Under the pieces are notes generated by a model. That model did no database searches and was not told the DNA's origin. It saw only the letters and a list, made by a program, of their open reading frames with translations. A stretch of DNA of 35,517 nt from Acidimicrobiales bacterium (lineage in GTDB: Bacteria > Actinomycetota > Acidimicrobiia > Acidimicrobiales > RAAP-2), in contig JADGOH010000104.1 of assembly GCA_017883025.1 (NCBI GenBank), forward strand, positions 1-35,517. Reading direction: 5' to 3'. Shown in pieces: positions 1 to 35,517 of this stretch (position 1 is the stretch's first letter; every line of letters starts with the position of its first letter). The translations under genes were made by a program, and so were the position numbers.

Positions 1-273
1 GGCGGAGGATCGACCGGCGGCACGAACCCCGGCCCGATCGGCGGCGGGACGAGCCGCGGCGGCAACCAGGGCACCGGCGGCGGCACCTGCGACACGGGCA
101 CCGGGACGACTGACCCGTCCACGACGACGACCACGGACCCGACCGGCACGACGACCACGACCGGACCCTCCGCAACGGGGGCCGGCTGCGGCCACCATCC
201 ACGCCACGGCGGCTCAGGGTCGGGCAGCGCCACGGGAACCGGATCCAACCCCACGGCGACCACCACGCCCTGA
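1..273 (+). CDS. C-terminal tail of a truncated Gly/Thr-rich secreted or surface protein
   Basis: The first base begins an open frame of 90 codons that ends at TGA 271-273; its start lies outside the window. The residues are almost entirely Gly, Thr, Ser, Asn and Pro, with runs of Thr coded by repeated ACG/ACC codons, two isolated Cys and a short His/Arg patch (GCGHHPRHGG). Such low-complexity tails are typical of cell-wall linkers or disordered ends of exported actinobacterial proteins, but no folded domain is visible here and no function can be given. The frame choice rests on the composition and the clean stop. It could also be a PE_PGRS-like or serine-kinase extracellular tail. Confidence 0.6.
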   Translation, partial: GGGSTGGTNPGPIGGGTSRGGNQGTGGGTCDTGTGTTDPSTTTTTDPTGTTTTTGPSATGAGCGHHPRHGGSGSGSATGTGSNPTATTTP

Positions 274-491
274 CCCGGCCGGCGCGGCTGACCGGTGGCC
301 GACCCACGGGTAGGCGCAGGGGGCATTGCGGGCACCGGGCGGTTCCCGAGCCGGAGGTCGGGTGCCCGACGGGAAGCCCGGGAGTTGCGCCCGCCCTCCG
401 CCGGCTGGCGATGCCGGCTCGCACCGGACATGGGAGTGCCGTCCGCTGGCCGGCCGGGCGGCCTGCTAGACCCAGTGGAACCACGGGGGGT

Positions 492-504
492 ACCGCCAGG
501 CGGT
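492..504. promoter_or_regulatory. Odd palindrome ACCGCC-A-GGCGGT upstream of the CrtC-like gene
   Basis: A 13-base perfect inverted repeat with one central base sits 21 bases before the Shine-Dalgarno of the gene at 539. It could be an operator or a small hairpin in the leader. No cognate regulator is adjacent, so its role is inferred from position only. Confidence 0.3.
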
Positions 505-538
505 GACGATCCCCGGCTGACGCAGCAAGGAGCACACG

Positions 539-1483
539 ATGAGCGACCCGAATCCGCACGCCGTCGATCCGTCCGACGAGGGACGGCACGAGCCATCGGA
601 CGACCCGCTGTGGAACGAGTCGCACTACCTCGACGTCGTGTCGCACGACGGCTCGGTGTCCGGCTATGCCCGCATCGGCCTTTACCCCAACCTGGGCGTC
701 ACGTGGTGGACGACGACGGTGGTGCGCGAGGGCCGCCCGCTCGTGGCGTCGTTCGCCTACGACCTGCCCGTCGCCCCCGAGCCCGGGCTGGCCGTGGACT
801 CCGCCGGGCACGCCTTCGCCGGTGTCGTGGGCAAGCCGCTGGACTCGTTCCTCCTGACCGCGTCGGTGCCCGCCGTGCTCCACGACGACCCGGCTGACGT
901 CTACCGGGGTGCCGTCGGCACGCCCACCACGCTCGACCTCGACCTCACGTGGACGACCGACGGCGTGCCCTACCACTATGACGTCACGACCCGTTATGAG
1001 ATCCCCTGCCTGGTCGGTGGAACCGTCACGGTGGGCGACGAGTGCATCCCGGTCGTGGGTCACGGGCAGCGCGACCACTCGTGGGGCGTCCGGGACTGGT
1101 GGGCATTCACGTGGTGCTGGTTCGCCGGGCGGCTCGACGACGGGACGCGTGTGCACGGTGCCGACATCCGGATCCCCGGCACCCGCATCCCCTTCGGGTA
1201 CGTCCAGCACCCGGACGGCGAGGTGGTGCCGGTCACCGGCCTCGATGTGACCGAGGTGCTCGGCCCCGAGGGCCTGCCGTCGTCGGCCCGCGCCCGGATC
1301 GACCCGGTCGGGTTCGACCTCGCCATCGAGCCGCTGGGCTTCGGTCCGCTCCTGCTCACGTCGACCGACGGCCGGGTGAGCCGGTTCCCCCGCGCCGTGG
1401 CCCGGTTCACGACCGGCGACGGGCGCACGGGGACGGGATGGATCGAGTGGAACCAGCCTCAGGTCGGGGCGGGCGGGCAGTAG
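539..1483 (+). CDS. CrtC/AttH-like (DUF7064-type) lipocalin-fold protein
   Basis: 314 residues, starting at ATG with a good ribosome site (AAGGAG at 526-531, 7 bases away). There is no signal peptide or membrane span. The diagnostic stretch is GHGQRDHSWGVRDW near residues 178-191, followed by an aromatic WWAFTWCWF segment. This resembles the conserved core of the hydroxyneurosporene-synthase CrtC/AttH-like beta-barrel families (DUF7064/DUF7065), whose actinobacterial members sit near lipid, steroid or terpenoid catabolism genes. The His-Ser-Trp-Gly core is seen directly; enzymatic activity is not proven for this subfamily, and the substrate is unknown. The following thioesterase gene has its own leaderless promoter overlapping this stop codon, so the two are adjacent but not strictly one operon. 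Confidence 0.65.
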   Translation: MSDPNPHAVDPSDEGRHEPSDDPLWNESHYLDVVSHDGSVSGYARIGLYPNLGVTWWTTTVVREGRPLVASFAYDLPVAPEPGLAVDSAGHAFAGVVGKPLDSFLLTASVPAVLHDDPADVYRGAVGTPTTLDLDLTWTTDGVPYHYDVTTRYEIPCLVGGTVTVGDECIPVVGHGQRDHSWGVRDWWAFTWCWFAGRLDDGTRVHGADIRIPGTRIPFGYVQHPDGEVVPVTGLDVTEVLGPEGLPSSARARIDPVGFDLAIEPLGFGPLLLTSTDGRVSRFPRAVARFTTGDGRTGTGWIEWNQPQVGAGGQ

Positions 1484-1486
1484 CCT
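1481..1486 (+). promoter_or_regulatory. -10 hexamer TAGCCT for a leaderless thioesterase transcript
   Basis: TAGCCT starts with the stop codon of the preceding gene and is followed by 7 bases and then the GTG at 1494. This is the spacing expected if transcription starts on the start codon. No clear -35 is seen. Confidence 0.5.
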
Positions 1487-1493
1487 CGCCGAG

Positions 1494-1931
1494 GTGCGCC
1501 TCTCGTTGCAGCCGTCACTCGACGCCTCGGACTACCGGTTCACCCACGCGTTGCGGACACGCTTCGCGGAAACCGATGCCATGGGCATCATCCACCACGG
1601 CGCCTACCCGGCCTACCTCGAGGAGGCCCGTTCGGCCATGCTGCGCGACGCCGGCTTCCCCTACGAGGTGGTCCGGTCCGGGCCGGAGGGCGTCGACTTC
1701 GCCGTACTCGAGCTGTACGTCCGCCATCGCAAGCCGCTGCGGTTCGATGACGAGGTCGGCATCCACGTGCTGGTCGACTGCCTGACCAGAACCACGTTCC
1801 AGGTCGGCTACCTCCTCGAGGTCGGCGGCGTGCCCCGGGCCACCGCCGTCACCGTGCACGGGGCGGTCGACCCGGCGGGCCGTCCCTCGCGCATGCCGGC
1901 CTTCCTGGCCGGGCTGGCAGGGGCCCGGTAG
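1494..1931 (+). CDS. YbgC/FadM-type acyl-CoA thioesterase (hotdog fold)
   Basis: 145 residues, the normal length of the 4-hydroxybenzoyl-CoA thioesterase/YbgC/FadM family. The family signature is present: R-F-A-E-T-D-A-M-G-I-I-H-H near residues 22-34, where the Asp is the catalytic residue, then AYPAYLEEAR and a beta-sheet core (VRHRKPLRFDDEVGI). It would hydrolyse a short, aromatic or long acyl-CoA in the cytoplasm; the substrate cannot be told. The GTG start is chosen because no ribosome site is present and a TAGCCT hexamer lies exactly at leaderless spacing. The LLM oxidoreductase gene starts 4 bases after its stop, so the two are surely cotranscribed. Confidence 0.85.
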   Translation: MRLSLQPSLDASDYRFTHALRTRFAETDAMGIIHHGAYPAYLEEARSAMLRDAGFPYEVVRSGPEGVDFAVLELYVRHRKPLRFDDEVGIHVLVDCLTRTTFQVGYLLEVGGVPRATAVTVHGAVDPAGRPSRMPAFLAGLAGAR

Positions 1932-1935
1932 CGCC

Positions 1936-2850
1936 GTGCGCGTCTCGTACGGGCTGCCCACCCATCGGGTCGACTGCGGCGAGGAGTTCCTGGCGCCCGG
2001 CGCCATCGGGGAGCTGGCCGCCGCCGCCGAAGCCGCCGGGTTCGGTGCCGTCTATACGACCGACCACCCCTTCCCGGGGAACGACTGGTTGGCCCACGGG
2101 GGCCACCATGCCCTCGACCCGCTGGTCGCGCTGTCCTTCGCGGCCGCGGCCACCTCGACGGTCCTGCTCCACACCAATCTGTTCGTCCTCGCCTACCGCA
2201 ACCCGTTCCTGGCCGCCAAGGGGATCGCCACGCTCGACGTCCTGAGCGGCGGGCGGACGGTGGTGGGGCTGGGGGCGGGCTATCTCGAGCCGGAGTTCGA
2301 GGCACTGGGCGCACCCTTCGCCGAGCGGAACGACCGCATGGACGAGGCACTGGCCGCGTTGGAGGCCGCGTGGACGGGGGAGAGCGTCACCTTCGAGGGG
2401 ACGGGCTACCGGGCCCCCGGCAACACCATGCTTCCCCGGCCGCGCCAGCGGCCTCGGCCTCCGCTGTGGATCGGCGGGAACAGCCGTCGGGCCATCCGGC
2501 GGGCCGTCGAGTCCGCCGACGGCTGGTGTCCGTTCCCCAACCCGGGAAAGTTCGCGGCGCGGACCCGGACGGCGCCGCTCGAGACCGCCGCCGACCTGGC
2601 CGTCGCCCTCGACTACGCACGAGAACACGCCGCCCAGGTGGGACGGAGCTCGCCACTCACCGTGTGCTTCATCCCCGAGGGGCTGTCGATGGGGGCCAGG
2701 CCCGTCGACGACGCCCGGGTGGTCGCCTCCATCAGGGAGCTCGAGGCCATCGGGGTCGAGTGGGTGAGCGTGGCACTGCCGGGCGACACCCGCGATGCAC
2801 AGCTCGTGGCCATCGAGGCATTCGGCCGCACGGTGCTCAGCGTGGTCTGA
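1936..2850 (+). CDS. LLM-class (F420-dependent type) oxidoreductase
   Basis: 304 residues beginning MRVSYGLPTH at GTG, 4 bases after the thioesterase stop. It shows the luciferase-like TIM-barrel pattern: an N-terminal strand, then AEAAGFGAVYTTDHPF near residues 33-48, LLHTNLFVLAYRNPFLAAK, LDVLSGGRTVVGLGAGY, and a C-terminal substrate-cap region. In this family the cofactor is FMN or F420; in actinobacteria of this type F420 is the usual one, acting as hydride donor or acceptor on alcohols, aldehydes or unsaturated compounds. Coupling with a thioesterase suggests a role in acyl or aromatic metabolism, which is inference. The exact substrate is not readable. Confidence 0.85.
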   Translation: MRVSYGLPTHRVDCGEEFLAPGAIGELAAAAEAAGFGAVYTTDHPFPGNDWLAHGGHHALDPLVALSFAAAATSTVLLHTNLFVLAYRNPFLAAKGIATLDVLSGGRTVVGLGAGYLEPEFEALGAPFAERNDRMDEALAALEAAWTGESVTFEGTGYRAPGNTMLPRPRQRPRPPLWIGGNSRRAIRRAVESADGWCPFPNPGKFAARTRTAPLETAADLAVALDYAREHAAQVGRSSPLTVCFIPEGLSMGARPVDDARVVASIRELEAIGVEWVSVALPGDTRDAQLVAIEAFGRTVLSVV

Positions 2851-2896
2851 GCCCCAGTCCCGGCCCCGACTCCCCGAAGGCGCACCCCGTCGTCGG

Positions 2897-2902
2897 TACC
2901 CT
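2897..2902 (+). promoter_or_regulatory. -10 hexamer TACCCT upstream of nhaA leader ORF
   Basis: TACCCT is followed by six bases and then GTG at 2909, placing the predicted transcription start on that GTG. That GTG opens a five-codon ORF rather than nhaA itself. Confidence 0.45.
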
Positions 2903-2908
2903 GGGGGC

Positions 2909-2926
2909 GTGAGCGCGCCGCGGTGA
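2909..2926 (+). CDS. Five-codon leaderless leader ORF (MSAPR) coupled to nhaA
   Basis: GTG-AGC-GCG-CCG-CGG-TGA. The GTG sits exactly at the transcription start predicted from TACCCT. The TGA overlaps the GTG of nhaA (2923) as GTGA, the same 4-base overlap used between many genes in this window. It may allow a terminating ribosome to reinitiate at nhaA, which lacks a Shine-Dalgarno of its own. Translation of such a tiny ORF is inferred, not shown. Confidence 0.4.
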   Translation: MSAPR

Positions 2927-4194
2927 GTCGATCGGAGTACCCCTCCCCGGGCGGGGCCCTGGCCCGGATCCTCAGGTCCGACGTGGCCGGTAGCTGGGTG
3001 CTCGTGCTCGCCGTCGCCGTCGCCCTCGTCTGGGCGAACGGTCCGTGGTCGTCCACCTATGCGTCGACGTGGCTCCATCCGACCCATGTCGGCGGCCGCG
3101 CCTTCCAAGACTTCACCACGGTCCGCGACTGGGTCAACGGCGGACTCATGGCGGTGTTCTTCCTGGTGGTCGGCTTGGAGATCGGACGCGAACGGCGCCA
3201 CGGCGACCTGGCCGACACCCGCACCGCGGTGGTACCGGTGGCCGGTGCGCTGGGCGGGATGGCGGGGGCCGGACTCGTCTACGCCGCCGTCGCCCACGGG
3301 GGCCCGGGCTCGTCGGGCTGGGGTATCCCGATGGCCACCGACATCGCCTTCGCCCTCGGTGCGCTGGCCCTGCTGGGACGCCGGGTGCCGACCGGGCTGC
3401 GCGTGGTCCTCCTCACGTTGGCCGTCGCCGACGACATCGGCTCGGTGGTGGTGCTGGCCATCTTCTACTCGTCGCGGACCTATGTGCCGGCGCTGGCCGC
3501 CGCCGTGGCCGTGGTGGTCGTGCTCGTGCTCCTGCGCCGCTCCACCCGGGCCTCGGCGGCCGTGGCCCTGGTCGGTGGAGCGGTGCTGTGGGTGTTGCTG
3601 GCGGCGGGTGGCATCGAGCCGGCGCTGGCCGGCGTCGTCGCCGGGCTGCTGGTCCCCGGCACGGCGGGAGCCGGACGGGTTCGCCGACCGAGCCGGGCCG
3701 CCGACCCCGCCGCCGACCTCGAGGCGCGGGTGGCGCCGTGGTCCGCCTTCGCCGTCCTGCCGATGTTCGCCCTGGCGAATGCCGGGATCACCTTCCACAC
3801 CGGGATCCTCGGCCCGCCCGGGGCCACCGCCGTCTTCGTGGGCGTCGGCCTCGCCCGCGTGCTCGGCAAGCTGGGCGGGATCACGCTGGCCTGCCTCGCG
3901 GTGGTCCGGCTCCGGCTCGGGCGCCTGCCCGACGGGGTGCGGTGGCGGCACCTGGCCGGCGGGGCAGCGGTCGCCGGGATCGGCTTCACCGTCCCGCTGC
4001 TCATCGCCGAGCTGGCGTTCGCCCACGACCCCCCGCTGGTGACCGCAGCCGAGCTCGGCCTGTTCGCCGGCTCGGCGGCAGCGTTCGCCGTCGGCGCGTC
4101 CGTCCTGGTGTGGGCCGGCCCCGGACCGACGGCCGAGGCGACCGGCTCCCCGGACCTGCCCCCGCTGGACGAGGGGCCCCGGATCCCTTGGTGA
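2923..4194 (+). CDS. nhaA: Na+/H+ antiporter NhaA
   Basis: 423 residues with about 11-12 hydrophobic helices, the usual NhaA architecture. It exchanges cytoplasmic Na+ for external H+ across the inner membrane for pH and salt homeostasis. The transport-site acids are visible: Asp140 in MATDIAFALG and the Asp170-Asp171 pair in AVADDIGSVVV, matching the conserved Asp133 and Asp163/164 of the E. coli protein. The helix motif FALANAGI is also present. GTG at 2923 is chosen because the frame then begins with a short cytoplasmic amphipathic N-terminus as in NhaA and because it overlaps the stop of a possible leader ORF. The C-terminal 25 residues are Pro/acid-rich and probably disordered. Confidence 0.95.
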   Translation: MSRSEYPSPGGALARILRSDVAGSWVLVLAVAVALVWANGPWSSTYASTWLHPTHVGGRAFQDFTTVRDWVNGGLMAVFFLVVGLEIGRERRHGDLADTRTAVVPVAGALGGMAGAGLVYAAVAHGGPGSSGWGIPMATDIAFALGALALLGRRVPTGLRVVLLTLAVADDIGSVVVLAIFYSSRTYVPALAAAVAVVVVLVLLRRSTRASAAVALVGGAVLWVLLAAGGIEPALAGVVAGLLVPGTAGAGRVRRPSRAADPAADLEARVAPWSAFAVLPMFALANAGITFHTGILGPPGATAVFVGVGLARVLGKLGGITLACLAVVRLRLGRLPDGVRWRHLAGGAAVAGIGFTVPLLIAELAFAHDPPLVTAAELGLFAGSAAAFAVGASVLVWAGPGPTAEATGSPDLPPLDEGPRIPW

Positions 4195-4215
4195 CCGACT
4201 CCGGCCGGTGAACCG

Positions 4216-4221
4216 TATGCT
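4216..4221 (+). promoter_or_regulatory. Candidate -10 (TATGCT) for the peroxiredoxin transcript
   Basis: TATGCT lies 22 bases after the nhaA stop and would give a leader of about 78 bases. A small inverted repeat (GCTGC-GT-GCAGC) overlaps the predicted start. No good -35 is seen, so this is tentative. Confidence 0.3.
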
Positions 4222-4305
4222 GCGTGCAGCGGCGTGAGAGCCGTGCCACCGATTCACCCGACGACCGTCCCCGGACCGTCCGGGTAGACGCCCAGGAGAA
4301 GAACC

Positions 4306-4788
4306 ATGAGCATTGCCGTAGGCGACCGGATCCCCGACATCCCGGTCATGACGACTGTGGGGGGCAACCCGACCCACGTCCGGACCGCCGACGTCCTGGG
4401 CACCGGCAAGGTCGTCCTCTTCGCCGTGCCCGGCGCCTTCACGCCGACCTGCTCCGACTACCACCTACCGAGCTTCGTGATCCGTCACGACGACCTCGCG
4501 GCCAAGGGTGTCGAGACGGTCGCCTGCATCTCGGTCAACGACCCCTTCGTCATGAGCGCCTGGGGCGACTCGCAGAACGTCGGCGACAGCGTCCTGATGC
4601 TGGCTGACGGTAACGGCGAATTCGCCGCTGCCGTGGGGCTCGAGATGGACGGCAGCGGTTTGGGCCTCGGTACCCGGTCCCGGCGCTACGCCATGGTGAT
4701 CGAGGACGGTGTGGTCACCGCGCTGCAGGTGGAGCCGGGCGGCGGACTGACGGTCAGCGCGGCCGACGCCATTCTCGAGATCCTCTAG
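4306..4788 (+). CDS. Peroxiredoxin, Prx5-like (redoxin domain)
   Basis: 160 residues, the standard Prx5 size. It reduces hydrogen peroxide or organic peroxides in the cytoplasm using a thiol donor. The active-site loop PGAFTPTCS (residues 42-50) carries the peroxidatic Cys49 with Thr46; the family's conserved active-site Arg is probably Arg127 in SRRYAM. The only other Cys is Cys74, in a buried-looking strand (VACIS), so it is not in the classical resolving position and the enzyme is probably 1-Cys or glutathione/mycothiol-linked (inference). A purine-rich ribosome site (AGGAGAAG) precedes ATG 4306. The nitroreductase gene follows after 13 bases, giving a small redox operon. Confidence 0.9.
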   Translation: MSIAVGDRIPDIPVMTTVGGNPTHVRTADVLGTGKVVLFAVPGAFTPTCSDYHLPSFVIRHDDLAAKGVETVACISVNDPFVMSAWGDSQNVGDSVLMLADGNGEFAAAVGLEMDGSGLGLGTRSRRYAMVIEDGVVTALQVEPGGGLTVSAADAILEIL

Positions 4789-4801
4789 GCCGGGGGCGGC
4801 C

Positions 4802-5494
4802 GTGGACCTGGCTGAGGCGCTCCGCACCACGGGGGCCGTGCGCGACTACACCGACGAGCCCGTCGACGACGCCGTCGTCTACCGGCTGCTGGAGACCGCC
4901 CGGTTCGCGCCCAACGGCGGCAACCGCCAGGCGTGGCGGGTCGTGGTGGTCAAGGATCCGGCCACCCGTCGGGCCCTGCGCGACATCTACCTGCCAGGCT
5001 GGTACCAGTACCTGGCCCAGGTGTCGGCCGGCCTCACCCCGTGGGCGGTCGTCACCGACCGCGAGCTCGAGGAGTCCTCGTTGGCCGGTGCTGGAGCGAT
5101 CGCGGCCGCGGCCGCGGCCGGGCCCGGCGGGTTTGCCGAGCACCTCGACGAGGTCCCGGTGATGCTGGTCCTGCTCGCCGATTTCACCCGGCTCGCCACG
5201 GTCGACCGGGACAGCGACCACTACACCCTGGTCGGCGGGGCCTCGATCTACCCGTTCGCCTGGAGCGTGCTCCTGGCCGCGCGGACCGAGGGGCTGTCCG
5301 GCGTGATGACGACGATGGTGGTGCGGGACGAGCAGGCCGTCACCGAGCTGTTGGGCGTCCCCGACACCCACGCCGTGGTCGGCCTGCTCGCGCTCGGCCA
5401 CCCGGTCAAGCAGCCGACGAAACTTCGACGCGGCGCGGTGGAGGAGTTCACCACTGTCGACCGGTTCGACGGTCCGCCGCTGGCGGCCGGGTGA
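4802..5494 (+). CDS. Nitroreductase-family FMN oxidoreductase
   Basis: 230 residues starting MDLAEAL at GTG. The N-terminal pattern VRDYTDEPVDDAVVYRLLETARFAPNGGNRQAW (read here in pieces: RDYTDEPV, ARFAPNGGN, RQAWRVVVV) is the FMN-binding signature of nitroreductases. SWS-like packing residues and a GGASIYPFAWSVLLAAR helix form the dimer core, and a C-terminal GHPVKQPTKLRRG tail closes the flavin site. The family reduces nitro, quinone or enone substrates with NAD(P)H or F420H2; which applies here is unknown. It overlaps the next LLM gene by four bases (GTGA), so their products are made together. Confidence 0.88.
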   Translation: MDLAEALRTTGAVRDYTDEPVDDAVVYRLLETARFAPNGGNRQAWRVVVVKDPATRRALRDIYLPGWYQYLAQVSAGLTPWAVVTDRELEESSLAGAGAIAAAAAAGPGGFAEHLDEVPVMLVLLADFTRLATVDRDSDHYTLVGGASIYPFAWSVLLAARTEGLSGVMTTMVVRDEQAVTELLGVPDTHAVVGLLALGHPVKQPTKLRRGAVEEFTTVDRFDGPPLAAG

Positions 5495-6378
5495 AGGTCC
5501 GCATCGGGGTCGGCATGGGCGCCCTCGATGGCGACCCGGCCGGCCTGGGCCGCCTGGTCGACGACCTCGACGAACTGGGGTTCGACTCGCTGTGGCTTCC
5601 CGAGGTGCTGACGGCGCCCACGCTGGACCCGCTGGCCGCACTGGCGTATGCGGCCGGCCACAACCCGAGGCTGAAGCTCGGCACCACGATGCTGCTCCCG
5701 GGGCGCAACGTCGTCCGGGTGGCCAAGCAGCTCGCCACGCTCGACCGCCTGTCGGAGGGCCGCCTGCTCGTCACCTTCGTGCCCGGGCTGGCCCAGGCCC
5801 CCGAGTCCGGGGCGGTCGGGGTGGTCGGCAAGGAGAAGGGACCGCTGATGGAGGAGGCCTTCCCCGTGCTGCGTCGGCTGTGGGCGGGGGAGACGGTCGA
5901 CCACCACGGTGCGGTGGGGGAGTTCGACGGCGTGACGCTGGCGCCTTTGCCCGTCCAGGATCCGCTCGAGTTCTGGCTCGGCGGTATGGTGCCGGCCGCG
6001 CTCGAGCGGTGCGGACGCTCCGCCGACGGCTGGTTGCCCTCGGCGTGCACGCCGGCCGAGGCTGCGGCGGGCAAGGTCGTGATCGACGAGGTGGCCGATG
6101 CTGCCGGCCGGGCCATCAGTCCCGAGCACTTCGGCGTGTCCCTCGCCTACGCGCCGGGCCCGCTCGATCCGTCACTGCTGGCTGCCCTCGGCCGGTCCCG
6201 CAAGGGCGTGGACCCCGCGCTGGTCGTCCCGGCCGGGCTGGACGCGCTGCGGGCTTTCCTCGAGGCGTTCCTCGAGGTCGGGTTCTCGAAGTTCGTCGTG
6301 CGCCCACTGGCCCGCCCCGACTCGTGGCGGGCGGAGCTCGAGGACCTCGCCGCAGCGGTGGGGGACCTCCAGACGTGA
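5491..6378 (+). CDS. LLM-class flavin/F420-dependent oxidoreductase
   Basis: 295 residues from GTG 5491, which overlaps the nitroreductase TGA (GTGA). The frame is open far upstream but the upstream part is antisense-like noise; homology-like sequence begins at KVRIGVGMG. Family marks are DELGFDSLWLPEVL (residues 26-39), LGTTMLLPGRN, ATLDRLSEGRLLVTFVPG and FWLGGMVPAALERCGRSADGWL. It resembles the TIGR03854-like F420 subgroup with short insert loops (my recollection of the family, not a search). The paired nitroreductase suggests that both act on one flavin-linked substrate, which is inference. Confidence 0.88.
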   Translation: MKVRIGVGMGALDGDPAGLGRLVDDLDELGFDSLWLPEVLTAPTLDPLAALAYAAGHNPRLKLGTTMLLPGRNVVRVAKQLATLDRLSEGRLLVTFVPGLAQAPESGAVGVVGKEKGPLMEEAFPVLRRLWAGETVDHHGAVGEFDGVTLAPLPVQDPLEFWLGGMVPAALERCGRSADGWLPSACTPAEAAAGKVVIDEVADAAGRAISPEHFGVSLAYAPGPLDPSLLAALGRSRKGVDPALVVPAGLDALRAFLEAFLEVGFSKFVVRPLARPDSWRAELEDLAAAVGDLQT

Positions 6379-6413
6379 CGTGGCTGACGTGAGTCGGCGG
6401 ACGTGACCCGCAA
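6372..6413 (+). repeat. Three 14-bp imperfect tandem repeats around the start of the 161-aa gene
   Basis: GACGTGA occurs at 6372, 6386 and 6400, exactly 14 bases apart, with related flanks (GTGGCT, GTCGGCG, CCCGCAA). The repeats span the stop of the LLM gene and the GTG start of the next gene, so each unit carries a potential GTG, one in each reading frame. Confidence 0.5.
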
Positions 6414-6888
6414 CCGCCCTGTCGACTTCGGGTTCGTCGCCCACGACGATGCCGAACTGCTGGCGCAGATGGCGATGGTCCGGGCGGGCGGGACCGGGTG
6501 GATCAACATCGCGCCGGTGATCGATGAGGAGCACCAGCCGCCCGAGCCCGGCCCGTTCGCCTTCCTCGGCGGGTCGACCCACCAGGTACCGGTCATCACG
6601 TGGATGCCGGGGAAGCGCCATGCCGGGCGCCCCGTCAAGCCGACGACCGTCGGGCTGCAGCACGCCTCGGGGCCGCGGGTGGCCTGGCGCCTGCGCGACC
6701 TCGGCCAGCCGGTGCCGGCTGGATGGCGGGTCACCCAGGACCACCCGCGGCGCGGGCTCGTGGCCGAGGTGCCGGCCGACGCCGACAACCGTGAGGTGAT
6801 CGGCTGGCTGCTGCGGGCGGCGACGACCGTGTGCCAGGTCGAGATGACCGGCCGCTGGACGGCCGCCGTCCACCCCGGATTGCCCTGA
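6403..6888 (+). CDS. Conserved-looking protein of unknown function
   Basis: 161 residues, beginning MTRNRPVDFGFVAHDD at GTG. No transmembrane segment, signal peptide or recognised catalytic motif is visible. It is mostly beta-strand-like with Gly/Trp/His-rich turns (GGTGWINIAPVID, ITWMPGKRHAGRP, MTGRWTAAVHPG) and one Cys near the C-terminus. The codon use and position just after the LLM gene suggest a real gene, probably cotranscribed with the two upstream flavin-type enzymes. The three 14-bp repeats give two other possible GTGs, but only 6403 is in this frame. I do not recognise the family. Confidence 0.6.
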   Translation: MTRNRPVDFGFVAHDDAELLAQMAMVRAGGTGWINIAPVIDEEHQPPEPGPFAFLGGSTHQVPVITWMPGKRHAGRPVKPTTVGLQHASGPRVAWRLRDLGQPVPAGWRVTQDHPRRGLVAEVPADADNREVIGWLLRAATTVCQVEMTGRWTAAVHPGLP

Positions 6889-6964
6889 GCATCGCCCTCC
6901 CGGGCCGCGTTGCCGGAACCAGGGTGGCTGCCGAAGGGTCGACCTACGGGGGTGCGGATGCCGG

Positions 6965-6979
6965 GGTCGCAGTGCGACC
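6965..6979. promoter_or_regulatory. Inverted repeat GGTCGC-AGT-GCGACC upstream of mscL
   Basis: A 6-bp perfect stem with a 3-base loop lies just upstream of the candidate -10 at 6990, in the -35 region. It could bind a regulator or be a chance GC hairpin. Confidence 0.25.
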
Positions 6980-6989
6980 ACGCCGAGCG

Positions 6990-6995
6990 TACAGT
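6990..6995 (+). promoter_or_regulatory. Candidate -10 (TACAGT) for mscL
   Basis: TACAGT matches the TAnnnT pattern and would start transcription near 7002, giving a leader of about 45 bases ending in the AGAGG ribosome site at 7036-7040. Confidence 0.35.
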
Positions 6996-7047
6996 CGTGG
7001 GCGAGGCGCCGGCCGGCGCCGGAGGGCCGAGCGCGAGAGGTGTGTCG

Positions 7048-7461
7048 ATGATCAAGGAGTTCAAGGAGTTCCTGCTGCGGGGGAACCTGCTCGACCTGGC
7101 GGTGGCCGTGGTCATCGGCGCCGCGTTCACCGCGGTGGTCACCTCGATCACCGTGAACATCATCACGCCGCTGATCAAGGCGATCTTCGGAGGGAGCAGT
7201 CAGTTCGACAGCCTCTCCTTCAAGATCAACGGCTCGACGATCCACTACGGCCTGGTGCTCAACGCGGTACTGAACTTCGTGATCGTCGCCGCGGTGATCT
7301 TCTTCGTGGTGATCAAGCCGGTCAACGCACTGATGGCCAGGCTCGGCCGCACCCCGACCGAGGAGCCGGTGCGCGAGTGTCCCGAGTGCCTGTCCAAGGT
7401 GCCCGACGCGGCGACGAAGTGCGCCTACTGCACCTCGGCGCTGACACCCACGGTCGGCTGA
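7048..7461 (+). CDS. mscL: Large-conductance mechanosensitive channel MscL with zinc-ribbon tail
   Basis: 137 residues from ATG 7048, chosen because AGAGG lies 7 bases upstream and because MscL proteins begin with the amphipathic MIKEFKEFLLRGN segment; GTG 7042 is the alternative. TM1 (residues 15-45, LAVAVVIGAAFTAVVTSIT) carries the gating constriction, and TM2 spans about 69-92. The channel opens under membrane tension to release solutes on osmotic downshock. After TM2, the usual cytoplasmic helix bundle is replaced by a CxxC-x10-CxxC unit (Cys111, 114, 125, 128), a likely zinc ribbon. The last 37 bases overlap the convergent MFS gene. Confidence 0.92.
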   Translation: MIKEFKEFLLRGNLLDLAVAVVIGAAFTAVVTSITVNIITPLIKAIFGGSSQFDSLSFKINGSTIHYGLVLNAVLNFVIVAAVIFFVVIKPVNALMARLGRTPTEEPVRECPECLSKVPDAATKCAYCTSALTPTVG

Positions 7462-8765
7462 GCCGCCCCGGTCGGGGGCGACGTCGGGGACACCACGACG
7501 CCAAGGTCGTCCCCGACCGTCGCCGGCGCCACGTCGACCGCGTGGAGCTCGGCATGCACGTGCCCGGGAACCCGCCGCCAGACGATCGCCGCCACGACCA
7601 GTGCACCCGCGGTCAGGACGGCGGCCGACAGGAACGGCAGCCACGCGGCGACGGCGAAGGCGGCGCCGGCCAGAGCGGCCGACACCGCGGTCAGGGCGGT
7701 CTGCGTGGTCCCGAACATCCCCTGGATGCGCCCGACCTCCGACGGTTCGGACCCCTGGGTCAGCAGCGACTGCAGGGCGGGCATGGCCGCGGCAAACCCG
7801 AGCGCCTCGGTGCCGCCCAGCACCATCAGGGCCGGGACCCAGTGGATGAACGGGTAGGACGCGCAGAACACCGTGGCCAGGCCCAGGCCACCGAGCACCA
7901 GCAGGCGCCGGTCCATGTGGTCGGCCAGCCAGCCGCTCGGTCGTGCGGCAATGACGAACGGCACCGCGAACAGCGTCCACGAGACGCCGATCTGCCAGCT
8001 GGTGGCCCCGCGGGACACGAGCAGCAGGGTCCAGCAGATGTCGTAGATGCCGGTGGTCAGCCCGAGGGCGGCCGCGGCGATGAGCGCACCGGTCATCGAC
8101 GGGCTCCAGTGCAGCGGGGCCAGCCGGTTGACGGTCCCGTCCCCGTTGGTCCGGGCCCTGCGGAGCGCGGCCTCCTCGGCCGGTTCGATGATGCGGGCGG
8201 CCGGGACGGCAGCGGCGCACGCCATCACGCCCGATGCGAGGAACATGATCCACATGTGGCGGGCGCCGACGATCGAGCCGATGAGCGGTCCCACGGCCAT
8301 CCCGGCTATCTCGGCGCTGAAGATCGACGCGAACGCCCGGCCGCGCCGCTCGACGGCGACGGCGCCCGACACCATGGCGAGTGCGGCGATGGCGGCACCC
8401 CCTGCGCCCAGGCCCTGGAGGCCGCGCAACACGATGGCCATCGTCGGCGCGATGGGAGCCAGGAAGGCGAAGCTGGCAAGGGCGTAGATGCCGAGTCCGG
8501 CCAGCAGCACCGGCTTGCGGCCGACCCGGTCCGCCAGTTTGCCCACCGGGTACTGGAACAGCACGCCGGCGGCGAAGAACGACGCCATGACCAGCCCGGC
8601 CAGCGTGTCGGTCCCGCCGAGGCTGCGGATGTAGACGGGCAGCATCGGGATGATCGACGTGGACCCCAGCCACAGCAGGAAGACGGTGACCGTGAGGGTG
8701 CGGATGAGCGCGACCGAGGCGTCGGTCGGCGGTGCGACGGGCGCGGCGGGTCCGCGGCGGATCAT
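7425..8765 (-). CDS. MFS drug-efflux-type transporter
   Basis: 446 residues with about 12 hydrophobic helices. The first helix follows a short Arg/Pro N-terminus (VFLLWLGSTSIIPMLPVYIRSLGG). The loop between helices 2 and 3 holds YPVGKLADRVGRKPVLL, the MFS motif A (GxLaDrxGrkxxl) of proton-coupled antiporters. It probably exports a hydrophobic compound. The ATG at 8765 is chosen over longer frames because it overlaps the TetR stop as ATGA, so the pair is translated together under TetR control. The C-terminal 12 codons overlap the 3' end of mscL on the other strand, an unusual tail-to-tail arrangement. Confidence 0.85.
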   Translation of the reverse strand: MIRRGPAAPVAPPTDASVALIRTLTVTVFLLWLGSTSIIPMLPVYIRSLGGTDTLAGLVMASFFAAGVLFQYPVGKLADRVGRKPVLLAGLGIYALASFAFLAPIAPTMAIVLRGLQGLGAGGAAIAALAMVSGAVAVERRGRAFASIFSAEIAGMAVGPLIGSIVGARHMWIMFLASGVMACAAAVPAARIIEPAEEAALRRARTNGDGTVNRLAPLHWSPSMTGALIAAAALGLTTGIYDICWTLLLVSRGATSWQIGVSWTLFAVPFVIAARPSGWLADHMDRRLLVLGGLGLATVFCASYPFIHWVPALMVLGGTEALGFAAAMPALQSLLTQGSEPSEVGRIQGMFGTTQTALTAVSAALAGAAFAVAAWLPFLSAAVLTAGALVVAAIVWRRVPGHVHAELHAVDVAPATVGDDLGVVVSPTSPPTGAAQPTVGVSAEVQ

Positions 8766-9376
8766 GACGGCACCCGGGCCATCTGCTCGAGGGCGATGCT
8801 CACCGACGCCAGGAGCTCGCCGTGGGGGGCGGCGAGCCCGAAGAGCCCGCAGAGCCACAGGCCGTCGCAGGCCAGTCGGATGAGCGTGACCAGGGTGGGG
8901 TCGAGCCCGTCCTCCATCAGTCGGTTCTGCCAGCGGGCGGCGGCCTCCTGGAGCGGGACCACCAGCTCCGGTTCGGCGGCAGCGGCGGCCAGCAGTGCTG
9001 CGCCCAAGCGCTCCTCGCCCGGGGTCACCGGCTCGAGGGTGGCGCGCACATAGGCGCGGGCGTAGGCGCCGGGCAGCTCGGCCTCGGGGGTCCCGGACTC
9101 GGGGAGGTAGGAGGCGATGTCGTCGTCGAACTGCTCGATGATCCGGGTGACCATGGCGGCCACCAGGGCGTCACGGGTGGGGAAGTGGTACAGGACGCCG
9201 CCCTTGGACAGACCTGCTTCGCCGGCGGCGGCCTCGAGGGTGAGGTGGCCGACGCCGTCGCGCATCACGACGCGCTCGGACGCGTCCAGGATCCGCCGCT
9301 TGGTGGCGGCGCTGTCCCGGTGGGTCGTCCGCGCGCCGGTGCGCGCCGGTGTCGGCGAAGCGGTCGTGGTGGCCAT
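8762..9376 (-). CDS. TetR-family repressor of the adjacent MFS exporter
   Basis: 204 residues from ATG 9376. The HTH lies at about residues 45-66 (TLEAAAGEAGLSKGGVLYHFPTRDAL), the strongest TetR signature; the C-terminal helices form the ligand-binding and dimer domain. The longer upstream frame is rejected because ATG 9376 follows a TATAGT hexamer by six bases (leaderless) and a 16-bp palindrome overlaps that promoter. The gene overlaps the MFS gene by four bases (ATGA). By analogy with QacR/TetR systems it should repress its own operon until a compound exported by the MFS protein binds. Confidence 0.88.
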   Translation of the reverse strand: MATTTASPTPARTGARTTHRDSAATKRRILDASERVVMRDGVGHLTLEAAAGEAGLSKGGVLYHFPTRDALVAAMVTRIIEQFDDDIASYLPESGTPEAELPGAYARAYVRATLEPVTPGEERLGAALLAAAAAEPELVVPLQEAAARWQNRLMEDGLDPTLVTLIRLACDGLWLCGLFGLAAPHGELLASVSIALEQMARVPS

Positions 9377-9382
9377 GCCGTT

Positions 9383-9388
9383 ACTATA
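9383..9388 (-). promoter_or_regulatory. -10 hexamer TATAGT of the TetR-MFS operon
   Basis: Read on the minus strand, TATAGT is followed by six bases and then the TetR ATG at 9376. This spacing predicts a leaderless transcript. Its upstream edge overlaps the TetR-type palindrome. Confidence 0.6.
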
Positions 9389-9402
9389 CCGTCCGGACGG
9401 TA
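9387..9402. promoter_or_regulatory. TetR-type operator, palindrome TACCGTCCGGACGGTA
   Basis: A perfect 16-bp palindrome immediately upstream of, and touching, the -10 of the TetR-MFS operon. Size, symmetry and position fit a TetR dimer site giving autorepression. Binding is inferred. Confidence 0.75.
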
Positions 9403-9422
9403 CAGTTGATCCACACTGCAGA

Positions 9423-9653
9423 TCAGTCCCGGCGGTTGGCCAGGTGCCACTGGTGGCAGATCCCGCATGTGTACGGTTCGAGGTCCACGCCGTGCTCGAG
9501 CCGGGCCTGGAGGGTGGCCCGGTTGGCCTCGTCGGCGGACCCGTAGGCGACCTTGGGGGTGCCGTCGGACCGCCAGTGCTCGCGCCCCCCGTCACCGGCG
9601 TCCGGATCGCTCGGCCGGCGGTGCTGCTTGCGCCCGCGGCGGGCCTTGGCCAT
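9423..9653 (-). CDS. Small basic protein with CxxC-xxWH knuckle
   Basis: 76 residues. A basic N-terminus (MAKARRGRKQHRRPSD) is followed by a TPKVAYGSADEANRATLQARL helix and a C-terminal YTCGICHQWHLANRR motif. Similar CxxC-xxWH tails occur in short actinobacterial and phage proteins that look like single zinc knuckles and may bind nucleic acid; that link is from general knowledge and is weak. ATG 9653 is 6 bases into the region after the enoyl-CoA hydratase stop; a GTG at 9659 overlapping that stop is the alternative. It is probably the last gene of the hydratase transcript. Confidence 0.65.
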   Translation of the reverse strand: MAKARRGRKQHRRPSDPDAGDGGREHWRSDGTPKVAYGSADEANRATLQARLEHGVDLEPYTCGICHQWHLANRRD

Positions 9654-9658
9654 GGCCA

Positions 9659-10459
9659 CTACTCCGTGTAGACCGGGCGCCGCTTCTCCTTGAAGGCGGC
9701 GGCGGCCTCGTTCAGGTTGCCGGTGAAGCCGGCCAGCAGTTGGGTCCGGTTCTCCAGGTCGACGGCGGTCTGGAGGCTCCCCACTTCGAGCGAGCCCCAC
9801 AGGGTGTCCTTGGTGAGGGTCAGGCCGAGCGGGCTGAGTGCGGTCATCCCGACCGCCATCTCGACGGCGCGGTCGAGCACCTCGTCGTCCCCCACCAGCC
9901 GCGACACGAGGCCGATCCGCTCCGCCTCCTCGGCGTCGACCTTGCGCCCGGTCAGGAGGATCTCGTTCGACCTGGACGTCCCGACGGCCCGGGGGAGCAG
10001 CCAGCTGACCCCGAGCTCGCACCCGGTCAGCCCGTTGGTGATCCCGGCGCCGCAGAACACCGCCGAGCGCCCGGCCAGCCGGATGTCGGCCCCCAGGCTG
10101 AGGCACATGCCCCCGCCGTAGGCGGGGCCCTTGATGGCGGCGATCACCGGCTGGGGCAGGTTGCGCAGGGCCGGCACGATCCCGCCCATGTACTCCATGG
10201 CCCGCAGGCCCATGCGGTGGCGGCCGAGGTTCTCGGCGCCGGGCGGCAACCCGGCGTGCTCGAGCTCGAGGCCCGAGCAGAAGGCACGGCCTGCTCCCGT
10301 GAGCACCACGACGAGGCAGTCGTTGTCGGCCGCCACCGAGGCGATGGCCTCGTAGAGGTCGGCGACCAGGGCGAACGACATCGAGTTGAGCCGGGCCGGG
10401 TTGTCGAGCGTGATGACCCGGACGTGGGGCGCGGCGGTGGTGACGGAGACAAGTGCCAT
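9659..10459 (-). CDS. Enoyl-CoA hydratase/isomerase (crotonase) family protein
   Basis: 266 residues, typical crotonase length. The oxyanion hole is formed by two loops: GAGRAFCSGLEL (residues 56-66) and KGPAYGGGMCLSL (110-122). Glu148 in GCELGVSWLLPR occupies a catalytic-acid position, while the first catalytic Glu of bona fide hydratases is not obvious (the loop reads GAGITNGLTG), so the reaction may be isomerisation or another crotonase chemistry. It resembles mycobacterial EchA12-like proteins. ATG 10459 is preferred over upstream GTG/ATG codons because the crotonase fold starts at once (VRVITLDNPARLN) and an AAAGG ribosome site is present. It diverges from algH. Confidence 0.85.
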   Translation of the reverse strand: MALVSVTTAAPHVRVITLDNPARLNSMSFALVADLYEAIASVAADNDCLVVVLTGAGRAFCSGLELEHAGLPPGAENLGRHRMGLRAMEYMGGIVPALRNLPQPVIAAIKGPAYGGGMCLSLGADIRLAGRSAVFCGAGITNGLTGCELGVSWLLPRAVGTSRSNEILLTGRKVDAEEAERIGLVSRLVGDDEVLDRAVEMAVGMTALSPLGLTLTKDTLWGSLEVGSLQTAVDLENRTQLLAGFTGNLNEAAAAFKEKRRPVYTE

Positions 10460-10568
10460 GGCGACAGCCTTTCCGCTTCGGGCCCGGCGCGCCATTCGTC
10501 GGCGTGGCCGTCGTCGACACGGTGCCGCCGGCGTGCCGACGTGGCCCCGGATGCGCCATCATCGGGGC

Positions 10569-11204
10569 GTGCCGATCGACCCGTTCAGCGAGTTCGACCC
10601 CTACGGGGGCGAGCCCGCCCCCGAGGCCCTTCCCGGCAACCTGCTCGTCGCCACGCCCCAGCTCGAGGACCCGAACTTCGCCCGCCGGGTGATCCTCCTG
10701 CTCGACCACGGCGCGCACGGTACCCTCGGCGTGGTCATCGACCGTCCTGGCGGAGTGGCCGTCGACCAGCTGTTGCCCCGGTGGCACGCCTTGGCCACGG
10801 CCCCGGCCGAGCTGTTCACCGGCGGCCCGGTGTCCCGCAACTCCTTGATCGGCCTGGTCCGGCTCGGTTCACGTGGGGCCGCCGTCGAGGGTGCACCGGG
10901 CCGTCCGGTGGGCTGGCGACTGCTCGTGGACGACGACCGGCCGATCGGCACGGTCGACCTGAACGCCGACCCGGCGGACTACGCCGACTCGGTCGTCGGG
11001 GCGCGCCTGTTCTCGGGGTACGCCGGATGGGAAACGGGACAGCTCGAGGAGGAGATCGCCGAGGGATCCTGGTATGTGGTGAGGGCCGAGGGCCGGGACC
11101 CGATCTCGGCCGACCCCGAAGGGCTGTGGCGCCGTGTCCTACGCCGCCAGGGCGGCGCGCTGGCGCTCGTCTCGGGTTTCCCCGCGGACCCGGCCCACAA
11201 CTGA
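10569..11204 (+). CDS. YqgE/AlgH family protein (UPF0301)
   Basis: 211 residues from GTG 10569. The family marks are the early GNLLVATPQLEDPNFARRVILLL region, read here as LLVATPQL and FARRVILLLDH, then GVVIDRPGG, FTGGPVSRNSLI, and the late RLFSGYAGWETGQLEEEI segment. Family members are small cytoplasmic alpha/beta proteins of unclear biochemical role, often called putative transcriptional regulators, though no DNA-binding motif is present. The start is supported by a CATCAT hexamer six bases upstream, a partial match to the leaderless promoter pattern. It converges on the LysR gene with 32 bases between. Confidence 0.88.
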   Translation: MPIDPFSEFDPYGGEPAPEALPGNLLVATPQLEDPNFARRVILLLDHGAHGTLGVVIDRPGGVAVDQLLPRWHALATAPAELFTGGPVSRNSLIGLVRLGSRGAAVEGAPGRPVGWRLLVDDDRPIGTVDLNADPADYADSVVGARLFSGYAGWETGQLEEEIAEGSWYVVRAEGRDPISADPEGLWRRVLRRQGGALALVSGFPADPAHN

Positions 11205-11236
11205 GTCGGGTCCGGTGGTCGGCGCGGCAGGCCTGC

Positions 11237-12151
11237 TCAGGCGGGGAGGTGGAGGCCCTGCGGCCGGCCCTCGGGCTGGGCCACCGTGGTGCGGACCAGG
11301 TCGATGAGGGCCCGGGTGGGGGCCGACGGCAGTCCCCGGCTGCGCTGGGCGACGCCGACACGCCGACGGGGGAGTCCGGTGATCGGGACCGGCCGGAACC
11401 GGTCGCGCAGGATGGCGGGGATGGCCGTGGCCGGCAGGATGGCCGGCCCGTAGCCCTCGAAGGTCAGCGAGGCGATGAGACGGAGCCCGTCGATTTCGGC
11501 GGCGGGCAGGAGGGTGATACCGAGCGGGCGGGTGAGGGCGTCGAGCTCGTCGCGGTAGGAGGTGCCGGGCAGCGGCAGCAGGAGCTCCAGGTCGGCGAGG
11601 TCGTCGAGGGTGAGCGGGCGGTCGGTGTCGGCGAGGGCGTGCCCCTCGGGCACCACCAGCATCAGGTCCTCCTCGAACAGCTGGCGGGTGACCAGGTCGC
11701 GGCCGCTGACCGGCAGGTGGAGGACGGCGACGTCGAGCTGGCCATTGGCGAGCTGGGGCTCGAGGCCGGTCGTCGTCCCCTCGACGATGATCAGGCGGAG
11801 CTTCGGGTGGCGCTGGGCCACCGCGTCCATGAGGCGGGGGACGAGCCACCGGGCCGTGGTGCCGATCATGCCCACCCGGACCGTCCCGGTCACCTCGTCC
11901 TTGCACGCGGCCACGTCGGACAGCAGGGCGTCGAGCTCGGACAGGATCCGGCGCGCCCGGGCCACCACGACGGTGCCCTCCTCGGTGAGCCGGCCGTCGG
12001 CCCGGTCGATGAGCGGTGCGCCCAGCTCCTTCTCCAGCCGGGCGACGTGGGCGGAGATGTTGGACTGCACCGTTCCGAGGTGGTCGGCCGCCGCAGAGAA
12101 GGTCCCGTGGTCGCTGATGGCGGTCAGTGCCTGGAGGTGTCGGAGTTCCAT
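11237..12151 (-). CDS. LysR-family transcriptional regulator
   Basis: 304 residues from ATG 12151, giving the canonical MELRHLQALTAISDHGTFSAAA start. Winged HTH covers residues 1-60 (AAADHLGTVQSNISAHVARLEKELG); the effector domain begins near residue 88 (TVRVGMIGTTARWLVPRLM) and includes the usual LysR-substrate fold to residue 290. Upstream codons in frame belong to the promoter region and are rejected. The regulator is divergent from a small RNA gene, with a GATACC-A-GGTATC palindrome over its own -10, suggesting autoregulation. The effector and target genes cannot be told; no metabolic gene diverges from it except the RNA. Confidence 0.88.
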   Translation of the reverse strand: MELRHLQALTAISDHGTFSAAADHLGTVQSNISAHVARLEKELGAPLIDRADGRLTEEGTVVVARARRILSELDALLSDVAACKDEVTGTVRVGMIGTTARWLVPRLMDAVAQRHPKLRLIIVEGTTTGLEPQLANGQLDVAVLHLPVSGRDLVTRQLFEEDLMLVVPEGHALADTDRPLTLDDLADLELLLPLPGTSYRDELDALTRPLGITLLPAAEIDGLRLIASLTFEGYGPAILPATAIPAILRDRFRPVPITGLPRRRVGVAQRSRGLPSAPTRALIDLVRTTVAQPEGRPQGLHLPA

Positions 12152-12159
12152 CGCATCAA

Positions 12160-12165
12160 ACGATA
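12160..12165 (-). promoter_or_regulatory. -10 hexamer TATCGT of the LysR gene
   Basis: On the minus strand TATCGT is followed by eight bases and then the ATG at 12151, so the transcript would be leaderless or carry one or two extra bases. It lies within the edge of the GATACC-A-GGTATC palindrome. Confidence 0.45.
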
Positions 12166-12174
12166 CCAGGTATC
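12162..12174. promoter_or_regulatory. Palindrome GATACC-A-GGTATC, probable LysR or other operator
   Basis: A 13-base perfect odd palindrome overlapping the LysR -10 and lying 12 bases from the -35 of the divergent small RNA. A protein bound here could affect both transcripts. It does not show the textbook T-N11-A LysR box spacing in an obvious way, so the binder is uncertain. Confidence 0.45.
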
Positions 12175-12186
12175 TAGACAAACTGG

Positions 12187-12214
12187 TTGACTGATTGCTC
12201 GCGGTTGTTATACA
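12187..12214 (+). promoter_or_regulatory. Sigma70-type promoter of the 6C RNA
   Basis: TTGACT (12187-12192), a 16-base spacer and TATACA (12209-12214). It is the best -35/-10 pair in the window and lies in an unusually AT-rich patch. Predicted start is near 12221, right at the first hairpin. Confidence 0.65.
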
Positions 12215-12220
12215 TTTGTT

Positions 12221-12306
12221 TCTGCAACCACAGGACATAGGAATCCCCCTCCTTTCCTTGTTGCGTCAGTGCGAAGGGACCACCTCTCCCCCCCGGTGGT
12301 CCCTTT
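12221..12306 (+). ncRNA. 6C-type actinobacterial small RNA
   Basis: Two hairpins with C-rich loops follow a strong promoter. Hairpin 1 is nested: GCAAC (12224-12228) pairs GTTGC (12260-12264), AGGA (12232-12235) pairs TCCT (12255-12258), and AGGA (12239-12242) pairs TCCT (12250-12253) around the loop ATCCCCC. Hairpin 2 is an 11-bp perfect stem, AAGGGACCACC (12274-12284) with GGTGGTCCCTT (12295-12305), around a loop with seven consecutive C, and probably doubles as the terminator. This matches the definition of 6C RNA (two stem-loops with runs of about six C, known in Streptomyces and as B11 in M. tuberculosis). From memory, B11 lies beside the HAD-family gene Rv3661; here too a HAD-IB gene follows. 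The first loop has only five C in a row. Confidence 0.75.
12274..12306 (+). terminator. Stem-loop terminator of the 6C RNA
   Basis: An 11-bp perfect stem with a 10-base C-rich loop ends in TTT. It lacks a long U tract, as is common for high-GC actinobacterial terminators. Confidence 0.55.
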
Positions 12307-12419
12307 GCCGCGTCAAGGGGCCGTTTCCCCAACCATGGCCCGTGACCTGGTTGTCCGCCCGTGCGACATCCCTGGGTCCCACGCCGCCGCGGCTGCCACC
12401 AGGCGCTGGCGGCCGGCAG

Positions 12420-12425
12420 TAGGTT
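12420..12425 (+). promoter_or_regulatory. -10 hexamer TAGGTT for the HAD-PlsC/murT/gatD operon
   Basis: TAGGTT is followed by six bases and ATG 12432, so the transcript should be leaderless. The GAGAGG between them would be too close to the ATG to serve as a ribosome site. Confidence 0.55.
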
Positions 12426-12431
12426 GAGAGG

Positions 12432-13814
12432 ATGACCGACGCCGCCGGTGCTGTCTTCGTCGACCTGGACCGCACGCTCATCCGCTCGGCCAGCGGGCCG
12501 ATCCTGCAGTCCGCCATGGTGGCCGAGGGGGTGCTTCCGTCGGGGCGCTCGCTGCCCGGCGAGCGCTATCTGTACGGCTTCTACAATACGTTCGGCGAGA
12601 CGGCGGCCTTCATGAGCCTGGCCCGGGCGGCCGCACGACTGATGAAGGGCCGGTCGGCCGACGCGGTGCGCACCGCCGGCGAGTCGGCCGTCGAGGAGCT
12701 GATCGACCTGGTCCAGCCCTGGGCCCTCGAACAGCTCGGTCAGCACCGGGCCGAGGGGCGTCTCATCGTGCTCGCCACGACCTCGCCCCTCGACCTGGTC
12801 ACGCCCCTGGCCCGGGCGCTCGACTTCGACGACGTCATCGCCACCCGCTACGAGGAGGTGGACGGTGACTACACCGGCCGGCTGGTGGGCAAGTTCGCCT
12901 GGGGGCGGGGCAAGCGGGACAAGGTCCGGGAGTGGGCGGCCTCCAACGCCATCGACCTGGCGGACTGCCACGTCTACTCCGACAGCGTCTTCGACGTCCC
13001 GGTCCTGAGCGCGGTCGGCCATCCCCATCCGCTCAACGCCGACCCGAGGTTGGCCGCGGTGGCCCTGGCCCGTCGGTGGCCGCTCGAGAACTGGGACCGG
13101 CCACCGGGGGTGCCGAGCGTCGTCGGCCTCGAGCCCTACCACCTGCTGCGGCCGTTCATCCGCCCCGAGTCCTTCCCCTACGCCCGGTTCACCGTGAACG
13201 GGATCGAGCACATCCCGGCGGAGGGCCCGGTGCTCCTGGTCTCCAACCACCGCAGCTACTTCGACGTGGCCGCGCTCGCGCTGGTGGCCGCCCGCCTGCG
13301 CCGTCCGGTGCGGTTCATGGGCAAGCAGGAGGTGTTCGACGCACCGGTGGTCGGGCAACTGGCCCGGGCGCTCGGCGGCATCCCGGTCGACCGTGACACG
13401 GCGCCCGGCCAGTCCATGGCGAAGGCGACCGCCGCGCTGCGGGCCGGCGAGGCCGTCTTCGTGCTGCCCCAGGGCACCATCCCGCGGGGTGAGGCCTTCT
13501 TCGACCCGGTGCTGCACGGCAAGACGGGCGCGGCCCGCCTGGCCGCCGCCACCGGTGCCCCCGTCGTCCCGATCGGGGTGTGGGGCACCGAGAAGGTGTG
13601 GCCCCGGTCGTCCAAGGTGCCGAACGTGGCCAACCTTCCCCACCCACCGCGGGTGACCGTCACCGTCGGGCCTCCGGTGCACCTGGGTGGTACCGACGCC
13701 GTGGCCGACACGGCGACCCTGATGTCCGCCGTCGTCGACCTCCTCCCGCCCGAGGCGCGAGAGGCGCACGTCCCCACCGACGAGGAACTGGCCGCCACCC
13801 GACCATCCGCGTGA
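12432..13814 (+). CDS. HAD-IB phosphatase / PlsC acyltransferase fusion
   Basis: 460 residues with two domains. Residues 1-220 are HAD-IB: motif I VDLDRT with Asp11 and Asp13, motif II around ATTSP (115-119), Lys/Arg-rich GRGKRDK (158-164), and motif IV YSDSVFD (182-188). Residues 240-440 are a PlsC-type acyltransferase: NHRSYFD (272-278, the HX4D pair His273/Asp278), GGIPVDRD (315-322) and LPQGTIPRG (345-353), where Gln replaces the usual Glu of FPEGTR. Such fusions occur in mycobacteria and relatives and would act on lysophospholipid or a phosphorylated lipid precursor at the membrane face. The gene overlaps murT by four bases (GTGA), linking it to envelope synthesis, and lies beside the 6C RNA. 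Confidence 0.88.
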   Translation: MTDAAGAVFVDLDRTLIRSASGPILQSAMVAEGVLPSGRSLPGERYLYGFYNTFGETAAFMSLARAAARLMKGRSADAVRTAGESAVEELIDLVQPWALEQLGQHRAEGRLIVLATTSPLDLVTPLARALDFDDVIATRYEEVDGDYTGRLVGKFAWGRGKRDKVREWAASNAIDLADCHVYSDSVFDVPVLSAVGHPHPLNADPRLAAVALARRWPLENWDRPPGVPSVVGLEPYHLLRPFIRPESFPYARFTVNGIEHIPAEGPVLLVSNHRSYFDVAALALVAARLRRPVRFMGKQEVFDAPVVGQLARALGGIPVDRDTAPGQSMAKATAALRAGEAVFVLPQGTIPRGEAFFDPVLHGKTGAARLAAATGAPVVPIGVWGTEKVWPRSSKVPNVANLPHPPRVTVTVGPPVHLGGTDAVADTATLMSAVVDLLPPEAREAHVPTDEELAATRPSA

Positions 13815-15154
13815 CGGTCCGACCCACCGCTCGTCCCCTCCCGCCGACCGGCGTGCGCGCCTCGGTGGCCGTGGCCGCCGTGTCGGCCGTCAACCGGTTG
13901 TCACGGGCCCTCGGCAGGGGCAGCGGCACGGTGGCCGGCGGACGGGCCGGTCTCGCGCTCGACCCCGGGCTGCTGACGACACTGGCCCGTGGCCGACGGG
14001 TGGCGCTGGTGTCGGGCACCAACGGCAAGACGACGACGACGCGCCTCCTGGCGACGGCGCTCGCCGGGGCCGGCGATGCGTCGTCGGTGGTGACCAACGA
14101 GACGGGGTCCAACATGCCGGCCGGCCACGTGGCCGCGCTGGCGGACGCCCCCGACGCCACCGTGGCCGTGCTCGAGGTGGACGAGGGCTACCTCGGCCGG
14201 CTCATCGAGGAGACCCATCCCGAGGTGGTGGTCCTCCTCAACCTGTCGCGTGACCAGCTCGACCGGATCGCCGAGGTGCGGATGTTGGTCGACCGGTGGC
14301 GCAATGCACTCGGCCGCCTGCCCGTAGCCGGTGCGGGGTCGACCGGGACCCTGGTCGTGGCGAACGCGGACGACCCCATGGTCGCCTACGCCGCCGGCAC
14401 GGCACCCGCGGTCCGGTGGATCGGGGCCGGCCAGGTGTGGCATGACGACGCCGTCGGCTGCCCTGCGTGCGGCGGCCGGATCACGTACGCCGACGACAGC
14501 CGGTGGGCGTGTGATCGCTGCGACTTCGCCCGGCCCGCGGTGGCCGCCGACGTGGTCGGCGACGAGCTCGTCCTGGCTGACGGCACCCGCCACCCGATCC
14601 GGATCGCTCTGCCCGGGCAGTTCAACCGGGCCAATGCCGCCATGGCGGCCATCGCGGCCCTACCCCTGCTCGAGGGGGTGGGTGAACGGGGCGCCGACGG
14701 GGGACCGGCCACCATCGACCTCGTGCTCGGGCGCCTGGCGTCGGTCACCGAGGTGGCCGGCCGGTTCTCCACGATCTCCCGGGCCGGGCACGACGTACGC
14801 CTCCTGCTGGCCAAGAACCCGGCGGGGTGGACGGCGATCTTCGATCTCCTGGACGAGACCGGTGACGCGGGCTCCCCGGTGGTCCTGTCGGTGAACGCCC
14901 GCATCGCGGACGGCCTCGACACCAGTTGGCTGTGGGACGTCCCCTTCGAGCGCCTGGCCGGACGGTCGGTGGTCGCAACCGGCGACCGGCGCCTCGACCT
15001 CGGCGTTCGCCTCCGCTACGCCGAGGTCGATCACGACGTCGTCGACGGGCCGCTGGCCGCGCTCGACCACGCGCTCGGACGCTCGGACGCCAAGGTGCCC
15101 GTGGAGTTCCTCGGGAACTACACCGCGTTCGCCGACCTGCGGCGGGCGAGGTGA
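13811..15154 (+). CDS. murT: Lipid II isoglutaminyl synthase, MurT subunit
   Basis: 447 residues from GTG 13811 (GTGA overlap with the preceding stop). Mur-ligase ATP-binding loop SGTNGKTTTTR at residues 68-78, EVDEGYL near 122-128, central-domain NLSRDQLDR at 144-152, and the MurT-specific Cys4 zinc ribbon (Cys217, 220, 234, 237; CPAC and CDRC). The C-terminal Mur ligase domain ends with EFLGNYTAF. MurT activates the alpha-carboxyl of D-Glu in the lipid II stem peptide by ATP; the partner GatD supplies ammonia, giving D-isoglutamine. The next gene is gatD with a GTGA overlap, ensuring equal production of the two subunits. Confidence 0.93.
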   Translation: MTVRPTARPLPPTGVRASVAVAAVSAVNRLSRALGRGSGTVAGGRAGLALDPGLLTTLARGRRVALVSGTNGKTTTTRLLATALAGAGDASSVVTNETGSNMPAGHVAALADAPDATVAVLEVDEGYLGRLIEETHPEVVVLLNLSRDQLDRIAEVRMLVDRWRNALGRLPVAGAGSTGTLVVANADDPMVAYAAGTAPAVRWIGAGQVWHDDAVGCPACGGRITYADDSRWACDRCDFARPAVAADVVGDELVLADGTRHPIRIALPGQFNRANAAMAAIAALPLLEGVGERGADGGPATIDLVLGRLASVTEVAGRFSTISRAGHDVRLLLAKNPAGWTAIFDLLDETGDAGSPVVLSVNARIADGLDTSWLWDVPFERLAGRSVVATGDRRLDLGVRLRYAEVDHDVVDGPLAALDHALGRSDAKVPVEFLGNYTAFADLRRAR

Positions 15155-15975
15155 GCCGGCCGGTGGGGCAGCACCTGGTCGTCTGCGTCGTGTACCCCGA
15201 CCTGCTCGGCACCTACGGCGACGGCGGCAACGGGTTGATCCTGGCCAAGCGTGCCGCCTGGCGGGGGATCGACGTCGAACTGGTGCAGGCGCCGTCGGAC
15301 CGCCCGCTTCCCGAGGCCGATCTCTACACGATCGGCGGAGGGGAGGACGGCCCCCAGGTCCGGGCGGCGACGACGCTCGCGGAAGAGGGGACCCTGGCCC
15401 GCCGGGTGGAGGAGGGTGCGGTGGTGCTCGGGGTGTGCGCGGGCTTCCAGCTGATCGGACGCTCCTTCCCGGACGCGTCGGACCGGCCCCAGGAAGGGCT
15501 CGGCCTGCTCGACCTCACCACCCGCAAGGGCAGCGGTGCACGGGCCGTGGGTGAGCTGGTGGCGACCCCGTTCGCCGCCGCACCTTCCGCCGGAACCGGA
15601 GTGAGCCTGCCGAGGCTCACGGGATTCGAGAACCACGGTGGCGTGTCGGTCGTGGGTCCGCACGCCCAGCCGCTGGCCAGGGTGGAGCTCGGCGTGGGCA
15701 ACGGCGGGGGCGACGGCACCGAGGGAGCCTGGTCCGGCCGGGTGCTCGGCACTTACCTGCACGGCCCGGTGCTGGCCCGGAACACGGCGCTCGCCGACCT
15801 GCTGCTCGGGTGGGCACTGGGCCGCGCCAGCGCACCGGTCGACGCGGTGGCCGACCTCGAACCGCTGGACGACTACGAGGAGCTGGCACTGCGGGCCGAA
15901 CGACTCGAGGCAGTGGGCGCGCCCGATGCACATGGGTGGCGGAGGGTGCTCGACCGTGTGCGCCGGCGTGACTGA
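15151..15975 (+). CDS. gatD: Lipid II isoglutaminyl synthase, GatD glutamine amidotransferase
   Basis: 274 residues from GTG 15151, overlapping the murT stop. Class-I (CobB/CobQ-like) amidotransferase: YPDLLGTYGDGGN (15-27) typical of GatD, GGGEDGPQ (62-69), nucleophile Cys96 in GVCAGFQLIG, and catalytic His204 in GTYLHGP; the third acid comes from MurT in characterised complexes. It hydrolyses glutamine and channels ammonia to MurT for amidation of lipid II at the inner membrane. Residues 130-155 and 180-195 are longer and more Gly/Ala-rich than in short homologues. The operon ends here; the next gene starts 27 bases later. Confidence 0.93.
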   Translation: MSRPVGQHLVVCVVYPDLLGTYGDGGNGLILAKRAAWRGIDVELVQAPSDRPLPEADLYTIGGGEDGPQVRAATTLAEEGTLARRVEEGAVVLGVCAGFQLIGRSFPDASDRPQEGLGLLDLTTRKGSGARAVGELVATPFAAAPSAGTGVSLPRLTGFENHGGVSVVGPHAQPLARVELGVGNGGGDGTEGAWSGRVLGTYLHGPVLARNTALADLLLGWALGRASAPVDAVADLEPLDDYEELALRAERLEAVGAPDAHGWRRVLDRVRRRD

Positions 15976-16002
15976 CCGCAGTTCGCTACCGAGAGCCGCC
16001 CT

Positions 16003-16437
16003 GTGACCGACGACGAGTTCGCGGCCTGGCTCGACGGCCGGTCGGACGATCAGGTCACGGCGATGCGCTGGCTCCGGAGAATCGTGGTCGACCACTCGGG
16101 TGGCCTCGACGAGTACGTGAACACCGGCCGCTGGCTCGAGGGCTTCGTCTTCTACGGCATGCACGACCAGATGGTGTTCGCCATCGGCCCGAAGGGGAAG
16201 ACGAAGACGACGTTCCACATGATGCCGTACTACGGGTCACCGGTACTGCGGGAACGGCACGGGCCGGTGCTCGCCCCGTTCGTCACGGGGAAGAGCTGCA
16301 TCGCGTTCGGGCGCGTGGGGGACGTCCCACGGGAGGCCTTGACCGACATCGTCGGACGGCGGACCCCCGTCATGCGGGCGATGCTCGAGCAGCGTGCCGG
16401 ATCTGCGCCGTCCCCGCCCGAGCGCCACCACCGGTGA
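16003..16437 (+). CDS. DUF1801/YdhG-like protein
   Basis: 144 residues from GTG 16003. The fold pattern fits DUF1801/YdhG-like small proteins: an N-terminal helix pair (DDQVTAMRWLRRIVVDHSGG), then WLEGFVFYGMHDQMVFAIGPKGKTKTTFHMM (seen in pieces as GFVFYGM, FAIGPKGK, TTFHMMPYYG) and FVTGKSCIAFGR leading to a C-terminal helix. Members are cytoplasmic, often annotated as iron-chaperone-like because of distant similarity to frataxin-like folds, with no firm activity. The YYG and KTTFH positions match the shared core. It may be part of the gatD transcript, as the gap is only 27 bases. The last ten residues are Pro/His-rich. Confidence 0.65.
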   Translation: MTDDEFAAWLDGRSDDQVTAMRWLRRIVVDHSGGLDEYVNTGRWLEGFVFYGMHDQMVFAIGPKGKTKTTFHMMPYYGSPVLRERHGPVLAPFVTGKSCIAFGRVGDVPREALTDIVGRRTPVMRAMLEQRAGSAPSPPERHHR

Positions 16438-16439
16438 GG

Positions 16440-16468
16440 CCGGCGGCCCGGCCCGGCGTCACCGCCGG
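16440..16468. terminator. Candidate hairpin between convergent DUF1801 and PaiB genes
   Basis: CCGGCGG (16440-16446) pairs perfectly with CCGCCGG (16462-16468) around a 15-base loop, at the convergent ends of two genes. There is no U tract; chance GC pairing is possible. Confidence 0.3.
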
Positions 16469-17094
16469 TGGACGGTCTCGTCCATCGACCGCGCGACCTG
16501 TGCCTCGGGAGAGTCGGAGCCGAACGCCTCGAGGCCGGCGATCACCCCGGCGACGTCGGCGTCGGACCGGTTCTGGGACAGCTTCCACTTCCCCTCCAGC
16601 GTCGTCAGCCGGACCTCGAATCCGACGATCGCCAGCAGCATCGCGTCGACGTACTCCGCCGGGGCGTCATCGACGGACCACGGGGTCGGGAGCCTGCCTT
16701 CGTGGAACTCGGTGAGCGAGGTGACCTGACCACGCTTCCACTCGTCTTCCTCGTGGAACGTCAGCGTGCCCCGAGCCTGCACGGTGATGAAGTTCCAGGT
16801 GGGCACCACCATCCCGTGCTCCTGCTTCGACGGGTAGTAGTTCGGGGAGACGTAGGCCGCGGCGCCGACCCAGGTGACCAACGCCTCCACCGATGGGTCG
16901 GCACGCCGCCACTGGCGGTTGGCCCGGGCCAGGTGTCCGGTGACCGTGCCCGCGTCGTCGGACATCAGGAGCGGGAGGTACGACGATTCGAGCCCCTCGG
17001 AACCCAGGGTGACGAGGTGCCCGGCCCGGATCGACCGGACCGCGTCGCGCAGGACTTCGGGATCGGACTCGGCGAAGTGCGGCGGTGCGTACAT
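16459..17094 (-). CDS. PaiB-like FMN-binding split-barrel protein
   Basis: 211 residues from ATG 17094, starting MYAPPHFAESDPEVL, the typical PaiB/FMN-binding negative regulator N-terminus. Marks: AGHLVTLGSEGLESSYLPLLM (25-45 region), HLARANRQWRR (flavin/heme phosphate pocket), AYVSPNYYPSKQEHGMVVPTWN (near 94-115) and WKLSQNRSDADVAGVIAGLE. The protein binds flavin in related structures, and Bacillus PaiB is reported as a transcriptional co-regulator of degradative enzymes, although no HTH is present. Upstream frame to 17193 is discarded because it has no family similarity. It diverges from an LLM oxidoreductase with 85 bases between. Confidence 0.9.
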   Translation of the reverse strand: MYAPPHFAESDPEVLRDAVRSIRAGHLVTLGSEGLESSYLPLLMSDDAGTVTGHLARANRQWRRADPSVEALVTWVGAAAYVSPNYYPSKQEHGMVVPTWNFITVQARGTLTFHEEDEWKRGQVTSLTEFHEGRLPTPWSVDDAPAEYVDAMLLAIVGFEVRLTTLEGKWKLSQNRSDADVAGVIAGLEAFGSDSPEAQVARSMDETVHRR

Positions 17095-17167
17095 CACCCC
17101 AGGCAACCCATGGTCGGGACCGACGTCAAGCGCGCCGTCGCCACCGGGGGGGGCGCACCGCCCTGGG

Positions 17168-17173
17168 TAGGCT
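17168..17173 (+). promoter_or_regulatory. -10 hexamer TAGGCT of the third LLM oxidoreductase gene
   Basis: TAGGCT, six bases, then ATG 17180, with no ribosome site. Predicts a leaderless transcript. Confidence 0.55.
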
Positions 17174-17179
17174 CCGTCC

Positions 17180-18061
17180 ATGAAGGTGAGCACGGTGATC
17201 CTGCCCCACGAGCGCTGGGACCGGGCCCGGTCGACGTGGGAGCGGGCCGAGGCGCTCGGCTTCCACGCCGCCTACACCTACGACCACCTCAGCTGGCGGT
17301 CGTTCCGCGACGGGCCCTGGTTCGACGCCATGACGACCTTGACCGCCGCCTCGGTGGTCACCTCGTCGATCCGGCTCGGCACGATGGTGACCTCGCCGAA
17401 CTTCCGCCACCCGGTGCCCCTGGCCAAGGAGCTGCTCTCCATCGACGACGTGTCGCGGGGTCGCCTGGTGGTGGGGATCGGGTCCGGGGGCACAGGCTTC
17501 GACGCTGACGCTCTCGGCGGTCCGGGCTGGTCCGCCCGGGAGCGGACCGAGCGATTCGCCGAATTCGTCGAGCGGCTCCACCAGCTCCTGACCCGGACCG
17601 AGACCACGGAGCCGGGTCGCTACTACTCGGCGCACGAGGTCGTGCGGCACCCGGCTCCGCTGGCGGCGCCCCGCCCGCCGTTCGTGGTGTCCGCCCTGGG
17701 CCCGAGGGCGATGGCGGTGGCCGCCGGGTTCGGCCAGGGCTGGGTCACCATCGGAGGACTGCCCGACAGCGGGCACACCTCCACCGAATCTGCGGTGGCC
17801 GATCAGCTGCGCTCGCTGGACGCTGCGCTCGAGGCGCGCGGACGTGACACGGGGTCGGTGGAGCGGGTCTTCCTCGACGGGTTCACCGAGGAGCGGCCGC
17901 TCGAGTCCGTCGACGCCTTCGTGGACATGGCCGGGCGGTTCGGGCGCCTCGGGATCACCGAGCTCGTCGTGCACTGGCCGATCCCGGGCTGCCAGTTCGA
18001 CGTGGACCCCACGCTGTTCGAGCGGATCGTCACCGACGGCGTGGCTCAGCTGGGGGGGTAG
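17180..18061 (+). CDS. LLM-class F420-dependent oxidoreductase
   Basis: 293 residues. The start MKVSTVILPHERW follows a leaderless promoter. Family features: AEALGFHAAYTYDHLSWR (residues 22-39), IRLGTMVTSPNFRHPVPLAKEL, IDDVSRGRLVVGIGSGGTGFDADALGG (the cofactor phosphate loop), ERFAEFVERLHQLL and a C-terminal GRFGRLGITELVVHWP strand. Length and the YDHLSWR loop resemble F420-type enzymes more than bacterial luciferase. The neighbouring PaiB-like gene also encodes a flavin-binding protein, but they are divergent and separately promoted. Substrate unknown. Confidence 0.87.
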   Translation: MKVSTVILPHERWDRARSTWERAEALGFHAAYTYDHLSWRSFRDGPWFDAMTTLTAASVVTSSIRLGTMVTSPNFRHPVPLAKELLSIDDVSRGRLVVGIGSGGTGFDADALGGPGWSARERTERFAEFVERLHQLLTRTETTEPGRYYSAHEVVRHPAPLAAPRPPFVVSALGPRAMAVAAGFGQGWVTIGGLPDSGHTSTESAVADQLRSLDAALEARGRDTGSVERVFLDGFTEERPLESVDAFVDMAGRFGRLGITELVVHWPIPGCQFDVDPTLFERIVTDGVAQLGG

Positions 18062-18072
18062 CGGAGCATCCG

Positions 18073-18096
18073 GCCCGCCCGACGTGGACGGCGGGC
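18073..18096. terminator. Bidirectional hairpin between convergent LLM and permease genes
   Basis: GCCCGCC (18073-18079) and GGCGGGC (18090-18096) form a perfect 7-bp stem with a 10-base loop, in the 36 bases between two convergent stops. Position supports a shared terminator; there is no U tract. Confidence 0.5.
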
Positions 18097-18097
18097 G

Positions 18098-19606
18098 TCA
18101 GGTTGCAGCGCCCATCCGGTGGGCGTCGGGATCGGCGGCGAACGTGTCGGCGCAGCCCTGGCAGCAGAACCACACGTCGGTGCCGCGGTGGGTGAGGTGT
18201 GCGCCGGCGTGCTCGGGGTCGACGGTCATCCCGCACACCGGGTCGACTGCGTGTGCGTGGGGCATGGTGCCCGCGCCGTCGGCCGGCGAGCCGCGGTGGT
18301 CGTGGTCCCCCGTGGCCGCGGCCCCGGCGAATTTCGCCGGGCCGGCTTCGAACCGGTGGCGGCAGTGGTCGGAGCAGAAGTAGACGGTGCGGGCGTCGTG
18401 GACGATCGCGGCCGGGGCGTTGGCCGTCTGGACCTGCATGCCGCACACGGGGTCGAGTGCGTACCCGCTTCCCCCGCCCAGCCGCACGCGGTTGCGGTAG
18501 GTCCAGTACAGGACGGCGAAGAGCACCAGGAAGACCAGGTTCAGGTAGGTGGTGTAGTTCCACTGGAAATGGGCCGGCGCCACCGTCTCGGGCCGCGTGG
18601 TCGGGATGAGGCCGAGGGCGCCGAAGATGCCCTCGGTGATGAGGCCTGCGGTGGCCATCACCCCCCAGAAGAGCACCAGCATGCGCAGGGCCAGTCGCCC
18701 GCCGTAGTACCGGCGGTAGATGAGCAGCAGGGGGAGCGCGATCAGGTCGGCGAAGATGAACGAGATCACGCCGCCGAAGGAGATCCCCCCGTGCCACAGG
18801 GCCGCGGCCAGCGGGACGTTCCCGATCGAGCAGACGAAGCTGATGATGGCGATGAACGGCCCGACGATGACGTTCTCGAGACTGGTCCAGAAGCCGTGGC
18901 CGTGGAGGAACACCACGTTCCACGCGCTGGTGGGGACGAGCACTGCCAGGAACCCGGCCACGACGTACCCGATGACGAGCTCCTTCCGGAGCATGGTGAG
19001 GTCGGCCATCGTGTAGGTGGCGGCGTCGGCCCAACCTCCCCTGCTGCGGAGCTTGGTCGACCACGGCTCGGCCTCGCGCCCGGGGTTCTCCGCGGGACCG
19101 TGCAGGTGGGTCGACGCGGCTTCGGACGCCAGGTGCCCGCGCGCCTCGGCGACGGTCCGACCGCGGAACCACAGTCCGCCGAGGGAGGCCAGCAGGACGA
19201 TCATGATGGCCCCGCCGACGTACTCGGCTGCCGCGAACTGCCAGCCCATCAGGACGACGAGCACGATGCCGAGCTCGAGGACGAGGTTGGTCGAGGCGAA
19301 CATGAACACCAGCGATGCCACGAAGTCGGCACCCTTGACGAAGAGCGACTTGGACATGGCCGAGGCCGCGTACGAGCAGGACGACGAGATCATCCCGTAG
19401 CCGCTGGCCCGGGCGATGGAGGCCGGTCCGTGGTCGCCGAGCTTGCGTTGCATCGACTCGCGGCCGACGAACGCCTGGACGGCACCCGACAGGCCGAAGC
19501 CGAGGATGAGGGGCCAGAGGGTCTCCCAGAACATGAAGAAGCCCTCGCGCAGGCTGCGGGCGATGTCGGCGAGTACCGGCACCGAGGAGACCACGGCGGC
19601 GCTCAC
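18098..19606 (-). CDS. DUF318/ArsP-like permease with two C-terminal YHS domains
   Basis: 502 residues. Residues 1-375 hold about 8 hydrophobic helices in the two-half layout of DUF318 (YraQ/ArsP_1) permeases; the conserved loop ISSSCSYAASAM (SSCSY around residue 73-80) and the second-half FVCSIGNVPLAAALW match the paired Cys/Ser-rich and GNVP helices of that family. Residues 385-428 and 455-498 are YHS (heavy-metal-associated) domains, each with DPVCGM and a later paired-Cys motif (FCSDHC, FCCQGC), joined by a His-rich linker. The GTG start overlaps the csoR stop. The context suggests export of copper or a related thiophilic metal or metalloid across the inner membrane, regulated by CsoR; the ion is not proven. 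Confidence 0.87.
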   Translation of the reverse strand: MSAAVVSSVPVLADIARSLREGFFMFWETLWPLILGFGLSGAVQAFVGRESMQRKLGDHGPASIARASGYGMISSSCSYAASAMSKSLFVKGADFVASLVFMFASTNLVLELGIVLVVLMGWQFAAAEYVGGAIMIVLLASLGGLWFRGRTVAEARGHLASEAASTHLHGPAENPGREAEPWSTKLRSRGGWADAATYTMADLTMLRKELVIGYVVAGFLAVLVPTSAWNVVFLHGHGFWTSLENVIVGPFIAIISFVCSIGNVPLAAALWHGGISFGGVISFIFADLIALPLLLIYRRYYGGRLALRMLVLFWGVMATAGLITEGIFGALGLIPTTRPETVAPAHFQWNYTTYLNLVFLVLFAVLYWTYRNRVRLGGGSGYALDPVCGMQVQTANAPAAIVHDARTVYFCSDHCRHRFEAGPAKFAGAAATGDHDHRGSPADGAGTMPHAHAVDPVCGMTVDPEHAGAHLTHRGTDVWFCCQGCADTFAADPDAHRMGAAT

Positions 19607-19920
19607 GACCGCACCAGGCGGGCGATGGCCGCCGACGCCTCGGCCAGCTTGGCCTCGGCCTCGTCACCGCCGGCACGCACGGCGTCGGACACGCAGTGGG
19701 ACAGGTGCTCGTCGACCAGCAGCAGGGCGACCGACTGGAGTGCGGAGGTTGCGGCGGACACCTGGCCGAGGATGTCGATGCAGTACCGGTCGTCCTCCAC
19801 CATGCGCTGGATGCCGCGGATCTGGCCCTCGATGCGCCGCAGGCGCTTGAGCACCTGGTCCTTCTCGTCGGAGTAGCCGGGTGCGGCGGAAGCCGTCGCT
19901 GCGGTCGAGCCGATTATCAT
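19603..19920 (-). CDS. csoR: CsoR/RcnR-family metal-sensing repressor
   Basis: 105 residues, all-helical. The metal-site triad is visible: Cys47 in RYCIDIL, His72 and Cys76 in DEHLSHCV, the C-H-C pattern of Cu(I)-sensing CsoR proteins rather than the H-C-H-H set of RcnR. The DNA-binding-type segment is KRLRRIEGQIRGIQRMVEDD. ATG 19920 is the only upstream start; the region before GYSDEKD is longer and Ala/Thr-rich. A TATACC-N5-GGTGTA operator lies just upstream. It should repress its own operon, with the permease-YHS gene, until copper binds. Other CsoR-like proteins sense sulfane sulfur or nickel, so the ligand is inferred. Confidence 0.88.
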   Translation of the reverse strand: MIIGSTAATASAAPGYSDEKDQVLKRLRRIEGQIRGIQRMVEDDRYCIDILGQVSAATSALQSVALLLVDEHLSHCVSDAVRAGGDEAEAKLAEASAAIARLVRS

Positions 19921-19923
19921 ACC

Positions 19924-19940
19924 TATACCCCCTAGGTGTA
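19924..19940. promoter_or_regulatory. CsoR-type operator TATACC-N5-GGTGTA
   Basis: TATACCCCCTAGGTGTA is a 17-base near-palindrome (one mismatch in the arms) with the C-rich/G-rich centre seen at DUF156/CsoR operators. It lies 4-20 bases upstream of csoR and overlaps any promoter there. Confidence 0.7.
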
Positions 19941-20019
19941 TCTCGTCATCCTACACCGAAGGTCCGGCCCGCCGGTAGGGGCACCGCCAGGGCGAGGCGA
20001 CCGGTGCTCGACTCCTCAC

Positions 20020-20025
20020 TACGCT
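20020..20025 (+). promoter_or_regulatory. -10 hexamer TACGCT of the methyltransferase gene
   Basis: TACGCT, six bases, then GTG 20032. Leaderless spacing. Confidence 0.5.
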
Positions 20026-20031
20026 GACGCG

Positions 20032-20658
20032 GTGACCGACGACCCCGGCACGGACCGGGCCGCCCACTGGGCGGAGGTGTACGACACGAAGGCGATGGAC
20101 GAGGTCAGCTGGCACCAGCCGGATCCGACGGTGTCGTTGGAACTGGTCGAGGCGCTCGCCCCCGCCCACGACGTGGCCGTGGTCGACGTGGGGGGCGGCG
20201 CGTCGTTCCTGGTCGACCGGTTGGTGCAGCGTGGGTACCCCCATGTCGCCGTGCTCGACATCGCCGTCGGGGCATTGGCCGCAGGCCGGTCGAGGCTGGG
20301 GGACACCGCCGTCGAGTGGATCGTCGCCGACGTCCTGACGTGGGTACCCCGCAGGAGCTATGGCCTGTGGCACGACCGCGCCGTGCTGCACTTCCTGGCC
20401 GGCGACGACGTCGACCGCTATCGGACGACGTTGGAGCGTGCGCTCGCCCCGGGTGGTTCCGTCGTGATCGGCACGTTCGCCCCCGACGGGCCAACGCACT
20501 GCTCGGGGCTCCCGGTGACCCGGTACGACGCGGACGGCCTGGCCACCTTGCTCGGTGACGGGTTCGCGGTGGTCGACCGCCGGAACGAGGTGCACGTGAC
20601 GCCGTCGGGGGCGGAGCAGTCGTTCACCTGGGTGGCCGCCCGCCGCCGGGACTCCTGA
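20032..20658 (+). CDS. Class I SAM-dependent methyltransferase
   Basis: 208 residues from GTG 20032. Motif I is VVDVGGGASFLVDRLV (around residues 51-66), with the Gly-rich SAM loop; VAVLDIAVGAL supplies the acidic ribose-binding Asp, and VEWIVADVLTW and LWHDRAVLHFL complete the SAM-binding core. The N-terminal HWAEVYDTKAMDEVSWHQPDPTVSLELVE resembles the tellurite-resistance/TehB-like or thiopurine methyltransferase-type group (HWxxxYxxK ... SWHQ, seen in pieces). These methylate small thiols or metalloid anions, so with a metal-permease neighbour a metalloid detox role is plausible but inferred. The short ORF upstream of GTG 20032 is excluded because it reads into the csoR operator. Confidence 0.82.
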   Translation: MTDDPGTDRAAHWAEVYDTKAMDEVSWHQPDPTVSLELVEALAPAHDVAVVDVGGGASFLVDRLVQRGYPHVAVLDIAVGALAAGRSRLGDTAVEWIVADVLTWVPRRSYGLWHDRAVLHFLAGDDVDRYRTTLERALAPGGSVVIGTFAPDGPTHCSGLPVTRYDADGLATLLGDGFAVVDRRNEVHVTPSGAEQSFTWVAARRRDS

Positions 20659-20712
20659 CCGGCCCGGTGGGTCCCCGGCGGTGGTCCCGACAGGCGTCAT
20701 GTGCTGGGTCCG

Positions 20713-21273
20713 TCAGGTCACCGTGAGCACGTCGAACATGCCCGCGGCATAATGCCAGGGCTGGTCGCACATGAGCTCGTAGCGGCCGGGCCCCAGGGTG
20801 ATCGTGGTCCAGCCTGTACTGCCAGGGGCGATGCCGTCCCCGGTACCGGATGCGCACGACCTCGACGCCTCCCCACGGCTCGCAGACTCGTCGATCTTCC
20901 CGTCGGTGCCCGTGGTGCGGGTGCCCGGACCGTCGGCTGGCAGCGGCAGGACGACCAGCTCGTGCACGAGTGCGCCGGTGTTCGGGACCACGAAGGAGAC
21001 CCGACCCGCCGGAACGCTCGTCGGGGATGCCACCAGGGTCGCCCGTATCGGGGCCTGGGCCATCATCATGGCACCGGAGTCGCCGACCCGGACGGTGACG
21101 GTGGTGCCCGGGAGGGACGGCTCCGTGCACGAGATGGCCCCGAATGCGTTGTTGACCGGCGTCGAGTTGTTGCGGTCGACCAGGACGACGGTGGTGGTCC
21201 CGGCCACCAGGAGCGCCACACCGGCGACCACCGCGGCGACCAGGAGGCCACGGTGCCCCGTGGCCTGCGTCAT
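20713..21273 (-). CDS. Membrane-anchored cupredoxin (type 1 copper protein)
   Basis: 186 residues from ATG 21273. A hydrophobic N-terminal segment (residues 9-32) is an uncleaved signal anchor or signal peptide. The C-terminal half is a plastocyanin-like fold with the type 1 copper ligands in order: His104 (LVHELVVLPL), Cys169, His174 and Met179 (the ELMCDQPWHYAAGMF stretch). It would sit outside the inner membrane and carry electrons or bind copper. The loop between residues 110 and 165 is unusually long and contains an extra Cys140. ATGA overlap with the SHOCT gene upstream indicates coupled translation. Proximity to csoR and the YHS permease supports a copper theme. Confidence 0.85.
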   Translation of the reverse strand: MTQATGHRGLLVAAVVAGVALLVAGTTTVVLVDRNNSTPVNNAFGAISCTEPSLPGTTVTVRVGDSGAMMMAQAPIRATLVASPTSVPAGRVSFVVPNTGALVHELVVLPLPADGPGTRTTGTDGKIDESASRGEASRSCASGTGDGIAPGSTGWTTITLGPGRYELMCDQPWHYAAGMFDVLTVT

Positions 21274-21533
21274 CCCGATCCTTCGATGACCGCCCGCCGG
21301 CGGCGGTACTCCTCCTCGTCGATCTCGCCACGGGCGAACCGCTCGTCGAGGATACGTCGACCGGATGCTCCCGTCGGGTCGATCGCGGGACCAGGCGCCG
21401 CGACCGGGCCACCGCGGTGGCGCACGAGGGTCACGATGATCCAGGCGACCGCCCCCCAGAAGACGACCATCGCCACGAGCATGAGGACCCACAGGCCCCC
21501 GTGACCGCTGCCGCTGTACCCGTAGTGCATCAT
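21270..21533 (-). CDS. Small membrane protein with SHOCT domain
   Basis: 87 residues from ATG 21533 with a GAGGAA ribosome site 7 bases away (an adjacent second ATG is also possible). A His/Gly-rich N-terminus (MMHYGYSGSGHGG) leads into one transmembrane helix (about residues 13-38, LWVLMLVAMVVFWGAVAWIIVTLV). The C-terminal RRILDERFARGEIDEEEYRRRRAVI (seen in pieces) is the SHOCT oligomerisation motif, which often ends short membrane proteins. The His-rich outer end could bind a metal. It is translationally coupled to the cupredoxin gene. Confidence 0.85.
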   Translation of the reverse strand: MMHYGYSGSGHGGLWVLMLVAMVVFWGAVAWIIVTLVRHRGGPVAAPGPAIDPTGASGRRILDERFARGEIDEEEYRRRRAVIEGSG

Positions 21534-21680
21534 GTCCGGTTCCTCGCTCGCGGCGGTGCCGCTCGGTCCAGCATCGGCGTTCGACGCTCGGCGCAACAGG
21601 GCCGAAGGTCCCCGCTACCGGTCCCCGTCGATGCCAGGACTCCTGTGCCGACGGCCGGCTGGGGGGTCAGGCGGGCACCA

Positions 21681-22331
21681 TCACCGGGTCGCGCCCGTGC
21701 CGTTGGTGCACTCCCCGCCCTTCTCCCCGCCCTGACCGCCACCTGCGTACCGGGCGGTGAAGGCGGCCAGGCGCGGGTCGGCCGGACCGGTCAGGTCGAC
21801 CTGGGCGCCCCACGTCGAGGCGACGACCGGTGAGCCGAGACCGGGATAGGGGCTGAGCAGGACGTAGCCCTGCGAACCGGTCTCGTGGCCGCGCGCGAAC
21901 ACCTGGAGTGCGGCGACCGAACCGGTGTCCAGGTCGGGCCGGTAGGTGATCCAGACGGCCCCGTGCTCCATGGAATGGACGGCGTGCTCGTTCAGCACCG
22001 GCCGGTCGTAGACCCCGCAGTTCTGCCAGACCGCACTGTGGGCGCCACCAGCGGGCGGGGTCCGGTCGTAGGCGACCGGACCGGTGACGTGGTGGTGGTC
22101 CTTCTCGGGGAACGTCTTGAGTCCGCTGATGCCGGTGGCCGCCGTCGTGCCACTGCCGGTCGATCCGCTGCCGGAGGTGAGCACGACGGTGCCGACGATC
22201 GCGAGCAACACGACGACGGTGCCGACGATCACGTAGGGACGTCGGGCGCGGCGCCGTTCCGCCCGCCGGGTGGCCTCGCGTGCGGCTGCGCGATCGGCGT
22301 CACGGTGTGCGCTGCGTGCCTGCTTGCCCAT
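21681..22331 (-). CDS. DUF3105 membrane-anchored protein
   Basis: 216 residues from ATG 22331, preceded by a GAGGAG ribosome site. A highly basic N-terminus (about 32 residues of Arg/Ala) is followed by one helix (33-52) and a Gly/Ser linker; the rest is outside the membrane. The DUF3105 signature is clear: DHHHV, then PPAGGAHSAVWQNCGVYD, EHAVHSMEHGAVWITYRP, a histidine-rich pattern that might bind a metal, with GSQGYVLLSPYPGL after it. Function of DUF3105 is unknown. It ends in a Gly/Glu-rich tail with one Cys. The gap to the SHOCT gene is 147 bases, so it may be a separate transcript. Confidence 0.87.
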   Translation of the reverse strand: MGKQARSAHRDADRAAAREATRRAERRRARRPYVIVGTVVVLLAIVGTVVLTSGSGSTGSGTTAATGISGLKTFPEKDHHHVTGPVAYDRTPPAGGAHSAVWQNCGVYDRPVLNEHAVHSMEHGAVWITYRPDLDTGSVAALQVFARGHETGSQGYVLLSPYPGLGSPVVASTWGAQVDLTGPADPRLAAFTARYAGGGQGGEKGGECTNGTGATR

Positions 22332-22458
22332 CGGGTCTCCTCACTCCGGCCTCGCCGCCGGGCGGTCGCCGGATCCGATCCTCCCATGGGGCACCCCCGA
22401 ATGGCGCGTTCCCGAGGGTTGGGGCCTGACGTCCCGGCCTGTACGAGTGGTTCCGCTC

Positions 22459-23484
22459 TCAGCGCTTCGTGCGGGGCCAGTCGTTGCCCTCGGCGTCGAT
22501 GGCCGGGGTCCGGTCGGGGGCGGGGGCCAGCGCCCAGGCACGCCGCCACGGGGCGACGTCGGGGCCCTGGAGCGACGGCGTCCCGCCCGTGGCCGCCTGC
22601 TTGCGGGCCGTCCACCAGTCGGTGGTCGACTCGTTGGCGAGGGTGGCGACGGCGGATTCGATCCGCTCGGCGAACCGGCGGGCGTCCTCGCCCTCGGCGG
22701 GCCACAGCGGCGTCCCGAAGGTGACGGTGGTGCGGGTCCGCTTCGGCATGCCGCCCCCCTTGGGCAGGATGTGGCGGGTGCCGTCCAGGTGGACGGGAAC
22801 GACCGGACGCCCGGTGCGTGCCGCAAGGTAGGCGGCTCCGCCCCGGAACTGCTGGGCCCATCCGTCGGGCGAGCGCCCACCCTCGGGAAAGATGACCAGG
22901 TTCCAGTCGTCGGCCAGCAGCTCGGCGGCCAGGTCGGCGGACCGCCGGTTGACCTTGGTGCGCTCGATGGGGATGGCCCCAAGCAGGAACGAGAACGCGT
23001 CGGCCTTCCACCGCCGGTCGAAGAAGTAGTCGGCCGCGGCCGCCACCACCGTACGGTGCCGGAACTTCAAAGGCAGGCAGGCGAGCAGGAGCGGCGTGTC
23101 GACGTGGCTGGCGTGGTTGGCGGCGAAGATGACCGGCCCGTCCAGGTCGGCCAGGTACTCGTCGCCCCGCAGCTGGGGCTGGGCCACGACCCGGGCCAGC
23201 GGACGGGTCACATTGTCGAGCACCATCGCCCGGGCCAGGCGCACCGGGTACTTCCGCGACCAGGCGGTGTCGTAGTGGACGCCCAGTTCCGGCTCGGGCG
23301 CCGGACGCGGCACCGAGCCGGGCCACGTGGGGGCGGCCAACGGGAACGTGCTCCGGCCGGCCCTCGCCAGGAGCGCCGAGGGGCGCAGGCGCGCAGGCGC
23401 GGCTGCGTCGTCTCCGAGCGCGGCATCGGTGCGAACCGCCCGCCGCGATCGCAGGGTACGGGAGGAGTCCCGTGTCGTGCTCAC
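22459..23484 (-). CDS. PlsC-type 1-acylglycerol-3-phosphate O-acyltransferase
   Basis: 341 residues from GTG 23484, overlapping the LarA-like stop (GTGA). An Arg/Ala-rich N-terminal 60 residues precede the acyltransferase domain: FAANHASHVDTPLL with His124 and Asp129 (HX4D motif I), AIPIERTK (170-177, motif II), IFPEGGRSPDGW (198-209, motif III) and RPVVPVHL (motif IV). It is peripheral or monotopic on the cytoplasmic face and transfers an acyl chain from acyl-CoA or acyl-ACP to a lysolipid or alcohol. It is the last gene of the four-gene coupled operon with an acyl reductase, an alcohol dehydrogenase and a LarA-like protein. The acceptor is unknown. Confidence 0.85.
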   Translation of the reverse strand: MSTTRDSSRTLRSRRAVRTDAALGDDAAAPARLRPSALLARAGRSTFPLAAPTWPGSVPRPAPEPELGVHYDTAWSRKYPVRLARAMVLDNVTRPLARVVAQPQLRGDEYLADLDGPVIFAANHASHVDTPLLLACLPLKFRHRTVVAAAADYFFDRRWKADAFSFLLGAIPIERTKVNRRSADLAAELLADDWNLVIFPEGGRSPDGWAQQFRGGAAYLAARTGRPVVPVHLDGTRHILPKGGGMPKRTRTTVTFGTPLWPAEGEDARRFAERIESAVATLANESTTDWWTARKQAATGGTPSLQGPDVAPWRRAWALAPAPDRTPAIDAEGNDWPRTKR

Positions 23485-25070
23485 TGCACGTCGGCCATGA
23501 GGATCGGCGGGGAGTGGAGATGGGTGAGCGTGGGGGAGGGTCCGACCACGTCCCGGGCCATCTCGAGGGCGTCCGCCATCGTCGAGGCCGCCCGGAATCC
23601 GAGCCGGTGCACGGCCTTGGCGTCGCCGCCCACGATGATGACCGCGCCGAGGTGCTCGAGTGCGTGCGCGCACCAATACCACATGTAGAAGGGGTGGACA
23701 CCGTGGTAGGCGTGCCCGGTGCGGTAGAGGTGGATGTACCACGGGTCAGTGGCGAAACCGTGCTCGTACTGCTCCGACATGACGTTCGCGTCCGTCGTCT
23801 CGCTGAGGACCTGCTCGAAGAAGTCGATGTAGCTCGGGTGGTGGACCGGGTTGAACTCCCACCGGGTCGGGTGGGTCATGATCAGCACGCCACCCTCGCG
23901 CACCAGCGGCTTGCCCCGGTAGAGGTTGAAGAAGTATCCGAGTCCGAGGCAGGCCACCAGGATCGGGTTGAGGATCGAGTTGACGTTGTACGGGCTGATG
24001 TAGGGGAGCCCCATCGTCAGGATGTCGGTCTGGCCCTCGACCACGACGCCCTGCTGCTCCCACACGTTGGCGGTGGTGATGGCGTGGACGGCCTCGACTT
24101 CGCCGGCCTGCACCGAGGTCATCCGGTGCGGCGCCTTCACGGAGTGGAAGATCTGGCGGGCGTAGCGGGCGGGCACCCGGTCGAGCGCCTTGGACGCGCC
24201 CAGGAAGGCGATCCGGTCCTTCGCCTTCCACTCCCACTCGCGCTTCTGCAGGAACTTGAAAGCGTCGGGGAACGTGTCGGTGTTGAGGGTCGTCTCGATC
24301 TGGAAGACCTTCACCCCGGCGTCGCGGATGAGCCGGCCCATCCGCCAGTTGGCCGTGTGCAGCTCGGACTTGTGCTGGTCCATGAACGACTTGGACTTCC
24401 GCATGGTGGCGGGGTTGTGGTGGTGGCGCAGGCTCTTGTAGCTGGCCAGACCGGTGGCGACGCTCTTGTGCCCCCCGTCCATCGCCACGAGGTTGATGTT
24501 GACGTAGACCAGCAGGTCGGACTCGGCGGCCCGCTTGTTGATCTCCACGTCCTCGTCGTGGTCGGTCTTGCCCAGGTGGATCAGGTTGTCCGGGTCCTCG
24601 GCGTCGTGCTGGGTGAGGAGGCCGTTCGGGGCGAAGGCATCGTAGATCCGGTCGCCGACGGCGTGGCGCAATTCGGACTCGGTCATCCGCCGGTGCAGGG
24701 CGAGGGCCACGATCAGCTCGACGTCGTCCACGCCGGCGTCGGCCGCCATGTCGAGGACCTGCTCGATCACCAGCTGGCGGATGTCCGGGCGCTCCATGGG
24801 GGGCAGTGGGAGCGAAATGTCATCGAAGGCGATGGTGAGCCGCATCCCCGTGAACAGCAGCGCGGGCAGCGGCTCCTGGTCGCCCTCGGGGTGGGTCAGG
24901 GCGTGGCGGATGGCGGCCTGGGGGTCCGACAGCGGCTCCATCGGCTCGGGGGCGTAGATGACCCGGCTGCCCTCGGGCAGCTTCTCGAGCGAGAACCGCT
25001 CGCCGTGCCAGAACAGGGTGGGCGGTGTCGAGCTGTCTACGTCGAGCACGAATCCGGGCCTGGGGCTCAT
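23481..25070 (-). CDS. LarA-like (DUF2088) nickel-racemase homologue, divergent
   Basis: 529 residues from ATG 25070, overlapping the ADH stop (ATGA). The N-terminal half matches LarA: DDISLPLP (83-90), GVDDVELIVALALHRRMTESEL with His126, and GGHKSVATGL with Lys202 and His218 (HHHNP). Using an offset of +18, these equal LarA His108, Lys184 (covalent attachment of the nickel-pincer cofactor) and His200. The second catalytic His (LarA His174) would be Ile192, flanked by Asn, so simple two-base racemisation looks unlikely. The C-terminal half is much larger than in LarA (VREGGVLIMTHPTRWEF, MSEQYEHGF). LarA enzymes interconvert alpha-hydroxy acids; larB, larC and larE are not in this window. The residue mapping is my manual alignment from memory. 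Confidence 0.75.
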   Translation of the reverse strand: MSPRPGFVLDVDSSTPPTLFWHGERFSLEKLPEGSRVIYAPEPMEPLSDPQAAIRHALTHPEGDQEPLPALLFTGMRLTIAFDDISLPLPPMERPDIRQLVIEQVLDMAADAGVDDVELIVALALHRRMTESELRHAVGDRIYDAFAPNGLLTQHDAEDPDNLIHLGKTDHDEDVEINKRAAESDLLVYVNINLVAMDGGHKSVATGLASYKSLRHHHNPATMRKSKSFMDQHKSELHTANWRMGRLIRDAGVKVFQIETTLNTDTFPDAFKFLQKREWEWKAKDRIAFLGASKALDRVPARYARQIFHSVKAPHRMTSVQAGEVEAVHAITTANVWEQQGVVVEGQTDILTMGLPYISPYNVNSILNPILVACLGLGYFFNLYRGKPLVREGGVLIMTHPTRWEFNPVHHPSYIDFFEQVLSETTDANVMSEQYEHGFATDPWYIHLYRTGHAYHGVHPFYMWYWCAHALEHLGAVIIVGGDAKAVHRLGFRAASTMADALEMARDVVGPSPTLTHLHSPPILMADVQ

Positions 25071-26305
25071 CGGGTCCGTCCTTTCGGGTTGCGGAGGTCG
25101 AAGGCCACTTTGACCGCACCCCGGCGGCCGGCGGCCCCGGCGTGGGCCAGGGCCTCCTCGTAGCGCTCGAGCGGGTACAGGGCCGAGACGAGTCGGCCGA
25201 GGCCTTTGGTCCCGACGAGGTCGATGGCGAGCTCGAAGCTGCGCCGGTCCGGCGTGCCCGGGTCGGGGGTCGCCTCGCTGCCGTAGGCGTAGGCGCCGAC
25301 CAGGGTCAGCTCGCGGTGCCACAGCGGGGCGAGGTCGACGGTGACCTTGCCGGGCATGCCCACCAGCACGACCCGACCCCGCGCCCGCACCAGGGACAGC
25401 GACTCGGTGATGGAGGCGGCGCTGCCCACGCAGTCGAACACCACGTCGGCACCCTCGGTCAGCCGGCCGCCGAGCACGAGTGAGCCCGAGGCCCGCCGAA
25501 CGGCTCGGGCCAGCTGGTCGGGCGGGACGACCTGGTCGGCACCGAGCGAGGTGGCCAGCGCGCGCTGGTTGGCATGCTTGGCCCCGACGACGATCGTGCA
25601 GGGCGTTCGGGGCCGCACCATCCCGTCGAGGGCGGCGACGGTGGTGAGGCCGAGGGTGCCGGCACCCACGACGGCCACCAGGTCGCCGTCGGCGACGTGG
25701 GCCGACAGCGCGGCGTGGACGGCGCAGGCCGTCGGCTCGATCAGCACGGCGTCCTGGTCGGACAACTCGTCGGGCACGGCGTGGAGCTGGCTGGCATGGG
25801 CCATCAGCGGGGCCGTCGACCAGCCGCCGCCGGTGTCGGTGCAGAAGCCGGTCTGGAGCCCGGCGGCCAGCCGACCGGAGGCGAGGTTGCCGCACAGGCC
25901 GGTGTGGCCCGACCCGCACTGCTCGCACACCGGGAGGATGTGGCGCGGCGCGCACCCGAGCACTGGCTCGATCACGGCACGGGTCCCTGGTACCAGTGCG
26001 CGGCCGGCGTGGTCGGTGCCGCCGTCGTCGAGGACGCCCACGACCTCGTGGCCGGGGACGAAGGGGAACGACACCATGTCCTCGAAGTAGCGCGACGTGC
26101 GGCCGTCGAGGGTGGCCAGGTCGGAGCCGCAGATCCCGGACAGCAGCGGCCGCAGCGGGAACCAGTCGTCGCCCGGCCGGTCGGGGGCGTCGGCGTCGAG
26201 CAGCTGTAGCGGTCCGATCCCCGCGCCCCGGCCGGAGCCGAGGACGGAGGCGAGCCGGGCGGCGGCGAAGCGCGGCACGTTGCGCTCCACGACGAGCGCC
26301 TTCAC
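25067..26305 (-). CDS. Zinc-dependent alcohol dehydrogenase (MDR family)
   Basis: 412 residues from GTG 26305, overlapping the SDR-HAD stop (GTGA). Catalytic zinc ligands Cys59 (SGICGSD) and His86-Glu87 (VPGHEVVG), with a further Glu in IEPTACAVHA. Structural zinc site: Cys118, 127, 130 and 138 (CEQC...GLC). NAD-binding Rossmann loop VVGAGTLGL near residue 215. The insertion between residues 15 and 50 is longer than in sorbitol or threonine dehydrogenases. It oxidises or reduces an alcohol; the operon suggests a fatty alcohol or polyol headgroup precursor. The frame upstream of GTG 26305 lies in the neighbouring gene and is excluded. Confidence 0.87.
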   Translation of the reverse strand: MKALVVERNVPRFAAARLASVLGSGRGAGIGPLQLLDADAPDRPGDDWFPLRPLLSGICGSDLATLDGRTSRYFEDMVSFPFVPGHEVVGVLDDGGTDHAGRALVPGTRAVIEPVLGCAPRHILPVCEQCGSGHTGLCGNLASGRLAAGLQTGFCTDTGGGWSTAPLMAHASQLHAVPDELSDQDAVLIEPTACAVHAALSAHVADGDLVAVVGAGTLGLTTVAALDGMVRPRTPCTIVVGAKHANQRALATSLGADQVVPPDQLARAVRRASGSLVLGGRLTEGADVVFDCVGSAASITESLSLVRARGRVVLVGMPGKVTVDLAPLWHRELTLVGAYAYGSEATPDPGTPDRRSFELAIDLVGTKGLGRLVSALYPLERYEEALAHAGAAGRRGAVKVAFDLRNPKGRTR

Positions 26306-28758
26306 CGGTTGCCTCCCATGGTGCGGCGGGCCTGGCCGGTGAGGGCGGCCGGGCTGGTGCGTCCGCGGGCCGCGGCTCCGCGCCGGTCGAGCGGGCCGAG
26401 CGGGAGCATGGGCTGGGCGCCGCCGTCGGCCTTGTGCCACGTCTCGACGTGCCAGCCCCGGCGGCGGGCGATGGCCGCCAGCTTCGCCTCGGGGTTGACG
26501 GCCACCGGGAAGCCCACGGCCTCGAGCATGGGCAGGTCGCTGGCCGAGTCGGCGTAGGCCATGGACTCCTCGAGCTTCAGTCCCTCGGACTCGGCGAAGT
26601 CGGCGAGCACCAGGGCCCGGGCCTCGCCGATGGGCGGCAGCACCTCGAGGCGGCCGGTGAAGGTGCCGTCCTCCTCGCCCAGGCGGGCGCACACGATCTC
26701 GTCGAACAGCGGCCGGAACGGTTCGACCACGAAGTCGAGGGCGCCGGTGATGAGGATGGTGCGGTGTCCGAGGGCCTGGTGGGCCCGGACCCGGGCAATG
26801 CCGGCCGGGAACGACTTGGCCAACAGGAGGTGGTGGAAGAGGTCCCAGCCGTCGTCGCGCAGGCGGGCCACCGGCGCTCCGTCGTATCGACGGTAGAAGG
26901 AGCGGAGGAAGTCGCCCCGGTCGCGCCGGTCGAGGGCGAGCAGCGCCGGTGCCTCGGCCATCAGGTCGGCGACGAATGTGGCCCGCTCGCCCGCCGGCAG
27001 GTGGCGCGAGGCGAGCCACGCGTAGGAGTCGACCACGTTGGAGGCGATCAGCGTGTTCTCGAGGTCGAAGGCGGCCAGGTGGCGGTCGGGGGAGAGGATG
27101 TTCTTGCGTGCCCGGTCGGCGCGGTTGGTCTTGACCGATTTGCCCGGCGTGGTGCGGACCCGGGCATGCTCGATGATCGACGGCAGGTGGATCTCGTTGA
27201 CGTAGGTCGCCCAGTCGACGGCGGCCGGGTCGAGGCAGAAGGTGGCCCGGTCGTCCTCGTCCATCCGGTCCCACAGGGCGATCAGGCGGTCGACCCGGTA
27301 CAGGGCGTCGGTCTCGGTGTAGGCCCCGTAGAGCTCGACGTAGCCGAGGGCGCGGTCGGCCAGCAGGTGCTGCTCCTCGAGCGCGGCCATCCACTCGGCC
27401 TGCTTGCCCCGGATGGGAAGCGACCCGACCACCCGCTCGGCGAGCGACATGGCCTTGGAGGCACGGGAGAGCTGGCGCTGGACCCGACCCCGTCCCGGGA
27501 ACGACCACTCGGGAACCACGATGGGCTGGCCGTCCGGGTCGTAGAGGGGGTGCTCGGTGAACCAGGCGGTCACCAACTCCACCAGCCGCCCGTAGCGGAA
27601 CGGGTTCCGGACGCCGGAGGCCACGTGGTACACCGACGGGCCGGCGTACGCGTCGGCCGGGTCGTCCGAGTCGGCGTGCAGGAGGGCCTCGCCGGCCACG
27701 GCGATGATGGCGGCCACCACGAGGTCGACGGGGATCACGTCGGTCACGCCCTCAGGTACCCCCGGAAACTCCCGGAGCAGGCCGCGGGCGTAGGAGATGA
27801 TGATCGGCTCGGCCATGCGGAACCCGCGGATCCAGCCTGGGCGGGGCTCGGCCAGCGCGGACTCGATGATCGAGGGGCGGATCACCGTGAGGGGGACGGT
27901 GTCGCCGTACTGGGCCACCAGGGCCCGCTCACCCAGAGCCTTCGTGTACGGGTAGGCGTCGGGCCACCCGAGCGACTGCGCCCGGGCCTGGCCGATCGAG
28001 ACCATCTGCTTCTTGACCCAGTCCTCGCGCAGCCGCTCGGCCCGCTCGGCCAGCAGGTGGAGTCCGGCACCGCCGAGCTCCTCGCGTGCGTCCTTGTGGA
28101 ACTGCAGCAGGTGATCGGGACGACGGGATTCGGCCTCGCTGTCGCCTCGTTGGCGACGGGCGGCGGCCACTTCGTGGCGCCAGTCGACGTCCAGGGTGAA
28201 CGGGTTTGCGTCGAGCAGCTCCTCCTTGGCCTCGCCCTGGTGGGTGCTGGCCACGTACGCGGTCGACACCGGAACGAAGTGGATTGGTCCCCGGCGTGCG
28301 TCGGCCTCGGCCAGGTCGCGGGCGGCGACGAAGGCGGCGGCCACCCGGGAGGGCCCCAGCAGATTGACCTCGACGGCGGCGTCGAGCGGCGAGTCGAAGC
28401 TGACCGAGGCGGCCGAGTGCACCACGACGTCGCAGTGCGACATCGCCTCGAGACCGGCATCGTCCAGGCCGAGCCCGTCGGTGGCGACGTCGCCGGCCAC
28501 GGCTGCCACCCGTGCGGCCATCTCCTCGTCGAACCGGTCGCCCAGCTCCTCGCGGAGGCGGTCGAAGCAGTCGTTCTTCAGGATCTCCTTGGCCGCCCGC
28601 TGCATGGGCGACGCTCGCCGGCCCGGTCGGATGAGGAGGACGACCTGGCTGTCGGGGACGCTGCGCAGGATCCGTTCGACCAGTGCGGTGCCGAGGAATC
28701 CGGTGGCGCCGGTGATGAAGAAACGCCTACCGGCGAGGGCGTCGCGGACGCGGGTCAC
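26302..28758 (-). CDS. Fatty-acyl-CoA-reductase-like SDR fused to HAD-IB domain
   Basis: 818 residues from GTG 28758. Residues 10-400: extended SDR of the male-sterility/FAR type with ITGATGFLG (15-23), AGDVATDGLGL, HSAASVSF (114-121), Ser165, and catalytic Tyr269 and Lys273 in YPYTK, plus IRPSIIESA. Residues 560-785 form HAD-IB: motif I FDLENTL (Asp565; the second Asp of DxD is Glu567), ILITGALDFV motif II, and YADSASDLPML motif IV. The C-terminal 35 residues are basic. Expected chemistry is NADPH reduction of an acyl thioester to aldehyde or alcohol, with the HAD part possibly removing a phosphate. The Asp-to-Glu change weakens confidence in phosphatase activity. It leads the operon and diverges from tetR across a palindrome. 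Confidence 0.85.
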   Translation of the reverse strand: MTRVRDALAGRRFFITGATGFLGTALVERILRSVPDSQVVLLIRPGRRASPMQRAAKEILKNDCFDRLREELGDRFDEEMAARVAAVAGDVATDGLGLDDAGLEAMSHCDVVVHSAASVSFDSPLDAAVEVNLLGPSRVAAAFVAARDLAEADARRGPIHFVPVSTAYVASTHQGEAKEELLDANPFTLDVDWRHEVAAARRQRGDSEAESRRPDHLLQFHKDAREELGGAGLHLLAERAERLREDWVKKQMVSIGQARAQSLGWPDAYPYTKALGERALVAQYGDTVPLTVIRPSIIESALAEPRPGWIRGFRMAEPIIISYARGLLREFPGVPEGVTDVIPVDLVVAAIIAVAGEALLHADSDDPADAYAGPSVYHVASGVRNPFRYGRLVELVTAWFTEHPLYDPDGQPIVVPEWSFPGRGRVQRQLSRASKAMSLAERVVGSLPIRGKQAEWMAALEEQHLLADRALGYVELYGAYTETDALYRVDRLIALWDRMDEDDRATFCLDPAAVDWATYVNEIHLPSIIEHARVRTTPGKSVKTNRADRARKNILSPDRHLAAFDLENTLIASNVVDSYAWLASRHLPAGERATFVADLMAEAPALLALDRRDRGDFLRSFYRRYDGAPVARLRDDGWDLFHHLLLAKSFPAGIARVRAHQALGHRTILITGALDFVVEPFRPLFDEIVCARLGEEDGTFTGRLEVLPPIGEARALVLADFAESEGLKLEESMAYADSASDLPMLEAVGFPVAVNPEAKLAAIARRRGWHVETWHKADGGAQPMLPLGPLDRRGAAARGRTSPAALTGQARRTMGGNR

Positions 28759-28768
28759 CCGATCTGTC

Positions 28769-28774
28769 TACCAT
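28769..28774 (+). promoter_or_regulatory. -10 hexamer TACCAT of the divergent TetR gene
   Basis: TACCAT is followed by seven bases and GTG 28782, suggesting a leaderless transcript. It is the left half of the TACCATATGGTA palindrome. Confidence 0.4.
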
Positions 28775-28780
28775 ATGGTA
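28769..28780. promoter_or_regulatory. Shared operator TACCATATGGTA between the lipid operon and tetR
   Basis: A perfect 12-bp palindrome in the 23-base gap between two divergent starts (28758 minus, 28782 plus). It contains or touches candidate -10 hexamers for both directions (TACCAT forward; TAGACA at 28765-28770 on the minus strand, a partial match). A TetR dimer here could shut off both transcripts. Confidence 0.65.
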
Positions 28781-28781
28781 A

Positions 28782-29516
28782 GTGACCAGGTCGACCATGC
28801 CAGCGGGGGAGCCGACGAAGCGTCCGGCGGCCGGATCGGACGGACGCGGCGCAGCCAGGGCGGCTGCCCGGGACCGGAGCCGGCCCCGTCCCGTGCCCGA
28901 GGGCGGGCGCACCGACGCCGGGGGAGCCAGTACGTCGGCGCGGATCCTGGACGCAGCACTCGTGTCGTTCGCCACCCGGGGCTACGAGGCGTCGTCGCTC
29001 GACGCCCTCGCCGTGGGGCTGGACATCCGTAAGCAGACCATCCTCTACTGGTTCCCGAGCAAGGAGGTCCTGCTCGAGGCCGTCATCGACCGGAGCGCCA
29101 TCGAATTGTCGGCGGCCCTGGAGGCGTCGCTGGCCTCAGCCGGCTCCGGATGGGCCCGGGTCGAGGCCGTCGTGCGGTCGGTGTTCCGGCTGGCGGCCCG
29201 TCGCCCCGAGCTGCTCGGCCTGGTGCGCGAGATGGGCCGCCTGGGCACGCCGGCCGCCACCCGGTTCGTCACCGCGGTCGAGCCATTGGTGCAGCGGGCC
29301 ACCGGTTTCCTGGAGGCCGAGATGGACGCCGGCCACATGCGCCGGCACGATCCCCGGCTGTTGCTGCTGGCCATCTACTCCACGGTGATCGGCATGCTCA
29401 CCGAGGTCGAGGTGCTCCGGGCCTTCGGCGAGGAGCCCACCGCCCGATCGCTGGTGCGACGGCGCAACGAGATCCTGGAGCTGCTCCGCTCGGCCCTCGT
29501 CACCGAGCAGGGCTGA
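28782..29516 (+). CDS. TetR-family regulator of the divergent lipid operon
   Basis: 244 residues from GTG 28782. The first 50 residues are basic, low-complexity and probably disordered; ATG 28797 and GTG 28893 are later alternatives, but only 28782 fits the leaderless spacing from TACCAT. The TetR domain spans residues 52-100: ARILDAALVSFATRGYEASSLDALA, then the HTH LDIRKQTILYWFPSKEVLLEAV. The ligand domain continues to the end (LAARRPELLGLVREMGR, LLLLAIYSTVIGMLTEVEVLRA). It probably represses itself and the SDR-HAD operon, responding to an acyl or alcohol ligand; the ligand is inferred from context. Confidence 0.85.
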   Translation: MTRSTMPAGEPTKRPAAGSDGRGAARAAARDRSRPRPVPEGGRTDAGGASTSARILDAALVSFATRGYEASSLDALAVGLDIRKQTILYWFPSKEVLLEAVIDRSAIELSAALEASLASAGSGWARVEAVVRSVFRLAARRPELLGLVREMGRLGTPAATRFVTAVEPLVQRATGFLEAEMDAGHMRRHDPRLLLLAIYSTVIGMLTEVEVLRAFGEEPTARSLVRRRNEILELLRSALVTEQG

Positions 29517-29547
29517 CGCCGCCGGTCCGGAGGCCGCTGTGGAGGGG

Positions 29548-30294
29548 TCAGTCGGAGGCCTTGGCGCCCCGGCGCTCACGCCACGAAGGCTTGGGCGGCG
29601 GGACCGGCTTGGGTGCCGGCTTCTTCGGGGTGAACCGCTTGTTGGCCTCGGGTCCGGTGGGGCCCTTCTTGCGGGCGGCCCGGGCCTCGGCCGTGCTCTT
29701 GCCGGACGAGGCCGCGCCCCGCGGCGAGCGGCCGGCCGGCGCATCACCGTTCGTCGCCCGTTCGGCCCGCAGCTTCGCCGTGGCCTCCTTCTGCACCTTG
29801 TAGGACCGGTAGAGGAGCCAGACGGCGAGCACGAGGAACGGGATGCCGATCAGGCCGCCCGACCCGTTGAACCCCAGGAAGGCGAACAGGCAGACGAAGC
29901 CGACCAGGGCCCGGCGCCCGAGCCACGTGGTGGCCGCCAGCGCCGCGCCGCTTGCCAGGCCGACCAGCAGGGCGGTGGTCGGGGAGAACTGTCCCTTGGC
30001 GGGATGGAAGTTCTTGTGCGCCGTCTCGCCCACGTAGATGAGGAGAGCGAAGACGACGGCGATGCCGGAGGCGATGTAGCAGTAGAGGCGCTCCCGGCCG
30101 TCGAGGCGGTCCACCGACCACTTGGTGGGCGTGCCGGTCCTGCCGACCTTGGGCGGAGCGGGCTTCGGAGCCAGCATCCGCTCGAGGCGGGCCATACGGC
30201 CTTCGGGCGCCGGAGCGGGGGAGCCGGCCGCGTCCTCGTCGATGGCCGCGTCCTCGACCTCGTCGTCAGCGCTGTCGTCCTTCGGGTCTGCCAT
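29548..30294 (-). CDS. Integral membrane protein with disordered charged ends
   Basis: 248 residues from ATG 30294. Acidic N-terminus (about 30 residues of Asp/Glu/Ala/Pro), then a KPAPPK stretch, four hydrophobic segments at roughly 70-88, 105-125, 128-142 and 147-162, and a long basic Lys/Arg/Pro-rich C-terminus (KKPAPKPVPPPKPSWRERR seen in pieces) on the cytoplasmic side by the positive-inside rule. No family is recognised. A TAGCCT hexamer seven bases upstream, inside the end of the VOC gene, suggests its own leaderless transcript. The charged tails may bind RNA, ribosomes or peptidoglycan enzymes, but this is only a guess. Confidence 0.7.
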   Translation of the reverse strand: MADPKDDSADDEVEDAAIDEDAAGSPAPAPEGRMARLERMLAPKPAPPKVGRTGTPTKWSVDRLDGRERLYCYIASGIAVVFALLIYVGETAHKNFHPAKGQFSPTTALLVGLASGAALAATTWLGRRALVGFVCLFAFLGFNGSGGLIGIPFLVLAVWLLYRSYKVQKEATAKLRAERATNGDAPAGRSPRGAASSGKSTAEARAARKKGPTGPEANKRFTPKKPAPKPVPPPKPSWRERRGAKASD

Positions 30295-30299
30295 CGGGC

Positions 30300-31235
30300 T
30301 CAGGCTACCGGGCCGTCGGCGGGAGACCCGGTGGTTCCGCCGAACCCGCTCAGCACGACACCGAGCCCGCAGTTCTCGGCAGCGGGGATCTCGAACATGC
30401 CGTCCGCCCCGGCCCCGGTGCCGAGCGAGGCGATACCGGGGGTCGCCGGCCGGACACCGGGGACACCGTCGGGCTCCTCGGTCTCGAAGGCGATGTGGTG
30501 GACCCGGCCCGACAGTCCGCCCAGCCAGTCCGTCACCGGGCCTGGCGGGCCCGGGTCCCGTGACCCGACGAGCCGGAGTCCGAGCGGTCCCGCCCACCGG
30601 AGGTCGACCCAGGCGATGCCGTCCTCGGAACCCTCGTCCACGACCTCGCCGGCCAGCAGGCCTGCGAACAAGGCCCGGGCGGCGTCCAGGTCGGCCACCA
30701 CGTGGCACACCCGCTCGAGGGTGGCAGGTGCGGCCGGGCCCGTCCCGTCGAGCCGCAGCCGCAGGTCGCCCGGGTAGTCGTCGGGCGGTGGGCTGCTCCA
30801 GGGGTGGGGCGCCTCGGCCAGCTGCACCACGACACCGCCGGCCAGCTTCGGGTGGAGGAACGCCTCCATCCATTCGGGGTCCGAACGGTCGATGTTGATC
30901 GGGTCGATGCCGAACCTGCGCGCCTCGTCGATCGCCAGTCCCAGGTCGGGGACCTTGAAGGTGAGGTGGTGGGGGCCGGGACCGCTGCGGGCCAGGAACC
31001 GTAGGAGGAAGTCGTTGACCTCCACGTCCCATGGCATGAGGACCTCCACCCGCGAGCCGTTGGCGAACCGGAGCTGGCCGGGGGCGAAGCCGGGGCCGGG
31101 CCCTCCCGATGCCCAGACCGCGCCGAGGTCGGTGGCGTAGCGGTGCCACACGTCCTGCCACCGGGGCACGGCGTGGGCCACGTGGTCGAGGACGGTGCCA
31201 GCGATGGAGGGCCCGTCGGCCGGAGTGGTCGCCAT
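30300..31235 (-). CDS. VOC/glyoxalase-superfamily protein, two-module
   Basis: 311 residues from ATG 31235 (CAGGCT six bases upstream, a partial leaderless match). Two vicinal-oxygen-chelate halves are visible. Module 1 begins VLDHVAHAVPRWQDVW (residues 14-29), with LRFANGSRVEVLMPW and GPHHLTFKVPDL. Module 2 begins LERVCHVVADLDAARALFAGLLAGE near residue 175 and contains WVDLRWAGPLGLRLVG and GRVHHIAFETEE. The first His of each module and the Glu after the EVLMP or LRLV strand are probable metal ligands. VOC enzymes include dioxygenases, epimerases and glyoxalases, so the reaction cannot be named. It diverges from an amidase gene; the 3' neighbour is the membrane protein. Confidence 0.8.
   Translation of the reverse strand: MATTPADGPSIAGTVLDHVAHAVPRWQDVWHRYATDLGAVWASGGPGPGFAPGQLRFANGSRVEVLMPWDVEVNDFLLRFLARSGPGPHHLTFKVPDLGLAIDEARRFGIDPINIDRSDPEWMEAFLHPKLAGGVVVQLAEAPHPWSSPPPDDYPGDLRLRLDGTGPAAPATLERVCHVVADLDAARALFAGLLAGEVVDEGSEDGIAWVDLRWAGPLGLRLVGSRDPGPPGPVTDWLGGLSGRVHHIAFETEEPDGVPGVRPATPGIASLGTGAGADGMFEIPAAENCGLGVVLSGFGGTTGSPADGPVA
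30302..30307 (-). promoter_or_regulatory. -10 hexamer TAGCCT of the membrane-protein gene
   Basis: On the minus strand TAGCCT, seven bases, then ATG 30294. It lies in the last codons of the VOC gene. Confidence 0.45.
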
Positions 31236-31324
31236 GCCCCCAGCCTGCAGCGGACCCGATGGTCCTGTCGAAACGGGCGCCACCACCTCGGGAATCGGCC
31301 CCGGAGTCGCGCGACCGGTGACCC

Positions 31325-31353
31325 TTGTCGGGCGGGGATCGCCCCGGTACGGT
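31325..31353 (+). promoter_or_regulatory. Promoter TTGTCG-17-TACGGT of the amidase gene
   Basis: A -35-like TTGTCG (31325-31330), a 17-base spacer and TACGGT (31348-31353), then six bases and ATG 31360. It is the most complete of the leaderless promoters in the window. Confidence 0.65.
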
Positions 31354-31359
31354 CGCCCC

Positions 31360-32769
31360 ATGGACTTTCGTACGGCATCGGTGGTCGACCTGGCGGCACG
31401 GGTCCGGAGCGGGTCGTTGACGGCGGCGGAACTGGTGGACCACGCCCTGACCCGGATCGCGGCCGACAATCCGACGATCAACGCCTTCGTGGCCGTCGAC
31501 GAGCGGCGGGCACGGGCTGCGGCCGAGGCCGTCGATGCCACCGTCGCCTCGGGCGGCGACCCGGGACCCCTGGCCGGGATCCCGGTCGGGGTGAAGGACC
31601 TGGAGGACGCTGCGGGCTACGTCACGACCCACGGCTCCGCCGCCTACGCCGACACCCCGCCGGCGACGGCCGACTCCACGTTGGTGGCGCGCCTCGTGGC
31701 AGCGGGGTGCGTCGTCGTCGGCAAGACCAACACCCCCGAACTCGGGTGGAAGCCCGACACCGAGAATCCGGTGTTCGGCGCCACCTTGAACCCGTGGAAT
31801 CTGGAGCACACCGCGGGCGGCTCGTCCGGTGGGAGCGGGGCGGCGATCGCCTCGGGCATGGTCCCGCTGGCCACCGGCTCGGACGGCGGGGGGTCGATCC
31901 GCATCCCGTCGTCGTGCTGCGGCCTGTCGGGGGTCAAACCCTCGCTCGGGCGGGTCCCCTCGGGCGGCCCCCACGCACCGGACTGGCACCACCTTTCGAC
32001 CAAGGGGCCGATGGCGAGGCGGATGGTGGACCTGGTGGCGGCGCTCGACGTGGTCGTCGGGCCCGACACCACCGACCTTCGGTCGCTGCCGAAGCCCGAG
32101 GCGTCGTGGCCGGCGGCACTCGACGGCGCCCGACCCCCGTCCAAGGTGGCGTGGTCGCCCACCCTCGGCTTCGCCGAGGTGGACGAGGAGGTGCTGGAAC
32201 TCTGCCGCCGGGCCGTCGACGTCCTCGCCGACCTCGGGACCGAGGTGGTCGAGGTGGACACCGTGTTCGATGCCGACCCGGTTGACCCGTGGCTGACCTT
32301 GTCCGGCGTCTACAACCTGCGCACCCATGCCGAACTGCCCGGCACCCCGGCATGGGAGCAAGTCGATCCGGTCCTCCGGATGATCATCGACGGTGCCGCC
32401 GCCACCACCGCGCTCGACGTGGTCCGGGCCGAGGACGCATGCCACGACCTGAACCTCCGGCTCGTCGACCTGTTCCATGACGTGCGCCTGCTCGTCACGC
32501 CAACCATGGCGGCGGTACCCCCGCCCCGGTCGCTCGGCGGGGCGGGGATGATCAACGGCAAGCCCGACTACAACTGGGTGAAGATGACCTACGCCTTCAA
32601 CATGACTCGGTCGCCGGTGGCCACGGTATGCGTGGGGCTGTCATCGGCGGGGGTGCCCGTCGGGCTGCAGTTGGTCGGCCCGCAGCACGCCGACCTGGTG
32701 GTGATCCGGGCTGCCGCTGCACTCGAGTTCGCCCTCGGGTTCGACGCAGTGGCACCGTTTCCGGCGTGA
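31360..32769 (+). CDS. Amidase-signature family amidohydrolase
   Basis: 469 residues from ATG 31360. The Ser-cis-Ser-Lys triad is complete: Lys in GIPVGVKDLED (about residue 79), cis-Ser in EHTAGGSSGGSGAAIA (about 155), and nucleophile Ser in GSDGGGSIRIPSSCCGLSGVKP (about 179). This stretch is the amidase signature proper. Length and the absence of a signal peptide suggest a cytoplasmic amidase acting on aryl, alkyl or peptide amides; GatA-type roles are possible in principle, but no gatB or gatC is nearby. The longer frame upstream is antisense to the VOC gene and is excluded. A hairpin 6 bases after the stop may be the terminator. Confidence 0.93.
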   Translation: MDFRTASVVDLAARVRSGSLTAAELVDHALTRIAADNPTINAFVAVDERRARAAAEAVDATVASGGDPGPLAGIPVGVKDLEDAAGYVTTHGSAAYADTPPATADSTLVARLVAAGCVVVGKTNTPELGWKPDTENPVFGATLNPWNLEHTAGGSSGGSGAAIASGMVPLATGSDGGGSIRIPSSCCGLSGVKPSLGRVPSGGPHAPDWHHLSTKGPMARRMVDLVAALDVVVGPDTTDLRSLPKPEASWPAALDGARPPSKVAWSPTLGFAEVDEEVLELCRRAVDVLADLGTEVVEVDTVFDADPVDPWLTLSGVYNLRTHAELPGTPAWEQVDPVLRMIIDGAAATTALDVVRAEDACHDLNLRLVDLFHDVRLLVTPTMAAVPPPRSLGGAGMINGKPDYNWVKMTYAFNMTRSPVATVCVGLSSAGVPVGLQLVGPQHADLVVIRAAAALEFALGFDAVAPFPA

Positions 32770-32774
32770 TACCG

Positions 32775-32793
32775 CCCGGCCGGCAGTGCCGGG
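32775..32793 (+). terminator. Candidate terminator hairpin after the amidase gene
   Basis: CCCGGC (32775-32780), 7-base loop and GCCGGG (32788-32793), starting 6 bases after the amidase stop. No U tract. Confidence 0.4.
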
Positions 32794-32798
32794 GACGC

Positions 32799-32804
32799 TA
32801 GGAT
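32799..32804 (+). promoter_or_regulatory. Candidate -10 (TAGGAT) of the tRNA-Val gene
   Basis: TAGGAT lies 42 bases before the tRNA and would give a 30-base 5' leader for RNase P. No clear -35. Confidence 0.4.
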
Positions 32805-32840
32805 GCACACTCTGCTGCGGACTGCTGTGCCGCGGCGTCC

Positions 32841-32914
32841 GGGCGCTTAGCTCAGTTGGTTAGAGCGCAGCCTTCACACGGCTGAGGTCGGAGGTTCGAG
32901 TCCTCTAGCGCCCA
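32841..32914 (+). tRNA. tRNA-Val (anticodon CAC)
   Basis: A complete cloverleaf of 74 bases. Acceptor GGGCGCT/AGCGCCC, D arm GCTC-9-GAGC, anticodon arm CAGCC-TTCACAC-GGCTG with anticodon CAC (reads GUG), a 5-base variable loop, and T arm GGAGG-TTCGAGT-CCTCT with one G-U pair. The discriminator is A32914 and the CCA end is not encoded (CCC follows). Downstream DNA changes character, so this gene may mark an island boundary. Confidence 0.97.
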
Positions 32915-33360
32915 CCCTGGTCAGAGAGAGAGCAAGGCGGCCGCGCAACCACGGCACAGAAGCGACGAGTGCCGGGACGGGCGCACCCGAGAGCCGGGAG
33001 ACCCAGGGACGGGGAGAAGCGGTTCCGCCAAATCGCTTCAAGACCTCCACCTCACCCCCGCCCCTCCATCCGCTTCGGGGTGGCATGCCGGCACCCGCGA
33101 CTGGGTAACCCCTGCACCATGCGGGCATCCCTTACACCGCATCTGCGGGGGCATCTACCCCTTCCGGGTTGCCCGGGACCCCGGAGGGGTAAGCACCGCG
33201 CATCATGCCTGTTCGGACGCATACGGGTATGCGGGGGCCGGGCTCCACATCAGCTCCCCACCGTGAGGGAAAGGGGGAGTCCCGGGACACCCACATGGGG
33301 TGCTGGCGTGACCCGGCGGGGGGATACCAGGTGCCCCCAATGGCACAAGTGGGGCACCAG
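32915..33360. other. Gene-free 446-base stretch rich in inverted repeats
   Basis: No credible gene is seen on either strand; frames here are antisense tRNA artefacts or GC noise. Four inverted repeats stand out: GAAGCG/CGCTTC at 33016-33039; TACCCCT-T-CCGGG with CCCGGAGGGGTA at 33156-33191 (12 pairs with one bulged T); CGCATAC-GG-GTATGCG at 33218-33233 (7-bp perfect arms); and GGTGCCCC/GGGGCACC at 33330-33358. Short GCGGG-CAT motifs recur at about 33120-33160. The stretch could be a non-coding RNA, transcription ends or a relic of integration beside the tRNA. Confidence 0.5.
33330..33358 (-). terminator. Candidate terminator after the two-TM protein gene
   Basis: GGTGCCCC (33330-33337) and GGGGCACC (33351-33358) form an 8-bp perfect stem with a 13-base loop, three bases downstream of the minus-strand stop at 33361. 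Confidence 0.4.
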
Positions 33361-33729
33361 CTATCGGAAAGCAGCCCCTACTCTTGACTGCCGCTTCGCC
33401 CGGTGGCGTAGGGCAACCCCTACAAGGACGAGCACGAACCCGACAACCCATGCGGCCTCGGCAATGTGCATGCGGTTTGGCGCCTGGAGATGGCACGCCA
33501 CAGCGACCTTGTTGAACGAGTCCGCAGCCGACTGGAATCGCCCCATGAAGGGTGAGCCACCACAACTGGTGGTCCCACCTCCCGTGCTGACGGTCCATGG
33601 CCCCACGGTGAACCAGAGTGCAACGGCAATGCTCAGGCCCCCAATCACCCAAAGGACCCGTTCCCATGCCATCGACGCCCGCTTCGTGGCTGCTCTCGGC
33701 ACATGATCGTCAAGGTCAGCCAGTGCCAT
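33361..33729 (-). CDS. Small two-transmembrane protein, unknown function
   Basis: 122 residues from ATG 33729. Short Asp/Arg-rich N-terminus, helix 1 at about residues 22-45 (VLWVIGGLSIAVALWFTVGPW), an external loop of some 45 residues with two Cys (SCGGSPF and VACHL) that may form a disulfide, helix 2 at about 92-108 (AAWVVGFVLVLVGVAL) and a basic cytoplasmic tail. A TAAGTT hexamer six bases upstream of the ATG supports both the gene and the start. GC is lower than in the core genes, and it lies beyond the tRNA, so it may be accessory. No family is recognised, although similar two-helix loop-Cys proteins are common in actinobacteria. Confidence 0.7.
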   Translation of the reverse strand: MALADLDDHVPRAATKRASMAWERVLWVIGGLSIAVALWFTVGPWTVSTGGGTTSCGGSPFMGRFQSAADSFNKVAVACHLQAPNRMHIAEAAWVVGFVLVLVGVALRHRAKRQSRVGAAFR

Positions 33730-33735
33730 TCATCT

Positions 33736-33741
33736 AACTTA
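33736..33741 (-). promoter_or_regulatory. -10 hexamer TAAGTT of the two-TM protein gene
   Basis: On the minus strand TAAGTT, six bases, then ATG 33729; leaderless spacing in an AT-rich spot. Confidence 0.5.
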
Positions 33742-33809
33742 CGCCTGCGCGAACTCCAACTGTCCGACTGCCCCCAGTACGCCGGGTCAGTGGGATCCCT
33801 GACGCCCAA

Positions 33810-34130
33810 CTACAGACCGTTTCGAAGCCGCCAGATCTCGTCCGCCGCGTTGAGTTCCCGGGGCTGCATGAAGCGTCGGAGGTGGCCTCGGGTCAGTGGC
33901 ACGCTGCAATCGAACCAAGCCAGCGTGTGAAACACGACGGTGTTGCGGAGGATTCGATGGAACCACCTCATTCGTAACCCGGTGATCAGGTTGCTCGAAA
34001 CGACACTCATGCCGTGATGCCCATCTTCAGAAACGGTGGCGTGACCAGTCCACTCGCTTCCGTTCCAGTAGCGATATCGATCGAGTCCGTTCGGGTCTTC
34101 TTGCCACCCGAATGCCGGCTCGTCTTCCAT
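33810..34130 (-). CDS. DUF2510 domain protein
   Basis: 106 residues from ATG 34130 (the track-like longer frame uses a TTG at 34133, less likely). Residues 6-29 carry the DUF2510 pattern FGWQEDPNGLDRYRYWNGSEWT, seen in pieces as GWQEDPNG and RYRYWNGSEWT, where PGWYxDPxGxxxxRYWDGxxWT is the family form. The domain is a short Trp-rich module in actinobacterial membrane and secreted proteins; its partner is unknown. The rest (SSNLITGLRMRWFHRILRNTV and a basic helical tail) shows no transmembrane span. It lies with the two-TM gene in the lower-GC segment after the tRNA. Confidence 0.7.
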   Translation of the reverse strand: MEDEPAFGWQEDPNGLDRYRYWNGSEWTGHATVSEDGHHGMSVVSSNLITGLRMRWFHRILRNTVVFHTLAWFDCSVPLTRGHLRRFMQPRELNAADEIWRLRNGL

Positions 34131-34283
34131 CAACCAAGTGTTTCAGCTGTGTCGAGCTAGAGCGCCCCTAGACGCCGGGTAGGTGGCGGCTATCGACCCG
34201 AGGGTGCTTGCCGAGGGCTAACCGCCTATGAACGGCACTTTGGGGCAATCCCCGGTGGCTCCGTGGGTGACTTCGCAGACGCA

Positions 34284-35516
34284 TTACCCCTGCCGGGTCG
34301 GCGCCCCGAGGTATTCGGCATCCCCATAGACGTAGACCGCTGAGTCTGCCCCCACCAGGTAGTAACCCTCACCCGTTGCAGACGAACTGATTCCGACAAC
34401 CGGCGCCGACAACGACGTTCCGCCGAGGGATCCGAAGAACGGGGCGCCGAAGGCGAAGACTCCCCCGTCGGAGGCGACGAGCCAGTAGCCTGATCCATCG
34501 GGGTCCGCGGACACACCGACAATGGGTCGGCTCAACGGGGCACCGCCCAGCGAGCCTCGGAATGCCGCGTCACCGAAGGCGAAGACCCCACCGTCGGATG
34601 CGACGAGCCAGTAGCCCTTGCCGTCGGCCGTGGCCGTGATACCGACGATCGGCCTGTTGAGGTGTGTACCTCCCATCGAGCCGTAGAACCCGGCGTCACC
34701 GAAGGCAAAGACGCCCCCGTCCTGTGCGACCAACCAGTAACCGTTGCCATCCGGCGTTGCGGCGATCCCGACGATGGGCTGGTTGAGGTGAGTACCTCCC
34801 ATCGCGCCGTAGAAACCCGCATCTCCAGTGGAGAAGTATCCAGGTCCGAATGCGAACACCCCACCGTCAGACGCGGCCAGCCAGTAGCCGTTCGAGTCCG
34901 GGGTGCGGGCGATGCCGACCACGGTGCCGTTGATCGGCGGAGTGACACCTCCGGCGCCGATCCCGCGATTGAACGCATTGTCACCGCCCAGCAGTGCCGC
35001 ACCACCGACACCGTTTACGGTCCCGGAGGGCGAAGTGATCCAGTAGCCAGGACAGTCGCCGTTCATCGTCGTGGAGATCCCCGATACCCACGGCTGTGCC
35101 TGACTGACGGACGTCGAGGCGGTCCCCTGGGCGACTGTCGAACACGTCGTCGGAGGCGGCGGCTCAGCCGGGCCGACGGTCTGGGTGCCGAGCGCCTGGG
35201 TGGCGAAGATCGTCCCTACGACATTCCAGACGCCCGCAGGCAGTGGGAGGTACAACGAGCCTGTGCCCTGCCAGTTCACCGCCAGGTTGAGCTCGTTGAG
35301 GGCACTGCCGCCGACTACTTGCCCCACGAATGCCTCTCCATTCTGAACCTTGTCGCCAAGGAGGTTGGTGCTACTGCCGGAGAACGTGAAGATGACTCCC
35401 GTGCTCCAGCCCTGAATGCAAACTTGTTCCTGCCCGTTGGTTCCGCAGACTGGTGTCTGGTTGTGACGGACCGGGGTGGCCCCGACGGATGGTTCGGCCA
35501 CAATGAGGGTGCCAGA
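34284..35516 (-). CDS. Secreted repeat (beta-propeller-like) protein, N-terminus beyond the window
   Basis: At least 410 codons; the frame runs through the right edge without a stop, and GTG 35501 is probably internal because no signal peptide is seen. The first ~110 residues after it form a beta-rich domain with a CGTNGQEQVC Cys pair (residues 19 and 28 from that GTG). A PPPP linker follows, then five units of about 42 residues with GYWLV at 205, 254, 296, 338 and 379, each of type GYWLVASDGGVFAFGDAxFxGSMGGTHLNxPIVGI (seen in pieces). One degenerate unit (GYWITSPSGTV) precedes them. Such repeats occur in exported Acidimicrobiia proteins and probably form a propeller; any enzymatic domain would lie upstream. 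The stop is TAA. Confidence 0.8.
   Translation of the reverse strand, partial: SGTLIVAEPSVGATPVRHNQTPVCGTNGQEQVCIQGWSTGVIFTFSGSSTNLLGDKVQNGEAFVGQVVGGSALNELNLAVNWQGTGSLYLPLPAGVWNVVGTIFATQALGTQTVGPAEPPPPTTCSTVAQGTASTSVSQAQPWVSGISTTMNGDCPGYWITSPSGTVNGVGGAALLGGDNAFNRGIGAGGVTPPINGTVVGIARTPDSNGYWLAASDGGVFAFGPGYFSTGDAGFYGAMGGTHLNQPIVGIAATPDGNGYWLVAQDGGVFAFGDAGFYGSMGGTHLNRPIVGITATADGKGYWLVASDGGVFAFGDAAFRGSLGGAPLSRPIVGVSADPDGSGYWLVASDGGVFAFGAPFFGSLGGTSLSAPVVGISSSATGEGYYLVGADSAVYVYGDAEYLGAPTRQG
34302..34934 (-). repeat. Five tandem 42-codon repeats within the secreted protein gene
   Basis: Units spaced 49, 42, 42 and 41 codons. Units 2 and 3 are close in DNA as well as protein (for example the TACCTCCCATCG and GCCGTAGAA stretches recur), suggesting recent duplication or gene conversion. 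Confidence 0.75.
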
Positions 35517-35517
35517 A

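Follow-up and report, generated by a model that had tools for sequence, protein, structure and literature searches.

The window, by which we mean the whole stretch of 35,517 nucleotides of contig JADGOH010000104.1 from an Acidimicrobiales bacterium, harbours an operon of four genes that probably builds an unusual membrane lipid by means of a rare cofactor containing nickel. We give an even chance to the reading that this TetR-controlled operon makes a glycerophospholipid in which a chain derives from a fatty alcohol, a 1-O-alkyl (ether) glycerol phosphate being the likeliest product. A preliminary description of the locus, which as a whole was partly supported, had placed four genes (acyl reductase-HAD, Zn-ADH, LarA-like protein and PlsC) on the minus strand with a divergent TetR gene. 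The positions and frames were confirmed, and the gene names were borne out by domain searches (Pfam/NCBIfam). The features are as follows.

22459-23484, minus strand: PlsC/AGPAT-type acyltransferase (Pfam)
23481-25070, minus strand: LarA-like protein, NCBIfam NF052592 (LarAH14/15/16) (profile score, AlphaFold2, structure match)
25067-26305, minus strand: Zn-dependent medium-chain alcohol/polyol-type dehydrogenase, ADH (Pfam ADH_N, ADH_zinc_N)
26302-28758, minus strand: FAR-HAD, fatty acyl-CoA reductase (NAD_binding_4 and Sterile-like C-terminal part) fused to a HAD-IB phosphatase domain (Pfam/NCBIfam)
28768-28781, no strand assigned: operator CTACCATATGGTAA, one mismatch from CTACCANNTGGTAG, core palindrome 28769-28780 (operator scan)
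28782-29516, plus strand: divergent TetR-family regulator, start codon uncertain (Pfam TetR_N)

The four genes are joined by stop/start overlaps of 4 bases each (GTGA at 26302-26305, ATGA at 25067-25070 and GTGA at 23481-23484). Domain matches were obtained to NAD_binding_4 (E 3.4e-56) and HAD (1.3e-25) in FAR-HAD, Lar_N (1.9e-38), Acyltransferase (4.6e-21) and TetR_N (1.9e-10), and ADH_N and ADH_zinc_N were also matched. The closest solved structure to FAR-HAD by sequence (phmmer) was the fatty acyl-CoA reductase 7eoz (E 1.2e-63, residues 5-533). The protein has the NAD_binding_4 domain with the TGxxGxxG and YxxxK motifs of a FAR, where G17/G20/G23 were present in 99 of 101 aligned rows (the other two had gaps) and Y269 and K273 in all 101; its C-terminal Sterile-like part scored 28.7 bits against a Pfam cut-off of 35.4. 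The HAD residues D565, D737 and D741 were likewise found in all 101 rows; in motif I, which is DxD in HAD phosphatases, the second acid was Glu in 84 rows and Asp in the other 17. In 8 of 10 genomes no FAR-type protein other than FAR-HAD matched strongly. Residues C59, H86, E87 and E190 of ADH were retained in at least 97% of 125 rows, as were N123, H124, S126, H127 and D129 together with P200, E201, G202 and R204 of PlsC in at least 97% of 119 rows.

The earlier proposal of a single co-regulated operon with lipid enzymes was borne out, and the operon proved widespread. The gene order is not confined to one genome; the same order was found in many relatives. We compared 99 loci with matches to FAR-HAD, ADH and LarA that covered at least half of each protein, the loci being non-independent and a few genomes perhaps counted twice; all four genes stood in the same order on one strand in 83, and the first three in the remaining 16. 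LarA lay beside at least two partners, with order kept, in the fetched loci of 24 of 25 families (f72 was left out). The operons of L084, L095/L187 and L112/L189 had no ADH, the ADH-LarA gap exceeded 500 bases in 5 of the 99 loci, and several loci of family f47 had other genes between ADH and LarA. LarA was matched at E 1e-30 in 102 genomes, from which 22 with at most 44% identity were excluded, giving a near set of 80; LarC was present in 17 of the 22 excluded genomes. Across 396 Actinomycetota genomes, LarA and FAR-HAD were both present in 79 (25 families) and both absent in 313, while LarA alone was found in 1 and FAR-HAD alone in 3. This corresponds to a phi of 0.97, the significance of which is overstated because the carriers are phylogenetically clustered, and divergence was correlated (r 0.93). 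In the window's own family, the 10 listed genomes without LarA also lacked FAR-HAD and LarC. One genome (G137) had LarA and FAR-HAD on separate contigs, and another (G395) had FAR-HAD without an operon-type LarA. Chance proximity of the genes was ruled out by the order in 99 loci and the co-occurrence in 396 genomes.

The palindrome TACCATATGGTA lies at 28769-28780, within the 23-base gap (28759-28781) separating the assigned start codons of FAR-HAD and TetR. Since this gap is so short and the TetR match starts only at residues 40-51 in many relatives, the true TetR start may be further downstream. A divergent TetR homologue was present in many Acidimicrobiia loci. The split into 53 divergent and 44 non-divergent loci was made by script, with L013 and L026 scored as non-divergent; in these two a divergent TetR is in fact present, its assigned start overlapping the FAR start. 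Before the operon, CTACCANNTGGTAG was found at 0-1 mismatch in 51 of the 53 loci scored as divergent, against 1 of 1,060 Markov-shuffled segments and none of 1,010 other segments. In the rest of the window it occurred only as two 2-mismatch sites, at 7992 and 30115. The operator offers a simple handle for studying regulation of the operon.

The LarA-like protein belongs to NF052592, scoring 904.6 bits over residues 7-529 (curated cut-off 740), and three operon LarAs from other families also scored above the cut-off (854-920). Its AlphaFold2 model (pLDDT 94.8) matched best the single-His LarA-like enzyme 9q3k (TM 0.76/0.83). After 11 distant rows of 149 had been set aside, K202, H218, D84 and H126 were invariant in all 138 aligned rows; by alignment these correspond to Lys184, which tethers the nickel-pincer nucleotide (NPN), the Ni ligand His200, Asp72 and His108. 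The position of the second catalytic His174 is taken by N191 (138/138) or N193 (136/138), and that of the substrate/phosphate Arg75, position 87, by Leu in 127, Ile in 7 and Cys in 4. The His174 and Arg75 of LarA racemases and epimerases are thus both missing, which speaks against a plain two-way 2-hydroxy-acid racemase. An alpha-hydroxy acid acceptor interconverted by LarA, as suggested earlier, found no support, with the second catalytic His and the carboxylate-binding Arg gone and the Frankia LarAH14 protein inactive on every substrate in the published table (PMC7583248, available part; the LarAH group numbering is that of Desguin et al. 2020 in the same paper). LarA-Sp (9q2u/9q3k) and LarA-Bw (9q3j) resemble the window LarA in having Asn at the second His, a single catalytic His, and the NPN Lys and Ni His. 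However, identity to them is at most 24%, the Lys that they carry in place of the substrate Arg corresponds to Leu in the window protein and their His306 to Pro360, and their genes, unlike the window LarA, adjoin sugar genes (PMC12611868). The more distant LarAs of family f51 had AMP-binding and HEAT-repeat neighbours, which gave no clue to substrate.

LarB, LarC and LarE were all above cut-off in 14 of 16 sampled class genomes that carry LarA and are at least 90% complete; in the window's own genome (71.65% complete) only LarC was found. LarC was present in 73 of 80 LarA carriers as against 142 of 316 other genomes, and of the 7 carriers without it, the two searched further also lacked LarB and LarE. 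The two exceptions among the 16, G066 and G075, carry LarA with none of the three maturation proteins over cut-off, which would suit a LarAH14/15/16 protein that is a scaffold or free of NPN, in an operon that runs without nickel. The lost second His and substrate Arg and the inactive Frankia group 14 protein (PMC7583248, available part) point the same way. We nevertheless consider this quite unlikely: Lys202, His218, Asp84 and His126 are kept in every one of the 138 rows, those of G066 and G075 included, whereas the Lys and His are gone in relatives L151-L153, and NPN is present in the structure of a relative that shares the His-to-Asn change (PMC12611868).

In the ether-lipid pathway that we favour, FAR would, judging by its family, convert acyl-CoA to fatty aldehyde or alcohol, and PlsC, or PlsY in family f47, would acylate glycerol-3-phosphate or a close analogue. 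ADH may act on the aldehyde or on an sn-2 hydroxyl or ketone, and HAD would remove phosphate. In what is the weakest step, LarA with NPN may transfer a hydride at a single stereocentre of a glycerol-type substrate, and the transient ketone would then allow exchange or reduction of the chain. A more specific form of this step, which we hold to be unlikely, makes LarAH14 a nickel-pincer counterpart of alkylglycerone-phosphate synthase (AGPS), itself a member of a 2-hydroxy-acid flavoenzyme family. C2 of 1-acyl-glycerol phosphate would be oxidised to a bound ketone with its hydride parked on NPN, a FAR-made fatty alcohol would replace the C1 acyl chain, and the hydride would be returned. If true, aerobic Actinomycetota would have a redox-neutral, nickel-dependent ether-lipid route, and the LarA superfamily its first reaction other than an isomerisation.

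Family f47, which we take to be a Rubrobacter family, has PlsY instead of PlsC; of the 12 loci fetched, 10 carry it directly upstream of FAR-HAD on the same strand. The swap ties the operon to a step in which glycerol-3-phosphate or an analogue is acylated. The f47 loci scored showed neither a TetR gene nor the operator. Sinninghe Damste et al. 2023 reportedly proposed a putative 1-O-alkyl-glycerol-phosphate operon for Rubrobacterales, which is possibly the f47 version of the window operon. Mixed ether/ester lipids have been reported as dominant in Rubrobacterales, going by a title cited in the available part of PMC11150832.

The proposed pathway is best read as set apart from the elb, AGPS and PlsA/Ger systems. 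The preliminary description knew of no pathway with this combination; that is fair for the exact four-gene set within the literature searched, but FAR, HAD and an AGPAT-like acyltransferase also occur together in the myxobacterial elb ether-lipid operon (elbA-E of Myxococcus; PMC9131029, available part). The window set differs from elb in having Zn-ADH and LarA instead and FAR fused to HAD. ElbD-type acyl-CoA synthetase/ACP domains and an ElbA/ElbE-type epimerase were absent from the four proteins, and membership in elb was ruled out by this domain content. FAR, an acyltransferase and a reductase are expected in the AGPS pathway, as in the window operon. The operon itself encodes no AGPS, and of 8 carrier genomes only two, G063 and G069, had recognisable AGPS-like proteins, in a check made partly by motif (no motif in L165 and L176; L181 unclear; L182 left out; L180 and L159 compared with solved structures). 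The AGPS candidates of G118, an f47 genome which we take to be Rubrobacter xylanophilus, were GlcD/YdiJ-like. AGPS as the general ether enzyme was ruled out by this absence from the operon and from most carrier genomes checked; a FAD route is possible in some carriers because of the AGPS-like proteins in G063 and G069. DUF2229, presumably the mark of PlsA/Ger ester-to-ether reductases, had no match in 10 of 10 genomes, with a positive control in 4 named genomes including Thermotoga maritima, which ruled out the PlsA/Ger route in these genomes. If the pathway holds, the operon supplies candidate ether-lipid genes for aerobic actinobacteria in which a general AGPS or PlsA/Ger marker was not found.

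The same enzymes could instead make a lipid on an unusual backbone or head group, with ADH and LarA making or epimerising a polyol or sugar-acid phosphate that PlsC/PlsY acylates and the FAR alcohol serving as second chain. The best-scoring families for ADH were polyol-type dehydrogenases (inosose, idonate, threonine), all far below cut-offs, and the nearest solved LarA relatives adjoin sugar genes, with a modelled phosphorylated sugar-like ligand that the authors themselves describe as highly speculative (PMC12611868). On the other hand, in 2 of the 4 f47 genomes searched no PlsY was found besides the operon's own, which favours ordinary glycerol-3-phosphate, and the reference loci showed no head-group gene common to different classes next to the operon, most flanking frames there being unannotated. 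We regard this alternative as possible but rather doubtful. A wax ester or storage lipid operon, in which FAR makes a fatty alcohol, the acyltransferase esterifies it and LarA and ADH are incidental passengers, is very unlikely. Fatty acyl-CoA reductases do act in wax ester synthesis elsewhere (PMC11948995, available part), but the acyltransferase here is of PlsC type by Pfam. LarA is hardly a passenger, because it is better conserved than any of its partners (mean pairwise identity 67%, against 53% for FAR-HAD and ADH) and FAR-HAD is present in 79 of 80 LarA carriers; on these two grounds a wax operon with passenger LarA was rejected.

Within the available texts of the literature searched, we found no connection of LarAH14/15/16 with lipids and no lipid data for Acidimicrobiia, and no publication was found joining lactate racemase to ether lipid or DUF2088 to acyltransferase/ADH lipid genes. 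With the favoured ether-lipid pathway, an orphan nickel-pincer enzyme family, of which one member was assayed and was inactive, would gain a metabolic home and a short list of candidate substrates. If true, ether or fatty-alcohol-derived lipids are predicted in Acidimicrobiia, which inhabit soils, lakes and seas. The conserved outer frames annotated around the operon in Acidimicrobiia were a GATase_3/MurT pair, a HAD-PlsC protein, a LysR regulator and a glyoxalase-like protein.

The arrangement given in the preliminary description, four minus-strand genes with three overlaps and a TetR gene divergent across a palindrome, was confirmed by coordinates, Pfam and NCBIfam. The source genome of the window is 2.5 Mb in size and 71.65% complete. 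The name of each of the following genes agrees with both Pfam and NCBIfam.

Genes of the operon and its regulator in the window
26302-28758, minus strand, FAR-HAD (acyl reductase and HAD)
25067-26305, minus strand, Zn-ADH
23481-25070, minus strand, LarA-like protein
22459-23484, minus strand, PlsC
28782-29516, plus strand, TetR, divergent from the operon

The FAR-HAD/ADH/LarA/PlsC junctions are overlaps of GTGA, ATGA and GTGA, respectively, and half of the 23-base gap between FAR-HAD and TetR is taken up by the palindrome TACCATATGGTA. In HAD motif I of FAR-HAD, the second acidic position (residue 567, near 27058-27060 of the window) was Glu in 84 and Asp in 17 of 101 rows. Elsewhere in the window, a DUF3105 protein (21681-22331, minus strand) lies directly downstream of PlsC, a Luciferase-like monooxygenase is present at 17180-18061 (plus strand), and a second HAD-acyltransferase fusion (HAD and PlsC; 12432-15154, plus strand) adjoins a MurT-like ligase, a pair that other Acidimicrobiia, e.g. 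at locus L009, also carry within a few kb of their operon.

The operon is a conserved unit. A query of genome contigs with LarA gave at least 571 relatives, of which the 80 best were kept; among these, the top relatives carry the label Acidimicrobiaceae, and at least one partner gene adjoins LarA in the same order in 80/80 loci, the absent genes being mostly lost at contig ends, with an internal absence of ADH at L084. The same gene order was found outside the class in families f37, f42, f43, f45, f69, f74, f89 and f90. Operon-type LarA occurs in 25 family codes (f72 not fetched), and in fetched loci of the other 24 LarA has two or more partners next to it with the order kept; in these loci ADH is absent from f6 and f35, and PlsC from f47. 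When FAR-HAD, ADH and LarA were each required to match across half their length (99 loci), all four genes were ordered on one strand in 83 loci and the first three in 16. In 396 Actinomycetota genomes, with LarA counted at ≥50% identity, LarA and FAR-HAD occurred together in 79, LarA alone in 1, FAR-HAD alone in 3 (G117, G282, G395) and neither in 313 (phi 0.97, phylogeny ignored). The sole LarA-only genome (G256) has a FAR-HAD fragment on its LarA contig (L135). Ten listed genomes from the family to which the window belongs have none of LarA, FAR-HAD and LarC. No other operon protein is as conserved as LarA, whose divergence tracks that of FAR-HAD (r 0.93 over 87 loci) and that of PlsC (r 0.91 over 71 loci). 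MAGs labelled Bifidobacterium breve (L072), Acidobacteriota (L030) and Acidobacteria (L073) carry an Acidimicrobiia-type operon with LarA identity of 73-77%, and these taxon labels look doubtful.

We scanned 165 bases surrounding the FAR-HAD start for a candidate operator. The motif CTACCANNTGGTAG was present at 0, 1 and 2 mismatches in 33, 18 and 2, respectively, of the 53 loci in which TetR was scored as divergent, and at 0-1 mismatch in 8 of 44 other loci, the controls giving 1/1,060 and 0/1,010. Among these eight, L013 and L026 have a divergent, overlapping TetR, while L118, L125, L130 and L131 keep the site with TetR downstream of PlsC; thus the site follows TetR and not its place. This distribution suggests that TetR likely exerts autoregulated repression through the putative operator. 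An operator-like palindrome occurs twice ahead of FAR-HAD at L014:4205-4300.

PlsC had no match in the 12 fetched loci of f47. In 10 of these 12, a PlsY-like frame directly precedes FAR-HAD in the same orientation; of the exceptions, L135 has no upstream sequence and L143 lacks a nearby FAR-HAD, which in its genome (G137) sits on another contig. A match to Pfam PF02660 confirms the frame of L141 and, judged by position, those of G118, G090, G147 and G104; G090 and G147 have only the operon match, G104 has two and G118, which we take to be Rubrobacter xylanophilus DSM 9941, has three. The inference of a lipid operon made earlier is supported by the conserved gene set and order and by PlsY standing in place of PlsC in f47. 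Mixed ether/ester lipids are reported to predominate in Rubrobacterales, and a lipid study by Sinninghe Damste et al. (2023) reportedly also proposes a putative 1-O-alkyl glycerol phosphate operon; if so, part of the ether-operon idea has already been published for Rubrobacter. Literature searches at the level of listings found no lipid evidence for Acidimicrobiia. G014 and G026 are presumably Acidimicrobium ferrooxidans and Ilumatobacter coccineus.

The operon was compared with known ether-lipid routes. DUF2229, taken by us as a marker of the ester-to-ether reductases PlsA/Ger, was found in 0/10 genomes searched. AGPS, alkylglycerone-phosphate synthase, was looked for in eight carrier genomes and recognised in two: it is the best PDB match of L180 from G069 (8.7e-53), and L178 from G063 has the SHHHGVG motif in common with it. 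The three FAD-oxidase_C proteins of G118 comprise one best matched by glycolate oxidase and two YdiJ/GlcD-like proteins under the cut-off; the remaining genomes were judged on the motif alone. Eight of 10 genomes have FAR-HAD as their sole strong match to NAD_binding_4; G090 and G147 have a second one. The elb operon of Myxococcus, as described in PMC9131029, shares FAR, HAD and AGPAT with the present operon but also has ACS, ACP and epimerases.

LarA of the window falls in NF052592 (904.6 bits against a cut-off of 740), as do the three operon LarAs tested from other families (854-920 bits), while four relatives outside the operon score below the cut-off (146-521 bits). Its AlphaFold2 model (pLDDT 94.8) best matches the single-histidine LarA-like structures 9q3k and 9q3j, followed by lactate racemases. 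D84, H126, K202 and H218 (D72, H108, K184 and H200 of LarA) are invariant in 138 family members, in which Leu, Ile or Cys occupies the Arg75 site and Asn the His174 site, either N191 (138/138) or N193 (136/138) being alignable to the latter. A relative with an equivalent His-to-Asn change carries NPN, the nickel-pincer nucleotide, in its structure (PMC12611868). A Frankia group 14 member has no activity on any substrate within the table of PMC7583248. With these replacements and the inactive Frankia member, the hydroxy-acid acceptor suggested earlier for LarA is not supported. In PMC11770544, the name LarAH15 is used for a different enzyme, a Phytophthora gluconate epimerase.

In 80 genomes of the class, LarA gave 18 matches (one weak, G050), and LarC, LarE and LarB gave 17, 16 and 16 over the cut-off; all four were present in 14 of the 80. 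The window's own genome has LarA and LarC. G004 and G077 have LarB, LarC and LarE with operon-type LarA absent. G066 and G075 (completeness 96-98%) have LarA without LarB, LarC or LarE over the cut-off, and their LarA proteins (L094, L095, L187, L188) retain the NPN residues. In the phylum set, LarC was found in 73/80 LarA carriers vs 142/316 others (p 3e-15, kinship ignored). These counts argue that operon-type LarA likely uses NPN, a use not universal by this test.

Upon the observed gene set, order, co-occurrence, operator, residues and usual presence of maturation genes, a pathway can be proposed in which FAR would give a fatty alcohol or aldehyde, the acyltransferase (PlsC or PlsY) would acylate a glycerol phosphate, ADH may have either an aldehyde or the sn-2 position as its target, LarA would perform single-enantiomer hydride chemistry on a glycerol-type substrate, and HAD would dephosphorylate. 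In its boldest form, this mechanism would make LarA a nickel analogue of AGPS. We favour an ether lipid as the product of the operon, and put its chances at about even.

Two groups of more distant LarA relatives were also seen. L151-L153 (f73; 25-30% identity) lack the NPN-tethering Lys and Ni-binding His in the alignment and, judged by these residues, appear to be a natural non-NPN contrast. L146-L148 (f51; ~40% identity) have no FAR operon nearby, and their neighbourhood includes AMP-binding and HEAT-repeat genes.
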